This document shows, piece after piece, positions 1 to 64,000 of a stretch of DNA of 64,000 bases (the first letter of the stretch is position 1; each line of letters starts with the position of its first letter). The position numbers and the translations under genes are program-made. Below the pieces are notes generated by a model, which saw only the letters and a program-made list of their open reading frames with translations, ran no database searches and was not told the DNA's origin. The stretch spans positions 2,183,001 through 2,247,000 of the forward strand of contig NZ_CP078143.1 of assembly GCF_019891395.1 (NCBI RefSeq), in the 5' to 3' direction. Source of the DNA: Nitratireductor kimnyeongensis (GTDB lineage: Bacteria; Pseudomonadota; Alphaproteobacteria; Rhizobiales; Rhizobiaceae).

Positions 1-1
1 G

Positions 2-784
2 GGGGCAAATCAGGCACTGGCTGCAAGGCGCGCCGGCGCGCATACCCGCATTGTCGGCGCCGTGGGCAACGATCCGTTTGCCGGCGAGGCGCTGGAGCTT
101 TTGAAAGCGGCGGGCGTCGATCTTTCCGCGGTTCATCAAGCGAAAAGTGCCACAGGCACTGCGCATATTCTGGTGGACCGCGAGGGTGAGAATACAATTG
201 CGGTGGTGCCGGGTGCCAATGCGGACGTCTTGCCGGGCCATGTGGCACAGGCAGTGCTCGCGGCCGGCAATCACGTGCTTCTCCAACTTGAGGTTCCCAT
301 TGAAACCGTGGCCGCCGCGCTTGAAGCAGCGCGCAAGGCCGAAGCAATTTCGATACTCAACACGGCGCCCTATCGGCCGGAGGCGGTAGAGCTGCTTGGG
401 GGTGCGGATTATGTGGTGGCCAACGAAACGGAGTTTGATCTCTACGCGGATGCGCTCGCGCTTGAAGGCGAAGGCCGGCGTGCGCGCATGGAAGTATTTG
501 CGGCAAAGACCGGTCGAACCGTTATTGTCACGCTTGGTGGTGAAGGTGCATGGGCAGCGACCCCGGAGGCCTTTGTTGCCTGTTCCTCCATGAAGATCAC
601 GCCCATAGACACGGTCGGTGCGGGCGACACGTTTTGCGGCTATCTGGCCGCAGGACTTTCCGAAGGGCTGGAGCTCGAACGGGCCTTGCGGCAGGCAACC
701 GTGGCCGGAGCGCTGGCCTGCCTTAAGCCGGGTGCACAGCCGGCCATTCCGTTGCGCAGGGATGTCGATAACGCGGCAGCGTGA
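2..784 (+). CDS. rbsK: Ribokinase (PfkB family), 5' end outside window
   Basis: ATP-dependent phosphorylation of D-ribose (or a related sugar) in the cytoplasm. The frame is already open at base 2 (reads GANQALAARRAGA), so the N-terminus lies before the window; the GTG at 62 is internal. The PfkB C-terminal signature DTVGAGDTFCGY is encoded near 607-642 and contains the catalytic Asp; NETEF near 421-435 is typical of ribokinases. About 260 codons are present against the usual ~300. It converges on a nucleoside hydrolase that would release ribose, which fits nucleoside or ribose salvage. PfkB substrate specificity cannot be read from sequence alone; other sugar kinases of the family are possible. 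Confidence 0.88.
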   Translation, partial: GANQALAARRAGAHTRIVGAVGNDPFAGEALELLKAAGVDLSAVHQAKSATGTAHILVDREGENTIAVVPGANADVLPGHVAQAVLAAGNHVLLQLEVPIETVAAALEAARKAEAISILNTAPYRPEAVELLGGADYVVANETEFDLYADALALEGEGRRARMEVFAAKTGRTVIVTLGGEGAWAATPEAFVACSSMKITPIDTVGAGDTFCGYLAAGLSEGLELERALRQATVAGALACLKPGAQPAIPLRRDVDNAAA

Positions 785-808
785 GTGGAAATTGAGCGCC
801 GCCGCCGC

Positions 809-1750
809 TCATAACCGCGCCAGCCGCTCCGTCAGCAGCGTGAAGAAGCCATGAGCATCCAGGTCTCGCATGACAAGGGCGTTCTTCGGCCGATCGGTCA
901 CCTGCCACCAGTCGACCACAGTCATGCCCATGGTGAGTTCGGAGCCGGTCTCGACGGTTACATTGCAGAGGCGTCCCTTGAACAACTCAGGCTCGAGTAG
1001 GTAGGTGATGACACAGGGGTCATGCAGCGGCCCCCCATCGGTACCGTATTTCTCTTCATCGAAGCGCTCGAAGAATTCCAGCAGTTCAGCACAAGCCTCG
1101 CCGACCCTGGTGCCGAGACCTCGAATGGCGTCGATGCGCGCACGTGTCGTGAGAGCCTTGTGTGTGACGTCCAGCGGCATCATCACAATCGGAACACCCG
1201 AGCGCAGCACCACATCGGCCGCATGCGGGTCAACATAGATGTTAAATTCGGCCGTGGGCGTGACATTGCCACCCTCGAAGAAACCGCCCCCCATCAGGAC
1301 GATTTCGCGGATACGAGAGGCTATCCGGGGCTCGCGGTTGAGCGCGAGCGCGATGTTGGTGAGGGGGCCGAGAGGGCACAGGGTGATGTCGCCCTCCTCA
1401 TGATCCATCAGGGACTCAACGATGAAATCGACGGCGTGTTTTTCCTGCAATGGCATCTGAGGCGCTGGCAGGTCAGGCCCGTCGAGCCCGGTCCGACCGT
1501 GAACATGTTCTGCTGTTACCAGATCGCGAACCAGCGGGCGGTTCGCCCCCGCGAAAACTCGTGTCTTGGGTTTGCCAGCGAGTTCGCAGATTTTGCGGGC
1601 ATTCTTCTCTGTCAGTGCCAGCGGCACGTTGCCGGCCACGGTCGTGATGCCCAACACATCCAGCTCCGGACTGCCCAGCGCCAGCAATATGGCCAACGCA
1701 TCGTCCTGACCAGGATCCGTGTCGATAATGATCTTGCGCGCTGCCACCAT
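809..1750 (-). CDS. Inosine/uridine-preferring nucleoside hydrolase
   Basis: Hydrolyses the N-glycosidic bond of nucleosides to base plus ribose (IunH/RihA family, calcium enzyme). The hallmark DTDPGQDDALA lies at residues ~10-20 and supplies the metal-binding Asp residues; the second metal motif HDPCV is near residue 243. Length of 313 aa is normal for the family. The ATG at 1750 has GGAG seven bases upstream. It faces the ribokinase tail-to-tail with a 24-base gap, and its 5' end is divergent from the Hsp20 gene. Which nucleosides it prefers is not visible in the sequence. Confidence 0.9.
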   Translation of the reverse strand: MVAARKIIIDTDPGQDDALAILLALGSPELDVLGITTVAGNVPLALTEKNARKICELAGKPKTRVFAGANRPLVRDLVTAEHVHGRTGLDGPDLPAPQMPLQEKHAVDFIVESLMDHEEGDITLCPLGPLTNIALALNREPRIASRIREIVLMGGGFFEGGNVTPTAEFNIYVDPHAADVVLRSGVPIVMMPLDVTHKALTTRARIDAIRGLGTRVGEACAELLEFFERFDEEKYGTDGGPLHDPCVITYLLEPELFKGRLCNVTVETGSELTMGMTVVDWWQVTDRPKNALVMRDLDAHGFFTLLTERLARL

Positions 1751-1767
1751 GCAGAAGCTCCAATATG

Positions 1768-1796
1768 CTTGAAACGCGTGATTTGAGCGACCATAT
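1768..1796 (+). promoter_or_regulatory. Predicted RpoH (heat-shock sigma) promoter for hsp20
   Basis: CTTGAA at 1768-1773 and CCATAT at 1791-1796 are separated by exactly 17 bases. This is close to the alphaproteobacterial sigma-32 consensus (CTTGAA, 16-18 bases, C-rich TATAT-like -10). It ends about 70 bases before the Hsp20 ATG at 1865 and points toward it. Confidence 0.72.
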
Positions 1797-1864
1797 CAGT
1801 TGGGAAGAGAAAAATGCCAACCGGGTTTTTCTCTATCCACGTCGCTCTTTGAGGACTGTTTGAA

Positions 1865-2290
1865 ATGACGCGTATGACTCCCTTCTCGAACCCGCTTCTG
1901 CTTGGGTTCGACAGTATGGAAAAAACGCTCGAGCGCATTGCGAAATCGGGCGATGGCTATCCGCCGTACAATATCGAGCGCATTCGCGCAGAAAATGAGC
2001 AGGGCGTTAGACTGCGAATAACGCTCGCCGTCGCAGGCTTCAGCGCAGATGATCTGGATGTTACGACGGAAGAGAACCAGCTTATTGTCCGCGGTCGCCA
2101 GGCGGATGAAGGCGAGCGCGAATACCTTCATCGTGGTATCGCGGCGCGCCAGTTCCAACGCATGTTTGTACTTGCGGAAGGGATGCGTGTTCTGAATGCC
2201 GAATTGAAAAATGGCCTTCTGTCCATTGATCTCGACCGCCCTGAACCTGAGCGGCTTGTACAAAAAATAAACATTTCCGTGAAAGACTGA
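1865..2290 (+). CDS. Small heat-shock protein, Hsp20/IbpA class
   Basis: ATP-independent holdase chaperone that binds unfolding proteins and passes them to DnaK/ClpB. The 141-aa protein has the alpha-crystallin domain at about residues 38-130, with the strand-rich IERIRAENEQGVRLRITLA and the YLHRGIAARQFQRMF segment typical of bacterial class A (IbpA-like) proteins. The ATG at 1865 is used because the homologous N-terminus (NPLLLGFDSMEKTLERI) follows directly. A predicted RpoH promoter lies at 1768-1796. A DUF1150 gene follows after 108 bases, a pairing common in alphaproteobacteria. Confidence 0.93.
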   Translation: MTRMTPFSNPLLLGFDSMEKTLERIAKSGDGYPPYNIERIRAENEQGVRLRITLAVAGFSADDLDVTTEENQLIVRGRQADEGEREYLHRGIAARQFQRMFVLAEGMRVLNAELKNGLLSIDLDRPEPERLVQKINISVKD

Positions 2291-2398
2291 CATACTGGTC
2301 TTATTCGGGAGGACCCCGGGCGGGCTGACCCGTTCCGGAACCTTGGGCTCTTCAGCGGGTTGGTTTCATATGGAAACGCCTGCGCTAAGGAGGCTTGC

Positions 2399-2656
2399 AT
2401 GACCGAACATGAGCTTAAATTGGCGATTACCCAGCAACAGCTTGCACACATTGGTGAAGGCGCAGTGGCATACATGCGCGAAATGAATGCCGAGGATCTG
2501 CAAGGCAAGTTCCCTGGTATGCCTGATTTGACGCCGGGCACCCGGTTATGGGCGCTTTTCGGTGCTGATGGGCAGCCAATTCTGCTGGCTGATGCACGCG
2601 ATGCGGCGCTCGCAGGCGCGATGCAGAACGATCTGGAGACTGTCAGCGTTCATTGA
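2399..2656 (+). CDS. DUF1150 family protein
   Basis: An 85-aa alphaproteobacterial family of unknown biochemical function, usually found next to Hsp20 genes as here. The ATG at 2399 is chosen over the in-frame start at 2360 because AAGGAGG sits about six bases before it and the family begins at MTEHELK. The body has the characteristic MPDLTPGTRLWALF segment followed by a small domain ending in DARDAALAGA. Proximity to the heat-shock promoter suggests co-expression with hsp20. No catalytic motif is visible. Confidence 0.8.
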   Translation: MTEHELKLAITQQQLAHIGEGAVAYMREMNAEDLQGKFPGMPDLTPGTRLWALFGADGQPILLADARDAALAGAMQNDLETVSVH

Positions 2657-2813
2657 GGCGGTGTTTGAAACGCGGCAGGGCGCGCTGAAGGTCGCGCGCC
2701 CGCTTCGCCCGCCCGCTTCGCCTTTGCACAAACGCTTTGCAGGCTTGACAGCAGGGTCGATCTTCCGGGGAATGTCTGACGCGCTTGTGGCGCACTAGAA
2801 TTGGGGGGAGGCC

Positions 2814-3869
2814 ATGCCGTTCAGCACAACCCGATTTCCGCTTCTGGATGTTTGGGGTGGGCCAAGACAAAGAGGACTTCAGATCGGCGCCGCCTTTGGC
2901 GATCGCATCGCCCAGACGCTCGCCCTCTACAAAGCATATTTCTCTCGGCCCGATGACGTCCTTCTACCTGTGGTAGCCCGTTTTCGTGCCGTTGTTGATG
3001 GCTTTGACCCGCGGTATTCGGCCGAAATCGAAGGTATCGCCGAGGGCGCAGAGGTCGATCCGTTATGGATCCACGCTCTTAATGCACGCAGTGAGCTTCT
3101 GGCGGCTGTTTCAGCCTCGGAGTGCACTGTTGTTCACTATACCGGGACACCCTTCGTCGGGCAGAACTGGGATTGGTCAGAGGAGCTTGAAGACCTCGTC
3201 GTGTTGGTCCGCTCTGAAGATGAGCGAGGTCGACGTTTTCTGACAATGACCGAGCCTGGCCTTCTGGCGAAAATTGGGTTGAACGATGCAGGGTTCTGCG
3301 TCTGTCTCAACTTCCTCCCCACTCCAAAGCCAACGAACGGGCTGCCCTCACACGTGCTTTTGCGCGCTCTCCTGGATGTAGGGTCCTGGGCAGAGGTCGA
3401 AGCAACGCTTGAGCGTGCCGGCACCGATCGGTCGCTGAACCTTCTGGTCGCCAGTGCGGATGGACGCTGCATAAACGTCGAGTATGAGGGGGATGCCGCG
3501 CGGCGCATGGAGGCAGGCAGGCCTGCCACGATCCACACCAACCACTATCTGACTTGCGATGCACCTGTGGAAGCTGAATTGTTGGAAAACTCAACAGCAC
3601 GGCTCGATCGTGTCCGTGCGTTGACTGCCCATGGCTTCCCGGCCGACCTTGCACGACTTCAGTCGGTTCTGTCCGACCGGGAACATCCTGAACACGCCAT
3701 CCTTGCACCCTACAGAGACAGCGACGGATTTCTGGGTCGAAAGGGCACAGTCTGCACTATTGCGATGAATCTGGCGCGAAGGCAGATGCATATCCGGCGG
3801 GGCAACGATCCCGAGAATCCGTTTCACCAGATACTGGTCAATGAAGTGGAAACAACCTTCTCAATGTGA
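2814..3869 (+). CDS. C45-family autoproteolytic acyltransferase/hydrolase
   Basis: Ntn-hydrolase of the peptidase C45 family (acyl-CoA:6-aminopenicillanate acyltransferase-like). Family members self-cleave before a Cys that becomes the N-terminal nucleophile. Residues ~1-100 match the propeptide (RGLQIGAAFGDRI, EIEGIAEGAEVDP, NARSELL); the predicted nucleophile is Cys104 in SECTVV. Downstream are GQNWDW and MTEPGLLAKIGLNDAGFCV. Length of 351 aa is normal. The ATG at 2814 follows a purine-rich GGGGGGAGG. The gene stands alone between DUF1150 and the convergent ptsN. The substrate is unknown; homologs act on acylated amino acids or small amides, and a true penicillin acyltransferase role is not implied. 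Confidence 0.8.
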   Translation: MPFSTTRFPLLDVWGGPRQRGLQIGAAFGDRIAQTLALYKAYFSRPDDVLLPVVARFRAVVDGFDPRYSAEIEGIAEGAEVDPLWIHALNARSELLAAVSASECTVVHYTGTPFVGQNWDWSEELEDLVVLVRSEDERGRRFLTMTEPGLLAKIGLNDAGFCVCLNFLPTPKPTNGLPSHVLLRALLDVGSWAEVEATLERAGTDRSLNLLVASADGRCINVEYEGDAARRMEAGRPATIHTNHYLTCDAPVEAELLENSTARLDRVRALTAHGFPADLARLQSVLSDREHPEHAILAPYRDSDGFLGRKGTVCTIAMNLARRQMHIRRGNDPENPFHQILVNEVETTFSM

Positions 3870-3919
3870 GAAGGCCGATTTTGGACGGCACCGTCAACGC
3901 TGTTGTCACACGCGATTGT

Positions 3920-4384
3920 TCAGGCGGCGTTGGAAGCCGGCGCCTGTGCCAGAAAGCTGTGAATGGCGGCAGCATCTTTTGTGCCGCGGATCTTCGCCGT
4001 GTGCTCTGCGTCGCGCAGCACGCGCGCGATACGAGACAGCGCTTTGAGGTGATCCGCACCCGCCCCCTCGGGGGCGAGAAGCAGGAATACGAGGTCGACG
4101 GGCTGGTCGTCGATGGCCTCGAAATCGACCGGGGTCTCCAGGCGAGCGAACACGCCGGTGATGCGGTCGATTCCGGGTAGTTTGCCGTGCGGGATGGCGA
4201 CACCATTGCCAACGCCGGTCGAGCCCAGACGCTCCCTCTGCAGGATGGTGTCGAATATCTCACGTTCCGGCAGGCCTGTTACGCCTGCCGCTTTCTCAGC
4301 CAGAAGCTGCAAGAGCTGCTTCTTTGAATTGGCCTTCAAGGCTGGGATCACGGCCTTCTGGTCGATCAGATCGCTCAGATCCAT
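3920..4384 (-). CDS. ptsN: PtsN, nitrogen-regulatory PTS EIIA component
   Basis: EIIA(Ntr) receives phosphate from NPr in the nitrogen PTS and acts as a regulator of nitrogen, potassium and carbon responses. The phosphoacceptor is His66 in GNGVAIPHGKLPGI. The 154-aa protein matches the whole family, with LLLAPEGAGADHLKALSRIAR in the C-terminal half. The ATG at 4384 has AGAGGA upstream. It is the last gene of the lptC-lptA-lptB-rpoN-hpf-ptsN block, an arrangement conserved across Proteobacteria that ties it to sigma-54. Confidence 0.96.
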   Translation of the reverse strand: MDLSDLIDQKAVIPALKANSKKQLLQLLAEKAAGVTGLPEREIFDTILQRERLGSTGVGNGVAIPHGKLPGIDRITGVFARLETPVDFEAIDDQPVDLVFLLLAPEGAGADHLKALSRIARVLRDAEHTAKIRGTKDAAAIHSFLAQAPASNAA

Positions 4385-4454
4385 GTCTATGCATCCTCTG
4401 CTTTGTCTGTTCGCCGGTCATGCTGCATGACCGGCGCTGAGGCTGGCACGGAAC

Positions 4455-5030
4455 CTATGCGCTTGCCACTTCCGATGGATCGATCCAACCGATGTTTCCA
4501 TCAGCGCGGCGATAGACAATATTCACTTCGTTGTTTCCGGCATTGCGGAATACGAAGACGGGATTGTCCTTGGTGTCGAGCTCGATGACGGCGGAGGCAA
4601 CAGACATGGTCTGTAACGCCATCTTCAATTCGGCGACCACGGTGGGCGCGTAATCTTCCGGGACCTCTTCTTCATCTTCGGCCACCGGCGCCATGACGCG
4701 ATACGCAATATCCATCGGATCGACAGTCTGGCCGTTGCTGTGCGATTTCAGCCGGCGCTTGTAGCGGCGCAAGCGTTTCTCGATGCGCTCGGCGGCGGCA
4801 TCGAAAGCGGATTGCGGCTCCTGCGCCTGGCCGGTGCCCTGCAACACCATGCCTGTGTCGAGATGAATCATACAATCGGCGGCAAAACGAGAACCCGACT
4901 TTTCAACCGTTACGCGACCGGCAAAACCACCATCGAAATATTTATCGATGGCTTCGCCGATCCGCTCCTCGATACGCGAGCGAAACGCCTCGCCGATGTC
5001 CATATGCTTTCCGGAAATACGTAAGCTCAT
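4455..5030 (-). CDS. hpf: Ribosome hibernation promoting factor, long form
   Basis: Binds the ribosome decoding region in stationary phase and dimerises 70S into inactive 100S particles. The 191-aa length is the long-HPF type: an N-terminal S30AE/RaiA domain (residues ~1-105, MSLRISGKHMDIGEAFRSRI) joined by an acidic linker (EDEEEVPEDYAP) to a C-terminal dimerisation domain (~130-191, ending RRADGNIGWIDPSEV). The gene lies between rpoN and ptsN on the same strand, as in most Proteobacteria. Confidence 0.95.
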   Translation of the reverse strand: MSLRISGKHMDIGEAFRSRIEERIGEAIDKYFDGGFAGRVTVEKSGSRFAADCMIHLDTGMVLQGTGQAQEPQSAFDAAAERIEKRLRRYKRRLKSHSNGQTVDPMDIAYRVMAPVAEDEEEVPEDYAPTVVAELKMALQTMSVASAVIELDTKDNPVFVFRNAGNNEVNIVYRRADGNIGWIDPSEVASA

Positions 5031-5252
5031 CTGAAAACAGACCTTTCCTGATCAGACACCGAACGAATCGAGTTTATACGTGTGGCTTGCATGTACAAGG
5101 TGCCGCGGCGGATTGTGATGTAGTCGGCCGCGTATCCCTTCTTCGGTTGCTGGCACTGCGGACAAAAGTCGAAGGCTCTCAAGGCCTGATAGTCCATGCG
5201 GGCGGGCTTCTAGTGGCTTACATCGCCCTTGTCAATTCAAGGAATTGGCCAT

Positions 5253-6746
5253 TCATCCTCTTGTGCCTGCCGTTGCAAGCATCTTCTTCTCACGCCGACG
5301 CTGCACCGACGAGGGAATATTGAGCGCTTCCCGATACTTGGCAACGGTACGACGTGCGATGTCGATGCCTTCTTCGCGCAGCCTATCCACAAGGGCATCG
5401 TCGGAAAGCACCGCTGATGGCGCCTCGGCATCGATAAGTGAACGAATGCGGTCACGCACGGATTCCGACGAGTGCGGGTCACCACCCGAAGCAGAGCCGA
5501 GTGCCGACGTGAAGAAATACCTCAGCTCGAATGTGCCGCGCGGCGTCATCATGTATTTGTTTACGGTCACGCGGCTGATCGTCGATTCATGCATCCCGAT
5601 GGCTTCTGCCACAGTGCGCAGATTGAGCGGTCTCAGATGGCTGACACCGTAGACCAGAAACGCGTCTTGTTGGCGAACAATCTCGGAGGCCACTTTCACA
5701 ATGGTCTTTGCCCGCTGGTCGAGGCTGCGGGCGAGCCAGTTGGCGCTTTGCAGGCATTCGCTCAGGAACTGGCGTTCGCCTTCGCGGGCCTGGCCGGCTA
5801 CTGTCGCATAATACGACTCGTTCACGAGAACGCGTGGCAGCGTCTCGGGATTGAGTTCCACTGACCAGCCTCCACCATTGGTTGCTCTCACAACGATGTC
5901 GGGCACCACAGGGTCGGCTGTCCCGCCAGAGAATGCTAGCCCGGGCTTGGGGTCGAGCGCCCGAATTTCGGAGAGCATATCAGCCAGATCTTCTGCATCG
6001 ACGCCGCACAGGCGTCCAAGTGTACGGAAATCACGCTTGGCCAAAAGCTCGAGATTGTTCACCATCGCTTTCATGGCGGGATCGTATCGATCCTGTGCGA
6101 TCAGCTGCAATGCCAGGCACTCGGCCAGATTGCGCGCAAAGAGGCCAGGCGGGTCAAAAGTCTGGCAAATGGAAAGCGTTGACTGAACGGCTTCGGGCGC
6201 TGCGCCGACACGGTTGGTGAGCTCTTCTATGTCGAGGCTTAGGTAGCCTGCTTCGTCTAGCCCTTCTGCGAGTTCGTGAGCGATGAGCAGTTGCGCGGGA
6301 TCGGTAAAGGCCAGCGCGATCTGGCCGTTGACATGGTCGCGCAGGGTAGGGGCAGCCGGCGTTGTGTTTTCCAGATCGAAGGCGGTGCCGTTGCTGCTTT
6401 GGAGCCCGTTGCCACTGGCCGACTTCCATTGGGCGGACAAGTCGAAGCTGATGTGCTCCCGAGTACCGGGATCGTCCGGAAACAAATTCTCCAGGGAGGA
6501 ATCGAGTTTATCGGAGATGCCTTCAGCTGTGTTTTCGTGAGCCGCCTGTTCGTTTTGCCAGGTTTCGGGGCGTTCTTCGGCAGTGTCTTCGCCACGCTCC
6601 AGCAACGGATTCCGTTCAATTTCGGTATCCAGGAAGCGCTCAAGCTCCAAGTGTGTCATCTGCAACAGCTTGATCGATTGCAAAAGCTGCGGCGTCATCA
6701 CGAGCGATTGCGACTGACGCAAATGGAGTTTTGGCGCAAGCACCAT
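5253..6746 (-). CDS. rpoN: RNA polymerase sigma-54 factor
   Basis: Directs RNA polymerase to -24/-12 promoters opened by enhancer-binding ATPases. Region I begins at once (LHLRQSQSLVMTPQLLQSIK), an acidic region II follows, then the core-binding domain, the helix-turn-helix, and the C-terminal RpoN box ARRTVAKYREAL near residue 470. The ATG at 6746 (MVLAPKLHLRQ, 497 aa) is preferred over an in-frame upstream start at 6800, because the family N-terminus starts there. lptB is 95 bases upstream and hpf downstream. Confidence 0.97.
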   Translation of the reverse strand: MVLAPKLHLRQSQSLVMTPQLLQSIKLLQMTHLELERFLDTEIERNPLLERGEDTAEERPETWQNEQAAHENTAEGISDKLDSSLENLFPDDPGTREHISFDLSAQWKSASGNGLQSSNGTAFDLENTTPAAPTLRDHVNGQIALAFTDPAQLLIAHELAEGLDEAGYLSLDIEELTNRVGAAPEAVQSTLSICQTFDPPGLFARNLAECLALQLIAQDRYDPAMKAMVNNLELLAKRDFRTLGRLCGVDAEDLADMLSEIRALDPKPGLAFSGGTADPVVPDIVVRATNGGGWSVELNPETLPRVLVNESYYATVAGQAREGERQFLSECLQSANWLARSLDQRAKTIVKVASEIVRQQDAFLVYGVSHLRPLNLRTVAEAIGMHESTISRVTVNKYMMTPRGTFELRYFFTSALGSASGGDPHSSESVRDRIRSLIDAEAPSAVLSDDALVDRLREEGIDIARRTVAKYREALNIPSSVQRRREKKMLATAGTRG

Positions 6747-6841
6747 TAAAACCGGCCCCGATTGAGCCCGACAGGAGTGCCGGGAAGAAGTCGGATTCAA
6801 TTGGCCCGACTTTTGCTTGTCAAGTTGAAAGAGGGGAATGG

Positions 6842-7645
6842 TTAAAGGGTGAAGCCTTCACCAAGATAAAGGCGGCGCACATCGGCGTTGCCGACAATGT
6901 CGTTGGGATGCCCGTGGGTGAGCACCTGCCCAGCGTGAATAATATAGGCCCTGTCGATCAATCCCAACGTTTCGCGCACATTATGATCGGTGATCAGAAC
7001 GCCGATACCGCGGGCGGTAAGATGACGTACGAGCTGTTGAATGTCGGTCACGGCGATGGGGTCGATGCCGGCGAACGGCTCGTCGAGCAGCATGAAGTTG
7101 GGGCGGCTGGCAAGAGCGCGGGCGATCTCCAGTCTGCGCCGTTCGCCGCCGGAAAGCGCAACCGAGGGTGATTTGCGAAGATGGCTGATGTTGAATTCAT
7201 CAAGAAGCGCGTCGAGATTTTTGTCGCGCTCCTTGCGGCTTGGCTCGACAACTTCAAGGATCGCGCGGATATTCTGTTCCACCGTGAGCCCGCGGAAAAT
7301 TGAGGCTTCCTGAGGGAGGTAGCCGATTCCCAGCCGCGCGCGGCGATACATGGGCATCCCGGTGACGTCGTGCCCGTCGATGTGGATCGTGCCCTGGTCC
7401 ACGGGAACAAGGCCGGTGACCATGTAGAAACAGGTGGTTTTGCCGGCGCCGTTGGGGCCGAGCAGGCCCACCGCCTCGCCTGCACGCACACCGATGGAAA
7501 CCCCGCTGACCACCTGGCGGCCCTTGTAGGCTTTGGTCAAACCGCGCGCGATAAGCGTGCCCTTGTAATTGGGCAGCTTGCCACTGGCCGGATTCTCCGC
7601 TGCCGGCTGTTTTGCCGCCCGCCTCTTACGCAACTTTGAAATCAA
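6842..7645 (-). CDS. lptB: LptB, LPS export ABC transporter ATPase
   Basis: Cytoplasmic ATPase of the LptB2FGC complex, which extracts lipopolysaccharide from the inner membrane and drives it to the outer membrane. Walker A is [16 protein letters not shown], the ABC signature [15 protein letters not shown], Walker [14 protein letters not shown], and the His switch ITDHNVRET. There is an N-terminal basic extension of about 28 residues ([14 protein letters not shown]) before the ABC domain, common in rhizobial LptB. No ATG is available: the start is a TTG, at 7645 or 7633, just after the lptA stop codon, so the exact N-terminus is uncertain. Confidence 0.94.
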
Positions 7646-7651
7646 CGTGGA

Positions 7652-8209
7652 TTACTGCCTGTTTTGGGAGCCAGGGGTGAGCAGCATCTTTACACGGCCG
7701 CCCGAGCCACCGCCTTTGCAGCCATCGAGTTTTGCCTGACCGCTCTTCATCTGCACAGTTAGACGGCAGCCGACAATGACATTCTCGCCCTCCGAAAGCA
7801 CCACTTCCTCGCCCGAGAGCACGAGCACTTCGCTTGCCATGTCGAACGTGGCGCTGTCGCCGGTGGCGACCTGATTTTCCGATTTCACGTAGACATTGCC
7901 ATCTACCTCGAGCCGGTCGATATTCGCGCTTCCGGTGGCGGCCGAACCGCCATCCTTCAGATAGTAGACCTTCATACGCCCCGCCTTGAGCAGGGTTGGA
8001 CCCTGCACGACGGAGACATTGCCGGAGAAGACCGCGACATTCTCGCTCTCGCGCACCTCAAGGCGCTCGCTCTCGATCTGGATGGGCTTGTCGCCGGAGA
8101 GCTGGAGGCCCGTCAGGCGGCTCTGAGAATCCTGCGCAAAAGCGGCAGAGGACAATCCCGCGAGAAGGAGCACGCCAGAGGCGAGCCTTGAGAAGCTTCC
8201 GATCCGCAT
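7652..8209 (-). CDS. lptA: LptA, periplasmic LPS-transport protein (OstA-like)
   Basis: Forms the periplasmic bridge that carries LPS between LptC and LptD. The ATG at 8209 is chosen because GGAGAGG sits six bases upstream and a signal peptide follows (RIGSFSRLASGVLLLAGLSS, cleavage after AFA). In-frame upstream starts at 8224 and 8257 (TTG) would bury it. The OstA beta-jellyroll covers about residues 35-150 (KPIQIESERLEVRESENVAV), with the GRMKVYYL strand typical of the family. Length is 185 aa. It sits between lptC and lptB. Confidence 0.92.
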   Translation of the reverse strand: MRIGSFSRLASGVLLLAGLSSAAFAQDSQSRLTGLQLSGDKPIQIESERLEVRESENVAVFSGNVSVVQGPTLLKAGRMKVYYLKDGGSAATGSANIDRLEVDGNVYVKSENQVATGDSATFDMASEVLVLSGEEVVLSEGENVIVGCRLTVQMKSGQAKLDGCKGGGSGGRVKMLLTPGSQNRQ

Positions 8210-8253
8210 TGTGTTCCTCTCCATTACCTGGCCATCGCGCCGGTGACCGTGGT

Positions 8254-8958
8254 TCAATTTCCCGTTGCCGACGCTGTTTCGCGAAGCCGCGACGGGTCGA
8301 TTGTAACGCGAACGCGTTTATCGAATACAAACACCTTGCCACCGTCTTCCGCCGCGAATGAATCGGCTGCAATCTTCGTTCCTTCAAGCTCGATTTCCAC
8401 GGGCTTCGAAGAGGCGAGGCTGCTTTTCTCGATGTCGATTTCCGCAGAATCCAACGTGGCAACAATACCTGAAGTGGTGCGTAGCGAAATCTTGCTGGTG
8501 ATGTCTAGGCGATTGTTGCTGCGATCGTAGATACCGTCACTCGCCTGGATGGTCGCAAAATTGTCAGCGTCCACCGGCACATGGGCACGAATGCCCTCCA
8601 GCTCGATGACATCCTTACCGCCCAGCTTCTGGCGGGCACGTTCGGCTGTCATCTTGTAAGGGCGATCGTCATTCGTAAAACCGTTCAGTTCAGGGCTGGA
8701 CATGACCAGGGATCCACCCTCGATCGACGCGCTTGCCAAATCAATGGCTCCGCGCGTGCCCGAGAAGATGTAGGAATATCCGGCGAACACGACTGTGATG
8801 ACAAGAGCGATTGCCGGAAGAACAAGCTTCAGAAAACGCACGCGCTGGGAATGCCTTGATGCCAGCTCGAACGCTTCCGCTCCGCGCTCGCTGCTACGGA
8901 TTGCCTGACCACGCCCGCTTTTTGCCGCTCTGGCGCTGCTATTGACTGATTCGATCAT
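8254..8958 (-). CDS. lptC: LptC, LPS export system component
   Basis: Bitopic inner-membrane protein that takes LPS from LptB2FG and passes it to LptA. One membrane segment at about residues 44-66 (FLKLVLPAIALVITVVFAGY) follows a basic cytoplasmic N-terminus; the rest is a periplasmic OstA-like domain (LDITSKISLRTTSGIVATLD). Length of 234 aa is typical of alphaproteobacterial LptC, which carries a longer N-terminus than the E. coli protein. It is the first gene of the leftward lptCAB-rpoN-hpf-ptsN block; its promoter should lie in 8959-9180. Confidence 0.92.
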   Translation of the reverse strand: MIESVNSSARAAKSGRGQAIRSSERGAEAFELASRHSQRVRFLKLVLPAIALVITVVFAGYSYIFSGTRGAIDLASASIEGGSLVMSSPELNGFTNDDRPYKMTAERARQKLGGKDVIELEGIRAHVPVDADNFATIQASDGIYDRSNNRLDITSKISLRTTSGIVATLDSAEIDIEKSSLASSKPVEIELEGTKIAADSFAAEDGGKVFVFDKRVRVTIDPSRLRETASATGN

Positions 8959-9320
8959 TCTATTTTTCCGTGTGCGCTACAGCAGGCCAATCAATCGATT
9001 GGAGCTGAACCCTCCCGGACAATACCGCTCACGATCCGATGAGGAACGCACGATCCATGGGACGATACAACCCAACCGGGTTTGCGGCGGAAAAAGCGCA
9101 GCCGTAAAACCCCGAGTTCCAAACTCGCCCCTTCATACTCCATTCAATCCCAATATGGCTATTTTTGGATTAACGACAATGATTTAGGCGCAATTTCGCG
9201 CCTTTTTCGCCTATGACGTGTGCTCGCCGCAAAATCTTGTACAAAGACGGTGGCTCCAAATTGGCCTTTGCACTAAAAGGCGCTTGGTTTGGAACGGAAC
9301 CAGGTGAAAGCGAGGATGTC
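8959..9320. other. Intergenic region between lptC and sppA (362 bases)
   Basis: No convincing ORF. It must hold the leftward lptC promoter and the rightward sppA promoter. It also contains a terminator-like hairpin at 9187-9207 on the plus strand that no known upstream plus-strand gene explains. Confidence 0.6.
9187..9207 (+). terminator. Rho-independent terminator-like hairpin upstream of sppA
   Basis: GGCGC (9187-9191), six-base loop, GCGCC (9198-9202), then five T residues. It fits an intrinsic terminator or leader attenuator on the plus strand, 113 bases before the sppA ATG. The stem is only 5 bp. Confidence 0.45.
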
Positions 9321-10283
9321 ATGTCCACTCGAGCGGATGAACTGATCGATCGGCGACGATTGCGGCGTAAGCTGACATTCTGGCGGGTCGTGGCCTTTGC
9401 CGTGATCGTGTTGGCGATCGCGTTCGCCACGCGGCAGATTATGGGAAGTGCCGTGGATGTTTCCGCGAGCCACATCGCTCAGGTCAAGATTTCCGGAACG
9501 ATCTTCGAAGATGACGAATTGCTGGAGAGGCTCCAGCGCATCCGTGAAGCCCCATCGGTTAAAGGCGTGATCCTGACGATCGACTCACCCGGCGGCACCA
9601 CGGCCGGGGGCGAGGCGATCTACGAAGAGGTGCGTCGCCTGGCCAGCGAAAAGCCGGTGGCAGCACAGGTGGGCACGCTGGCTGCGTCTGCTGGTTACAT
9701 GATCGCAAGCGCCACCGATCATATTGTCGCTCGGCAATCCTCTATCGTCGGTTCCATAGGAGTCCTCTTCCAATACCCGGACGTCAGCGGGCTGATGGAC
9801 AAACTCGGTGTGAAGCTGGAGGAGATCAAATCCTCGCCGCTTAAGGCAGAGCCTTCGCCTTTCAAGCCGACCAGCGACGAGGCTCGCGCCATGATCCGCG
9901 CCATGATTCTCGACAGCTACGACTGGTTCGTGGACTTGGTCACTGAGCGCCGGCCCTTGTCGCGGGAAGAGGTGTTGACACTTGCAGATGGTTCGGTTTT
10001 CACCGGACGGCAGGCGCTCGAGAACAAGCTGGTCGATGGGCTCGGCGGCGAACGGGAAGCCAAAGAGTGGTTGGTTTCCAAGGGGCTCAGCGATGATCTG
10101 AACGTGGTCGAATGGAAAAAGCGTGAAACAGCTGGCAGCTTCATTCTGCCTCAGATCGCTTCCCGTTTCCTCGGCGTGCCGGAAGGCGGTGCCGATATCC
10201 TGCGCGAGCTTGGTGCCGACCGCATCTTCCTTGACGGTCTCCTATCGGTCTGGCAACCTGAAATGAACAGGTTGACTGACTGA
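9321..10283 (+). CDS. sppA: Signal peptide peptidase SppA, short (36K) type
   Basis: Inner-membrane serine protease of family S49 that degrades cleaved signal peptides. The ATG at 9321 (MSTRADELIDRRRL, 320 aa) gives a basic N-terminus and a single membrane anchor at residues ~21-38 (WRVVAFAVIVLAIAFA); an upstream start at 9213 would add an unsupported extension. The Ser-Lys dyad is probably Ser123 in AASAGYMIA and Lys175 in SPLKAEPSPF, by analogy with Bacillus SppA. DSPGG at 89-93 is the conserved substrate-groove motif. ihfB follows after 75 bases. Confidence 0.93.
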   Translation: MSTRADELIDRRRLRRKLTFWRVVAFAVIVLAIAFATRQIMGSAVDVSASHIAQVKISGTIFEDDELLERLQRIREAPSVKGVILTIDSPGGTTAGGEAIYEEVRRLASEKPVAAQVGTLAASAGYMIASATDHIVARQSSIVGSIGVLFQYPDVSGLMDKLGVKLEEIKSSPLKAEPSPFKPTSDEARAMIRAMILDSYDWFVDLVTERRPLSREEVLTLADGSVFTGRQALENKLVDGLGGEREAKEWLVSKGLSDDLNVVEWKKRETAGSFILPQIASRFLGVPEGGADILRELGADRIFLDGLLSVWQPEMNRLTD

Positions 10284-10358
10284 AAAAACAAACAAAATCA
10301 TCTTTGTGTCACAGGCACATGGCGACAAACAGGGCAACTCAGCGGCGGAAAAGAATCC

Positions 10359-10649
10359 ATGATCAAATCAGAGCTTGTGCAGACGATTGCCAATCGCAAC
10401 CCGCATCTCTATCTCCGTGACGTGGAAAACATCGTCAACGCGATCTTTGAGGAAATTTCCGATGCGCTCGCGGAAGGACACCGCGTGGAGCTGAGAGGTT
10501 TCGGCGCGTTCTCCGTGAAGAATCGTCCGGCGCGCACCGGTCGCAATCCTCGCACTGGCGAGTCCGTCGAAGTGGAGGAGAAGTGGGTTCCGTTCTTCAA
10601 GACCGGCAAGGAATTGCGCGAGCGTTTGAACGATGAGAAGGACCAGTAA
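10359..10649 (+). CDS. ihfB: Integration host factor beta subunit
   Basis: Sequence-specific DNA-bending protein that works as a heterodimer with IHF-alpha in sigma-54 promoter activation, replication and recombination. All 96 residues match the HU/IHF fold: [20 protein letters not shown], the [20 protein letters not shown] arm region with the intercalating Pro, and the IHF-beta ending. GGAAAAG lies before the ATG. It sits between sppA and a LapA-domain gene, the usual order in alphaproteobacteria. Confidence 0.96.
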
Positions 10650-10688
10650 TTCCTTTCTGAAGCGTCTACAATTTCACAGTGGATTGAC

Positions 10689-11015
10689 ATGTCCAACCGC
10701 ATTATTCTTGTACTCATTCTCGTGCCGTTGGCGGTAATCATCATCGCGCTGGCTGTTGCCAATCGTGGTCTGGTGCCGTTCACGATCGATCCGTTCAATC
10801 CGGGTAATCCGGTCCTGACAGTCCAGTGGCCGCTCTTTGTCTATCTCTTCCTTTCCGTCGTTCTCGGGATGATCGGTGGCAGTCTAGCGACGTGGTTTCG
10901 CCAGGGGCGTTATCGACGCGATGCGCGTCAGCGCAAGAAAGAGGTCGACAAACTGCGCACGGCGCCCTCACCGTCCACTGGCAACGCGCCACACATCAGA
11001 CATTCCCCTTCCTGA
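10689..11015 (+). CDS. LapA domain (DUF1049) membrane protein
   Basis: A 108-aa inner-membrane protein with two predicted membrane segments, at residues ~4-24 (IILVLILVPLAVIIIALAVA) and ~43-67 (QWPLFVYLFLSVVLGMIGGS), and a basic cytoplasmic tail (RQGRYRRDARQRKKEVDKL). In E. coli the related LapA, with LapB, controls LpxC turnover and hence LPS synthesis; no lapB is present here, so that role is only suggested. It follows ihfB by 39 bases, probably in one transcript, and a hairpin closes the unit at 11029-11047. Confidence 0.8.
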   Translation: MSNRIILVLILVPLAVIIIALAVANRGLVPFTIDPFNPGNPVLTVQWPLFVYLFLSVVLGMIGGSLATWFRQGRYRRDARQRKKEVDKLRTAPSPSTGNAPHIRHSPS

Positions 11016-11028
11016 AAGTGTCTCTCAT

Positions 11029-11047
11029 AGGCTTGGCAACCAAGCCT
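11029..11047 (+). terminator. Hairpin after the sppA-ihfB-lapA unit
   Basis: Perfect 8-bp stem AGGCTTGG (11029-11036), loop CAA, CCAAGCCT (11040-11047), followed by a weak T-rich stretch (TGTGTT). It lies 14 bases after the LapA-domain stop codon and is probably a terminator, though the T-run is poor. Confidence 0.5.
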
Positions 11048-11098
11048 TGTGTTGCCTGAGAAATCTGCCTGTGGCAGAAGCGCGGGCATCGTAGCCCA

Positions 11099-12142
11099 AT
11101 GGCGGAGTCCCGATTGAAGCCTGCGCGCGCCAAACGCCGGAACGACGACCGGCGCAACCCTAAGAATGAAAAGGCGTCAAGCGCCCAGCTGCAGCGCCAG
11201 TCCGCGCCGGCTGCGCGCCCAACGCCACCCCGCCGCAAAGGCACACTGCCAGATGAGCGTTTGCCGGTCATTCTAGAAGTGTTGCCGAATGATGATTATG
11301 CGCTGCTCGATTCCGGCGGAGGGCAGAAGCTCGAACAGTACGGTCCCTATCGAATCGTGCGGCCGGAGGGGCAGGCGATCTGGCAACCTGCGCTTGGCCC
11401 GGCGGAATGGAACAGGGCGGATGCCATCTTTACCGGCGATACGGACGAAGAAGGCATGGGGCGCTGGCGCTTCCCCAAGGAGCCGTTGGGTGAGACATGG
11501 CCGATGCGCCATGAAGGGATCGACTATCTCGGACGATTTACCTCGTTTCGTCATGTGGGAGTATTTCCCGAGCAGGCGACCCACTGGTCCCATATGGAGA
11601 CGCTGGTGCGCGAGGCGCGCCGCCCGGTGAAGGTGCTCAATCTGTTTGGCTATACGGGGCTTGCTTCGCTGGTTGCGGCCCGTGCGGGGGCTGAAGTGAC
11701 CCATGTGGACGCTTCCAAGAAGGCGATTGGCTGGGCACGCGAGAACCAGGAAATGGCCAGGCTCGGCGACAGGCCGATCCGCTGGATTTGCGAAGATGCG
11801 GTGAAGTTTGCTGCACGCGAGGCGCGACGCGGCAATGCCTATGACATCGTTCTGTTCGACCCGCCCGCTTATGGGCGCGGGCCCAAGGGCGAGGTGTGGC
11901 AGCTGTTCGAGGATCTGCCCTATCTGGCTGATCTCTGTCGATCGATCCTGACACCCAACCCGCTGGCAGTGGTGCTGACGGCCTATTCCATCCGAGCGTC
12001 CTTTTTTGCCATCCACGCCCTGATGCGCGACACATTCGCCGGCGATGGTGGCCGGGTGGAATCGGGGGAACTCATTATCCGCGAGAAGTCGGCCGGCCGC
12101 GCCCTGTCCACCTCGCTGTTTTCGCGCTGGGTAGCATCATGA
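11099..12142 (+). CDS. Class I SAM-dependent rRNA methyltransferase (RlmI/RlmL-like)
   Basis: Predicted 23S rRNA methyltransferase. The first ~45 residues are a basic, disordered tail (KPARAKRRNDDRRNPKNEK). The Rossmann core begins near residue 175: VKVLNLFGYTGLASLVAARA is motif I with the SAM loop, THVDASKKAIGWAREN is motif II, and VLFDPPAYGRGPKGEV is the DPPxYG catalytic loop, as in RlmI, RlmL and RlmK-type m5C/m7G enzymes. The target base cannot be assigned. Its stop overlaps the start of the next methyltransferase by ATGA. Confidence 0.85.
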   Translation: MAESRLKPARAKRRNDDRRNPKNEKASSAQLQRQSAPAARPTPPRRKGTLPDERLPVILEVLPNDDYALLDSGGGQKLEQYGPYRIVRPEGQAIWQPALGPAEWNRADAIFTGDTDEEGMGRWRFPKEPLGETWPMRHEGIDYLGRFTSFRHVGVFPEQATHWSHMETLVREARRPVKVLNLFGYTGLASLVAARAGAEVTHVDASKKAIGWARENQEMARLGDRPIRWICEDAVKFAAREARRGNAYDIVLFDPPAYGRGPKGEVWQLFEDLPYLADLCRSILTPNPLAVVLTAYSIRASFFAIHALMRDTFAGDGGRVESGELIIREKSAGRALSTSLFSRWVAS

Positions 12143-12999
12143 GCGGACATGAGAACGAGCGGCGCAGGCCGGGCCAGGTAAAGGAAGTCACCAGCCTCAC
12201 CAATCCGATCATCAAGGACATTCGCGCGCTGGCGCAAAAGAAATACCGCGACCGTGAACACGCCTTCATCGCCGAGGGGCAGAAGCTGGTGATCGACGCG
12301 TTCGATGCCGGCTGGACAATCCGCACGCTGCTTTATGCCAAGGCGGGGCGCGGCAATGAGGCGGTGGAGCGGCTGGCCGCGCGCACCGTGGCAACCGGCG
12401 GTCTTGTTCTGATCGTCAGCGAGAAGGTCTTGTCGACCATCACCAAGCGCGACAATCCGCAGATGGTTCTCGGCGTCTTCGAGCAGAAGACGGTTAAGCT
12501 TGAAACCTTAAAACCCGCCGATGGCGAGGTCTGGGTGGCGCTCGACCGGGTCCGCGACCCCGGCAATCTTGGCACGGTTCTGCGCACTGTGGACGCTGTG
12601 GGTGCAAAGGGTCTTATTCTGGTTGGCGACTGCACCGACCCGTTTTCCTTCGAGACGGTCCGGGCCACGATGGGCTCCATTTTCGCTGTGCCCATCGTGC
12701 GTGCAAATGAGCAGGCGTTCCTCTCGTGGCGGAAAGGCTTTTCCGGTCGGGTCGTAGGCACCCATCTGAAGGGATCTGTCGATTATCGCACCGTCGATTA
12801 CACGAAGGGTTCGATCCTGCTCTTGATGGGCAATGAGCAACAGGGCCTGCCGGACCGGCTTGCCGAAAGCTGCGACACGCTCGTGCGTATTCCGCAGGCG
12901 GGGCGGGCGGATTCGCTCAATCTCGCCGTGGCAACGGGCGTGATGCTCTATGAAATCCGGCGCGCGGCGCTGCCGCTTGAAGAAAGGGCGGACGCATGA
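12139..12999 (+). CDS. TrmH/SpoU-family RNA 2'-O-methyltransferase
   Basis: SPOUT-class methyltransferase acting on rRNA or tRNA ribose. The N-terminal substrate-binding domain (VTSLTNPIIKDIRALAQKKY, residues ~15-95) resembles RlmB/TsnR. The C-terminal knot carries motif 1 LDRVRDPGNLGTVLRTVDA, motif 2 LLLMGNEQQGLP and motif 3 RIPQAGRADSLNLAVATGVM. Length is 286 aa. It is translationally coupled on both sides: ATGA with the upstream methyltransferase (12139-12142) and with lspA (12996-12999). Confidence 0.92.
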   Translation: MSGHENERRRPGQVKEVTSLTNPIIKDIRALAQKKYRDREHAFIAEGQKLVIDAFDAGWTIRTLLYAKAGRGNEAVERLAARTVATGGLVLIVSEKVLSTITKRDNPQMVLGVFEQKTVKLETLKPADGEVWVALDRVRDPGNLGTVLRTVDAVGAKGLILVGDCTDPFSFETVRATMGSIFAVPIVRANEQAFLSWRKGFSGRVVGTHLKGSVDYRTVDYTKGSILLLMGNEQQGLPDRLAESCDTLVRIPQAGRADSLNLAVATGVMLYEIRRAALPLEERADA

Positions 13000-13493
13000 G
13001 CGCGCGCGCGATCGGGTTCTACGCGCTGCTGATCGTGCTCTTCACGGTCGCAGATCAGGTGGTGAAGGAAGTGGTCGAGACGATGATGCCGCTGCATGAG
13101 CGGATCGAGCTTCTGCCGTTCCTCTCGCTTCTGCATTCACGCAACACCGGCATTGCCTTCTCCATGTTTTCCGGCATGAGTGACATGGCACTGAGCCTCG
13201 TGATGGCAGGCGTGATCCTGTTCATCGGGTATCTCGCACTGCGCACGGGGGCCGCGCAAACATGGGCACGGCTCGGCTTCGCGCTCATTCTGGGTGGGGC
13301 ATTCGGCAATCTCATCGACCGGCTCACCAACGGTTTCGTCACCGACTACATCTATTTCCACACGCCGGTCTGGTCGTTTGCGATCTTCAATCTGGCCGAT
13401 GTGTTCATCACCATCGGTGCGGGACTTGTCATCCTCGATGAGTTTCTCGACTGGCGGCGCGGCCGCTCGGGCGGCGAGACGCACGCGGATTGA
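12996..13493 (+). CDS. lspA: Lipoprotein signal peptidase II
   Basis: Aspartyl protease of the inner membrane that removes signal peptides from diacylglyceryl-modified prolipoproteins. Four membrane segments are visible. Conserved motifs are NTGIAFSM, GGAFGNLIDR, and the catalytic Asp pair in VTDYIYFH and FNLADVFI. Length of 165 aa is typical. Its ATG overlaps the trmH-like stop, so the three genes from 11099 form one coupled operon. Confidence 0.95.
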   Translation: MSARAIGFYALLIVLFTVADQVVKEVVETMMPLHERIELLPFLSLLHSRNTGIAFSMFSGMSDMALSLVMAGVILFIGYLALRTGAAQTWARLGFALILGGAFGNLIDRLTNGFVTDYIYFHTPVWSFAIFNLADVFITIGAGLVILDEFLDWRRGRSGGETHAD

Positions 13494-13556
13494 CCTCGCG
13501 CCCGCTGCGCCGCAAAGTCTGCCATCATCGATGACCGTAACCAGCCGGAGTGAGTG

Positions 13557-14552
13557 ATGGCGGACACGTTTCAAGCGGTTCTGATTTCGCGCGACGAGGA
13601 CAAGAAGCAATCCGTCGACTGGACGGAGCTTTCCGAAGACGATCTGATGGAGGGCGACGTTACAGTCGCCGTGGAGGCGACCACCGTCAACTACAAGGAC
13701 GGGCTCGCCATCACCGGCAAGGCCCCCGTGGTGCGGCGCTTTCCCCTCGTACCGGGCATCGATTTCGCCGGCACGGTGACGAAATCCACCCATGACGGCT
13801 GGAAAGAGGGCGACAAGGTCATTCTCAATGGCTGGGGCGTGGGCGAGACGCATTGTGGCGCCTATGCCGGGCGCGCGCGGGTGAATGGCGACTGGCTGGT
13901 GCCGCTGCCCGATGGCATGACCCCAAAGGACGCGATGGCCGTGGGCACTGCCGGCTATACGGCCATGCTGTGCGTGATGGCGCTGGAGCGCCACGGCATC
14001 ACCCCGGAGCGCGGGCCGGTGGTGGTGACGGGGGCTGCCGGCGGTGTCGGCTCGGTCGCCATCGCGCTTCTGGCCGGGCAGGGGCATCACGTGATCGCCT
14101 CCACCGGCCGCGCATCCGAAGCCGATTACCTGAAGGAACTGGGTGCATCAGAAATCATCGACCGGGAGGAGCTTTCCGGTCCCGCCCGTCCGCTCGGCAA
14201 GGAGCGCTGGGCCGGCGGCGTCGACGCGGTGGGCAGCCACACGCTCGCCAATATGCTTTCCATGACCTCCTATGGTGGCGCGGTGGCGGCCTGCGGGCTG
14301 GCGCAGGGCATGGACCTGCCGGCCAGTGTCGCGCCGTTCATCCTGCGCGGCGTCTCGCTATTGGGCGTTGATTCCGTCATGGCGCCGAAGGAGCTGCGCA
14401 TAGAGGCCTGGCAGCGCATTGCCAAAGAGCTCGACCACAAAAAGCTTGGCGCGATCGCAAGCGTCGTGCCGTTCAGCGAGGTGATCACGGCGGCAACGGA
14501 CATCATCGAGGGCAGGGTGCGCGGGCGCGTGGTGGTGGAGATGCCCGGTTAA
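13557..14552 (+). CDS. acuI: AcuI/YhdH-type zinc-free medium-chain oxidoreductase
   Basis: NADPH-dependent acryloyl-CoA reductase family (MDR superfamily), which detoxifies acryloyl-CoA from 3-hydroxypropionate or DMSP breakdown. The protein starts [11 protein letters not shown], as AcuI/YhdH proteins do, with [20 protein letters not shown] and [12 protein letters not shown] in the GroES-like domain. The NADP Rossmann motif is [20 protein letters not shown] near residues 158-177. ATG at 13557 is preferred to the GTG at 13554, with CGGAGTGAG upstream. Length is 331 aa. The precise substrate is inferred from family only. Confidence 0.85.
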
Positions 14553-14619
14553 GCCATTCGCTAAAATTCGAACGGCCAGCCAAAAGCTTCTGTAATGCCC
14601 GCCGCCTATTGTCTGCGCC

Positions 14620-16914
14620 ATGACAATGGCGGGGAAAAGCAAAGGCGACCCGAAGCCGGCAAAGACGCTCCCCCGGGAGCGGCAGCCGCGCAAGAGGATC
14701 CGCATCAGGCCACCGGCGCTGGCGCCGGTGCGGCTTCCCGTGCCGACGCATCATGGCGAATTGGCCATCGGCCTGGCAATTCTTCTGATTGCGGGGCTCG
14801 GCCATCTGACCGGTGCCTCGCCGCTTGTCAGCATGGCGCTTCTGGCACTGGGTGGTGTTGCGCTGGCGCTCGCTCTTCGCGCGTCGATGGTGGATCGACG
14901 CATGGCATCGGTTCTGGCCGAATCCGAAGCGGTCAATCGCGGCGAGCTCGAAGAACTGGCCGACCGCATGTGGGAGCTGCGCGAAAGCGAGGAGCGCTTT
15001 CACGGGCTGGTGGATGCGCTGGGTGACCTAATCGTCCACCGCGATCGCAGCGGCCGCATCGTCTATGTGAACCGCGTTTTCGCCGATCTTCTGGGCCGCG
15101 ACCCTTCCACCCTGGTGGGCCGCAAACTGAGCCAGCTCGGCATCGACATCGGCCTTGTGCCGGATGCCGCCTTCACCGATGGCGAATGTTTGAGCTCCAC
15201 CGATGTGGCGATCCACACGCGTGGCGGGGTGCGCTGGTATTCATGGATCGAGCACTCGGTGCGCGACGACAGCGCGGATTCGGTGTCGCACCGGGCCATT
15301 GCGCGCGACATCACCGCCCGCAAGCGGGCCGAGACGGCGCTGATCAACGCGCGCGAACGCGCCGAGCAGGCAAGCCGTGCGAAATCGAGCTTCCTTGCCA
15401 CGGTGAGCCATGAAATCCGCACGCCGATGAACGGCATCATGGGCATGGCGACGCTTTTGGCCGACACGGAACTGACGCCCGAGCAGCGCACCTATGTGGG
15501 CGCGGTTTCCACTTCGGCCGCCGCGCTTGTGGCGCTGATCGAGGACCTGCTCGACTATTCCAAGATCGAGGCGGGGCGGCTGGAACTGGAGCCCCAGGCG
15601 CTTCCGCTGAACGAGCTCGTGGAAAACGTGGTCGAGCTTCTGGCCGCGCGCGCTTTCACAAAGAACGTCGGCCTTGGCTGCTACATCGCGCCGGATGTGC
15701 CCGAAACCATCACGGCGGATCCGGGTCGGCTGCGCCAGGTGCTGATCAACCTCCTCGGCAATGCGCTGAAATTCACCGATGAGGGAGGGGTGACGGTCGC
15801 TGTCTCGCGGGCGGAGAAGAATGGCGCGCCGGCGCTGCGGATTGCCGTTTCCGATTCCGGCCCCGGGCTCGAAAAGGACGACATCAACCGCATTTTCAAG
15901 GATTTCGAACAGGTGGACGGCAGCTCCACCCGCCGCCATGGCGGCGCGGGGCTCGGCCTTGCCATCACCAAGCGCATTGTCGACGCGATGAATGGCGCAA
16001 TCAGCGTGGCGAGCACGCCGGGCGAGGGCTCGGAATTTGCCGTGCTCCTGCCGCTGGGCGCGGAGGCGGACGAGGCGGGGCGTGTCGAGCCGGTGCTCGA
16101 AGAGGTCAACGCCGTCATTCTCTCGCCCTTCGTGCAGGAGGCCGAAACCATCGCCATGACTATGCGTGTCCATGGCGGGCGCGCGGCGATCGCCGCCACT
16201 GCGGAGGATGCGGCACGGCTCGCCGAAGAGAGCGGCCGGCCGTTCAACACGGTGCTGGTCGACGCCTCGCTTGAAAGCGACGATGGCGCGCTGATCACCC
16301 GTCTGCACGCGCTTGGCGTGGGCGGAGACCGCGCGCTGACGCTGATCACGCCATCGGAGCGCGGGCGGCTTCCCGCGTTTCGCGCCAGCGGCTATGGCGC
16401 GTTTCTCGCCCGGCCCGTGCGGGGCAGGACGCTGCTGCGCCAGCTTTTGGGCAGCAAGAGCGAGGCCACCTGGCCGGCTGCGGAAACGCATGATCGCACA
16501 CATGATGCCGGGACCATGGGCCGGCGCGCGGGCGGGCTCAATATTCTGGTCGCCGAGGACAACGAGATCAACGCCATGCTGGCGCGCGCTACACTGTCTC
16601 GCGCGGGGCATCGGGTCACGCTCGTTTCCAACGGGCGCGAGGCGGTGGAGGCGGTGAGCGCGCCGGGCACACGCTTTGATGCGGTGCTGATGGACCTGCA
16701 CATGCCGGTGATGGACGGGCTCGACGCCATCAACGCCATCCGCCGGCACGAGGAGGAAACCGGGCTGGCGCCACTGCCCATCCTCGTTCTCACCGCCGAC
16801 GGGCAGGAGGAGACGCGCAGCGGCGTGCTTGCCCATGGCGCCAATGGCTTTGTCACCAAGCCGCTCGACCCGGACGAACTTCTGGCCGCGCTGGAGCTGC
16901 AGGTCACGGCCTGA
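14620..16914 (+). CDS. Hybrid sensor histidine kinase with two receiver domains
   Basis: Membrane-bound sensor kinase of 764 aa. A basic N-terminus is followed by two membrane segments (~47-63, 68-88), a short coiled coil, a PAS domain (~125-235, [20 protein letters not shown]), and HisKA with phospho-accepting His264 ([17 protein letters not shown]). The HATPase shows an N-box [15 protein letters not shown] and G-boxes SDSGPGLE and GGAGLGLAI. Next comes a divergent receiver (~490-615) and a canonical one (~643-760: VAEDNEIN acidic pair, Asp692 in [17 protein letters not shown]). The middle receiver lacks the acidic pair but keeps an Asp in LVDASL. No cognate regulator is adjacent. ATG 14620 or 14626 are both possible starts. 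Confidence 0.9.
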
Positions 16915-16969
16915 AAACAGGGTGGGGACAGACCGGCTCGGCGCCCGCTGTGACGGCCTTCTTCTTCCG

Positions 16970-16988
16970 CCCCCGCTCGCGGGGAGAA
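16970..16988. repeat. Small GC-rich palindrome (CCCCGC/GCGGGG type)
   Basis: CCCCGC, TC, GCGGGG followed by AGAAGG resembles the short palindromic repeat often seen between rhizobial genes. It lies about 60 bases after the histidine-kinase stop codon. Confidence 0.4.
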
Positions 16989-17042
16989 GGGGGCGCAGGC
17001 GCTGGTGTTTTTCCACAGTCGCGGCATCGCCGTGCCTTCACC

Positions 17043-17158
17043 CTCATCCTGAGCTTGTCGAAGGGCGGGGGTGAAGGCATGCCCCACGCTCTCCGCCGCT
17101 GCACTACATGCCGCCCTCTCCCTTCGCCCTTCGGCAAGCTCAGGACGCTCAGGATGAG
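17043..17158. repeat. Inverted intergenic repeat pair, one arm with a 9-bp duplication
   Basis: Left arm at 17043-17067 (begins CTCATCCTGAGCTTGTCGAA); right arm at 17125-17158 reads as its reverse complement, with one mismatch and an extra nine bases: GCTCAGGAC is followed by GCTCAGGAT. The unit is a widespread alphaproteobacterial intergenic sequence. The two copies face each other and could fold into a long hairpin. Confidence 0.7.
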
Positions 17159-17189
17159 GGGTGTGTGTGGCTTCCCCTCCAAGCACCGC

Positions 17190-17213
17190 TTCATCCCGGC
17201 CTGACCCGGGACC
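17190..17213. repeat. Degenerate palindromic repeat (CATCCCGG...CCCGGGACC type)
   Basis: CATCCCGGCC, TGA, CCCGGGACCC resembles the same family as the palindrome at 29353-29389, but the outer arm is degraded. Confidence 0.4.
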
Positions 17214-17378
17214 CATTGAGAAGCAGAGCCGGGTTCCGCAGAAGGCGCTGCCGGCGGAGCGGGGACGGTGCCCGGCCCCAACACCCGCTTGCTGCTAACC
17301 TCCCGTGACGGTAGTGTCATAGTTCTGTCGCAAGCGATCATTATTTCAGCTTCAACGCCAAGCGGAGGAGCAACAGCT

Positions 17379-18254
17379 ATGCAGGGCATCACGCTGAACC
17401 GGACGCCTCTCGATGACAAGGCCGCAAGGCCGCCGCTCCCCGGCGATGCCGAGGACGCGCTTCTGGGCCGCATCGGCGCGCTCGAAGTGCGCCTTGCGCG
17501 CAGCGAGGAGGAGATTGCCGCGGCCCAGAGCATTCGCTACCGGGTTTTCTACAATGAGATGGGCGCGAAAGCGCCGCTCGGCGCGCTGAGTGCCGACCGC
17601 GATGCGGATGCATTCGATGCCGTGTGCGACCATCTTCTGGTGTTCGACACCGCGCTGCCGGGCGAGGATGTGGACCGCATCGTCGGCACCTACCGGCTTC
17701 TGACGCCGGAGGGCGCGCGCCGGGCCGGAAAATTCTACTCCGCAGACGAATTCGCCATCGAAACGCTGATGGCCCGCCATCAGGGCCGCCGCTTTCTGGA
17801 GCTTGGCCGCTCCTGCGTTCTGCCGCCCTACCGCACCAAGCGCACGATCGAGCTTCTGTGGCAGGGCATCTGGGCCTATTGTCGCAAGAAGCGCATCGAC
17901 GTGATGATGGGCTGCGCCTCCTTCCCCGGCGTCGTGCCGGCGGCCCATGCGGAGGCGCTCTCCTTCCTCGGGCATTTTTGCCAGGTGGAGGCCGAATGGC
18001 ATGTGCGCGCCGTCGCCAGCCGCTACGCCCCGCTCGACCTGATGCCGAAGGAAGCGATCCAGACCCGCTCGGCGCTTGCCGCCATGCCACCCCTCGTCAA
18101 AGGCTATCTGCGCCTCGGCGCACGCTTTGGCGATGGCTGCGTGATCGACCATGATTTCGGCACCACGGATGTGTTCGTGGTCCTGCCGGTGGAGGCGATC
18201 TCGGACCGGTATATTAATTATTACGGGGCCGAAGCGCAGCGTTTTGCGGCTTGA
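17379..18254 (+). CDS. olsB: OlsB-type ornithine N-acyltransferase (GNAT, hemolysin-like)
   Basis: Predicted L-ornithine N-alpha-acyltransferase, first step of phosphorus-free ornithine-lipid synthesis from 3-hydroxyacyl-ACP. ATG 17379 is chosen because AAGCGGAGGAG precedes it by about nine bases; a longer in-frame start at 17268 has no such site. Hallmarks are QSIRYRVFYNEM, IVGTYRLL, FLELGRSCV and a C-terminal extension ending NYYGAEAQRF. Length of 291 aa matches OlsB. The acyltransferase of the second step, OlsA, is not in the window. An alternative is another acyl-ACP-dependent GNAT of the same hemolysin-like group. Confidence 0.85.
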   Translation: MQGITLNRTPLDDKAARPPLPGDAEDALLGRIGALEVRLARSEEEIAAAQSIRYRVFYNEMGAKAPLGALSADRDADAFDAVCDHLLVFDTALPGEDVDRIVGTYRLLTPEGARRAGKFYSADEFAIETLMARHQGRRFLELGRSCVLPPYRTKRTIELLWQGIWAYCRKKRIDVMMGCASFPGVVPAAHAEALSFLGHFCQVEAEWHVRAVASRYAPLDLMPKEAIQTRSALAAMPPLVKGYLRLGARFGDGCVIDHDFGTTDVFVVLPVEAISDRYINYYGAEAQRFAA

Positions 18255-18286
18255 GGGGGCTGCCGGGAGGCCACTAATGTTGAATG

Positions 18287-18311
18287 CCACGCTAGTCAGT
18301 GACTAGCGTGG
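18287..18311. terminator. Perfect 11-bp hairpin over the DUF3037 stop codon
   Basis: CCACGCTAGTC (18287-18297), loop AGT, GACTAGCGTGG (18301-18311). It includes the DUF3037 stop codon at 18296-18298 and lies 33 bases after olsB. It could terminate both converging genes, but no T-run follows on either strand. Confidence 0.5.
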
Positions 18312-19132
18312 ATCTTGTCAGCCAAGCGATCTGCAAGGTTGTCCATCTCGCTCTCAGGAATAATCTCTGGATCAAGCGGGGCGTCGTGCAGAAATTCCAG
18401 TGCTCGTTTGTAAGCTGGTAACATTTTTTTGTCAGTGGGCTCCCCAACGAGAAAGTACGTCTTGAAGTTTTCTGTTCCTTTTGAGAGGCCAACTAAGGTG
18501 CCAACCCAACGGGCGGCTTTGTCCTGAACTCCCTCTTCCGTGGTCAAGTCGAAAGAAAGTGGTTGTATGCAATGCCATTTCCCATTCTTCCAAGCGTGTT
18601 CGAATTCAACTTCGTTTCGTGGTGATCGAATAACCTTTTTCTTAAATATACCTTCGATCTTTCGTTCCAATAGTTTATCGCGAAATGGCTTCCATATATC
18701 ACTATCAGCTCGACGGTGGACGGTTTCCTCATCGTATTGGCCGATAAAGCGTTGGTGGAGGTTTTCAAGCGTTTTATCGGGATCAGCCGTCACACCTGCA
18801 CCCATCTCACTCCAAACAAGAGAGCTGTCATCAGCAGCGACAACTTTGTGGCCAAACGAGAGTGCGTTCATATCCCTTGACAATAGGTCGTTTGTCTGGC
18901 CGTTTTTTGTGATCTTTGCGAATGCGCGTTCAATCTGTCGAATGTCGTGGCGAAGCGCCGAACCGCTAGCCGTGGGGAAAACCTTTGTGATCCGGCTAAG
19001 TGCTTTCTTGAATTTCGATCCGAGATAACCGCTTTTGGGTGCGTAGAGAATAACGCCGATGTTAATCTGTTCTCCGGCGATCGCGTCGTGTCGGTACCTC
19101 AATATGGCGTATGTGTATGGCTCTCTTATCAT
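18296..19132 (-). CDS. DUF3037 protein, partner of HipA-like kinase
   Basis: A 278-aa soluble protein with the DUF3037 signature at its N-terminus (YTYAILRYRHDAIAGEQINI, then GVILYAP). No catalytic motif is recognised and there is no signal peptide or membrane segment. ATG 19132 is used because it overlaps the stop of the HipA-like kinase gene as ATGA (19129-19132), so the two are translationally coupled; the upstream in-frame start at 19162 lies inside that gene. Local GC drops (one 60-base line near 18600 has 21 G/C), unlike the ~60-65% of the flanking genes. DUF3037 genes often neighbour small HipA-like kinases in other bacteria, as far as I recall. Function unknown; a regulator, antitoxin or kinase substrate would all fit. 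Confidence 0.8.
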   Translation of the reverse strand: MIREPYTYAILRYRHDAIAGEQINIGVILYAPKSGYLGSKFKKALSRITKVFPTASGSALRHDIRQIERAFAKITKNGQTNDLLSRDMNALSFGHKVVAADDSSLVWSEMGAGVTADPDKTLENLHQRFIGQYDEETVHRRADSDIWKPFRDKLLERKIEGIFKKKVIRSPRNEVEFEHAWKNGKWHCIQPLSFDLTTEEGVQDKAARWVGTLVGLSKGTENFKTYFLVGEPTDKKMLPAYKRALEFLHDAPLDPEIIPESEMDNLADRLADKIHASH

Positions 19133-19935
19133 GACAGCACTCTTTCGACCTCTCGGATGCAATGATCAATCTGATCCCTGACCCTTTTAATATGTTCTAA
19201 CGCCTCGGTTATGAAAGGGCGAACCCCATCCCATTCGCTTGGGAGTACAGCGTCATATTGCGCCAACCTCACATCTGACAAGTCTGCCCACTGAGCTCTT
19301 ATTGGCGTAAGGTCGAGTTCTCTTTTTCCCGATAGCTGTTGAGCAAAAATGTGTTCACTGTCGGCCCCATAATTGCACATCATGGCAAGGTTGCCTGGCG
19401 ACCATGGTTCACAACGGGGAAACAGCTTCATCCGAAAACGAAATGCACTCTCGTGATCGATCAACCGCCAGAGCTGATCCTTTACGAGCATGTTCGAGTT
19501 CCTCGGACTACGGTCACTGTTACCTATAAAGCCGTCGAACGCCAATACCGATATCGCCTGATCGATCTGATTTCTAGATAGTCGATCAGAGGGAAGCCAT
19601 CGTCTCCATTGTACTCCGGCGTGTTCTGAGCCGAACGCTACAGGGCACGAATTTTGGAGGCGCATCTTTAGCGAAGGATCGGTCACCGCTTCGAGAAAAT
19701 CTCTGTCAATTCTCACCAAAAAAGGTTTACACACCGGTAATCCTAAATCCGCAGCCAAAAGAGATCCGATTAATTCGTTTGCAAGGCCTTCGATACTGCA
19801 TTCAGGGCCATCTGAAACCTTCAGAACGATCTCGTGTTCATTTTCAAGGTTATCCAAAACTGCTGCTCTAAGTGGTTTTGTTCTTCCGACTTCTGTCGGA
19901 CGGTCAAGGCGGCTTAATCTCGTTTCACAGATCAC
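19129..19935 (-). CDS. Small HipA-like Ser/Thr kinase domain protein
   Basis: A 268-aa kinase-fold protein of the short HipA-like type. Visible active-site elements: Lys39 in EIVLKVSDG (ATP), Glu54 in LANELIGSLLAADLGLP, the catalytic loop GNSDRSPRNSNML (138-150, with Asp141 and Asn146), and the metal-binding Asp160 in LIDHESAF. It lacks the HipA N-subdomain 1, and no HipB-like helix-turn-helix gene is adjacent. Start is a GTG at 19935 with GGGAG about ten bases upstream. It is coupled by ATGA to the downstream DUF3037 gene. HipA relatives phosphorylate tRNA synthetases or other translation factors; the target here is unknown. Codon use is more AT-rich than neighbours, suggesting acquisition. 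Confidence 0.82.
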   Translation of the reverse strand: MICETRLSRLDRPTEVGRTKPLRAAVLDNLENEHEIVLKVSDGPECSIEGLANELIGSLLAADLGLPVCKPFLVRIDRDFLEAVTDPSLKMRLQNSCPVAFGSEHAGVQWRRWLPSDRLSRNQIDQAISVLAFDGFIGNSDRSPRNSNMLVKDQLWRLIDHESAFRFRMKLFPRCEPWSPGNLAMMCNYGADSEHIFAQQLSGKRELDLTPIRAQWADLSDVRLAQYDAVLPSEWDGVRPFITEALEHIKRVRDQIDHCIREVERVLS

Positions 19936-20240
19936 AGCGCCCCGCTCCCGATTTCCTCTGGATCATATGCTCCCCCCACCCCATCGGATGTTTAGTATCC
20001 GATAATGTGACGGGAATATAAAAATATGTCCAACATTAGATGTACTCGCAGCGTCGGAAAATTGATTAATAACTGGCTTGAAATTTTCTCAGGTACTGTG
20101 GTGTACCAAGGGGGAGAAAGCCGATGCAAGTACACTCACTTAGTGGCTAGCCATTCAAGCTTTAGGCCTATCTAGCGCTGCCTATGGTCGTCTTGAAGTC
20201 CGCTTTATCGTAAAATTCCTCTACCGCTATCACTCCCCCA
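19936..20240. other. AT-rich intergenic region upstream of the HipA-like gene (305 bases)
   Basis: No ORF of note. It carries a short palindrome at 19983-20003 and AT-rich sequence (20004-20100) suited to a leftward promoter. The right end abuts the 3' end of maeB. No att-like direct repeat or tRNA remnant was recognised. Confidence 0.55.
19983..20003. promoter_or_regulatory. Operator-like palindrome upstream of the HipA-like kinase
   Basis: ATCGGAT (19983-19989), seven bases, ATCCGAT (19997-20003): a perfect 7-bp inverted repeat 48 bases before the kinase start codon. Placement suits an autoregulatory operator near the promoter; the binding protein is unknown. Confidence 0.45.
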
Positions 20241-22526
20241 TCACCCCCCGGCATTATAAGCCGCAATCGCCGCCATGTTCACGATATCGGAATCCTTCGC
20301 GTTGAGCGAAACCACCTGAACAGACTTGTTCAGCCCCACCAGAAGCGGGCCGATGACGGTGGAGCCGCCCAGTTCCTGAAGCATCTTCGTGGAGATGGAG
20401 GCGGAGTGGAAGGCAGGCATGACCAGCACGTTGGCCGGGCCCGACAGGCGGCAGAAGGGATATTGCTGCATCAGGTCCGGGTTCAGCGCCACGTCTGCGG
20501 CCATCTCGCCATCATATTCGAAATCGACCCGGCGCTTGTCGAGGATCTTCACCGCCTCCTGCACACGCTCGGAGCGTTCGCCCGGCGGGTGGCCGAAGGT
20601 GGAATAGGCGAGCATCGCCACGCGCGGCTCATAGCCCATGCGGCGGGCCTGCCCTGCGGCCTCCTCGGCAATGTCGGCCAGCTCCTCGGAATTGGGCATG
20701 TCGTGCACCGCCGTGTCGGCCACGAGCACGGTGCGCCCGCGGCACAGCGCCAGCGTGACGCCGATCACCCGGTGGCCGGGGCGCGCGTCGATCACGCGGC
20801 GCACATCGTCGAGCACGGTGGAATAGTTGCGCGTCACGCCGCTCACCATCGCATCCGCATCGCCCAGCGCCACCATGGTGGCGGCGAAGTGGTTGCGGTC
20901 GTTGTTGATCAGGCGCTGCGCATCGCGGAAGAGATAGCCCTTCCGCTGCAGGCGCTCATAGAGATAGTCGGCATAGATGCTGTTGCGGCGCGAAAGCCGC
21001 GCATTGATGATCTCGATGCCGGATTTGGAAAGATCCACGCCCGCCTGCCGCGCCGTCTCACGGATCTGCTCTTCCCGGCCGAGCAGGATGGCGGTGCCGA
21101 GCTTCTGGTTCACATAGGAGGCGGCAGCCCGCATCACCTGTTCTTCCTCGCCCTCGGCGAAGACCACACGCTTGGGCTGGCGGCGCACCCGATCGTAGAT
21201 GCGCTGGAGCGTCGAGGCGAGCGGGTCGCGGCGGGCCGAAAGCTCGTTTTCGTATTTCTGCATGTCGAGGATGGGGCGGCGGGCAACGCCCGAATCCATC
21301 GCCGCCTTTGCGACAGCCACCGGCACCGCCGAGATGAGGCGCGGATCGAACGGCACGGGGATGATGTAGTTGGGGCCGTATTTGGGGCGGTTGCCCTGAT
21401 AGGCGGCGGCCACATCGTCCGGCACGTCCTTGCGGGCAAGCTCGGCCAGCGCCTCGGCGGCGGCCACCTTCATCGCGTCGTTGATGGTGGTCGCGCGCAC
21501 ATCGAGCGCGCCACGGAAGATATAGGGGAAGCCGAGAACATTGTTCACCTGGTTGGGATAGTCCGAGCGACCCGTCGCCATGATGGCGTCGGTGCGGATT
21601 TCGGCCACTTCCTCCGGCGTGATCTCCGGGTCCGGATTGGCCATGGCGAAGATGATCGGGTTTTTCGCCATGGATTGCACCATGGCCGGCGTCAGCGCGC
21701 CCTTGGCCGAAAGGCCGAAAAACACATCCGCCCCTTCCAGCGCCTCGGCCAGCGTACGCCTGTCGGTTTCGACGGCATGAGCGGATTTCCACTGGTTCAT
21801 GCCTTCCTCGCGGCCCTTGTAGACCACGCCCTTCGTGTCGCAGAGGAAGACGTTTTCCGGCGCGAGACCAAGCGATTTGGCAAGCTCGATACAGGCGATA
21901 CCGGCAGCCCCCGCGCCATTGCAGACAAGCTTGGTCGTCTTGATGTCGCGGTCGGTGAGGTGCAGCGCGTTGATGAGGCCGGCGAGCGCGATGATGGCCG
22001 TGCCATGCTGGTCGTCATGAAAGACGGGGATGTCCATCAGCTCGCGCAACTGGCTTTCGATGATGAAGCACTCGGGCGCCTTGATGTCTTCCAGATTGAT
22101 GCCGCCGAAGGAGGGGCCGAGCAGCTTGACGCAGTTGACGAAGGCGTCGGCGTCTTCCGTGTCGACTTCCAGATCGATGGAATCCACGTCGGCGAAGCGT
22201 TTGAAAAGGACGGACTTGCCCTCCATCACCGGCTTGGAGGCAAGCGCGCCCAGATTGCCAAGGCCGAGGATCGCCGTACCGTTGGAAATGACGGCCACCA
22301 TGTTGCCGCGCGTGGTGTAGTCGAAGGCGCGGCTCGGGTCTTCGGCAATGGCCTGAACGGGCACGGCCACGCCCGGAGAATAGGCGAGTGACAGGTCGCG
22401 CTGTGTCGCCATCGGCTTTGTGGGGGTGATTTCCAGCTTGCCGGGTCTGCCGGATGAGTGGAAGTCCAGCGCTTCCTGCGGGCTGACGGATGGTCCCTGA
22501 CGTTCGGACTTTTTATCGTTGGGCAT
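20241..22526 (-). CDS. maeB: NADP-dependent malic enzyme with C-terminal PTA-like domain
   Basis: Oxidative decarboxylation of malate to pyruvate. The N-terminal ~430 residues are the malic enzyme: LSLAYSPGVAVPVQAIAEDP, HDDQHGTAIIALAGLINAL, and NAD(P)-binding VCNGAGAAGIACIELAKS. The C-terminal ~330 residues form a phosphotransacetylase-like domain (RVVFAEGEEEQVMRAAASYV) that is regulatory rather than catalytic in known MaeB/Tme proteins. ATG 22526 gives 761 aa, with GGAGG upstream; a longer frame to 22739 is unsupported. It is divergent from mutS. NADP versus NAD preference is inferred from the gene context, where rhizobial tme sits beside mutS. Confidence 0.92.
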   Translation of the reverse strand: MPNDKKSERQGPSVSPQEALDFHSSGRPGKLEITPTKPMATQRDLSLAYSPGVAVPVQAIAEDPSRAFDYTTRGNMVAVISNGTAILGLGNLGALASKPVMEGKSVLFKRFADVDSIDLEVDTEDADAFVNCVKLLGPSFGGINLEDIKAPECFIIESQLRELMDIPVFHDDQHGTAIIALAGLINALHLTDRDIKTTKLVCNGAGAAGIACIELAKSLGLAPENVFLCDTKGVVYKGREEGMNQWKSAHAVETDRRTLAEALEGADVFFGLSAKGALTPAMVQSMAKNPIIFAMANPDPEITPEEVAEIRTDAIMATGRSDYPNQVNNVLGFPYIFRGALDVRATTINDAMKVAAAEALAELARKDVPDDVAAAYQGNRPKYGPNYIIPVPFDPRLISAVPVAVAKAAMDSGVARRPILDMQKYENELSARRDPLASTLQRIYDRVRRQPKRVVFAEGEEEQVMRAAASYVNQKLGTAILLGREEQIRETARQAGVDLSKSGIEIINARLSRRNSIYADYLYERLQRKGYLFRDAQRLINNDRNHFAATMVALGDADAMVSGVTRNYSTVLDDVRRVIDARPGHRVIGVTLALCRGRTVLVADTAVHDMPNSEELADIAEEAAGQARRMGYEPRVAMLAYSTFGHPPGERSERVQEAVKILDKRRVDFEYDGEMAADVALNPDLMQQYPFCRLSGPANVLVMPAFHSASISTKMLQELGGSTVIGPLLVGLNKSVQVVSLNAKDSDIVNMAAIAAYNAGG

Positions 22527-22621
22527 GTCGGCTTGTTTCCTCCGGGAGACGGGCTCTGGCTTATGCTTTCTGTGGAGTTTTGCCAGTGACGGGTGCATAA
22601 GGCTACACTTTTGCCCAGTAA

Positions 22622-25390
22622 ATGGCCAAGCAGATTGAAGCTGTTGATTTGAAGCCAGTACAAAGGCCGGGGGAGCCCTCCTTGAACGACGAAACGCCGA
22701 TGCGCCAGAAGGCTTTGGAGGCCGCCGCCGGGGCGACACCCATGATGGCGCAGTACATCGAAATCAAGATGGCCAATCCCGATTCGCTCCTGTTTTACCG
22801 CATGGGCGATTTCTACGAGCTGTTTTTCGACGATGCGGAGGTGGCAAGCCGGGCGCTGGGCATCACGCTTACCAAGCGCGGCAAGCATCAGGGCGACGAC
22901 ATTCCCATGTGCGGCGTGCCGGTCCATGCGGCCGATGATTATCTGCAAAAGCTGATCGGTCTTGGCCATCGCGTCGCCGTCTGCGAGCAGATGGAAGACC
23001 CAGCCGAGGCCAAGAAGCGCGGCTCGAAATCCGTGGTGCGGCGCGACGTGATCCGGCTGGTCACACCGGGCACCATCACCGAGGAAAAGCTGCTCGACCC
23101 ATCCGAGGCCAATTACCTGATGGCCCTTGGCCGGGTGAAGGGCGGGGATGAGAGCCTTGCTCTCGCCTGGATCGACATTTCCACCGGCGCATTCCGCGTC
23201 GCGCCGACGCGGCCCGACCGGCTTCTGGCCGATGTGCTGCGCATCGACCCGCGCGAGCTGATCGTGCCGGAGGCGGTCTATTACGACGAGGCTTTTCGGC
23301 CCGCCTTCGATGTTCTGGGCCGGGTGGCCAATCCGCAACCGGCCAACATGTTCGATTCCGCCTCCGCCGAAATGCGCCTGACGCGCTTTTACGGTGTGGC
23401 GACGCTGGAAGGCTTTGGCCGCTATTCCCGCGCCGAGCTTTCGGCCATTTCCGGTGCTGTCGCCTATGTGGAGAAGACGCAAAAGGCCGAACGTCCGCCG
23501 CTTGGCCGCCCGGAGCGTGATGACGAGGGAGCGAGCCTCTTCATCGACCCGGCCACCCGCGCCAATCTGGAGCTTGGCCGTACCTTGTCCGGCAGCCGCG
23601 AGGGCAGCCTTGCCAAGGCCATCGACCGCACGGTGACGGGCGCGGGGAGCCGGCTTCTCTTCGAGCGGCTCATGTCGCCGCTCACCGATCCGGAAGCGAT
23701 TGGCGGGCGGCTCGATGCGGTCTCCTTCTTCCTCGCCGAACCCGGCCTGCGCGAGGATGTGCGCCGGCTCTTGAAAGGCGTGCCGGACATTGCCCGCGCG
23801 CTCTCGCGGCTGGCGCTCAACCGTGGCGGCCCGCGCGACCTTGGCGCGCTCGCATCCGGTTTTGAGGCGGCCCATGGCGTGGCGGAGCTGCTTCAGGGCA
23901 AGGACGCGCCTGCCGAAATCGCCGCCGCACTGTCCGGCATTGCCGGCCTGCCTCTGGATTTCGCCGCCCATCTGTCCCGCGCGCTTTCCGACGAGCTTCC
24001 GCTCTTGAAACGCGATGGCGGCTTCATCCGTGCCGGCTACAATGAAGAGCTCGATGAGATGCGCGCGCTGCGCGACCAGTCGCGCCGGGTGATCGCCGAG
24101 ATGGAGCGCCAGCTTGCCGAGGAGACGGGCGTCAAGTCGCTCAAGATCCGGCACAACAATGTGCTTGGCTATTATATCGAGGTCACGGCCAACAATGCCG
24201 GCGTGATGACCGGCACGGACGAGGCGAAGGCGCGCTTCATCCACCGCCAGACCATGGCCAACGCCATGCGCTTCACCACGACGGAGCTGGCCGAGCTTGA
24301 AACCAAAATCGCCAATGCCGCCGACCGCGCCCTGCAGATCGAGCTTGGTGTCTTCGATCAACTGCTGTCCGAAGCCGTGGCCGCCGCCGACCGCATCCGC
24401 GCTGCCGCCGATGCTCTGGCTGTGCTCGATGTTTCGACCGCACTTGCCGAACTGGCGGAAGCGGAAAACTACTGCCGCCCGCAGGTGGATGGCAGTCTCG
24501 ATTTTCACATTGAGGGCGGTCGACATCCCGTGGTCGAGCAGGCGCTGCGCAAGCAGTTGGCCGAGCCCTTCGTTGCCAATGATTGCGACCTCTCGCCCAC
24601 GGGCAAGGAGGATGCGGGAGCGATCTGGCTTCTGACCGGCCCGAATATGGGCGGTAAATCGACCTTCCTGCGCCAGAACGCGCTGATCGCGGTGATGGCG
24701 CAGATGGGCTCCTTCGTTCCTGCATCTGTCGCCCGCATCGGCGTGGTGGATCGCCTGTTCAGCCGCGTTGGCGCATCCGACGATCTGGCGCGTGGCCGCT
24801 CGACCTTCATGGTAGAGATGGTGGAAACGGCGGCGATCCTCAATCAGGCGGGGCCGCGTGCGTTGGTGATTCTTGATGAGATCGGCCGCGGCACGGCGAC
24901 CTTCGATGGCCTGTCCATCGCCTGGGCAGCGGTGGAATATCTCCATGAACAAAACCGCTGCCGCGCGCTCTTCGCCACGCATTTCCACGAGATGACCGCG
25001 CTTTCGGAAAAGCTCGGACGGCTCTCCAACGTCACCATGCGGGTGAAGGAATTCGAGGGGGACGTGGTGTTCCTGCACGAGGTGGGACGCGGCGCGGCCG
25101 ACCGTTCCTACGGTGTGCAGGTGGCCCGCCTTGCCGGCCTGCCCCATGCGGTGGTGGAGCGGGCGCGCGCAGTGCTTCAGCAGCTTGAGGAGGGTGAGAC
25201 TTCCGGCAAGGCGTCGAAACTAATCGATGATCTGCCGCTTTTCTCAGTGGCGGCGAAGCAGGAAGCGAAAGCGTCGAAGACGCCGGACCGCGTTGGCGAA
25301 GAACTGCTCGCGATCAATCCGGATGATCTGACCCCACGCGAAGCGCTGGAGGCGCTTTACCGGCTGAAGCAGCTTGCGGCCGGGAAATAG
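22622..25390 (+). CDS. mutS: DNA mismatch repair protein MutS
   Basis: Recognises mismatches and small loops and recruits MutL. The mismatch-binding domain has the Phe-X-Glu motif in [17 protein letters not shown] (residues ~59-75); connector, lever and clamp domains follow. The ATPase has Walker [16 protein letters not shown], Walker [17 protein letters not shown] and the ATFHFHE-type segment [15 protein letters not shown]. Length of 922 aa is normal for rhizobia. No clear Shine-Dalgarno precedes ATG 22622; a later ATG at 22700 (MRQKALEAA) is an alternative start. glnD lies downstream. Confidence 0.95.
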
Positions 25391-25406
25391 GGCGCATTGT
25401 CGAAGC

Positions 25407-26366
25407 TTAAAACGCGTCTCCCCAGTCGGTCTTGCGGGCGGCCTTGAAGGTGCGGCCTTCGCGGCGGGTGACGAGGCGGTCGTCCAACGCGCCACCGCTG
25501 GTGCACAGTTTCAGGCGTACCATGCCGCTCGCCGTTTTCGGCGGGGCGAGCACGCGGTCGGGGCGATCATCGGGGGCATGGCGCGAAACCGCCAGATAGC
25601 TGAATTTTTCATCCTCCCACGGCACCTCGCCACCCTTGGCGGTGCGGTGCAGGCGCGAGCGGGCGACCCGGCGCGAAAAATGGCACCAGTCGGGCGCTGC
25701 GATCGGGCAGGGCGCGTGATGCGCGCAGGGGGCGAGAATGTTGCCGCCAAGGGCGATCAACCTGTCGCGCGCGGCAAGAATGCGCTGCCACCCGGCAGGC
25801 GTTCCCGGCTCTACGATCACCAGCACATTGGCGGTTAGCGCCCAGAGACGGTCAATCAGCGTATCGCGAACCGCCGGAGCAAGCTCGTCCAGAACATAGC
25901 AGAGCGTCACGAGGTCGGCTGGCGCGATATCGGTTAAACCGCCTTCGACTCCCGCCGCATGCCACCTGGCTTCCACGGGGAGAGCTTCAGCAAGCTTTGC
26001 GCCGGTCTCGCGCATGGCAGCGCTTGTCTCGACCAGCGTTGCCGCGCCGAGCTCTGGCCATTCTCCAAGGGCCGCCCAAAGCGCCGTACCGGGACCGGCA
26101 CCGACATCGAGCATATGCGATGGTGCGAAATCCTGCCGCCGGGCCCCTGTCTCCGAAAGGCATTGGCGCACGGCAGCATAGGTGGCGGGCAGGCGGGTTG
26201 CCAGATAGGCTTTCGCCGCCAGCGCATCGCCCACATGCAACGCACCGTCTCTGGTCTCGGCACGGTAGCGCTGCGAGAGGCGCTGGGCAGCGCCCTGAAT
26301 CTCGGAAAGCGGCGTGCCCTCCAGATACGCATCAACCGCTTGACGCAAAGGGGCGGGAAGCTCCAT
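25407..26366 (-). CDS. Rsm22-like small-subunit rRNA methyltransferase
   Basis: Class I methyltransferase of the Rsm22 family (mitochondrial ribosome assembly factor relatives). Residues ~98-112 carry the SAM motif MLDVGAGPGTALWAA; VTLCYVLDELAP is the motif IV region. C-terminal segments include clustered Cys/His (CAHHAPCPI...CHFSRRVARSR) and match the family metal-binding region. ATG 26366 (MELPAPLRQAVD, 319 aa) is preferred to an upstream in-frame start at 26489, which would run into the glnD promoter. It is convergent with mutS and divergent from glnD. Confidence 0.82.
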   Translation of the reverse strand: MELPAPLRQAVDAYLEGTPLSEIQGAAQRLSQRYRAETRDGALHVGDALAAKAYLATRLPATYAAVRQCLSETGARRQDFAPSHMLDVGAGPGTALWAALGEWPELGAATLVETSAAMRETGAKLAEALPVEARWHAAGVEGGLTDIAPADLVTLCYVLDELAPAVRDTLIDRLWALTANVLVIVEPGTPAGWQRILAARDRLIALGGNILAPCAHHAPCPIAAPDWCHFSRRVARSRLHRTAKGGEVPWEDEKFSYLAVSRHAPDDRPDRVLAPPKTASGMVRLKLCTSGGALDDRLVTRREGRTFKAARKTDWGDAF

Positions 26367-26501
26367 TTGAAACCCGTGTGTTTTCCGTGCGAAACCCGTG
26401 CGACATAGCGGCCAGGCGTTAAAGCTGCAACCGCAGTTCGTAGACAGCCATTTTACGGCGCGCGAAAACACGCTATATAGCGCCGCCAATTCGGGAAACT
26501 C

Positions 26502-29300
26502 ATGGCCAAGGTTCCACTCAAGCTCGACCAGATTATCGACGCTGCGGCATTGCGCGCCGAGCTCTCAGGCTTTGCCGAGAAATCGAGCGGTTCAGACGCG
26601 CGCGCAAGCGTGATGAGGGCGCTGAAGGCGCATATCGCTGAGGGGCGCAAGACTGCCGAAACCATGCTGATGAACGATGGCGGCGGTACGGCCTGTGCGG
26701 CGCGTCTTTCGCATCTCATGGATGTGATCATCAGCGAGGTGCAGTATTTCGCGGCGACGCATGTCTATCCAACACAGAATCCGTCATCGGCAGAACGGTT
26801 GGCAATTGTCGCGGTCGGTGGCTATGGGCGCGGCACGCTGGCGCCCGGCTCCGATATCGATCTGCTGTTCCTGCTCCCCTACAAGCAGACGCCATGGGGC
26901 GAGCAGATCGTGGAATACGTGCTCTACATGCTGTGGGACATGGGGCTGAAGGTCGGCCATGCCACGCGCAACATCGACGAATGCATCCGCCAGGCGCGCA
27001 CCGACATGACAATCCGCACGGCAGTTTTGGAAGCGCGCTTTATCTGTGGCGAAAAACCGCTATTCGAAGAGATGGTCGAGCGCTTCGACGAGGAAGTGGT
27101 CAAGGACACGGGCGCGGAATACAGCCAGGCCAAACTTGCCGAGCGAGACCTGCGCCATGCCAAGGCGGGCGAAAGCCGGTATCTGGTCGAGCCCAATGTG
27201 AAGGACGGCAAGGGCGGCTTGCGCGACCTGCACACGCTGTTCTGGATCGGGAAATATTTTTACCGGGTGCGCCGAGCGGAAGACCTGGTGGGGCAGGGCG
27301 TCTTCACCCGCAAGGAATATCTGCAGTTTCGCAAGGCGGAAGATTTTCTCTGGGCGGTGCGTTGCCACATGCATTTCCTCACCGGAAAGGCGGAAGAGCG
27401 GCTGCATTTTGATATCCAGCGCGATATCGCAGAGCGTCTTGGCTATACGAGTCATCCAGGCCTTTCGGCGGTCGAGCGCTTCATGAAGCATTACTTTCTC
27501 ACCGCCAAGGGCGTGGGCGACCTGACCCGCATCTTCTGTGCAGCGCTTGAGGAAGAACAGGGCAAGCATGTGCCCGGCTTCAACCGCTTCTTCATGAACT
27601 TCTCTCGCCGCCGCAGAAAACTTGCCGGAACCAGCGATTTCATCGTCGACAATCACCGCATCAACGTGGCCGATGAGGGCGTGTTCGAGCGTGATCCGGT
27701 GAACCTGTTGCGGCTTTTCTGGTTCGCAGACCGGCACGGCCTCGAATATCACCCCGAGGCGCTGAAGCTCCTGACCCGTTCGCTCAAGCTGATCGACCGC
27801 AATCTGCGCCGCGACAAGGAGGCCAACCGCCTCTTCATGGATGTGCTGACCTCCGACCGCGACCCGGCGCTCAACATGCGCCGCATGAATGAGGCCGGCG
27901 TTCTGGGCAAGCTCATCCCTGACTTCAACAAGATCGTGGCGATGATGCAGTTCAACATGTACCATCACTATACGGTCGACGAGCATCTCATCCGCTGCAT
28001 CGGCGTCCTCTCAGAGATCGAGCATGGCGACGGCGAGAAGCTGCATCCGCTCTCCCATTCGCTGATGCCGTCGCTGAAGCCGTGGCGCGAAGTGCTCTAC
28101 ACCACGGTGCTTCTGCATGACATCGCCAAGGGGCGGCCCGAAGACCACGAGACGGCGGGTGCGCGGATCGCCCGCAGGCTCTGCCCGCATATGGGTTTCG
28201 ATCCCAAGGAAACAGAGATGATCGCCTGGCTGGTCGAACATCATCTCGACATGTCGATGGCCGCCCAGACTCGCGATCTGAATGATCGCAAGACCATTCA
28301 GGATTTCGCCGATATGGTGCAATCCGTGGAGCGGCTGAAATTGCTTCTTGTGCTAACCGTTTGCGACATTCGCGGGGTGGGCCCAGGCGTGTGGAATGGA
28401 TGGAAGGGCCAGCTCCTGCGCACGCTTTATTACGAGACCGAAGTGCTTTTGACCGGCGGCTTTTCCGAAGCGCCGCGTTCGACGCGTGCGGATGAGGCGC
28501 GCCAACGGCTGGGAAGCGCTCTCAAGGAAAATGGCTGGCCCGAGAAAGACATCGAGGACTATCTCGATCTGCACTATTCGGCGTATCTGCTGGCCGTTGA
28601 TCTGGATGATCAGCTACGCCATGCGGATTTCATCCGGGAGGCCGACCGGGAGAAGCGTCCCTTGGCCACGATGGTCAAGCCGCACACATTCGAGGCGGTG
28701 ACGGAGATTACCGTGTTCGCGCCTGATCACCCGCGCCTCCTGTCGATCATCGCCGGAGCCTGTTCGGCAGCTGGAGCAAACATTGTCGATGCCCAGATTT
28801 TCACCACGACTCATGGCCGCGCGCTCGACACGATCCTGATCAATCGCGAATTCGATTTCGATGCCGATGAACGTCGCCGTGCGGAACGGGTGCGAAAGCT
28901 GATTGAGGATGTGCTTTCGGGGAAATCCTATCTGCCCGACATGATCGACAAGCGTGCCAAGCCGCGCCGCGGCACCCGCGCCTTCCGCGTTGAGCCGCGC
29001 GTGGAGATCGGCAACACGCTGTCGAACCGTTTCTCTGTCATAGAGGTAAAAGGACTGGATCGCCCGGGGCTCCTTTCAGAGGTGACCGAAACGCTCTCCG
29101 ATCTTTCGCTGGACATTGCTTCAGCACACATTACCACTTTCGGCGAGAAGGTGATCGACACCTTTTACGTAACGGACCTCACCGGCCAGAAAATCGTCAG
29201 CACCGACCGGCTGGACGCCATCCGCAAGGCGCTTTTGAGAACGCTGGAAAGCGGCGTGGAGCGACCCAATAGGGGCAAATCCCGGGCGGCGGCCGAATGA
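26502..29300 (+). CDS. glnD: Bifunctional [protein-PII] uridylyltransferase/uridylyl-removing enzyme
   Basis: Central nitrogen sensor: uridylylates PII when glutamine is low and deuridylylates it when glutamine is high. The nucleotidyltransferase motif is [20 protein letters not shown] (residues ~107-126). The HD hydrolase domain shows [17 protein letters not shown] near residue 540. Two C-terminal ACT domains sense glutamine ([20 protein letters not shown] and [20 protein letters not shown]). Length is 932 aa, typical of rhizobia. murJ follows after 160 bases. Confidence 0.96.
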
Positions 29301-29352
29301 GCGGAACGGCGGGGGAGGAAGCTTTGCAGGGTGGCAGCGGGAGCATCGTTCC

Positions 29353-29389
29353 GGCATGGATCCTCGAGCTTGCCCCGGGGATCCATGCC
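29353..29389. repeat. Intergenic palindromic repeat between glnD and murJ
   Basis: GGCATGGATCC (29353-29363) and GGATCCATGCC (29379-29389) are perfect 11-bp inverted arms around a 15-base centre rich in C and G. This belongs to the common alphaproteobacterial intergenic palindrome family. It may act as a hairpin between the two genes. Confidence 0.6.
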
Positions 29390-29460
29390 AGAGCAGACGT
29401 GCAGGCTCAAATTCTCAGTCGCGGGTGGCTTCCCGCTCCCATTTTCAGGTCTTCCCTCCC

Positions 29461-31035
29461 ATGAGTCTCATTGGAAAATTCGCCAGTGTCGGCAGCGCTA
29501 CAATGGCAAGCCGCATCCTCGGCTTTGCGCGTGAGGGGCTGATCGCTGCCGCAATCGGTGTGGGACCGGTTACCGATGCTTTCTATGCTGCGTTCCGCTT
29601 TCCCAATCTCTTTCGCCGCCTCTTCGCTGAAGGTGCGTTCAACACCGCCTTCATACCGTTGTTTGCCAAGGAGATGGAGGGCGGCGGGATCGAGGCGGCG
29701 CGGCGCTTTGGCGAGAATGTGCTGGCGGTTTTGATTACGGTGCTTTTGGTGCTGTCGGTTGCGGCGATGCTCGCCATGCCATTCCTGGTCTCCACCATCA
29801 TCGCGCCGGGCTTTTCCGATACGCCGGAGAAGTTCGAGCTGACGGTGATCATGACGCGGATCATGTTCCCGTATCTGTTTTGCATGTCGCTGGTCGCCAT
29901 GTTCTCCGGCATCCTCAATGCAATGCGCCACTATTTTCTGGCAGCATTGGTGCCGACGCTTCTCAATGTCATCCTCATCGGGGTTCTGCTTGCTGCGCTG
30001 TTTTGGGAATTCGACCCGCAGCAGACGGGCATCTGGCTTGCCTGGGGTGTGTTTGCTTCCGGTCTGGCGCAGCTCTTTTTCCTGATCCAGGGCGCGCGCA
30101 GTGCTGGCTATTCCATGCGGCTGTGCCTTCCCCGGCTGACCCCGGGCGTCAAACGTCTGTTGGTCCTGATGGCCCCGGCCTTGCTGACGGGAGGCATCAT
30201 GCAGATCAATCTTCTGGTGGGGCAAATCATCGCCTCCACGCAGGACAACGCCATTGGCCTTCTCAATTTTGCAGACCGCATCAACCAGTTGCCGCTCGGC
30301 GTCATCGGCATCGCCGTGGGCGTGGTGCTCCTGCCGGAGCTTTCCCGTGCGCTGAAGGCCGGCGATCACGCCGATGCGCAGCATCTGCAGAACCGTTCGA
30401 TGGAATTTGCGCTGGGGCTCACATTGCCAGCCGCTGTCGGACTCATGGTCATGCCCGGGCCAATCGTCGCCATTCTCTATGAACGCGGCCAGTTCACCGC
30501 GCTTGATACGACGATGACGGCGGCTGCACTCGCAGCCTTCGCGAGTGGCCTTCCGGCCTATGTGCTGACCAAAGTGTTCCAGCCCGCGTTTTTCGCTCGC
30601 GAAGACATGAAAACGCCCATGTGGTTCTCGCTGATCACGGTGGCGGTGAACATCGCGGCAAGCTTGTTGTTTTTCCCTGTGTATGGCCATGTGGCTATCG
30701 CCGCCGCGACAGCGCTTTCTGCTTGGGTGAACGTGCTTCTACTGGCCATCACCCTCTGGCGGCGGGGTGATTTTCGCCCGTCGTCGCTCACCCTTCGGCG
30801 CATCGCCTTCATGCTGCTTGCGAGCGCGGTCATGGGGGCAGTTGTGTGGGCGCTGCTTGCTGCGCTGCCCGAACTCGTCCGGCACGATCTTTTGATCATC
30901 CGGGTTCTCACGGTGGTTGCCATCGTTCTTCTGGCGGCCATTGCATATTTCGGCGTGGCGCTTGCGACGGGCGGCATCGAACGGGCGGAACTGGCACGGG
31001 TTCGGCGCAGGCGCGGCAGACAAGCCCTCCATTAA
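29461..31035 (+). CDS. murJ: Lipid II flippase MurJ
   Basis: Moves the lipid-linked peptidoglycan precursor across the inner membrane. The ATG at 29461 gives MSLIGKFASVGSATMASRIL, the expected start; an in-frame start at 29356 reads through the intergenic repeat. The 524-aa protein has 14 predicted membrane segments. Family motifs: GFAREGLIAAAIG, DAFYAAFRFPNLFRRLFAEG and FNTAFIPLFAKEM. It lies between glnD and trpS as in other rhizobia, but here an acyltransferase gene is interposed before trpS. Confidence 0.95.
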   Translation: MSLIGKFASVGSATMASRILGFAREGLIAAAIGVGPVTDAFYAAFRFPNLFRRLFAEGAFNTAFIPLFAKEMEGGGIEAARRFGENVLAVLITVLLVLSVAAMLAMPFLVSTIIAPGFSDTPEKFELTVIMTRIMFPYLFCMSLVAMFSGILNAMRHYFLAALVPTLLNVILIGVLLAALFWEFDPQQTGIWLAWGVFASGLAQLFFLIQGARSAGYSMRLCLPRLTPGVKRLLVLMAPALLTGGIMQINLLVGQIIASTQDNAIGLLNFADRINQLPLGVIGIAVGVVLLPELSRALKAGDHADAQHLQNRSMEFALGLTLPAAVGLMVMPGPIVAILYERGQFTALDTTMTAAALAAFASGLPAYVLTKVFQPAFFAREDMKTPMWFSLITVAVNIAASLLFFPVYGHVAIAAATALSAWVNVLLLAITLWRRGDFRPSSLTLRRIAFMLLASAVMGAVVWALLAALPELVRHDLLIIRVLTVVAIVLLAAIAYFGVALATGGIERAELARVRRRRGRQALH

Positions 31036-31041
31036 CCGAAT

Positions 31042-31072
31042 GCGAAGGCGCTGCTGATAGCGTGCCCTTCGC
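31042..31072 (+). other. Hairpin between murJ and the acyltransferase gene
   Basis: GCGAAGG (31042-31048) with CCTTCGC (31066-31072), extended inside by CGCT/AGCG. It falls seven bases after the murJ stop. It may be a weak terminator or mRNA-stabilising stem; the following T-run is short. Confidence 0.35.
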
Positions 31073-31089
31073 TATTTCGGGGGAGAGGC

Positions 31090-32283
31090 ATGCAGCAACG
31101 TCTTTATTACATCGATTTCCTGCGTGTCTCCGCGTTCATGCTGCTGATCGCCTATCACGCCTCGGTCGCGTTCTTCCCGGACATGAAATGGCTCATCGAG
31201 GCGCCCGAAGGCAGTGCTACGCTGTCGCTCATCATGAAATTCCCGCGCGCGTGGCGGCTCGCCCTGCTGTTCTTCGTGTCGGGTATGGGGACGTGGTTCG
31301 TCTATCGGCGGTGTCATGATCTCAGCTTCCTCAAAGGCCGCTTCGTGCGGCTTTTCCCGCCGCTGATCTTCGCCATGTGCGTCATTATTGTGCCGCAGGT
31401 CTGGTACGAGCGCATGTATGAGGATGGATATCAAGGGTCGTTTTTGACTTTCTGGCTCACGCGCTATTTCACCGAAGGCAAGTATCCGGACGGGAATTTC
31501 ACCTGGGCACATATGTGGTTTGTTGCCTATCTGCTGGTGATGACCTTTGTCTGCTATCCGGTCTTCCGCTTGATCGACCATCCCTTCATAAAGCCTGTGA
31601 CCGACTGGTTTCAGCGGATTGCCGCCTCACCTTATGTCTATTTGCTTTTTCTCCTCCCGCTTGTGCTCAATCTCGCGCTGTCGCCCATTTTCCCGCGCCA
31701 GACAAATGCGCTCTACAATGACGGAGCGTGGTTTTCTGTGTGGGCGAGCTGGTTCGGGCTTGGCTTCCTGTTTGCCCGATACCATCAGGCATTGATCGGA
31801 TCTGTGGTCGCGTTGCGATGGCGGAGCGCGTGGCTTGCGGCGACGCTGACGCTAGCGCTCTACCTCTTTTCATGGACAGGATCCGGCGGGTACTTCATCG
31901 GCGACTATGAAACCATGACCCCTCTTTTCAAGGCGCTTTTGATGGCGCTCGCATGGGCAATGATCCTGGCGCTATGCGGGTTTACCGCGAAGCATCTGGA
32001 CGCACCGAGTGCCGTTACCTCTTGGCTCAACCGCAAGGTGTTTCCACTTTATATTGTCCACCAAACCGTGGTGGTGGCGGCCCTTTATTACGTACTGCCC
32101 CTTGGCCTTGGTGTCTGGACGGAATATGCGTTGGTATTGATGGCGACGTTCACAGGCTCCTTCTTGTTTGCGATCGTGATCGAATGGCTGCCTGGTCGTG
32201 CCGGCCTTCTGCTGGGCCTTCCGCCGCGGGGAAAGCCGCTTCCGGCGGCTGGCGTGGAAACGCAATCGGCGCGTGGGGCTTGA
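31090..32283 (+). CDS. Acyltransferase-3 family membrane protein
   Basis: Integral membrane acyltransferase (OafA/NodX/WecH superfamily) that O-acetylates or acylates extracytoplasmic glycans or lipids. The N-terminus has RLYYIDFLRVSAFMLLIAYH with the conserved Arg and the His of the active site. About ten membrane segments span 397 aa. The ATG at 31090 has GGGGAGAGG upstream. The closest style is the group annotated glucan biosynthesis protein C (MdoC/OpgC-like), but the acceptor is not identifiable. It sits between murJ and trpS, which are usually adjacent in rhizobia, so it looks like an accessory insertion. Confidence 0.82.
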   Translation: MQQRLYYIDFLRVSAFMLLIAYHASVAFFPDMKWLIEAPEGSATLSLIMKFPRAWRLALLFFVSGMGTWFVYRRCHDLSFLKGRFVRLFPPLIFAMCVIIVPQVWYERMYEDGYQGSFLTFWLTRYFTEGKYPDGNFTWAHMWFVAYLLVMTFVCYPVFRLIDHPFIKPVTDWFQRIAASPYVYLLFLLPLVLNLALSPIFPRQTNALYNDGAWFSVWASWFGLGFLFARYHQALIGSVVALRWRSAWLAATLTLALYLFSWTGSGGYFIGDYETMTPLFKALLMALAWAMILALCGFTAKHLDAPSAVTSWLNRKVFPLYIVHQTVVVAALYYVLPLGLGVWTEYALVLMATFTGSFLFAIVIEWLPGRAGLLLGLPPRGKPLPAAGVETQSARGA

Positions 32284-32355
32284 TTGCCGGTTTCGCGTCG
32301 TTCATAAGCCTTGGCGCGCGGCCTTCGCGCTCCACAGGGCATTCAGGAAAGATCC

Positions 32356-33423
32356 ATGAGCGAATTCAGGGAGCTCGTTTTCTCCGGCGTTCAGCCGACG
32401 GGCAATCTTCATCTCGGCAACTATCTGGGCGCGCTGCAGAAATTCGTCGCGCTGCAGGAGAGCCATGAGTGCATCTACTGCGTCGTCGATCTGCATTCGC
32501 TGACCGCGACGATGGCGCATGACGATCTGGCCGATCAGACCCGTTCGATCACCGCTGCCTTTCTGGCGAGCGGGATCGACCCGAAGAAGAACATCGTCTT
32601 CAACCAGAGCCAGGTGCTGCAACACGCCGAGCTCGCATGGATTTTCAACTGCGTCGCGCGCATCGGCTGGATGAACCGCATGACGCAGTTCAAGGACAAG
32701 GCCGGCAAGGACCGTGAGAATGCATCGCTCGGCCTGCTTGCCTATCCGAGCCTGATGGCCGCCGACATTCTGGTCTATCGCGCCACGCATGTGCCGGTCG
32801 GCGACGATCAGAAGCAGCATCTTGAGCTGACACGCGACATTGCGCAGAAGTTCAACAACGACTTTTCTGGCCGCATCGCCGAACTGGGCTACGGGGTCGA
32901 GATGGACGTGGGCGAGGAAAAGGTGAACGGCTTTTTCCCGCTCACCGAACCGCTGATCGAAGGCGCGATTACCCGAGTGATGAGCCTGCGTGACGGTTCA
33001 AAGAAGATGTCGAAATCGGACCCGTCCGACCTGTCTCGCATCAATCTGACGGACGACGCCGACGCCATCGCTAAAAAGATCAAGAAGGCGAAGACCGACC
33101 CCGAGCCATTGCCCTCGGAAGTGGGCGGGTTGGCCGAGCGGCCCGAGGCGCAGAACCTCGTTGGCATCTATGCCGCGCTTTCCGGCGTCACGAAGGCGGA
33201 TGTGCTTGCAGAGTTCGGTGGACGCCAGTTCTCGGAGTTCAAGCCGGCGCTGGCGGAGCTTGCGGTCGAGAAGCTGTCTCCGATCGCAGACGAGATGCGC
33301 CGGATCATCGCTGATCCGGCCTATATCGACGGCGTTCTGCGCGATGGTGCGGGCCGGGCACGCGAGAAGGCGGAAGCAACCATGAAAATGGTCCGCGAGA
33401 TCATCGGGCTCATAGACGGGTGA
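32356..33423 (+). CDS. trpS: Tryptophanyl-tRNA synthetase
   Basis: Class Ic aminoacyl-tRNA synthetase. ATG 32356 with CAGGAAAG upstream gives [20 protein letters not shown], with the HIGH-like motif GNLHLGN; the KMSKS loop is [11 protein letters not shown] near residue 217. Length of 355 aa is normal. An in-frame start at 32311 would add 15 residues with no support. A universal stress protein gene follows. Confidence 0.96.
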
Positions 33424-33514
33424 GCCCTTTCAGCGCCCCGTCTTGCCGAAAGCCTTCTGCAATGGCAAATTGCGCGGAACTGGCGGGTCACTCGCCGCTA
33501 AACAGGACTTGTGA

Positions 33515-34006
33515 ATGGTCTCCAAGCGACTGATCCGCGAGGCGGGGCACCGCCGCAAATTCCTTGCCATCATTGACGACACGCCCGAATGCGAGCGCGC
33601 TGTTGCCTATGCGGCTCGACGCGCCCAGTCGACAAACGGCGTTCTGGTGCTTCTCTTTGTGATAGAACCCGGCGACTTTCAGCATTGGCTGGGGGTTGAG
33701 CAGATTATGCGTGAGGAAGCGACGGCTACAGCCAATGCAGCGCTCGACACCCACGCGACGAAAGTGCGCGAGACCATCGGTATCGAGCCGGAACTTGTCG
33801 TGCGTGAAGGCAAATCCGCCGACGAGATACACAAGCTCATCGAAGAAGATCAGGACATTGCCATTCTCGTTTTGGCGGCGGGCAGTTCCAAGGAAGGGCC
33901 GGGACCGCTGGTCTCGTCCATCGCCGGGAAGACGGCCGCATTTCCCATCCCCGTCACCGTGGTGCCGCAGAATCTGAGCGACGAGGAAATCGAAAGCCTG
34001 GCATAA
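33515..34006 (+). CDS. Universal stress protein UspA family
   Basis: Single-domain Usp protein of 163 aa. The core strand-helix starts with RRKFLAIIDDTPECERAVAY, and the C-terminus has ILVLAAGSSKEGPGPLVSSI followed by FPIPVTVVP. The ATP-binding G-2x-G-9x-G(S/T) motif appears only loosely as AAGSSKEGPGPL, so nucleotide binding is uncertain. It lies between trpS and the NifU-like gene, a conserved rhizobial order. Confidence 0.85.
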   Translation: MVSKRLIREAGHRRKFLAIIDDTPECERAVAYAARRAQSTNGVLVLLFVIEPGDFQHWLGVEQIMREEATATANAALDTHATKVRETIGIEPELVVREGKSADEIHKLIEEDQDIAILVLAAGSSKEGPGPLVSSIAGKTAAFPIPVTVVPQNLSDEEIESLA

Positions 34007-34098
34007 GCGCCTTTTGCTCCCCATATGTGCGCTTGAACCGTCGAACGATTCCTCCTATTTTAGAATTATTCCAAGAGACGCCAGATCGGAAATCCATC

Positions 34099-34674
34099 AT
34101 GTTCATTCAGACTGAAGCGACCCCCAATCCCGCGACGCTGAAATTTCTGCCTGGCCGGGTTGTTCTGGAAGAAGGCACAGCCGACTTCCGCGAGGCCGAT
34201 TCGGCTGCGGAAACGTCGCCTCTGGCCGAACGGTTGTTCTCGGTTTCCGGTGTCACCGGCGTGTTCTTCGGCTACGATTTCATCACCGTAACCAAGGAAG
34301 ATGGTCCGGACTGGCAGCATCTGAAGCCAGCGATTCTTGGCACCATCATGGAACACTTCATGTCGGGCCAGCCCGTTATGGCCAAGGCCGGGCTCGGCGG
34401 GCTTCCGGTTTCGGAAGACGGAGAGTTTTATGATGAGGCGGATGAGGAGATCGTTTCCACCATCAAGGAACTGCTCGACACGCGCGTGCGGCCTGCGGTT
34501 GCCCAGGATGGCGGTGACATCACGTTTCGTGGCTATGAGAAGGGCACGGTCTTTCTGCACATGAAGGGCGCCTGCGCCGGCTGCCCGTCCTCCACAGCCA
34601 CTTTGAAACACGGCATCCAGAACCTGCTGCATCATTTCGTTCCCGAAGTCCGGGAAGTCGAGCAGGTGATCTGA
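34099..34674 (+). CDS. NfuA/NifU-like Fe-S scaffold protein
   Basis: Carrier that delivers iron-sulfur clusters to apoproteins. The N-terminal Nfu domain (MFIQTEATPNPATLKFLPGR) is followed by a C-terminal NifU domain with the cluster-binding CxxC in KGACAGCPSSTATLKHGI near residues 151-168. ATG 34099 with a GGA site upstream gives 191 aa; an in-frame start at 34027 adds unrelated residues. A strong terminator follows at 34702-34732. Confidence 0.93.
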   Translation: MFIQTEATPNPATLKFLPGRVVLEEGTADFREADSAAETSPLAERLFSVSGVTGVFFGYDFITVTKEDGPDWQHLKPAILGTIMEHFMSGQPVMAKAGLGGLPVSEDGEFYDEADEEIVSTIKELLDTRVRPAVAQDGGDITFRGYEKGTVFLHMKGACAGCPSSTATLKHGIQNLLHHFVPEVREVEQVI

Positions 34675-34701
34675 ACGCATCAAGAGACAAATTCTGATAA
34701 G

Positions 34702-34732
34702 AAAAAACCGGGCTCCAAGGCCCGGTTTTTTT
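34702..34732. terminator. Bidirectional rho-independent terminator
   Basis: AAAAAACCGGGC, six-base loop, GCCCGGTTTTTTT. A strong GC stem is flanked by A-run and T-run, so it should stop both the NifU-like gene from the left and the L,D-transpeptidase gene from the right. Confidence 0.92.
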
Positions 34733-34771
34733 CAGGGTCGGATCGAGTGACCCTGGTCGCTGAGACGGTTT

Positions 34772-35395
34772 CTACCGCTTAACGATTACTTTAGCACCAA
34801 CTTCGGTACGGTTGTAAAGGTCGATGATGTCCTGGTTCATCAATCGGATGCAACCGGAGGACATTGCTTTGCCAATCGAGCGCCATTCGGGCGTACCGTG
34901 CAGGCGATAGCCCGTGTCGCCGCCACGGTTGAAGAGATAGAGCGCGCGAGCGCCCAGCGGATTGGACAGGCCGGGCGGCATGCCCTGGCGCCATTTCGCC
35001 AGTTCCGGCTGGCGACCGATCATTGCAGAGGGCGGCGTCCATGTTGGCCATTCGCGCTTCATCGCGATGCGCGCTGTGCCAGCCCACTCAAAACCGTCAC
35101 GACCAACACCGATGCCGTAGCGCATCGCCTTGCCGTCATCCATCACCAGATAAAGAAACTTGGCATTGGTGTCGACAATGATGGTGCCTGGCTTTTCTTT
35201 GGTTTCATAGGAAACGATCTGACGGTGATACTGACGGGGAACTTCGTTGATTGGGATGCGTGGCAGCTGATAGCCGGCATCTTTCACCGTGCCGTAGTCG
35301 GAGGTGAACACCTTCAAAGGTCCGCCCGTCGTACAACCTGCGAGTGCCGTTGCGAATCCTAGTGCCGCAGCAACGGCGATGGCCTTGAATCTCAT
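34772..35395 (-). CDS. L,D-transpeptidase (YkuD), predicted lipoprotein
   Basis: Cross-links peptidoglycan 3-3 or attaches proteins to it. The N-terminus is a lipoprotein signal (MRFKAIAVAAALGFATALAG, with Cys21 next). The YkuD domain at about 75-207 has YRLHGTPEWRSIG and the catalytic Cys in MSSGCIRLMNQD. ATG 35395 is preceded by GGGGGAA; the longer in-frame start at 35551 would mask the signal. Length is 207 aa. Rhizobia carry many such enzymes, so the individual role is open. It is convergent with the NifU-like gene and divergent from the CueR-type regulator. Confidence 0.92.
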   Translation of the reverse strand: MRFKAIAVAAALGFATALAGCTTGGPLKVFTSDYGTVKDAGYQLPRIPINEVPRQYHRQIVSYETKEKPGTIIVDTNAKFLYLVMDDGKAMRYGIGVGRDGFEWAGTARIAMKREWPTWTPPSAMIGRQPELAKWRQGMPPGLSNPLGARALYLFNRGGDTGYRLHGTPEWRSIGKAMSSGCIRLMNQDIIDLYNRTEVGAKVIVKR

Positions 35396-35585
35396 ATGTT
35401 CCCCCAACCCGGATGTCTTAATTGTGCCTGAAGCGTATCGCAATTTGAGCACCATTGTTAAATTCTTGGTTAATGAATTGCCAAGCCTTCGACAGAATTG
35501 ACGTTGCGTAAGCCGCTTATTGACTCCCATTATTGCAAACGGGCAACACAATACCTAGTTTTGATGAAAGCGTTGGAGCTGCGTC

Positions 35586-35975
35586 ATGAATGTTGGACAG
35601 GCCGCGGGCCGTTCGGGATTACCCGCCAAGACAATCCGATATTACGAGGAAATCGGTTTGATAACGCCGCAGCGTGCAGGCAATCGCTATCGAACCTATA
35701 GCGATGAGGATTTGCATTTCCTGACATTCCTAAAGCGCGCACGAGGCCTCGGTTTCTCGATCGACGAGTGCCGGCAGCTCATGGCGCTTTATCGCGACAG
35801 GGAACGGGCAAGTCAGGACGTGCGCGATATAGCGGTGTCCCATGTGACAGCAATCGACGAGAAGATCGCCGAACTGCAGTCCATGCGCGCGACCCTTAAC
35901 AAGCTGATCCTCGCATGTCGCGGTGATGAGCGCCCCGATTGTCCGATCCTGAATGATATCGCGGGAGCGCGCTAA
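35586..35975 (+). CDS. CueR/HmrR-type copper-responsive MerR regulator
   Basis: Activates copper-efflux promoters when Cu(I) binds. The N-terminal helix-turn-helix is MNVGQAAGRSGLPAKTIRYY; a dimerisation coiled coil follows. The metal loop has Cys111 and Cys119 in ACRGDERPDCPI, the CueR-type spacing and ending. Length of 129 aa is normal. No copper ATPase, chaperone or multicopper oxidase lies beside it in this window, so its targets are probably elsewhere. Confidence 0.9.
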   Translation: MNVGQAAGRSGLPAKTIRYYEEIGLITPQRAGNRYRTYSDEDLHFLTFLKRARGLGFSIDECRQLMALYRDRERASQDVRDIAVSHVTAIDEKIAELQSMRATLNKLILACRGDERPDCPILNDIAGAR

Positions 35976-36013
35976 GGCTTCAATCGGGTCGAAGGGAATG
36001 GCATAATCTCCAG

Positions 36014-36514
36014 ATGCCGATCATCTCTCCGATTCCCCTTAATCCGTTGGCCGATGGACGTCAGTCAGATCGGGCCATGGTTATCCGCCGCGGTGTGCAG
36101 CGATTGCTCATGACCATGGGTGCTGTGGTCCTGCCGGAAGTGACCCTTGCTACTGGTCGTCGGGCCGATCTCGTCGCGCTGACAAAAAAGGGCGACATCT
36201 GGATTATTGAAATCAAGTCTTCGGTCGAGGATTTCCGCGTGGATCGAAAATGGCCGGAGTATCGACAGCACTCCGACCGTTTCTTTTTTGCAACCCATCC
36301 GGACGTCCCCGCGGAGATTTTCCCCGACGAGTGCGGTTTCATCCTTTCCGATGGCTACGGAGCAGAGATCCTGCGCGAACCGGATGAGCACCGGCTCGCA
36401 GCGGCAACCCGAAAGGCCATGATGCTGCGCTTTGCGCGCGCGGGGGCGGCACGTGTCACGGCAGCGGAGCTTGCCGGGATAGAGGTGCCGCTCGCCGATG
36501 ACGAGATGGGCTGA
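36014..36514 (+). CDS. mmcB: MmcB family DNA repair protein
   Basis: A 166-aa protein of the MmcB (DUF1052) family, which in Caulobacter is linked to mutagenesis-related, LexA-independent damage tolerance. It has a PD-(D/E)XK-like nuclease fold pattern: GRRADLVALT, then IWIIEIKSSVEDFRVDRKWP with the E-x-K pair. It follows the CueR-type gene by 38 bases on the same strand and is convergent with the isomerase gene (3-base gap). Confidence 0.85.
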   Translation: MPIISPIPLNPLADGRQSDRAMVIRRGVQRLLMTMGAVVLPEVTLATGRRADLVALTKKGDIWIIEIKSSVEDFRVDRKWPEYRQHSDRFFFATHPDVPAEIFPDECGFILSDGYGAEILREPDEHRLAAATRKAMMLRFARAGAARVTAAELAGIEVPLADDEMG

Positions 36515-36517
36515 GCC

Positions 36518-37135
36518 TCAGGGCTTGATGGGGGCACGGCCGGTGGCAAGCGCGTGGTCGAGATATTCCACGCGGTCCTGGCCGAAGAATGCCTCTCCAT
36601 TGAGCACGTAAGCCGGAACACCGACAGCATCGGCTTCCACGGCATCTTTCGTGTTCTGTGCGCGAATTGCCGAAATCTCTTCGCTCTGTGCCTTTTCCAG
36701 AATGGATGCGGAGTCGAATTTTTCCAGTTCAAGATACTTCGCCAGCGTGTCGGGATCGGCGATGTTTTCCTCGTTCGCCCACACGGCGGCGAAAACACGC
36801 TCCATATAGCTCATCGGGTCATGCCCCTCAGCGACGAGTGCTGCGATCACATGGTCCGCAAGAGCCGGGTCGACTGGCCAGTGCTTCGGCGTCTTATTGA
36901 TGGGCATGCCACGGAAATCGGCGATGCGCTGCAGTTCTACCAGACGCAGCCGCTGCCGCACTGGCGGCCGTTTAGCCGGTGGAACTGCTCCGGAAACCTC
37001 CCAAATGCCCATGAGGTTGATCGGTTTCACCCGCACATCCGTACCATGCTTCGAGAGCACCGCACGCAGCGGCTGATGCCCCAGATAGGTGAAGGGCGAT
37101 GCGGATGTGAAATAATAATCAACGGCGGTTGTCAT
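36518..37135 (-). CDS. 2-hydroxychromene-2-carboxylate isomerase family protein
   Basis: DsbA/GST-kappa-fold enzyme of the HCCA isomerase family, glutathione dependent in naphthalene degradation. Typical segments: MTTAVDYYFTSASPFTYLGH with the active-site Ser in the SPFTYLG turn, PINLMGIWEVSG, and VGVPAYVLNGEAFFGQDRVE with the cis-Pro. ATG 37135 with GGAG upstream gives 205 aa; an in-frame start at 37180 is unsupported. It ends the minus-strand run after the thioesterase and FadJ. No other naphthalene gene is nearby, so it likely acts on another substrate. Confidence 0.85.
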   Translation of the reverse strand: MTTAVDYYFTSASPFTYLGHQPLRAVLSKHGTDVRVKPINLMGIWEVSGAVPPAKRPPVRQRLRLVELQRIADFRGMPINKTPKHWPVDPALADHVIAALVAEGHDPMSYMERVFAAVWANEENIADPDTLAKYLELEKFDSASILEKAQSEEISAIRAQNTKDAVEADAVGVPAYVLNGEAFFGQDRVEYLDHALATGRAPIKP

Positions 37136-37197
37136 GGATGTCTCCGGTTCAAACAATGTCGCAGAAACTATCGATCCCAAGGGCGCAGGGATAGACG

Positions 37198-37743
37198 TCA
37201 GGACAACACTTTTGCGCGAGCGCGCATGCCTTGGTGAGACGCCATGAATGCGCGCTCTTCATCGTTTGGTGTGCGCGGAGCTGCGTCCACACCAAGAGCG
37301 CCCATAACCTCCTCGACGGAGACAAAGCGTCTGCCATTGTAATCATAGACACCACCCGTGGTGAGGATCATGGCCGCAACGCGCCCATCGCCAAGCACAA
37401 ACCGGTGCTGCCCAATGATCTGCGTGCCATCCCAGGTCTCGATGGTCGAGACCACATCGAACCGTTGCCAAAGGCGCACTTCGCGCACATAGGCAGTCTG
37501 CAACCCGCCAAGAAGAGGCGCCCAACCGCGCTTGCGGGCGGCGCCGATCAGCCCGCTGCGGAGGAAGATATCGATGCGCCCCATATCCGCCAGCATCATG
37601 TAGCGGGCATTGTTGAGGTGGATGTTCATGTCGATGTCGGTGGGCAGACAGCGGAAAGAGAGTTTGCTCTCATCGCCCAGCCGATAGACGCCCCGGCTCT
37701 TGCGTGTCGCGGCCACGCGAAGAAGACGCATCCAGACATACAT
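37198..37743 (-). CDS. Hotdog-fold acyl-CoA thioesterase
   Basis: A 181-aa thioesterase of the 4HBT/FadM-like group. The hotdog-fold start is FRCLPTDIDMNIHLNNARYM, followed by the central helix and YVREVRLWQRFDVVSTIETW. The N-terminus MYVWMRLLRVAATRK is amphipathic or basic. The ATG is at 37743. It sits between FadJ and the isomerase on the same strand, consistent with hydrolysis of acyl-CoA intermediates in the fatty-acid cluster. A 139-base gap with a hairpin separates it from fadJ, so it may have its own promoter. Confidence 0.85.
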   Translation of the reverse strand: MYVWMRLLRVAATRKSRGVYRLGDESKLSFRCLPTDIDMNIHLNNARYMMLADMGRIDIFLRSGLIGAARKRGWAPLLGGLQTAYVREVRLWQRFDVVSTIETWDGTQIIGQHRFVLGDGRVAAMILTTGGVYDYNGRRFVSVEEVMGALGVDAAPRTPNDEERAFMASHQGMRARAKVLS

Positions 37744-37839
37744 GATTTTCTATCCCGAGAAGTTTGCTGTTGCGGTTGGCGCTCCTCCTAGCGTTTCGGG
37801 AGCTTCAGGGAAACCGCATTTTGAGGTGTTGCCCTGTTC

Positions 37840-37872
37840 ACCGTCCCGGATGCGGAGAGCGACTGGGACGGT
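37840..37872 (-). other. Hairpin between fadJ and the thioesterase gene
   Basis: ACCGTCCC (37840-37847) and GGGACGGT (37865-37872) form a perfect 8-bp stem ten bases after the fadJ stop. No T-run follows, so it is more likely an mRNA 3'-end stabiliser or attenuator than a full terminator. Confidence 0.45.
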
Positions 37873-37882
37873 GCTTGTGACT

Positions 37883-40102
37883 TCAGGCGGCTTTCTTGTC
37901 CGCCACCTGTTCCGGCGCGAAGCGCTGGTAGAACGTCTCGCCGCTTTCGGCCATTTCCAGAAGCAGCTTCGGTGCTTTGAACTGCTTGCCATACTTCTTC
38001 TGCAGGCGCTTAGTCATGGCGACGAAGGCATCTGCGCCCATCCCGTCGATGTAGGACAGCGCACCACCCGTGTAGGGCGCGAAGCCGAAGGCGAGGATGG
38101 AGCCTACATCCGCCTCGCGCGGATCGACGACGATACCTTCTTCCATGATGCGGGCTGCCTCCAGCGCGATGGTCGCAAGAAATCGTTCCTGCAATTCCTC
38201 CACGTCGAGCTTGTCCGGGTTCTTCTGCGGATAGAGGTCCTTCAAGCCGGCCCAAAGATGCTTCTTGGCAGGCTTTGCCGGATAGTCGTAAAAACCCTTG
38301 CCGTTCTTGCGGCCAAGGCGGCCATGCTTGTCGACCAGCGTGTCGATCAGCGCCATGTGGCGTGGGTCGACGGCCTTGGGGCCAAGATCGCGCACGGTCT
38401 GCTTCATGATCTTCTGGGCAAGGTCGACAGCCGTCTCATCGGTGAGGGCGAGCGGGCCGACCGGCATGCCGGCCATCTTTGCCGCATTCTCCACCATCGG
38501 AGCTGGAACGCCCTCGATGATCATGGAGAAGGCTTCCTGCATGTAGCGCAGGACGCAGCGATTGACGTAAAAGCCGCGCGTGTCGTTGACCACGATAGGC
38601 GTCTTCTTGATGGCGCGCACATAGTCCATCGCCATGGCGAGCGCCTTGTCGCCGGTCTTCTTGCCCATGATGATCTCCACCAGCATCATCTTGTCGACAG
38701 GCGAGAAGAAGTGGATGCCGATGAAGTTCTTCGGGCGTTTGGAGTTTTTCGCCAGGCCGGAGATCGGAATGGTCGAGGTGTTGGAGGCAAAGACGGCAGA
38801 CGGTTTCAGAACGGCCTCGGCCTTCTCCGTCGCCGTCTTCTTGATTTCCGAATCCTCGAAGACCGCTTCGATCACCAGATCGCAACCTTCAAGCTCGGCA
38901 TAATCCTCGCTCGGCGTGATGAGGGATAGGAGCTTTTCCTTGTCCTCGGCGGTGGCGCGGCCCTTCTTGATGGCCTTGTCCATCAGATCGGCCGAATGCG
39001 CCTTGCCCTTCTCGGCGGATGCCGTGTCGCGGTCGATCAGAACGACCGGAATGCCGGCCTTGGCCGTCACGAAGGCGATGCCCGCGCCCATGAAGCCGGC
39101 ACCGAGCACGCCGATCTTCTTGAACTTCTTCGCGGGCACGTCGTTCGGGCGGCGCGCGCCCTTGTTGAGCTCCTGCAGCGAGACGAAGAACGAGCGGATC
39201 ATCATCTTCGCTTCGGTCGTCTGCATGATCTCGGTGAAATAGCGCTGCTCGATGGTGAGCGCCGTGTCGAAGGGCACCAGCATGCCCTCGTAGACGCATT
39301 TCAGGATCGCGGCTGCTGCCGGGTAATTGTTGTAGGTCTCACGGCGCAGAATGGCGATTGCCGGCGGCCAGAGGTTCGCGCCTGCTGCGGAGTAGACGGG
39401 CCCGCCGGGCAGTTTGAAGCCCTTCTCATCCCATGGCTGAACCGGGCTCAATCCGTCCAGGATCATCTTCTTTGCGGTCTCGACCAGCTTCTTGGGTGCT
39501 GCGATCTCGTGGATCAGCCCCATGGCCTTCGCCTTCTGCGGCGTCAGCGTCTGGCCAGTGGTGAGCATTTGAAGGGCTTCCTGCGGCTTGGCAAGACGCG
39601 GCACACGCTGGGTGCCGCCCGCGCCGGGGAAAATGCCCACCTTCACTTCGGGAAGCGCCATCTTCACCGCCGTGCTGTCGGCCGCGACACGGCCATGGCA
39701 GGCGAGCGACAGCTCGAAAGCACCGCCCATGCATGTGCCGTTGATGGCTGAGACCCACGGCTTGCCGGAGGTTTCAAGCTTGCGCCAGAGCCAGCCCATG
39801 CGGCCAGCATTTTCGAACAGAAGCTTGATTGCCTTCTTGTGGTCTTTCGCCTTTTCCTTCTCGAACTGGCCGAGCATTTTCTGCAGCATGGTCAGGTCCG
39901 CGCCGCCGGAAAAGGTCTCCTTGCCGGAAGTGATGACAGCACCCTTGATCGCGTCATCGCCGGCAACCCGGTCGATGATCGCATCCAGCTCGTTCATCAC
40001 CTCTTCGGTGAAAACGTTCATGGAGCGGTCCGGCATGTCCCAGGTGAGGAGTGCTACGCCGTCGGCGTCCACGTCTACGGTGAAGTTCTTGTAGTCGGTC
40101 AT
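37883..40102 (-). CDS. fadJ: FadJ/FadB-type bifunctional enoyl-CoA hydratase/3-hydroxyacyl-CoA dehydrogenase
   Basis: Catalyses hydration and NAD-dependent oxidation steps of beta-oxidation. The N-terminal crotonase domain (1-~300) has [32 protein letters not shown] and [13 protein letters not shown]. The dehydrogenase starts near 330 with [20 protein letters not shown] and has [20 protein letters not shown], ending with two helical HCDH C-terminal repeats. Length of 739 aa matches. The thiolase lies 22 bases upstream, so the two are clearly one operon. Confidence 0.95.
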
Positions 40103-40124
40103 GGTCTGATCTCTCCCCGACAGC

Positions 40125-41333
40125 TCAAACGCGTTCGATGATGGTTGCGGTGCCCATGCCTGCGCCGATGCACAGCGTCACGAGCGCCGTGTTCAGGTCG
40201 CGGCGCTCCAGTTCATCGAGAACCGTGCCGAAGATCATCGCGCCGGTCGCACCCAGCGGATGACCCATGGCGATCGCGCCGCCATTCACATTGATCCGGT
40301 CATGGTCGATCTCGAAGGCCTGCATGTAGCGCAGCACCACGGAAGCGAAAGCTTCGTTCAACTCGAATAGGTCGATGTCCGAAAGGTTCATCTTGGCTTT
40401 CTTGAGAAGCTTCTCCGTCACGTCAACCGGCCCGGTCAGCATGATGGCAGGCTCGGAGCCGATATTGGTGAAGGCGCGGATCCTGGCGCGCGGCGCAAGC
40501 CCCATGGATTTGCCGGCCTTGCGCGAACCGAGCAGCACCGCGGCAGCTCCATCGACGATGCCCGACGAGTTGCCGGCATGGTGCACGTGGTTGATGCTCT
40601 CAAGCTCCGGATAACGCTGCACGGCGACGGCGTCGAAGCCGCCCATCTCGCCGGGCATGACGAAGGAAGGGTTCAACTGGCCAAGCGCCTGCATATCGGT
40701 GCCGGGGCGCATGTGCTCGTCATGATCCAGAAGGGTCAGGCCGTTCTGGTCTTCCACCGGAATCACGGACTTTTTGAAATAGCCCTTGTCCCAGGCATTC
40801 TTGGCGCGCTTCTGGCTTTCAACCGCATAGGCATCCACATCGTCACGCGAGAACCCGTATTTCGTGGCGATCAGGTCGGCGGAAACGCCCTGTGGCATGA
40901 AATAGGATGGAATGCCGACCGAGGGGTCCATGAACCATGCGCCGCCGGACATGCCCATGCCGACGCGCGACATGCTTTCTACGCCACCGGCAATGACGAT
41001 CTCGTCGGAGCCGCCGGCAATCTTGGCCGCGCCCAGATTGATCGCATCGAGGCCGGAGGCGCAGAAGCGCGAGATCTGCATGCCCGGAGCCGCATTTGCG
41101 TAGCGCGCTTCGAAGGCGGCCGAGCGTGGGATCACGGAGCCGGCTTCACCGACCGGGTCGACGCAGCCGAAAATAATGTCGTCCACCTTTGCCGTGTCGA
41201 GTCCATTGCGATCACGAACGGCTTCGAGAACCTTCGCGCCAAGGCGCACGGCAGGCACCTCGTGCAGCGATCCGTCCTTCTTGCCGCGCCCGCGCGGCGT
41301 GCGCACGGCGTCATATACATAAGCGTCAGCCAT
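40125..41333 (-). CDS. fadA: Acetyl-CoA C-acyltransferase (thiolase, FadA/FadI type)
   Basis: Last step of beta-oxidation, thiolytic cleavage of 3-ketoacyl-CoA. The acyl-carrying Cys is in [15 protein letters not shown] near residue 90; [16 protein letters not shown] supplies the His and [15 protein letters not shown] the second Cys at the C-terminus. Length is 402 aa. ATG at 41333. fadJ follows after 22 bases. A 144-base gap separates it from the acyl-CoA dehydrogenase upstream. Confidence 0.95.
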
Positions 41334-41477
41334 ATCGGTCTCCCTATTTCTTGACCCAACGCGGGGTCGTGCAATTGGTTCAGAGGGGTCTGGCGACCAT
41401 CAGAGCCTGTCGGTTTTCGCGTTTGTGGACTGTCTTTCGCGGATCGCAGGCTAGAACGACATTTGCCCTCTTGCCAG

Positions 41478-43274
41478 TCAAAACGCCTCCTCGGGCAGCG
41501 CCATCATGGTATCCGCACCCGTCGAGATGCGAGCGAGATGCGCCGCCGTTTCGGGCATGACGCGCTCCATGAAGTAGCGGCCGGTGGCAATCTTTGCCTC
41601 AAGGAAGGAAGCATCGCCATTGGCGCTGGCGGCAATCTGCTCTTGGGCTTGCTTGACCATGCGCCCCCACATGTAGCCAAGCGCCACAAGGCCCATCAGA
41701 TGCATGTAGTCATAGGAGGCGGCACCGGCATTGTCCGGCTTCTGAACGGCGTTCTGCATGAGCCAGAGCGATGCTGCCTGCAGGTCGTTCAACCCCTTCT
41801 TCAGTGCCTTTGTAAAGGGCGCCATCGCCTCGTCTTCGCGATGCGCCTGACAGAAATCGCCGACTTCCTTGAAGAAGGCCTGAACGGCGCGACCACCATT
41901 GGCCGGCAGCTTGCGTCCCACCAGGTCGAGCGCCTGAATGCCGTTCGCGCCCTCATAGATCATGGCGATGCGTGCATCGCGCACGAACTGGCTCATGCCA
42001 TGCTCTTCAATATAGCCATGTCCGCCGAACATCTGCTGCGCCATCACAGCGTGATCGAAGCCCTTGTCGGTGAGGACACCCTTGACGACCGGCGTCATCA
42101 GCGCCAACAGATCGGAAGCGGCTTCGCGATCCTTCGCGTCTTCGGACAGATGCGCAATGTCGGATTGCAGCGCTGTCCAGAGGATCAGCGCACGACCGGC
42201 CTCGTTGAAAGCGCGCATGGTCATCAGATTGCGGCGAACATCGGGATGGACGATGATCGGGTCTGCCTTCTTTTCCGGCGCTTTCGGCCCTGTGAGCGAG
42301 CGGCCCTGAAGGCGATCGCGGGCATACTCGACCGCACCTTGATAGGCGGCCTCGCCAATGGCATGCCCTTGCAAGCCGACACCGAGGCGCGCCTCGTTCA
42401 TCATGGTGAACATGGCCTTGAGGCCGCCATTCTCCTCACCCAGCAGATAGCCGGTCGCTTCGTCATAGTTCATGACGCAGGTGGCGTTGCCGTGAATGCC
42501 CATCTTTTCCTCGATGGCTCCGCAGGAAACGGCATTGTGCGCACCAGGCGCGCCGGCTTCGTCTACCATGACCTTGGGCACGATGAAGAGCGAGATCCCC
42601 TTCACACCAACCGGCGCGCCTTCGATGCGTGCCAAAACCAGATGAATGATGTTTTCCGAGAGATCGTGTTCTCCAGCGGAAATGAAAATCTTCTGGCCGG
42701 AAATCCTGTAGGTGCCGTCGCCATTGGGAACGGCTTTCGAATTCAAAAGACCGAGATCGGTGCCGCAATGGGGTTCGGTCAGGTTCATGGTCCCGGTCCA
42801 TGTTCCTTCCACCATTTTGGGCAACCATTTCTGTTTCTGGTCATCCGTGCCGTGAGTGAGGATCGCAGCTATGGCGCCCTGCGTGAGGCCCGGATACATC
42901 ATCAAAGCCATGTTGGCGGAGATAAGATACTCGCTGACAGCCGAGTGCACCGTGTAGGGAAGGCCCTGGCCGCCATACTCCGCAGGCACGGAAAGGCCCA
43001 GCCAGCCGCCTTCGCAATATTGGCGGTAGGCATCACCAAAACCCTTTGGCGTGGTGACAGAACCATCCTCACTGTGGGTGCAGCCTTCCATGTCGCCAAC
43101 TCGGTTGAGCGGCTGCATGACGTTTTCTGCAAGCTTCGCACCCTCGCTCAATATCGCATCCACTATGTCCGGTGAGGCATCGGCGAAGCCTGGCAAATTG
43201 TCGTAATTGCCATAGCCAAGAACATCGTTGAGCACGAACAGCGTGTCGCGCACGGGCGCCCGATAGGTCGGCAT
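41478..43274 (-). CDS. Long-type acyl-CoA dehydrogenase with C-terminal extension
   Basis: FAD enzyme making the first double bond in beta-oxidation. ATG 43274 (MPTYRAPVRDTLFVLNDVLG, 598 aa) starts with the short N-terminal domain of this class; the in-frame start at 43343 is unsupported. FAD-binding segments are MNLTEPHCGTDLGLL and KIFISAGEHDL; the catalytic Glu lies in MIYEGANGIQALDLVGRKL near residue 440. A C-terminal extension domain ends the protein. The same class includes the DMSP enzyme DmdC, but the FadJ/thiolase neighbours favour fatty acids. A palindromic operator lies 73-94 bases upstream. Confidence 0.92.
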   Translation of the reverse strand: MPTYRAPVRDTLFVLNDVLGYGNYDNLPGFADASPDIVDAILSEGAKLAENVMQPLNRVGDMEGCTHSEDGSVTTPKGFGDAYRQYCEGGWLGLSVPAEYGGQGLPYTVHSAVSEYLISANMALMMYPGLTQGAIAAILTHGTDDQKQKWLPKMVEGTWTGTMNLTEPHCGTDLGLLNSKAVPNGDGTYRISGQKIFISAGEHDLSENIIHLVLARIEGAPVGVKGISLFIVPKVMVDEAGAPGAHNAVSCGAIEEKMGIHGNATCVMNYDEATGYLLGEENGGLKAMFTMMNEARLGVGLQGHAIGEAAYQGAVEYARDRLQGRSLTGPKAPEKKADPIIVHPDVRRNLMTMRAFNEAGRALILWTALQSDIAHLSEDAKDREAASDLLALMTPVVKGVLTDKGFDHAVMAQQMFGGHGYIEEHGMSQFVRDARIAMIYEGANGIQALDLVGRKLPANGGRAVQAFFKEVGDFCQAHREDEAMAPFTKALKKGLNDLQAASLWLMQNAVQKPDNAGAASYDYMHLMGLVALGYMWGRMVKQAQEQIAASANGDASFLEAKIATGRYFMERVMPETAAHLARISTGADTMMALPEEAF

Positions 43275-43346
43275 GAGACTCCTCCAGCTCTCGGAATTGC
43301 ACGCGAAAGGAGATTTCGCGCAGTGTCTCAGGCGCTTTAGCAATTT

Positions 43347-43368
43347 TTGACGTTTGCGTAAACGTCAA
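43347..43368. promoter_or_regulatory. Palindromic operator upstream of the acyl-CoA dehydrogenase
   Basis: TTGACGT at 43347-43353 and ACGTCAA at 43362-43368 are symmetric around the centre TTGCGTAA; symmetry extends outward through T- and A-runs (12-bp arms, 43344-43355 and 43360-43371). It lies between the MerR gene and its downstream fad operon. A copy matching at 20 of 22 positions is at 62073-62094. It resembles the palindromes reported for MerR-type (LiuR-like) regulators of acyl-CoA catabolism. Confidence 0.75.
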
Positions 43369-43497
43369 AAAAGACCCGTGACGCGATTCAACCCCCGCGC
43401 AGAATTGTATCGGCGCAGTCTGATTGGCGCTTGTGGATGAGCAGCGCCGCCCGAATGTGAAACGCTTCATGCCCGCTGGCGGAAAGCAGCGGTGGCC

Positions 43498-43965
43498 TCA
43501 CCCGGCAGAGTTGAAAGCTGTACCGCCGTCCAGTCGTGAGGTGACGTCCGCGATCAGCTTCTTGAGTTCGGAAATCGCGTCCTCGATCGAGCGCTGCTGC
43601 CTTTCAAGCCGCACCATCTGTCGTTCGGATTTTCTCAGCACGAGCTTCAACTGCTCGACATTTCCAGCGCTGCGATCTCTATGGGGATCATCCAGATCAA
43701 GAACTTCTTTGATGTCGCTTAAAGAAAAGCCGATCTTTCGGCCAAGCAATATCTGCTGGAGGCGGAGTTTGTCGGTTTGCGAATAAAGGCGTGATGTGCC
43801 GATCCGCTCCGGTGTAAGGAGACCTTTGTCTTCATAAAACCGCAATGCGCGGAGTGTGACGCCAAATTCACGCGCCATCTCGCCAATGCGGGTGTAGCCT
43901 TCGGACTGGTTGGGAGAATCATTTCCCTCGGCTGTGTACGCAACAGCCTTTGCAATGTTCGTCAT
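43498..43965 (-). CDS. MerR-family regulator of the acyl-CoA degradation cluster
   Basis: A 155-aa MerR-type regulator. The helix-turn-helix is TRIGEMAREFGVTLRALRFY with EDKGLLTPERIG; a long C-terminal coiled coil (LVLRKSERQMVRLERQQRSI) gives dimerisation. It has no Cys residues, so it is not a metal sensor. ATG 43965 is chosen; the upstream in-frame start at 44025 is weak. The gene precedes the acyl-CoA dehydrogenase with a palindromic operator between them, the layout of LiuR-like regulators of fatty-acid or branched-chain acyl-CoA degradation. It probably represses the fad genes until an acyl-CoA ligand binds. Confidence 0.85.
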   Translation of the reverse strand: MTNIAKAVAYTAEGNDSPNQSEGYTRIGEMAREFGVTLRALRFYEDKGLLTPERIGTSRLYSQTDKLRLQQILLGRKIGFSLSDIKEVLDLDDPHRDRSAGNVEQLKLVLRKSERQMVRLERQQRSIEDAISELKKLIADVTSRLDGGTAFNSAG

Positions 43966-44402
43966 GATCACTGTTCCGTATCGAATGAGCACTCCGGCGG
44001 GGGTCCGGAATGATGTCATGCCCATTGGTCAAGTTTCGCTGATGGCGAAAGCAGCACCAAGCGGACACGATTTGAAGGCGGGCTTATGCGTTGCAGAATA
44101 AGGCATTACAAGGGCCTGAAGCCAAATTATGGACGGCTTGCTAACAACCTTTCCGGTCAATTTCCGCACATATGATTAATCCGCGGTAAGAAATATTAAC
44201 TTCGTGTTTACCATGATCGGCGAATTGTGGGGTCGTCAGCAGACCGTGCCCGTTCGCTTTTGTTTTCTCGGGCATGGCAGCCTGATCGTGGGTGTCTTGC
44301 AGCGTTTGTCTTCTGCCTTACCGGCGTTCCAAAGCTCAAGGGCCCCGCGTGGCAAGGACTATCGATGGCCAACCGGCAACCGGTGGAGAGGCGGGCGTTC
44401 CG
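43966..44402. other. Divergent intergenic region between the MerR gene and podJ (437 bases)
   Basis: No credible gene. It should carry both promoters. TTAA, seven bases, TTTACC at 44196-44212 is a one-mismatch CtrA-like box about 190 bases before the podJ ATG. Confidence 0.5.
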
Positions 44403-47400
44403 ATGAACAACAAGCGTTCCTATCTGGAGAACATAAATGCCGGTCGTCGGAGGCGGCCAGGGGCGAACGCGTCTCTTGACGAGATAAGCCGCACGTTGGA
44501 GGAAATGGAGCATCGTCTCGGGCATGCAACGGGACATTTCGACCGGAAAACGGACGAAAATGAAGTTGCGCGCCGAATCCAGCAGCTCTCCGAAGCCGTA
44601 TCCCAGACCTATGCAAATCCCATGGAGCGGACGACGCTCCACAAACGCAAAGCACCGGTGCAGGCCTCGTTTGAGCGTGCCGCGCATGAGCTGGCGCGCA
44701 GCCATAGACACGAACGAGAAATCGCCTCGATCGGCAGCATTGCCAATGAGCTGAAGACGCTGCGGGCGGATCTGCATGATGCGATGCGGTCTGGCCTTAA
44801 CGACGAGTTTTCGGTTTTGCGCCGCGAACTGGCGGGTATCATGGCTTCCGTACCCAATGCCGCGTTGAGCAGAGAGCTTGTGGTCGAGTTTGAGCGCTTG
44901 TCCAACGCCATTGCTCAGCTTGCCGAACGCAGTGACGACAAGAACGTCAAGATGCTGCGTTTGGAAATGGAAGAGCTCAAATCGTCCATCTCCAACCTCG
45001 CGCGCGAAGAAACATTGCGTGCGGTCGATCAGCGCTGGGATGCGCTTGATGACCGTTGGAGCGCGTTCGAGGACCGTGTTTCAAATGACATTCGCCGAAG
45101 TGACCCGGCGATCGAAATGCTGCACCAGCGCATTGAAGAGATCGCCCACGCGGTCAACAGCCTTCCCGAGTCGCTTTCGATCCAGTCGCTCGAGGATCGG
45201 GTGCGCACACTGGCCGGTGCGCTCGACCAACTGCTGGAAGGGAAGCAGCAAAGCAACCCTGAAATCTATGCCGCGCTTGACGAACGTCTGGATGAGATCA
45301 GCAGGGCAATCGCGGCTTCAGCACCCAAGGCACAGGTTGCAGGATTTGATCCGCAACCGTTTGAGCGGATTGAAGCCCGTATTTCATCTCTTGCGAACCA
45401 GGTGTCGGAATTGCTTGCCGAGCGCGGGGGTGGAGAGGCTGTCGGGCAGCTCAGCGAACAGCTCTATTCCTTGTCGCAACGGGTTGACGATATCGCCCGC
45501 CGTATCGACCTGCCGGAACAGACGGTGGAACGGCTCGCCGGTCAGATCGCTGGCATCGCAGAGAAGCTGGACAACGCGCCGCAGCCACAGATTGCTGAAC
45601 ATATGCTGCGCGGCATCGAGGATCGTTTCGCCCATCTTTCCCAGGTGATTGAGCAGCGACAGGGCGATGTGATCGAGCAGAGCAGAACGCTGGTCGATGA
45701 GTTGGAACGCCGTCTTCAGGAGATTTCCGCCCGAATCGATGAGCGCAGCCATCCCGTTCACGACGAGGCGGGTATCATGGCGACGATCGATGCACGGTTC
45801 AACGAACTGGTTGCACGTCTCGATACAGGTGCAGGCGAGGGACGGGGAGGTGGTGACGCGCTGCGCGCACTGGAAGCCCGGCTCGATGACATCTCCGGAC
45901 GCTTGCAAGCATCCTCAACAAACGCGTCCTCCGTCGATCCAGAAGTGATCCGGGATCTCGAAGCGCAGGTGCGCAGCCTTTCCGAGCACCTGTCGCGCCC
46001 GAGCGCCGACCTGCCGGAGTTTGAGGACCTGGGTCCGCGTTTGGAGAACATCGAGCGTTCTATTCACGAGAACCGCACCGCCGTTGTGGAGGCAGCGCGC
46101 CACGCTGCGGAACAGGCGATCGGCGCTCTCGGAAACGCCCCGCAGGCGGAGGCGTTTGATCGCGAGCTACGGGCGGAACTGCGGGCCCTTGAGCAACTCA
46201 CCCGCAAATCGGATGAACGCAACACCAAAACCTTCGAAGCCATCCATGACACGCTTCTAAAAATCGTCGATCGGATCGGCACTTCAGGGGGCGCGGTGCA
46301 GAACGATGAGCGTGGTGCCGCTGCCAAGATCGCAGTATCGGCTGCCCCCTCGATTCTGCCCGACCAAGACGAAACTATCGCTGGCGATGTGGACTATGAG
46401 CCCGCTCCCAATCGCTCACCCGCTGAAGCAGCCGCTGCCGCCGCGCGCGCCGCTTTGGACGAGGACGGAGAGAAGGAGCAGGCGAGGCCAGGCCGTACTT
46501 CGCTTCTCGGTGGCTTGTCTCGTGCATGGAGCGCACGTGGCGAAAAGCAGCAAGCCGACGTGGAGGATGAATTCGGTGGGGAGACCGAGCTCGATGTCGA
46601 TGCAAGTCTCGACGCGGTGGAGCTTGATGCCGAGCGCATCAATCAGCCCCTCGAACCAGGTTCCGGTGCCCCGGATCTCAATGCCATCCTGCGCCGTGTG
46701 CGCGACGAAAAGAAAGCGCCTGCGCGCGTTGAGACTGACGACGCGGCGAAATCGGACTTCATTGCAGCGGCTCGCAGGGCCGCTCAAGCTGCCGCTGCTG
46801 AGGCGGAGATCCTCAAAAAGCGCAGGGGCGAGGCGACAGAGGAGCGCGGAGGCTTTGGTTTCGGCCGCCTTCTGAAGCGCAGCAAGAAGCCTCTCATGGT
46901 GATGCTGGGAGCCGGTATCGTGGTCGCTGGCGGCTATCAGGTGAGCAAGGCTTATCTGTCGAGTTCAACCTCCATTCCGACGCCGGTCGCAAGCGACAGC
47001 CTGTCGCCTGAAACGGCACCTGTGATGGCCAAAGCCGCCGATCGGCCCGTTCGCATACTCGACGAACAGCCTCTGGAAGAAGTGGCGCTCAATGAAACCT
47101 CCGACGAGACCGTGAACACGCTGGCCTCCATGCCGGAGACGGACGAACCTGTTGCGGGCAAATTCGAAGAACCTCTTTCGGCAGCGGAAGTGGAAAGCAC
47201 CCCCAAGATGCCCATTTCGGAAGCTGTTCTTCCGGTTTCGCTTGGCGATATTCCCGTCGATGCCGGTCCCGTGCCACTCCGGGAAGCGGCAGCCGAGGGG
47301 GATCCGAAGGCATATTTCGAGATCGGCAGTCGTTATGCGGAAGGACGCGGAACGACCGCCGACGTGTCAAAGGCTGTAGAATGGTACACAAAGGCCGCTG

Positions 47401-48125
47401 AAGCCGGCTTTGCTCCGGCTCAGTACAGGCTCGGCGATCTGTATCAAAAAGGCACCGGTGTCGACCGCGATGCGGCGAAAGCGAAAATGTGGTTCCAACT
47501 CGCAGCACAGCAGGGCAATGCCGGCGCGATGCACAACCTCGGTGTTCTCTATGCCATGGGAGCTGATGGACCGGCTGACAACGACTCTGCGGCCCGCTGG
47601 TTTCTGGAAGCGGCGGAACATGGCGTCAAGGACAGCCAGTTCAACCTGGGGATTCTCGCCGCCAAGGGCATGGGCGTCCCGCAGGATCTGACAGAAGCAT
47701 ACAAATGGTTCGCCATTGTCGCCAATGGAGGAGACTCGGACGCCGCCAGCAAGCGCGACGAAATAGCCGCGGCCCTTTCGCCAGACAAGCTGGAACAGGC
47801 AAAAAACAAGACGGCTCTGTGGAAGGCCAAATCAATCGATCCGGCTGTGAACATGGTGGATATTCCGGAATCCTGGCGTGAGAGCCGAGAGCTGACCGCC
47901 AGTGTGGACATGAAGAAAGCGGTCACCAACATCCAACTTATCTTGAATCAGCAGGGGTTCGACGCCGGAAAACCGGACGGAATCATGGGCGCGAAAACCA
48001 AAACGGCGATCAGTGCCTTTCAGAAGGCCAATGGGATGACACCGACCGGAGAGGTGGATGAAGCCCTGGTACGCACCCTTCTAGAGAAGAACAAGGCTGC
48101 CGCGACCGCTCAGCAAAACGGCTAG
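44403..48125 (+). CDS. podJ: PodJ-like cell polarity protein (coiled coil, TM, Sel1 repeats, peptidoglycan-binding)
   Basis: Large single-pass polar organiser of 1240 aa. Residues ~10-700 are predicted coiled coil with repeated EXXLDEISRxL-type heptads; ~830-850 is one membrane segment (KPLMVMLGAGIVVAGGYQVS). The periplasmic part has Sel1-like repeats at ~955-1130 (AKAMWFQLAAQQGNAGAMHN style, with GDLYQKGTGVDRDAAKA) and a C-terminal PG_binding_1 domain (~1165-1235, QGFDAGKPDGIMGAKTKTAI). This order matches rhizobial and Caulobacter PodJ, which localises the PleC kinase and pole factors. ATG 44403 has GGAGAGG upstream; the longer frame to 44292 is unlikely. A possible CtrA-like box lies at 44196-44212. 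Confidence 0.88.
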   Translation: MNNKRSYLENINAGRRRRPGANASLDEISRTLEEMEHRLGHATGHFDRKTDENEVARRIQQLSEAVSQTYANPMERTTLHKRKAPVQASFERAAHELARSHRHEREIASIGSIANELKTLRADLHDAMRSGLNDEFSVLRRELAGIMASVPNAALSRELVVEFERLSNAIAQLAERSDDKNVKMLRLEMEELKSSISNLAREETLRAVDQRWDALDDRWSAFEDRVSNDIRRSDPAIEMLHQRIEEIAHAVNSLPESLSIQSLEDRVRTLAGALDQLLEGKQQSNPEIYAALDERLDEISRAIAASAPKAQVAGFDPQPFERIEARISSLANQVSELLAERGGGEAVGQLSEQLYSLSQRVDDIARRIDLPEQTVERLAGQIAGIAEKLDNAPQPQIAEHMLRGIEDRFAHLSQVIEQRQGDVIEQSRTLVDELERRLQEISARIDERSHPVHDEAGIMATIDARFNELVARLDTGAGEGRGGGDALRALEARLDDISGRLQASSTNASSVDPEVIRDLEAQVRSLSEHLSRPSADLPEFEDLGPRLENIERSIHENRTAVVEAARHAAEQAIGALGNAPQAEAFDRELRAELRALEQLTRKSDERNTKTFEAIHDTLLKIVDRIGTSGGAVQNDERGAAAKIAVSAAPSILPDQDETIAGDVDYEPAPNRSPAEAAAAAARAALDEDGEKEQARPGRTSLLGGLSRAWSARGEKQQADVEDEFGGETELDVDASLDAVELDAERINQPLEPGSGAPDLNAILRRVRDEKKAPARVETDDAAKSDFIAAARRAAQAAAAEAEILKKRRGEATEERGGFGFGRLLKRSKKPLMVMLGAGIVVAGGYQVSKAYLSSSTSIPTPVASDSLSPETAPVMAKAADRPVRILDEQPLEEVALNETSDETVNTLASMPETDEPVAGKFEEPLSAAEVESTPKMPISEAVLPVSLGDIPVDAGPVPLREAAAEGDPKAYFEIGSRYAEGRGTTADVSKAVEWYTKAAEAGFAPAQYRLGDLYQKGTGVDRDAAKAKMWFQLAAQQGNAGAMHNLGVLYAMGADGPADNDSAARWFLEAAEHGVKDSQFNLGILAAKGMGVPQDLTEAYKWFAIVANGGDSDAASKRDEIAAALSPDKLEQAKNKTALWKAKSIDPAVNMVDIPESWRESRELTASVDMKKAVTNIQLILNQQGFDAGKPDGIMGAKTKTAISAFQKANGMTPTGEVDEALVRTLLEKNKAAATAQQNG

Positions 48126-48429
48126 CGTTTGATAAACAGCCGAGCTATGGGCGCAGTGCGGATGAAATCCCAACCATGCGGGCAAGCAACTCCGGGGCAC
48201 CGCCGTTTGCGTGCGGGTGATCGGAGAACACGACCTGTCCACCCAACGCATTAAGTGTGCCAGAAAGGTCGCACTTCATCTTTACCGGGCAAGTCGTTCA
48301 ATCTTTTCCCGATTTGATGACAACTCGGTTTGACTTCGTAACCGTCAGAGCGCAGAACGGAAGCACGCATAATGCTTCCACATCTCGCCTGGCGTCTTCG
48401 CCGGGCAAACAATTATTCGGGTGCCGCGG
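48126..48429. other. Intergenic region between podJ and the TauE/SafE gene (304 bases)
   Basis: No ORF supported by homology or codon pattern. It presumably holds the promoter of the exporter gene. A weak hairpin (GCCTGGCG/CGCCGGGC) lies near 48388-48408. Confidence 0.5.
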
Positions 48430-49350
48430 GTGGGTATCTATCTCCCAATCGCCGAAATGTCCGTCAACGTGTTCGTGCTGCTCGCGATGGGCGGCGCGGT
48501 TGGCTTTCTCTCCGGCATGTTCGGCGTTGGTGGCGGATTTCTCATCACGCCCCTCTTGATTTTCTACAACATTCCCCCTGCCATTGCGGTTGCAACTGGC
48601 GCCAATCAGGTGATTGCTTCATCTTTCTCCGGAGCGCTGGCGCATTTCAAACGCAAATCTCTTGATCTGAAGCTTGGCACCGTATTGCTGGCCGGCGGTA
48701 TAGTCGGCGCGTCTCTGGGTGTATCTGTGTTCACCTATTTAAGGCGTCTGGGGCAACTCGACCTGATCGTCTCCCTGCTCTACGTAGCGTTTCTCGGCGT
48801 GGTCGGGGGGTTGATGCTGATGGAGAGCGTGCGCGCCATCCAGCGCTCTCGCGGGGGCCAGACGGTGACGCTGCGCAAACCCGGCCAGCACAATTGGATC
48901 CATCGACTGCCGCTGAAGATGCGCTTTCGTGCCTCCAAGCTGTTCGTCAGTGTCATCCCTGTGTTGGCACTCGGTGCGTTCATCGGGTTTCTGGCATCGA
49001 TCATGGGTGTCGGTGGCGGATTCATCATGGTGCCTGCGCTCATCTACCTCCTCAAAGTGCCGACCAACGTCGTGATTGGAACATCGCTGTTCCAGATCAT
49101 TTTCGTAGCCGCCTTCACCACGATCATTCATTCCACGGCCAACCAGACCGTCGATGTGGTGCTCGCGTTTCTCCTCATGGTTGGTGGCGTCGCAGGTGCA
49201 CAATACGGCGCACGGGTAGGGCAAAAGCTTCGCGGCGAGCAGCTTCGCGCGCTTCTAGCGCTCCTCGTTCTCGCGGTGGCGCTTCGTCTGGGGTTCGACC
49301 TGTTTGTCCGTCCGGAGAGTGTCTACTCCCTTTCTCTGGGAGGGGGGTGA
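48430..49350 (+). CDS. TauE/SafE-family sulfite/anion exporter
   Basis: Inner-membrane transporter with eight predicted membrane segments in two repeats. Each half has the family motif: GFLSGMFGVGGGFLITPLLI and GFLASIMGVGGGFIMVPALI. Family members export sulfite, sulfoacetate or related organosulfur anions. Start is a GTG at 48430 (reads MGIYLPIAEMSVN, the common rhizobial N-terminus) or 48421. The TIGR02186 gene follows three bases later, so the pair is co-transcribed. The substrate is not determinable from sequence. Confidence 0.88.
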   Translation: MGIYLPIAEMSVNVFVLLAMGGAVGFLSGMFGVGGGFLITPLLIFYNIPPAIAVATGANQVIASSFSGALAHFKRKSLDLKLGTVLLAGGIVGASLGVSVFTYLRRLGQLDLIVSLLYVAFLGVVGGLMLMESVRAIQRSRGGQTVTLRKPGQHNWIHRLPLKMRFRASKLFVSVIPVLALGAFIGFLASIMGVGGGFIMVPALIYLLKVPTNVVIGTSLFQIIFVAAFTTIIHSTANQTVDVVLAFLLMVGGVAGAQYGARVGQKLRGEQLRALLALLVLAVALRLGFDLFVRPESVYSLSLGGG

Positions 49351-49353
49351 GCG

Positions 49354-50133
49354 ATGCGTATTGCAATGTTGTCCACGCTTGCCCTTCTGATGCCCGTGCT
49401 GGCTGCGCGCGCACAGGACCACATCCCGGAGAATATCCAGATCGGCCTGTCCACGGATCAGGTCTCGATCACCTCTGACTTCAGCGGCGCGGAGCTCACG
49501 ATATTTGGTGCGCTAGACAACGCCGACCCACTGATTTCCCGGCAGGGGCGCTATGATGTTATCGTGGTTCTGGAAGGGCCGCCGCGCCCCGTGACGGTCC
49601 GCAAGAAAACCCGCGTGGCGGGCATGTGGATCAACACGGAATCGGTGATCTTCCGGGATGTGCCCGCCTCTTATTCCATGGCTCTCACCCGCGCGCCACA
49701 GGATATCACGGCTCCCGATGGCTATCGGCAATTGGCGCTGGGAGCGGACAATCTTCATCTTCAGCCGCTGGATTCCGATGGCGATCCGAAAACGATCGAG
49801 GAATTCACGCGTGCGTTGCGTGAACGCAAGGAAGCCGAGGGGCTGTACTCGACGCGGGCGGGCGCGGTGCGCTTCCTGTCGCAAAGCCTTTTCAGGGCTT
49901 CGCTGAGGCTTGCTCCTAATGTCGCGGTCGGCACGCACAGGGCACGCGCCTTCCTGTTTCGCAATGGCATGTTCCTGCGCGAGACCTCGGCCCAACTCAC
50001 CATTCGCAAGGCGGGGCTTGAACAGCGTCTCTATCAGTTCGCCCACCAGAACAGCATGCTCTACGGCATTCTTTCTGTGTTGATCGCCATCGTCACAGGC
50101 TGGCTCGGACGATTGATTTTCCGCAAGGATTGA
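49354..50133 (+). CDS. TIGR02186 family membrane protein, TauE/SafE partner
   Basis: A 259-aa protein with a cleavable signal (MRIAMLSTLALLMPVLAARA, cleaved near residue 20), a periplasmic domain and one C-terminal membrane segment (MLYGILSVLIAIVTGWLGRL, ~233-252). It is the family almost always found directly after TauE/SafE-type exporters in alphaproteobacteria, as here. It probably assists the exporter from the periplasmic face. No enzymatic motif was seen. Confidence 0.85.
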   Translation: MRIAMLSTLALLMPVLAARAQDHIPENIQIGLSTDQVSITSDFSGAELTIFGALDNADPLISRQGRYDVIVVLEGPPRPVTVRKKTRVAGMWINTESVIFRDVPASYSMALTRAPQDITAPDGYRQLALGADNLHLQPLDSDGDPKTIEEFTRALRERKEAEGLYSTRAGAVRFLSQSLFRASLRLAPNVAVGTHRARAFLFRNGMFLRETSAQLTIRKAGLEQRLYQFAHQNSMLYGILSVLIAIVTGWLGRLIFRKD

Positions 50134-50841
50134 TCACCGCAGCATACTGCCGGCGATGGCATAGATGCCCTGCCGCCCGAGCATGTAGGCTGCCAGCTTT
50201 TCACGCATGAAAAGGCCGTGGAATGCGCGATCGAGTATGTTCAGTGTACCGGTCAGACTGCCAAATGCCGGCATAATGAGCCGGCTTCCGTCGCATGCAA
50301 AACATGCCCGTCGCACACCACGTCCCCGCCGCACGATGCGCGCCCCGGGATGCAGGTGGCCGGCAATCTCGCCCGGGCCCGCGCCGCGGGCGGGCTCGTG
50401 GCGGAAGGTGAGGCTATCAATGGCGATTTCCTGTGCGCAGCGGCCGGGCAGGTCCGGTGGCGGTGCCGGATCGTGATTGCCGGCAATCCAGTGCCAGTCA
50501 CGCTTGTCGATGATCTGGACGAGGTGATCGCGGAAAGGCGCAGGCATTTCGGCGGCGCCCTCTTCATCGTGAAAACTGTCACCGAGACTGATCACCATAT
50601 CGGGATCGTAAGTGGTCACAACGCCTTCGAGCCGCTTGAGGGTTGCGGTGGTGTCATAGGGTGGCAGCATACGGCCGCGCCGGGCATAGGCCGCACCCTT
50701 TTCCAGATGCAAATCGGAAACGACCATCAGGCCCAGCGCCGGAAAGAAGAGCACACCGCGCCAGTCGCACACAGCTTCGTGCCCGGCAATGCGCACCGTC
50801 AAAGCGGTACTCGTATCGGTTGCGGGTGCCAGGTTGTTCAT
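50134..50841 (-). CDS. pdeM: PdeM, ligase-associated metallophosphoesterase
   Basis: Calcineurin-like metallophosphoesterase predicted to act as a DNA-damage-response nuclease. Metal motifs are VVSDLHLEKG (residues ~36-45), ISLGDSFHDEEG and IAGNHDP; GEIAGHLHPGA carries the distal His pair. Length of 235 aa is normal. Its ATG overlaps the stop of the helicase gene as ATGA (50838-50841), so they are translationally coupled. The ligase and exonuclease normally associated are not adjacent here. Confidence 0.9.
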   Translation of the reverse strand: MNNLAPATDTSTALTVRIAGHEAVCDWRGVLFFPALGLMVVSDLHLEKGAAYARRGRMLPPYDTTATLKRLEGVVTTYDPDMVISLGDSFHDEEGAAEMPAPFRDHLVQIIDKRDWHWIAGNHDPAPPPDLPGRCAQEIAIDSLTFRHEPARGAGPGEIAGHLHPGARIVRRGRGVRRACFACDGSRLIMPAFGSLTGTLNILDRAFHGLFMREKLAAYMLGRQGIYAIAGSMLR

Positions 50842-53408
50842 GCCTCAAGAGCCTCCTGCATCAATTCCTCGCCCGAAAGCCGTGAAGCTTCGCCAAGCAG
50901 CGCCTCGTTTGCGTCACCCGCCACCGCTTCCTTGCCGATCTCGAGCATGATGGGCACGGCCAGTGGCGAAATGCGTGTCAGTGATTTATGCACGATTCGT
51001 CCGCGAATGCGCGACAACATCTCGCCCAGCCTCCTGACATCGAGCAGGCCCTGCGCCGCGTCCGCCCATGTGGCCTGCATGAGAATGTGGTCCGGCTCAT
51101 GAGCCCGCAAAACGTCGTAAATGAGGTCGGCGGAAACGGTCACCTGCCTGCCGGTCTTCTCCTGACCGGGATGGCGTTTTTCGACAAGCCCCGAAATCAG
51201 CGCACAATTGCGGAAGGTGCGTTTCAGAAGCCAGCTATCGGCGATCCATGCTTCGAGATCATCGCCCAGCATGTCTTCGTCCATGAGCGCGGGCAGACTT
51301 AGCTTGCCGCTTTTCAGCATGGCGCTCATGTCATTCAGACCCCACACGGCGATGGCGTAGTCATTGGCGACGAAGCCAAGCGGATGCGCGCCGGCGCGCT
51401 CGAGCCGGCGGGTCAGGAGCATGCCAAGCGTCTGGTGGGCCAACCGTCCCTCGAACGGGTAGAGCACCATGTAGAAGCGGTTGCCACGCGGAAATGTCTC
51501 GACCAGAAGGTCTTCGCGGCGCGGCAGAATGGATTTGTCGCGCTGGATGGAAAGCCATTCGGCGACCTGTGGCGGCAATGTCTTCCAGCGCTCAGGGTCG
51601 GCCAGCATGGCGCGCACTTCCGCTGCCAGATAGGTGGAGAGTGGAAACTTGCCGCCCGCGTAATAGGGCACCTTGGCGTCCTCTCCGCCGCCTGCAGACA
51701 CGAGGCATTCATTCTCGCGAATGCCCTCGAAGCGCAGCACCCTGCCGGAAAACAGGAAGGTGTCGCCCTGCGTGAGGGTTTCCAGGAAATATTCCTCCAC
51801 CTTGCCGAGCATGGGGCCGCCGCGCGAGGCGTTGCCACGGCCAGGCCGCACCATGCGGATGTTCAACATCGGGGATTCGATGATGGTGCCCACATTCAGA
51901 CGGTACTGCTGGTTGATGCGCGGATTGGCGATGCGCCAGAGCCCGTCCTTTGTCTTGCGGATGCGGGCATAGCGCTCATAGCTCTTCAGCGCATAGCCTC
52001 CGGTGGCGACAAACTCGACAATGCGGTCGAATGTCGCCCGGTCCAGTTCGGCATAGGGGGCCGCACTCACCACCTCGCCATAGAGCACGTCTGCATCAAA
52101 GGGCGCGGCGCAGGCCGAGCCCAGCACATGCTGCGCCAGCACATCAAGGGCGCCTTCCACTAGTGGCGGCGTGTCCTGCGCGCCTAGATAATTTGCCTCA
52201 AGCGCTGCACGGCACTCCATCACCTCGAAGCGATTTGCCGGCACGAGAATCGCGCGGCTTGGTTCGTCCATGCGGTGGTTGGAGCGGCCTATGCGCTGCG
52301 CCAGCCGGCTCGCCCCCTTTGGCGCACCCACATGCACGACCAGATCCACATCGCCCCAGTCGATGCCCAGATCCAGCGTGGATGTGGCGACGATGGCCCG
52401 GAGGCTGTTGGTCTCCATCGCCTTTTCCACCTTGCGCCGCTGGCCAACATCGAGCGAGCCGTGATGCAGCGCAATCGGCAGATTTTCTTCATTCGCGCGC
52501 CATAATTCGCGGAACAGAAGCTCGGCCTGGCTGCGCGTATTCACAAAAAGCAGGGTGGTCCGATGCGCCTTGATCGCTTCATAGACCTTGGCAATGGCAT
52601 AGAGCGCGGAGTGCCCGGCCCACGGCACACGCTCTTCCGTTTCCAGAATTGTAATGTGTGGTTTTGCGCCGCCGGACACGGTCACGATGTCGGCCATCGC
52701 TTCGGGCCTGTCCTGCGGCACCAGCCAGCGACGCAGCGCTTCGGGCTCGGCGACCGTCGCCGAAAGCCCGATGGTCTGCAACTCCGGTCGTAGGCGGCGC
52801 AGGCGGGCGAGGCCAAGCGAAAGCAGGTGCCCGCGCTTGGAGATCACCAGCGAATGCAACTCGTCGAACACCACGAATTTGAGGTCCGAGAAAAAGCGCT
52901 CCGCATCGGGCGAGGCGATCAGAAGGGCGAGCTGTTCGGGCGTTGTAAGCAGGATGTCGGGCGGCGCATGCTTCTGCCGCTGGCGCTTGTGGGTGGGCGT
53001 GTCGCCGGTGCGCGTTTCCATCGTCACCGGCAGGTCCATTTCGGCCACCGGCATGTTCAGATTGCGCTGAATGTCGACGGCAAGGGCCTTGAGTGGAGAG
53101 ATGTAGAGCGTGTGTACGCCGCGCCGCGCTTCTCCGGCACGGGGTTTAGGCCGGGTCGCAAGATCGGTGAGGGTGGGCAGAAAGCCCGCGAGCGTCTTGC
53201 CGGCACCCGTTGGCGCGATCAGCAGTGCCGAGCGACCGGCCTGCGTGCGTGTCAGAAGTTCCAGCTGATGCGCACGCGGCTGCCACCCACGCGTGGCGAA
53301 CCATTCGCTGAAGGGCGCTGGCAGGGTGGGCGCGGCAATGCCGTCAATAGGGTGTGTCCGGTGTTCCAAGATGGGATTAGAACTAAACCAGAACAGAAGG
53401 CGCGCCAA
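50838..53408 (-). CDS. Lhr-type DEXH helicase, ligase-associated
   Basis: Superfamily-2 helicase of the bacterial Lhr core type, linked to DNA damage response. Motif I is LLIAPTGAGKTLAGFLPTLT (residues ~61-80), motif II FVVFDELHSL, motif III GLSATVA, motif VI QRIGRSNHRMDEPS. A winged-helix and a C-terminal DUF fold follow. About 840-856 aa. No ATG is in frame at the 5' end: the frame opens with a TTG at 53408 and another at 53369, neither with a clear Shine-Dalgarno, so the N-terminus is uncertain. It is coupled to pdeM downstream. Confidence 0.9.
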   Translation of the reverse strand: MARLLFWFSSNPILEHRTHPIDGIAAPTLPAPFSEWFATRGWQPRAHQLELLTRTQAGRSALLIAPTGAGKTLAGFLPTLTDLATRPKPRAGEARRGVHTLYISPLKALAVDIQRNLNMPVAEMDLPVTMETRTGDTPTHKRQRQKHAPPDILLTTPEQLALLIASPDAERFFSDLKFVVFDELHSLVISKRGHLLSLGLARLRRLRPELQTIGLSATVAEPEALRRWLVPQDRPEAMADIVTVSGGAKPHITILETEERVPWAGHSALYAIAKVYEAIKAHRTTLLFVNTRSQAELLFRELWRANEENLPIALHHGSLDVGQRRKVEKAMETNSLRAIVATSTLDLGIDWGDVDLVVHVGAPKGASRLAQRIGRSNHRMDEPSRAILVPANRFEVMECRAALEANYLGAQDTPPLVEGALDVLAQHVLGSACAAPFDADVLYGEVVSAAPYAELDRATFDRIVEFVATGGYALKSYERYARIRKTKDGLWRIANPRINQQYRLNVGTIIESPMLNIRMVRPGRGNASRGGPMLGKVEEYFLETLTQGDTFLFSGRVLRFEGIRENECLVSAGGGEDAKVPYYAGGKFPLSTYLAAEVRAMLADPERWKTLPPQVAEWLSIQRDKSILPRREDLLVETFPRGNRFYMVLYPFEGRLAHQTLGMLLTRRLERAGAHPLGFVANDYAIAVWGLNDMSAMLKSGKLSLPALMDEDMLGDDLEAWIADSWLLKRTFRNCALISGLVEKRHPGQEKTGRQVTVSADLIYDVLRAHEPDHILMQATWADAAQGLLDVRRLGEMLSRIRGRIVHKSLTRISPLAVPIMLEIGKEAVAGDANEALLGEASRLSGEELMQEALEA

Positions 53409-53453
53409 GAGGCACTTTCGGCATCAGCCCGCATATCTGAAGCAGGGAAGGGA

Positions 53454-54086
53454 TCAGACGCTGTCGCTCACCGCGCTCCATGCAGCAGCGCGGCGCAGAA
53501 TATCCTGAAATTTTTCGCCCGCCTCTTCCAGCGTGCCGGAATTATCGATGATTGTTGCGTCATCCACGGCGAGCTCCTTCGCGTGCGCCCGTTCAAGACG
53601 CGCCAGCACTTCCTCGCGGGTTTCGCGGCCGCGGCTTGAAAGCCGCTCGGCAAGGACCTCGCGCGATGCGGTCACGATCACGGCAATGACATTGCCATAG
53701 CGTTCACGCAGCAGGGGGATCACCGCGCGTGAAACGTTGGCGACTGCCACATGGCCTTCACGCACGATTTCGTCCACGCTGGCAGGCAGGCCGTATTTCA
53801 GCCCGTTCGCTTCCCAGCTTACGGCGAATGCGCCCCTGCTTTCCGCCTCGTCAAAACTGGCGCGTGTGAGGCAGTCGTGGACCTCGCCAGCACCGTCCAT
53901 TTCGCGGGTGATGACACGACGTACAAAGGTCACATCGCTGTCTTGCGGGCCGAGACGCTGGCGCGCATAGTCCATCACCGAATCCTTGCCGGCGCCCGAG
54001 GGGCCGGCCACAGCGACGAAAACGCCATGCCGGATCGGGAAATCCTGCTCGTCGATGACGCGCTCCAGCGTGGCCGAAGACCTCAT
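53454..54086 (-). CDS. phnN: Ribose 1,5-bisphosphate phosphokinase PhnN
   Basis: Phosphorylates ribose 1,5-bisphosphate to PRPP, the salvage step after C-P lyase. The P-loop is VAVAGPSGAGKDSVMDYARQ near residues 24-43; the guanylate-kinase-like fold continues with VRRVITREMDGAGEVHDCLT. Length is 210 aa. The ATG overlaps the phnM stop (54083-54086, ATGA), so the two are translationally coupled. It is the last gene of the leftward phosphonate operon. Confidence 0.9.
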   Translation of the reverse strand: MRSSATLERVIDEQDFPIRHGVFVAVAGPSGAGKDSVMDYARQRLGPQDSDVTFVRRVITREMDGAGEVHDCLTRASFDEAESRGAFAVSWEANGLKYGLPASVDEIVREGHVAVANVSRAVIPLLRERYGNVIAVIVTASREVLAERLSSRGRETREEVLARLERAHAKELAVDDATIIDNSGTLEEAGEKFQDILRRAAAWSAVSDSV

Positions 54087-55222
54087 GCCACCCGCGCTCC
54101 TTCGCGCCAGACCGAGCGCACGATCGGCACATGCTCGTCCACACGCACCCGGATCACGTCACCACGCCGGCCCTGTTCGAGAATGCCGCGATCATCAAGA
54201 CCGACAGCGTCTGCCGGGTTTTTTGAAACCATGGCCACGGCCTGTGGAAGCGAAATGTGCTCCACCGTCTCGCCCAGTGCAAAAGCAGCCTGAACCAGAC
54301 TGAACGGGATGTAATCCGATGAGAGGATGTCGAGTGTTCTGCCTTCAGCCAGACTGCGGGCCGAAACGTTGCCCGAATGCGATCCGCCGCGCACCACATT
54401 GGGCGCGCCCATCAACACCTGCATGCCTGCTTCGCACGAAGCCTTGGCAGCTTCCTGTGTGGTCGGAAACTCAGCAACACGCACGCCTTGCGTGGCAGCT
54501 TCGTTTACATGCTCCATCGTCGCGTCGTCATGGCTTGCCAGAATGATGCCCTTTTCCCGGCAGATGTCGGCAATTGCATTGCGGTGCCTGTTCGAATAGG
54601 TCTGAGACTGGGTGACGCGCTTGTCGCAAAACTGGCGAAAATCCTCTTCCGTCATGCCGGTCTTGTTCATGTAGTAGACCTTGTAGGTCTCTATGCTGGT
54701 GAACTGACGCTGGCCCGGGGAGTGGTCCATCAGCGAGGCGAGCTTCACCCGACTGTCATTTCTGAAAAGCTCAAACCCTTCCAGGCAATCAGGTGCGGAG
54801 ACTTCGCAACGCAGATGCAGAAAATGGTCGGCGCGTAACCGACCGGCTTCCACGCTGTTCTCGATCGCGTGGCCAAGCTCGCGCATTTCCGGCGCGCCGA
54901 GATTGCTGTCCTCGTCGAGGCCGATGCGCAGCGCGTCGAACACTGTCGTTATGCCAGAAGCGGCAATCTGCGCGTCATGCGCAAGCACAGACGCGATCGG
55001 GTTCCAGCGTACTTTCGGTCTGGGAGCGTAGTGGCGCTCCAGATGATCCGTGTGCAGCTCGACAAGGCCCGGCAGGACGTAATCGCCCTCCATATCTTCA
55101 CCAACAGCGGCATTGCCGGTGGCAATGTCGGTGATGCGCCCGTTGCGTATCGAGATGCTTCCTTCGATCACCTCGTCCGGCAGCACGATGCGGGCGTTTT
55201 TCAGGACCAGTTCATTCGTCAT
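54083..55222 (-). CDS. phnM: PhnM, alpha-D-ribose 1-methylphosphonate 5-triphosphate diphosphatase
   Basis: Metal-dependent amidohydrolase that removes pyrophosphate before the C-P lyase radical step. Metal and substrate motifs: VELHTDHLERHYAPRPKVRW near residue 57, the SGITTVFDALRIG strand, and ILASHDDATMEHVNEA. ATG 55222 (MTNELVLKNARIVLPDEVIE, 379 aa) starts at the family N-terminus; a frame extending to 55462 overlaps DUF1045 and is discounted. The gene begins two bases after the DUF1045 stop. Confidence 0.92.
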   Translation of the reverse strand: MTNELVLKNARIVLPDEVIEGSISIRNGRITDIATGNAAVGEDMEGDYVLPGLVELHTDHLERHYAPRPKVRWNPIASVLAHDAQIAASGITTVFDALRIGLDEDSNLGAPEMRELGHAIENSVEAGRLRADHFLHLRCEVSAPDCLEGFELFRNDSRVKLASLMDHSPGQRQFTSIETYKVYYMNKTGMTEEDFRQFCDKRVTQSQTYSNRHRNAIADICREKGIILASHDDATMEHVNEAATQGVRVAEFPTTQEAAKASCEAGMQVLMGAPNVVRGGSHSGNVSARSLAEGRTLDILSSDYIPFSLVQAAFALGETVEHISLPQAVAMVSKNPADAVGLDDRGILEQGRRGDVIRVRVDEHVPIVRSVWREGARVA

Positions 55223-55224
55223 TA

Positions 55225-55932
55225 TCAGGCGGTCTTTCTTGTCTTGTTCCAGCCGAGCGTTTGGAAGGATTTTACCTGAAACGGGGCGCCCGGCTCCGGC
55301 TCGATGAACAATGCCAGTGAGCCAATCTCCAGTGGTTCCGACAATAGCGGCCCGAAGAAGGCATCGATGGCGCGTTCCATCCGCAGAGCCTCTTCCTGGG
55401 GCACGCGGCCGGTCAGGGTCATGTGGAATCGAAATTCCTCGAATACGTGGGGGTAGCCCCATTTGTGCAGGTTCTTGAGCTGTGCGGGTGAGAGGTTTTC
55501 CGGGTTGCGCCTTTCAAGCTCGCTGGCGGTCAAGGGAGCACGAAAAGGTTCAAACGTTTCGACAATGCTCCCGGCAAGGGCGTCAAGCCGCTCCGACCGC
55601 TCCTCCGGAACCAGAGCGAAAAATCCATCAAGCCTGCGCACCACGGCGCGTGGGATCGTCACCGGTTCCATCTGTGCGCAGAACTTCGCCCAAGCCCCGA
55701 TCAGCGCCTGCTCGCTCTGACCCTCGGCAAGTCGAAACGGCGCCTTCAAGGTCGCGTGAAACCCATAGCGACGAGCCGCAGCCGTGTGAAACGAAATCTC
55801 AGCAGCCGAAAACGGCCCGGCGTCCACCGGGGTGAGCGGTGCGCCGGTAAAGGCATCTCGGCCCAGCCATCGGGCGGCGGCCCGGGTCAGCGGATCGTCT
55901 TTTTCGGGTGTGAAGTAGATTGCGTAGCGCAT
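55225..55932 (-). CDS. DUF1045, two-histidine phosphoesterase in phosphonate operon
   Basis: A 235-aa protein of the DUF1045 family (TIGR03223), regularly found in phosphonate operons. Two HxTx motifs are visible: HATL at residues 59-62 and HMTL at 170-173, about 110 residues apart, the signature of the 2H phosphoesterase superfamily, which opens 2',3'- or 1,2-cyclic phosphates. In E. coli the cyclic 5-phosphoribosyl-1,2-phosphate made by C-P lyase is opened by PhnP, which is absent here; DUF1045 may fill that role. That is inference. It lies between phnE2 and phnM on the same strand. Confidence 0.85.
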   Translation of the reverse strand: MRYAIYFTPEKDDPLTRAAARWLGRDAFTGAPLTPVDAGPFSAAEISFHTAAARRYGFHATLKAPFRLAEGQSEQALIGAWAKFCAQMEPVTIPRAVVRRLDGFFALVPEERSERLDALAGSIVETFEPFRAPLTASELERRNPENLSPAQLKNLHKWGYPHVFEEFRFHMTLTGRVPQEEALRMERAIDAFFGPLLSEPLEIGSLALFIEPEPGAPFQVKSFQTLGWNKTRKTA

Positions 55933-56044
55933 GTGTTTTTCCTCGCCGATTGCGGTGCAATAGGCGATTTGTGTGACAGGTTAACGAATCCCTCGACAGG
56001 ACCACAGAAGCTATCAGCGAATTTCTGCGGCGTCATCCTCCACA

Positions 56045-57592
56045 TCATTGCCGGCCGATGAGGCGTTGTCGCAGTGCATTGGAGATGTTGTCGAAGATGA
56101 AAACCACCATCAGAATGAGGATCACCATGTAGGCTACGTTCTCCCAGTCCTGATTGGTCCGCATGGCTTCCCAGAGCTTAAGGCCGATACCGCCCGCGCC
56201 CACGGCGCCGATAATGGTGGCAGAGCGCGTATTGGACTCCCAGAAATACAGCGACTGGCTCAAAAACACCGGGAGCACCTGCGGCACCACGCCAAAGCGT
56301 TGCACGGATGAAGGCGAGGCACCGACCGAGCGAACACCCTCGCGCTGCTTGTCGTCGATGTTCTCCAGCGCTTCGGAATAGAGCTTTCCGAAGGTGCCGG
56401 TATCGGTGAAGAAGATCGCGGATATGCCGGCCAACGGTCCTGGCCCGAACGCCCGTGTGAAGAACAGTGCCCAGATCAGCATGTCCACCGAGCGCAGGAA
56501 GTCGAACGAGCGCTTCAAGAGATGGTTGATGAATCGGTTGGGCATTATGTTGCGCGCGGCTGCAAAGGCGAGCGGGAAGGCCAGAAGCGAGGCAAACACA
56601 GTGCCGGCAAAGGCCATCACGATTGTCTGCAGCAGCTTCAGCCACACATCGCCATGCTGCCAGTCGGCATTGTTGACGATGTTGTCCAGCGCAAGCGAGA
56701 GGTTTGAACGATCCTCCTCGATGCGTTCACCGAAGAATACGGTGCCCAGAACTTCCGAGGCGGGCATGCCCCAATAGGGCGAGCGCGTGTCGAAAAAGAA
56801 GTTTTCCCAGCCTAGGAAGCGGCGACGTACCTTGACTTCATCATCCTCGATCTCTGCGCGTCCGGCGAAACCGAACTGCACGATAACCTTGGAACCGGGC
56901 GCCCGCTGGCTCGCCCACTCTGGCAGGGCGCCACGCGCATTGACGGCCTCCCGCTCGATAATTTCGAGCTCCAGCGTTTCGCCCCTGTGGGTTACGGTCA
57001 CGAAGCCGGGCTGAACGTGAATATGAGTGCCACCGCCGAAGGAAACATCGGCACTCACGATGGCCTCTTCACGGGTTGCCACCGGAGCTGTCGGGGCGTT
57101 GTCTGGGGCCGACGATTCGGCTGGTGCAGAGGAAGGCGGCATGGCGCCAAGGAAGCCGCCGTCGTCTTTCGCTGCCGGCTTTGTGTCCAGCGATCCGAGG
57201 AAACCGGCGTCGCTCGTTTCACCATTGCCCGCATTGGCGACTTCGGATGTGGCATCGCTGCGGCGTTTCACCGTCGCCATTTCCGTCTCCACCCAGTCCG
57301 GTTTCGGATTGTCGCCCAGCGGCGAAAATCGGGGAAAGGAAATGTCCAGGGCATCGCCGTCATATTCGATGTCCGGGCGTACTTCATAGGAGACCCAGTC
57401 GGCCAGATAGCTGCCGGCAATATCCCAGTTGCCGTTGGAGATTACCTGACCGACAGCAAAGAGCCACCAGGCAAAGATCATGTAGAGCGCAATAGCAGCG
57501 ATGATAAGCGCTGCGCGGAAGCGTTCCAGCAGCGGCCGGTGAAAAACATCCGCGTGCCGCGCGGCAATGGCGTTGGCTTCTAGCTCGGTCAT
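56045..57592 (-). CDS. phnE: Phosphonate/phosphate ABC transporter permease PhnE2, with large insert
   Basis: Second permease of the phn transporter, of 515 aa against about 260-300 for a usual PhnE. Residues ~29-50 form the first membrane segment. Residues ~52-317 are a large extracytoplasmic insertion including a low-complexity linker (~109-178) with repeated GFLGS and GFLGA. The conserved permease core runs 318-515: LQTIVMAFAGTVFASLLAFP, and the EAA loop EALENIDDKQREGVRSVGAS. The ATG is at 57592, two bases before the phnE1 stop. Confidence 0.9.
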   Translation of the reverse strand: MTELEANAIAARHADVFHRPLLERFRAALIIAAIALYMIFAWWLFAVGQVISNGNWDIAGSYLADWVSYEVRPDIEYDGDALDISFPRFSPLGDNPKPDWVETEMATVKRRSDATSEVANAGNGETSDAGFLGSLDTKPAAKDDGGFLGAMPPSSAPAESSAPDNAPTAPVATREEAIVSADVSFGGGTHIHVQPGFVTVTHRGETLELEIIEREAVNARGALPEWASQRAPGSKVIVQFGFAGRAEIEDDEVKVRRRFLGWENFFFDTRSPYWGMPASEVLGTVFFGERIEEDRSNLSLALDNIVNNADWQHGDVWLKLLQTIVMAFAGTVFASLLAFPLAFAAARNIMPNRFINHLLKRSFDFLRSVDMLIWALFFTRAFGPGPLAGISAIFFTDTGTFGKLYSEALENIDDKQREGVRSVGASPSSVQRFGVVPQVLPVFLSQSLYFWESNTRSATIIGAVGAGGIGLKLWEAMRTNQDWENVAYMVILILMVVFIFDNISNALRQRLIGRQ

Positions 57593-57594
57593 GG

Positions 57595-58563
57595 TCAGCC
57601 TCCCCGGCCGAATTCGAATGCCTGCTTGCCGACGAGGCGGCCACGCAGCCAGGCAGAAAACTGATCGACCGCGACGATGGTGCAGAACAGGAGAAGAATG
57701 ATGGCGAGCGTCTTGGCCTCATGCGTTTGGCTGATCGACAGCCGCAGCGCCTCGCCGATGCCGCCACCGCCGACAGCGCCAATGATGGTGGAGGCGCGCA
57801 CATTGATCTCGAAACGCAAGAGCGCATAGCTCAGAAAATTGGGCAAGACCTGCGGGACGATGGCGAACCACACGCGTTCAGTCCAGTTGGCGCCAGCAGC
57901 GCGGAGGCCTTCCTCGGCTTTCATGTCGGCGTTTTCCACCACTTCGAAAAACATCTTTCCCAGCGCGCCGATCGTATGGATGGACACTGCGATGATCGCG
58001 GGAACCGCCCCGAGTGACAGGATCGCAAGAAAGAAGCCGGCGATGACGATCTCTGGAAAGGCGCGCAAGAGTTCCATGAACCGGCGAACGAAAAAGCGTA
58101 GCCAGCGCCGTGTCGTCAGGTTCGAGGCGGCCAGAAAACAAAGAACGAAGCCAAGGCCAAAGCCGATCAGGGTGGAAACCAGAGCGATGTTGATGGTCTC
58201 CAGCATCTTGTAGAAATATTCGGGCAGGTACAGGCTCTCGGTGAAATAGACCCGGCCTTCCGGATAATTGTATTTCAGGCTGCCATCGTCATAGGGGGAG
58301 GGCAGATCGAACAGGGCGCGCCAGATTTCCCACCCATCGCGCGGCAGCATCTGACCTACGAAATCGAACAGGTAGGGCAGTCGGTCGAAAAACTTGCCGG
58401 CATTCGATTCATTGGCAAACCAGAACGAACCGCTCATGGCGAGAACCATGAAGACGATGCCGCCAATCGTGTAAAGGCGCCGCCGTCCCGCAAGTTCACG
58501 CCAATGGCGTTCCACGGCTTGGCCGGCTTCGGAAAGAAGCAGGGAATGGGTGGTTGCTGTCAT
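57595..58563 (-). CDS. phnE: Phosphonate/phosphate ABC transporter permease PhnE1
   Basis: Inner-membrane permease of 322 aa for phosphonates and, in rhizobial PhoCDET relatives, inorganic phosphate. An N-terminal membrane segment (~33-50) is followed by a periplasmic loop and the five-segment core (~115-315) with the EAA-type loop ENADMKAEEGLRAAGANWTE. It lies between phnD and phnE2. A perfect 9-bp hairpin separates it from phnD. Confidence 0.92.
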   Translation of the reverse strand: MTATTHSLLLSEAGQAVERHWRELAGRRRLYTIGGIVFMVLAMSGSFWFANESNAGKFFDRLPYLFDFVGQMLPRDGWEIWRALFDLPSPYDDGSLKYNYPEGRVYFTESLYLPEYFYKMLETINIALVSTLIGFGLGFVLCFLAASNLTTRRWLRFFVRRFMELLRAFPEIVIAGFFLAILSLGAVPAIIAVSIHTIGALGKMFFEVVENADMKAEEGLRAAGANWTERVWFAIVPQVLPNFLSYALLRFEINVRASTIIGAVGGGGIGEALRLSISQTHEAKTLAIILLLFCTIVAVDQFSAWLRGRLVGKQAFEFGRGG

Positions 58564-58585
58564 ATCTGGAACGCCTATGCGACAA

Positions 58586-58609
58586 CGCCGCCGGCACGGA
58601 CCGGCGGCG
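58586..58609 (-). other. Intercistronic hairpin between phnD and phnE1
   Basis: CGCCGCCGG (58586-58594), loop of six, CCGGCGGCG (58601-58609): a perfect 9-bp stem. Such stems after a binding-protein gene commonly protect its mRNA 3' end and lower permease expression. Confidence 0.65.
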
Positions 58610-58630
58610 CGTCAGATTTCGGGAAAACGA

Positions 58631-59539
58631 TCAGGAACCGATCTTGGAGCGACGGGCGTCGATGATCGGCTCATAGAACGCCGGCGTCACTTCGGTGTAG
58701 CCCTTGTAGTCGCCGCCCTGGATGGCGGAGAAGCACTCAGGATCCGTCTCCGGCAGCTCCATCATGAACGTCTTGAACTTGGATTTCATGTCGGCGCCCA
58801 TGGAGGTGCGAACGACAACCGGGCCGTTCGGGATCAGCGGCGACTTCCACAGTTCCACCAGATCGTCCATGTCGAGAATGCCTTTCTCGACCATCTTGTG
58901 CAGGTTGCCGGACGTGTAGCCGTCGGAGAATTCGCCAACACCGGAGGCCCAGGTCGTACCGGCATCAAAGGTGCCTTTCACCACTTCGAGAACCAGGTTC
59001 TCGTGGCCGCCGCCGAAGCCGGTCTCGCCAAAGAATTCTTCAACCGATGTGCCGACTGCTTTGGGAAGCGTTACTGCGGGAACGAGATAGCCGGAGGTGG
59101 AATCCGGGTCGGCAAAGCCGAGCTTCTTGCCCTTCATGTCTTCCAGCGAGGTGATGCCGGAATCCTTGCGGGCCACCATGACTGAGTGATAGCCGGTGGA
59201 GCCATCGGTCTGGACCGTCGTCAGGATAGGCTCCACGGCCTCGGCGTTTTCCAGATAGACCTTCGCATAGGCAGAGGCACCGAGCTCGGCATAGTCGAGG
59301 GTGCCGCCAAGAAGACCCTGAATCACGCCGTCATAGTCAGCCGCAGGAAAGAGCGAAACCTTCTCGACGCCGATTACCTCGGGAAGTTTCTCGGAAATGC
59401 ACGCAAAATTGCGCAGGCGGTCGGCTTCGTTTTCGCCACCGAGAATGCCGATGCGGAATTCCTTCAGGTCTTCGGCCTGTGCGCCGCCGACCATCATCGC
59501 GGTGAGCGCTACGGCGCCCATAAGAGCTTTCTTGAACAT
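58631..59539 (-). CDS. phnD: Phosphonate/phosphate ABC transporter substrate-binding protein
   Basis: Periplasmic binding protein of 302 aa. A Sec signal peptide is visible (MFKKALMGAVALTAMMVGGA, cleavage after QA near residue 22). The phosphonate-binding signature includes TDGSTGYHSVMVARKDSGI and SGYLVPAVTLPKA. ATG at 59539. It follows phnC by 86 bases, and the phnE permeases follow. Confidence 0.93.
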   Translation of the reverse strand: MFKKALMGAVALTAMMVGGAQAEDLKEFRIGILGGENEADRLRNFACISEKLPEVIGVEKVSLFPAADYDGVIQGLLGGTLDYAELGASAYAKVYLENAEAVEPILTTVQTDGSTGYHSVMVARKDSGITSLEDMKGKKLGFADPDSTSGYLVPAVTLPKAVGTSVEEFFGETGFGGGHENLVLEVVKGTFDAGTTWASGVGEFSDGYTSGNLHKMVEKGILDMDDLVELWKSPLIPNGPVVVRTSMGADMKSKFKTFMMELPETDPECFSAIQGGDYKGYTEVTPAFYEPIIDARRSKIGS

Positions 59540-59558
59540 GACGTCTCTCCATTTGGGT

Positions 59559-59577
59559 GCCGGCTTTTGCCGCCGGC
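59559..59577 (-). other. Small hairpin between phnC and phnD
   Basis: GCCGGC (59559-59564) and GCCGGC (59572-59577) form a 6-bp stem with a seven-base loop in the phnC-phnD gap. Weak, listed for completeness. Confidence 0.3.
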
Positions 59578-59626
59578 GGGTTTTCAGGCAGAGCGGCCCA
59601 TTACGCGGGCCAGGCGATCCCTTGGG

Positions 59627-60469
59627 TCAGACGGCGGCGAGCGCCGGTTGAGCCTGACCGGTCGATTTCCTTGCCGGCTGTGGGGCCGGGATATTGATGC
59701 TGGTGGACGTGATGGCTTCGGAAAGCTCCGCGCCTTCCTCTCCGCCATAAATGTTGCGCACCGCGTCGCTCGTCAGCGCCTCGGGAGGGCCGTCGAATAC
59801 GACGGCACCCTTCGCCATCCCGACGATGCGATTGCAATAAGCGCGGGCGGTGTCCAGCGTATGCAGGTTGGTGATCACGGTGATCCCTTCGCGGGCATTG
59901 ATGTCGGCCAGCGAGTCCATCACGACCTTGGCGTTGAGCGGATCGAGCGAGGCGATTGGTTCATCCGCCAGGATCACCTTCGGCTCCTGCATGAGGGCAC
60001 GCGCAATCGCCACGCGCTGTTGCTGACCACCGGAAAGCGTGCCGGCGCGCTGCAGGGCGGTCTGGGCGATATCGAGGCGCTCAAGCGCAGCGATGGCGCG
60101 GATGCGCTCTTCGCGGGTGAACATGTTCATCAGGTTGAGAACGGTGGAACGGTGGTTGAGCCGTCCGAGCAGGACATTGGTCAGCACATCGAGGCGTGGC
60201 ACCAGGTTGAACTGCTGGAAGATCATGGCGCAGTCACGCTGCCAGCGGCGTAATTCCGGGCCCTTCAGCGCCGAAACTTCCTTGCCGTGGAACAGGATAG
60301 ATCCTTCCGACGGGTCGATCAGCCGATTGATCATGCGCAGCAATGTCGATTTGCCAGCGCCAGAGCGGCCGATGATGCCAACCATCTGCCCCTGATCGAT
60401 CTTCAGCTCCACGTTGCGTACAGCCGTGTTCGACCCGAAGCGTCGCGTGACCTTGCGAATTTCAAGCAT
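59627..60469 (-). CDS. phnC: Phosphonate/phosphate ABC transporter ATPase
   Basis: Cytoplasmic ATPase of 280 aa that energises PhnD/PhnE uptake. Walker A is [20 protein letters not shown] (residues ~32-51), the signature [16 protein letters not shown], Walker [14 protein letters not shown], and the His loop [11 protein letters not shown]. First gene of the leftward phnC-phnD-phnE1-phnE2-DUF1045-phnM-phnN run. A PhoB-type box lies 103 bases upstream at 60572-60589, so phosphate starvation should induce the operon. Confidence 0.94.
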
Positions 60470-60571
60470 TTGCTTTTCCCGTTAAGCGCCTTGTCGCGGC
60501 TCTCCCGCAGGCTTTCCGCCCTTGTTGTCCAATCGCCTAATGGGTGAGCATGAAACCTGCATGTCGCCTGG

Positions 60572-60589
60572 ATGACGGTTTCTTGACAG
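60572..60589 (-). promoter_or_regulatory. PhoB box upstream of phnC
   Basis: On the minus strand it reads CTGTCAAGAAACCGTCAT: two direct half-sites CTGTCA and CCGTCA, 11 bases apart start to start, close to the PhoB consensus CTGTCAT-A-A-CTGTCAC. It is 103 bases before the phnC start codon and correctly oriented. Confidence 0.78.
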
Positions 60590-60680
60590 TCCACAATGCC
60601 GCCACGCGCAGGGTAGTGTCATGGCGATGGGGTCTTCTTTCGGGATGTGCTAAGAGGCGTCGTCTTTAGGGAGAGGATTG

Positions 60681-61088
60681 ATGGGTACAACGCATTCCGG
60701 CACCTGCCTTTGCGGCGCGGTGAGATTTCAGATCTCGGGTTCGTTCGAGCGCTTTTATCTCTGCCACTGTGCGCGCTGCCGCAAGGGGTCTGGCTCAGCC
60801 CATGCCGCGAACCTGTTTTCGAGTGCGGCCGAGATCACCTGGCTTTCGGGGAAAGACGGGATCGAGAGTTTCAGGGTGCCGGACGCGCGGCACCGGCGCA
60901 GTTTTTGCCGAACCTGCGGCTCTGCTCTTCCCAGGGTAGAAGCAGGCGGCGCGATGGTCATCGTGCCGGCAGGTTGTCTGGATACACCGGTATCCATGCA
61001 ACCGACTGCGCATATCTGCATGTCCAGCCGTGCGGACTGGGACGATGGGTTGAGCGAGGTTCCTCGGCTGGAGGGCTTGCCGGGCTAA
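60681..61088 (+). CDS. GFA family zinc protein
   Basis: A 135-aa protein of the glutathione-dependent formaldehyde-activating family. Zinc ligands are visible: SGTCLCGAVRF, LCHCARCRKGSGSAH and FCRTCGSAL. The GFA label comes from one member that binds glutathione and formaldehyde; most relatives, including this one, have untested functions. ATG 60681 has GGGAGAGG upstream (a TTG at 60678 is also in frame). It is divergent from phnC and convergent with the oxidoreductase at 61101. Confidence 0.85.
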   Translation: MGTTHSGTCLCGAVRFQISGSFERFYLCHCARCRKGSGSAHAANLFSSAAEITWLSGKDGIESFRVPDARHRRSFCRTCGSALPRVEAGGAMVIVPAGCLDTPVSMQPTAHICMSSRADWDDGLSEVPRLEGLPG

Positions 61089-61100
61089 ACTTCTGATTGA

Positions 61101-62057
61101 TCAGCGTGGTGCGCAGATACGCTCTCTTGCAGCCGCATATTCGGTCGCAAGTCGGTCCACGAGCGCGCCTGCGCCCACAATTTCGCCGACCGCTCCAATG
61201 CCCTGACCGCTTCCCCAGATGTCGCGCCAGGCCTTTGCGTCGGCGCTGGCGAAATTCATCTTGGAGGGATCGGCTTCCGGCAGATTGTCTGGATCCATGC
61301 CGGCCTTGACGATGGAGCCTTTCAGATAGTTGCCGTGTACGCCGGTAAAGAGGTTGGAATAAACGATGTCGGCAGCACGCGAGGCGACGATCATCTCCTT
61401 GTAATCGTCGGTGGCGCGCGCCTCCTGAGTGGCGATAAAGGGGGAACCGATATAGGCAAGGTCCGCGCCCATTGCCTCGGCCGCCAGCACCGCACCGCCA
61501 TTGGCAATGGCACCTGACAGAAGCAGCGGTCCGTCGAACCATTGCCGGATTTCCTGAACGAGGGCGAAGGGAGAAAGCGTGCCCGCATGGCCGCCAGCCC
61601 CCGTGGCCACCGCAATAAGCCCGTCTGCGCCCTTTTCGATGGCCTTTCGTGCATGGCGATCGTGGATGATGTCGTGCAGCACGATGCCGCCATAGGAATG
61701 AACGGCCTGGTTCACCTCCTCGACGGCACCCAGCGAAGTGATGACGATCGGCACCTTGTGGTAGACGCAGACCCTCAGATCATGCTCCAGCCGATCATTC
61801 GAGCGGTGGACGATCTGGTTGACGGCAAAAGGAGCGGCGGGGCGGTCCGGGTGTTTCGCATCATGTGCTGCCAGCTCTTCCTTGATCTGCGATATCCATT
61901 CGTCAAGCTGCTCTTTGGGGCGGGCATTGAGCGCAGGAAAAGACCCGACAATGCCGGCCTTGCATTGCGCGGTTACCAGAGGCGGATGCGAGATGATGAA
62001 CAAGGGCGCGCCGACGACGGGCAAACGCAGAGTGTCGAAAACGGCCGGAAGCGCCAT
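61101..62057 (-). CDS. NAD(P)H-dependent flavin oxidoreductase / nitronate monooxygenase-like
   Basis: FMN enzyme with the NMO/2-nitropropane dioxygenase TIM-barrel, 318 aa. The N-terminus has VVGAPLFIISHPPLVTAQCK, and the flavin-phosphate region is VATGAGGHAGTLSPFALV with DGPLLLSGAIANGGAVLAAE. Many members oxidise alkyl nitronates, others reduce enoyl-type acyl chains, so the substrate is open. ATG 62057. A palindrome nearly identical to the one before the acyl-CoA dehydrogenase lies 16-37 bases upstream, linking it to the MerR-regulated fad genes. Confidence 0.87.
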   Translation of the reverse strand: MALPAVFDTLRLPVVGAPLFIISHPPLVTAQCKAGIVGSFPALNARPKEQLDEWISQIKEELAAHDAKHPDRPAAPFAVNQIVHRSNDRLEHDLRVCVYHKVPIVITSLGAVEEVNQAVHSYGGIVLHDIIHDRHARKAIEKGADGLIAVATGAGGHAGTLSPFALVQEIRQWFDGPLLLSGAIANGGAVLAAEAMGADLAYIGSPFIATQEARATDDYKEMIVASRAADIVYSNLFTGVHGNYLKGSIVKAGMDPDNLPEADPSKMNFASADAKAWRDIWGSGQGIGAVGEIVGAGALVDRLATEYAAARERICAPR

Positions 62058-62072
62058 GTGAAACCCCTTTTA

Positions 62073-62094
62073 TTGACGTATTCGTAAACGTCAA
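62073..62094. promoter_or_regulatory. Second copy of the fad-type palindromic operator
   Basis: TTGACGT (62073-62079) and ACGTCAA (62088-62094) around ATTCGTAA. It matches the site at 43347-43368 in 20 of 22 positions and lies 16 bases before the NMO-like start codon, where a repressor would block the promoter. Confidence 0.75.
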
Positions 62095-62159
62095 AACTTT
62101 TTACAGCATCTCGACGCCGAATGAAAACCTCCGGCTGCACATTTTACGGAGTTCCTGTC

Positions 62160-63302
62160 TCAACCAGGAGCGATATCGTTGTGCCGCCGCGCGAGGAAGT
62201 CTCGCATCGCGGCAAGCCCTGCATCAATCCCCTTGCGTCCGAAACCGATGCGGAAACGCTCCGCAGGGGTTTCCATGAGTTCCGAGTGGTAGACGGAGGC
62301 CGGCAGCAAAAGCACCCCTGCCTGTTCCACGAGATCGTGGCAGAACCGCTCAACCCCGTCGCGTCCGTTGTAGCGCGGATAGGCAACACAGCCGCCATCC
62401 GGGTGCTTCCAGTCAAACAGTTCCGAATACTCGCTGAAGAATGCATCCATCTTCTCAAGGTTCTCCGCGATCAGCGAACGGTTCCGCGTGAGAATGCGGT
62501 CACGCACTGAAAGCGCCATCACCGCCAGCCGTTCGCTCGGGGCAGAGTTGCAGATGGACAGGTAATGCTTGTAGCGCTCCAGCTTCTGCAAAAGCGCCGT
62601 GTCACGGCTGGCGATCCAGCCGATACGCAGGCCCGGCAAGCCATAGGACTTGGACATGACATTGAGGGAAATGCCCTTTTCATAAGCCTCGGCAGCCTGT
62701 GGCAGGCGCTTGCTCTCATCGCTTTCGAGCAGCCGATAGACCTCGTCGCTGAACAGGTAGAGATCGTGCTCGCGGCAAAGCGCAACGAGCGCGGCGAAAT
62801 CGTCCTGGGGCATCAGGGCGCCGGTCGGATTGTTGGGCAGGTTGACCGAGATGAGTTTGGTGTTGGGACGGATCGCGGCACGCACAGCGTCGAGATCAAG
62901 CCTCCAATGGGCGTTTTCCAGAAGCGGCACGCCAGTCACGGCGCATAGCCCCAGAGGCACGCTTTCCGCAGCCTGGTAGTTCGGAACGGAAACGATGGCG
63001 TGATCCTCGGGCGAAAGCAGCACCCGCATGGCTGCATAAATGCCTTCCTCGGCACCGGCGAAGCAAAGGACATTTCGCGCGGAAAGACCGTCATAGGTGG
63101 TAGCGATGGCCTCGCGCAGATCGGGTGCGCCCCAGGTTTCAGTGTAGCCGAGCCACAGCCCGTCGAGCTCTTCGCGTGCGGAAGGCCCGGCCATCTGCGT
63201 CAGCTCACCGAGCGTCATGCTTTCCATGTCGGAGGCGGTCATGTGATGCCGGGCATTGAACTCCCAGCGGGAAAAGTGAACCTCAAGCGCGAAATCCCGC
63301 AT
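62160..63302 (-). CDS. PLP-dependent aminotransferase, class I/II
   Basis: Fold-type I aminotransferase of 380 aa. The PLP Lys lies in VMSKSYGLPGLRIGWIASRD; NLPNNPTGALMPQDDF and the phosphate-site Arg in RIGWIAS are typical. ATG 63302 (MRDFALEVHFSRWEF) is preferred to 63320 because GAGGAG lies six bases upstream. The substrate is not evident. It is convergent with nothing within 100 bases and divergent from the partial gene at 63457. Confidence 0.87.
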   Translation of the reverse strand: MRDFALEVHFSRWEFNARHHMTASDMESMTLGELTQMAGPSAREELDGLWLGYTETWGAPDLREAIATTYDGLSARNVLCFAGAEEGIYAAMRVLLSPEDHAIVSVPNYQAAESVPLGLCAVTGVPLLENAHWRLDLDAVRAAIRPNTKLISVNLPNNPTGALMPQDDFAALVALCREHDLYLFSDEVYRLLESDESKRLPQAAEAYEKGISLNVMSKSYGLPGLRIGWIASRDTALLQKLERYKHYLSICNSAPSERLAVMALSVRDRILTRNRSLIAENLEKMDAFFSEYSELFDWKHPDGGCVAYPRYNGRDGVERFCHDLVEQAGVLLLPASVYHSELMETPAERFRIGFGRKGIDAGLAAMRDFLARRHNDIAPG

Positions 63303-63390
63303 TCTGAACTCCTCGGGCATGGTTAGGGTGGAGAAAAACCAGGCTCGACCTCATCAGGGCGGAATAGCCTATTGTTCACACCTTGTTATG

Positions 63391-63417
63391 ACCGTTGATT
63401 GCATACTCACCAACGGT
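63391..63417. promoter_or_regulatory. Palindrome in the divergent region before the last gene
   Basis: ACCGTTG (63391-63397) and CAACGGT (63411-63417), perfect 7-bp inverted repeat with a 13-base spacer, directly followed by TTAACCAT (63417-63424), a CtrA half-site. Either a regulator site or a CtrA-controlled promoter element; not resolved. Confidence 0.35.
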
Positions 63418-63456
63418 TAACCATGTGACAAAGACAGGCAAAGAGGGCAGCCAGCC

Positions 63457-64000
63457 TTGGACGCGATAGAAAATGCGATAAGAAAGGCGTTCGAAAAGGG
63501 CGACGCTAGCAAACGGCCCTTTCGTGAAAAGGTGTATCGTTCTGCCTTTGCAGCGCTGGAGCGCACGCTTGAAGCACGCGACGATCTTTCTGAAGAGGCA
63601 AAAACTGCCAGGCGCGAGAACCTGAAGACAACGATCACCGAGATCGAGACAGAGTTCGTTCCCGCCGCCCCACAAGCCAGGGGTCCGCAGGTTTCAAAGC
63701 CTGCGCCGCGAGAGCGGCCGGCTCCCTCGCCGCAAGTCGAGCCTGAGGCGCGCAGCGCCCCACGCGCCAGAGAAAAAAGCGAGGCGTTCGCTCCACAGAT
63801 TGACCCGCGAGATCGCAGCGGCGTGTCGGATGATCCTTCTCCCGAAGAGGCGAAACGACGCATTCGCGCGGCCCTGCCAAGGCCGCGGCGCTCATACGCC
63901 ATGCTCTTTCTGATTGCGACTGTGGTGGCGTTTCTTGGCTTGGGGCTCTGGTGGACGATGTCCAGTGGCATTCTGATGTCCAGCGATGAGCGGGACACCA
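63457..64000 (+). CDS. Conserved rhizobial single-pass membrane protein, 3' end outside window
   Basis: The frame is open from a TTG at 63457 to the window edge, 181 codons. GAGGG lies about nine bases before the TTG, and the start MDAIENAIRKAFEKGDAS with FREKVYRSAFAALERTLEAR matches a hypothetical protein I know from Mesorhizobium relatives. After the helical N-terminus (1-~70) comes a Pro/Ala/Arg-rich linker (~75-140) and one membrane segment near residues 147-166 (YAMLFLIATVVAFLGLGLWW). The C-terminal domain is cut off. Function unknown. Confidence 0.72.
   Translation, partial: MDAIENAIRKAFEKGDASKRPFREKVYRSAFAALERTLEARDDLSEEAKTARRENLKTTITEIETEFVPAAPQARGPQVSKPAPRERPAPSPQVEPEARSAPRAREKSEAFAPQIDPRDRSGVSDDPSPEEAKRRIRAALPRPRRSYAMLFLIATVVAFLGLGLWWTMSSGILMSSDERDT

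Follow-up and report, generated by a model that had tools for sequence, protein, structure and literature searches.

The kinase-DUF3037 unit between olsB and tme

The window, that is, the whole stretch of 64,000 nucleotides that we analyzed, carries two convergent genes, olsB and tme, which both point into a gap that is occupied by a kinase gene followed by a DUF3037 gene. The genes and small features of this region are the following:

17268-18254, plus strand: olsB-like GNAT acyltransferase (PF13444), left flank
18287-18298 and 18300-18311: perfect inverted repeat, 12-nt arms with a 1-nt spacer, over the DUF3037 stop codon
18296-19132, minus strand: DUF3037 protein, 278 aa, ATG start, predicted restraining partner (antitoxin)
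19129-19935, minus strand: HipA_2-like kinase, 268 aa, GTG start, predicted toxin and effector
19925-19966, minus strand: leader ORF of 13 codons, out of frame with the kinase and overlapping its start
19966-19989 and 19997-20020: imperfect inverted repeat 5' of the kinase, 24-nt arms, 71% complementary
20241-22739, minus strand: tme (NADP-dependent malic enzyme), right flank

As originally predicted, the two minus-strand genes of the pair overlap, with the stop codon of the kinase and the start codon of the DUF3037 gene sharing the letters ATGA, and the GC content falls to 0.47-0.50 across them (about 0.49) compared with approximately 0.65 in the flanks. Both reading frames are intact. The two-gene unit lies 41 bp from olsB on one side and 305 bp from tme on the other, and we found no further gene beside it in the olsB-tme gap of the window.

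The kinase and its partner protein

The kinase matches HipA_2 in Pfam (PF20613, 52.7 bits against a cut-off of 27). Its catalytic residues are Lys39, Glu54, Asp141, Asn146 and Asp160, the same five that had been claimed to be kept. Each of them is present in all 33 rows of an alignment made up of the window kinase and 32 homologues, out of 39 found; the active site is complete, also at Asp141 and Asp160. The AlphaFold2 model (pLDDT 91.4) has a kinase fold. When this predicted model was compared with known folds, using VIA-align over Foldseek lists, to which folds outside those lists are invisible, the scores were level among PI4-kinase, CtkA, CotH and HipA, and therefore a HipA-type target is no safe assumption. 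No sequence relative of either protein was found among solved structures at E ≤ 1.

The partner belongs to DUF3037, as anticipated (PF11236, 70 bits against a cut-off of 22.6). Its DUF3037 domain covers residues 8-130, and a second domain follows at approximately 143-278 (AlphaFold2 pLDDT 89.6, pTM 0.54). In the model, the second domain tentatively resembles a PD-(D/E)XK nuclease fold that lacks the catalytic lysine. This lysine, two residues past the acid of the third strand, is absent from both alignments that we inspected (A2 and A3): in the register 190/192, which we set by eye, position 192 is occupied by L or I in all 56 rows of A2 and by L, I, M or A in all 17 rows of A3 that bear a second domain. 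The first domain was barely covered by the VIA-align comparison.

Apart from HipA_2 and DUF3037, the pair showed no Pfam family at E ≤ 1, and hence neither a model of the HipA N-subdomain nor an HTH antitoxin, in line with the claimed absence of the N-subdomain and of HipB; NCBIfam returned no match for either protein at the same threshold.

The pair matches a published anti-phage system

Both proteins match the PADLOC models of PDC-M66 over nearly their full length, the kinase to PDC-M66A (residues 10-268 on positions 18-270 of a 270-position profile, E 3.7e-57) and the adjacent DUF3037 protein to PDC-M66B (residues 5-276 on positions 3-277 of 281, E 1.4e-78). In both PDC-M66 and the window pair the kinase comes first and the genes lie side by side, and we found no difference between them. 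Judged by these profile matches, the pair is a member of PDC-M66.

Two published relatives of the pair have been studied in phage infection. A PDC-M66 pair beside Retron-Sda1 protects against phage Bas51 without the retron; deletion of its kinase abolishes defence and deletion of its DUF3037 gene is toxic, from which the authors concluded that the kinase is a toxin neutralized by DUF3037 (PMC12548924). That pair adjoins a type III retron, whereas the gap of the window holds no gene beyond the pair. In DS-6, renamed HipAD, defence requires a catalytic residue of the kinase (PMC13092281; the system is attributed there to Brenes and Laub 2025). HipAD resembles the window pair in having a HipA-family kinase and a DUF3037 partner with a second domain. 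It appears to differ in the DUF1829 domain that is named in print as the second domain of DS-6B (PMC13092281), whereas the window partner has no Pfam match to DUF1829 at E ≤ 1. A profile comparison of its second domain with two full and one partial DUF1829 protein returned a probability of 0.1%, but was too shallow to be decisive.

The original prediction had described a kinase-first two-gene toxin-antitoxin or defence module with DUF3037 as a possible control subunit. The PDC-M66 matches and the published relatives agree with the first part, and the toxicity of DUF3037 loss in one of these relatives agrees with the second; the alternative role that had been offered for DUF3037, as the substrate, is not supported. 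The prediction was thus correct but not new, because such pairs are described in PMC12548924 and PMC13092281 and the system has already been named and tested there.

HipBA and HipBST differ from the pair. HipBA has an HTH antitoxin, HipB, beside the kinase, whereas the neighbor of the window kinase is DUF3037 and the flanks are olsB and tme. HipBST has separate HipS and HipB genes, whereas the window holds a two-gene unit only, with the kinase gene first, no HipA N-subdomain and a partner that is unrelated by Pfam.

Kinase and DUF3037 genes lie side by side in most relatives

We counted how often DUF3037 neighbors the kinase in other genomes, as had been suggested, and the pairing is frequent. 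Of 398 genomes sampled from the phylum, 23 carry DUF3037, that of the window among them, and a HipA_2-like kinase above threshold lies directly upstream in 21 of these 23 (18 detected with a profile built from alignment A1; L144, L153 and L155 added through the Pfam cut-off). The remaining two have upstream kinases that score below the Pfam cut-off of 27 (L154, 17.7 bits; L156, 26.1 bits). Within the class, only the window's own genome and L106 carry DUF3037 (2 of 385 genomes), and the kinase of L106 reaches 57 bits. The kinase is also present at 21 of 24 loci on viral contigs (L112 is without it; L117 and L127 begin at a contig end), at 4 of 6 loci on genome contigs (at L003 over partial length only; L005 and L007 are without it) and at all 4 plasmid loci. 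These plasmid records are relatives at the protein level; the plasmid collection holds no relative of the pair at the DNA level, and phage records hold none at the protein level.

DUF3037 is not tied to the kinase everywhere, since three long-form genes have no adjacent kinase (L005:5980-6852, L007:5983-6855 and L112:4974-5864). The solitary gene of L005 is preceded by an HsdM fragment and that of L007 by a HerA-like helicase. From their sequences, DUF3037 partners appear to be modular, with a constant DUF3037 domain and an optional second domain. At L144:1896-2685 (minus strand) the kinase 5' of DUF3037 lies in two frames, through either a broken gene or a sequencing error.

We listed the neighbors of 12 loci, a choice that was not random. 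Pfam matches place the pair after HsdM and HsdS in L108, after an HsdM with an interrupted stretch in L131, after HsdS in L160 and beside HsdR and HsdS in L002; phage integrases occur at L113 and L124. By eye, L107 and L110 have a type I restriction context like the others. Such a position of a putative effector, downstream of hsdS, is like that of PrrC in EcoprrI.

Distances among the kinases and among their partners are correlated. In 35 pairs with long partners the correlation was 0.91 between the kinase and the first domain, 0.86 between the kinase and the second domain and 0.86 between the two domains, and none of 2,000 permutations reached any of the three values. Fourteen loci had been set aside in advance because they were broken or weak, lay at a contig end, were duplicates or lacked a kinase; of the 44 pairs that remained, the 35 are those with long partners. 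The correlation is no evidence of contact, because shared descent as a unit would give an equal result.

The olsB-tme gap carries unrelated inserts within the genus

The genus is probably Nitratireductor, as a 12-kb piece of the second replicon shares 93% identity over 93% of its length with a plasmid of Nitratireductor rhodophyticola. Both genes of the pair were found in only one of 10 congeneric genomes, namely the window's own. The gap between olsB and tme, however, is filled with a low-GC insert in 7 of the 10 and is empty in 3:

G000: the kinase-DUF3037 pair of the window
G001 (L039): AAA_15/AAA_21 ATPase and a 135-aa protein, 2226 bp
G003 (L041:2878-4012, minus strand): HTH and M78 peptidase pair, PADLOC capH and capP
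G004 (L042): AAA protein of 610 aa, with an OLD-like TOPRIM match below threshold
G005 (L072): DUF3800 protein; the contig ends, and the insert is visible from the tme side only
G006 (L044): 245-aa protein of no family
G008 (L046): 467-aa protein with a MauJ-like end
G002, G007 and G009: gaps of 103-252 bp with no open frame of 70 aa

No two of the seven inserts are similar by tblastx at 1e-6 (that of G005 being partial), and all have a GC content of 0.41-0.49. The sole likeness is a 58-bp stretch just 3' of olsB shared by G001 and G006 (78%, E 5e-4). Unrelated cargo between conserved flanks, as expected of a defence hotspot, is therefore present in 7 of 10 congeners. Only some of the sister inserts look defence-like. 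PADLOC matched four of the seven inserts (the window pair, L039, L041 and L042, the latter through general ATPase models only) and returned nothing for L044, L046 and L072. In the inserts, neither the open frames nor the Pfam matches revealed an integrase, a transposase or a tRNA. In L041, the remaining open frames listed are at most 117 aa long.

Apart from two breaks of at least 300 bp, at the olsB-tme gap and at window position 41403, all 64 kb of the window are collinear with G001 and G008. On the left, collinearity ends at or just past the olsB stop codon (18254-18256 for G001, G002, G003, G004, G007 and G008, 18263 for G009 and 18271 for G006), and it resumes at 20235-20257, about the tme stop codon. 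As a control we used 11 inserts at five other sites, leaving out the breaks at 754, 2656, 8907, 16901, 29317, 37794 and 46280 and a 3677-bp insert of G007 at 50133. The inserts at 41403 and 10958 are homologous among relatives and have a GC content of 0.60-0.68; a lone 906-bp insert in G003 has 0.53. At 41403-41446 the window lacks a gene-sized stretch of approximately 1.19 kb that is present in G001, G008 and G007, and at 10958-11103 it lacks a homologous stretch of approximately 1.0-1.3 kb of G002, G005, G006, G007 and G009.

Outside the genus, Sinorhizobium meliloti Ak57 has the order lspA-kinase-olsB-(gap)-tme-mutS-murJ-trpS, with olsB annotated as a GNAT acetyltransferase, which bears out the closeness of olsB and the tme-mutS...trpS run that had been stated for this species. 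Since the Ak57 gap of 327 bp holds no annotated gene, the pair of the window is an insertion relative to that order, as had been proposed. We extended the comparison to the family by searching 151 genomes and entering by hand the places of 101 olsB and 87 tme genes; genomes were omitted by eye when there was no high-identity tme on the olsB contig, or none among the matches listed. The two genes are convergent within 12 kb in at least 61 of the 101 entered genomes, 58 of them outside the genus. The 28 spacers of these 58 that we examined, chosen for their length, hold mostly GC-matched genes that are not defence-like by eye, and because of this the changing cargo, low in GC and defence-like, seems to characterize the genus rather than the family. 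Pfam searches on proteins from 4 of the 28 spacers found families of toxin-antitoxin type in L099, L100 and L103. These come from three other genera and comprise an Rv0623-like factor with a PIN domain (L099:215-924), a PIN domain (L100:155-544) and DUF1902 (L103:353-595).

A putative anti-phage toxin-antitoxin cassette

Taken together, these data suggest that the pair is quite probably a copy of the PDC-M66/HipAD-type anti-phage toxin-antitoxin system. We show intact overlapping genes, a complete active site, a pairing that is frequent elsewhere and a seat in a site that holds an unrelated low-GC insert in most close relatives. By analogy with the published relatives, we infer that this copy works as they do, and likewise its trigger and its target. 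The kinase would be the toxin, probably produced first from one transcript, and the DUF3037 protein would keep it inactive, probably through direct binding. Phage infection would release the kinase, which would then phosphorylate a target in the cell and arrest growth before the phage can spread. The second domain of the partner may be the part that senses infection or contacts DNA.

A plain addiction or stress pair, in which the kinase slows growth, loss of the pair poisons the cell and the host gains no protection from phages, is an unlikely alternative. HipBA-type kinase toxins are known for growth arrest, and PIN-domain genes of the toxin type fill the equivalent gap in two other genera (L099 and L100). 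Against this, the published relatives defend against phages (PMC12548924, PMC13092281), some relatives lie in restriction operons or beside phage integrases, and the same gap in sister species carries ATPases with matches to defence models. We consider it very improbable that the pair serves ordinary host physiology with DUF3037 as the substrate of the kinase. Although such a coupling is conceivable, as DUF3037 nearly always lies 3' of the kinase in the phylum sample, the distribution is patchy (1 of 10 congeners has both genes; among 397 genomes of the order the kinase was found in 6, with at most 6 candidates scored per genome), the GC content is low and in one relative the deletion of DUF3037 is toxic (PMC12548924). 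That the pair is a remnant of a defence island, decayed or inactive, as the lack of any other gene in the gap might suggest, is the least credible reading given the intact frames, the complete active site and a DUF3037 protein found at 100% identity on 5 contigs among the homologues listed.

The anti-phage toxin-antitoxin reading can be joined with the variability of the gap in a more speculative proposal, which we hold to be somewhat less probable than its negation. Within the genus, the olsB-tme gap may be a site where single immune operons are exchanged as cassettes, the kinase-DUF3037 pair being one of them, with DUF3037 as the constant module that restrains the kinase and the optional, catalytically dead nuclease-fold domain as the sensor of phages. 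Entire cassettes, in which we saw no integrase, transposon or tRNA, would be swapped from stop codon to stop codon, and homologous recombination in the conserved flanks would be the probable route.

This analysis adds a new member to PDC-M66 and evidence that the partners are modular. It also adds a cassette site that merits mining, for which we make no claim of first description. An anti-phage system that is based on a kinase and was validated recently is thereby placed in the chromosome of an alphaproteobacterium; the short site that it occupies bears unrelated ATPase, metalloprotease/HTH and DUF3800 genes in sister species. The site is a simple place to find untested defence genes, for which the 245-aa protein of L044, the 467-aa protein of L046 and the DUF3800 protein of L072 are candidates. 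With a constant DUF3037 domain and an optional second domain, it can also be tested directly which of the two binds the kinase and which is the sensor of infection.

Small features around the pair

The palindrome that had been claimed upstream of the kinase is present in imperfect form, around a perfect core of 7+7 bp with a 7-nt loop. Its fold z is -4.2 in the 61 nt chosen around the repeat and only -1.9 in the 110 nt before the kinase start codon, and it is a candidate operator or 5' hairpin. We compared it with the 110 nt upstream of the kinases of 23 relatives. As only one of them has a perfect stem of at least 7 bp (8 bp, of different sequence), the repeat is not a conserved operator; two further relatives have an upstream fold z below -2. 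Promoter and terminator scans returned nothing above shuffles.

The hairpin at the other end, claimed as 11 bp, was found at 18287-18311 with fully complementary 12-nt arms (fold z -3.1 against shuffles). We rejected a role as terminator, since a T run is missing, and it is possibly a 3' hairpin that stabilizes the RNA. The 13-codon leader ORF is possibly a chance feature.
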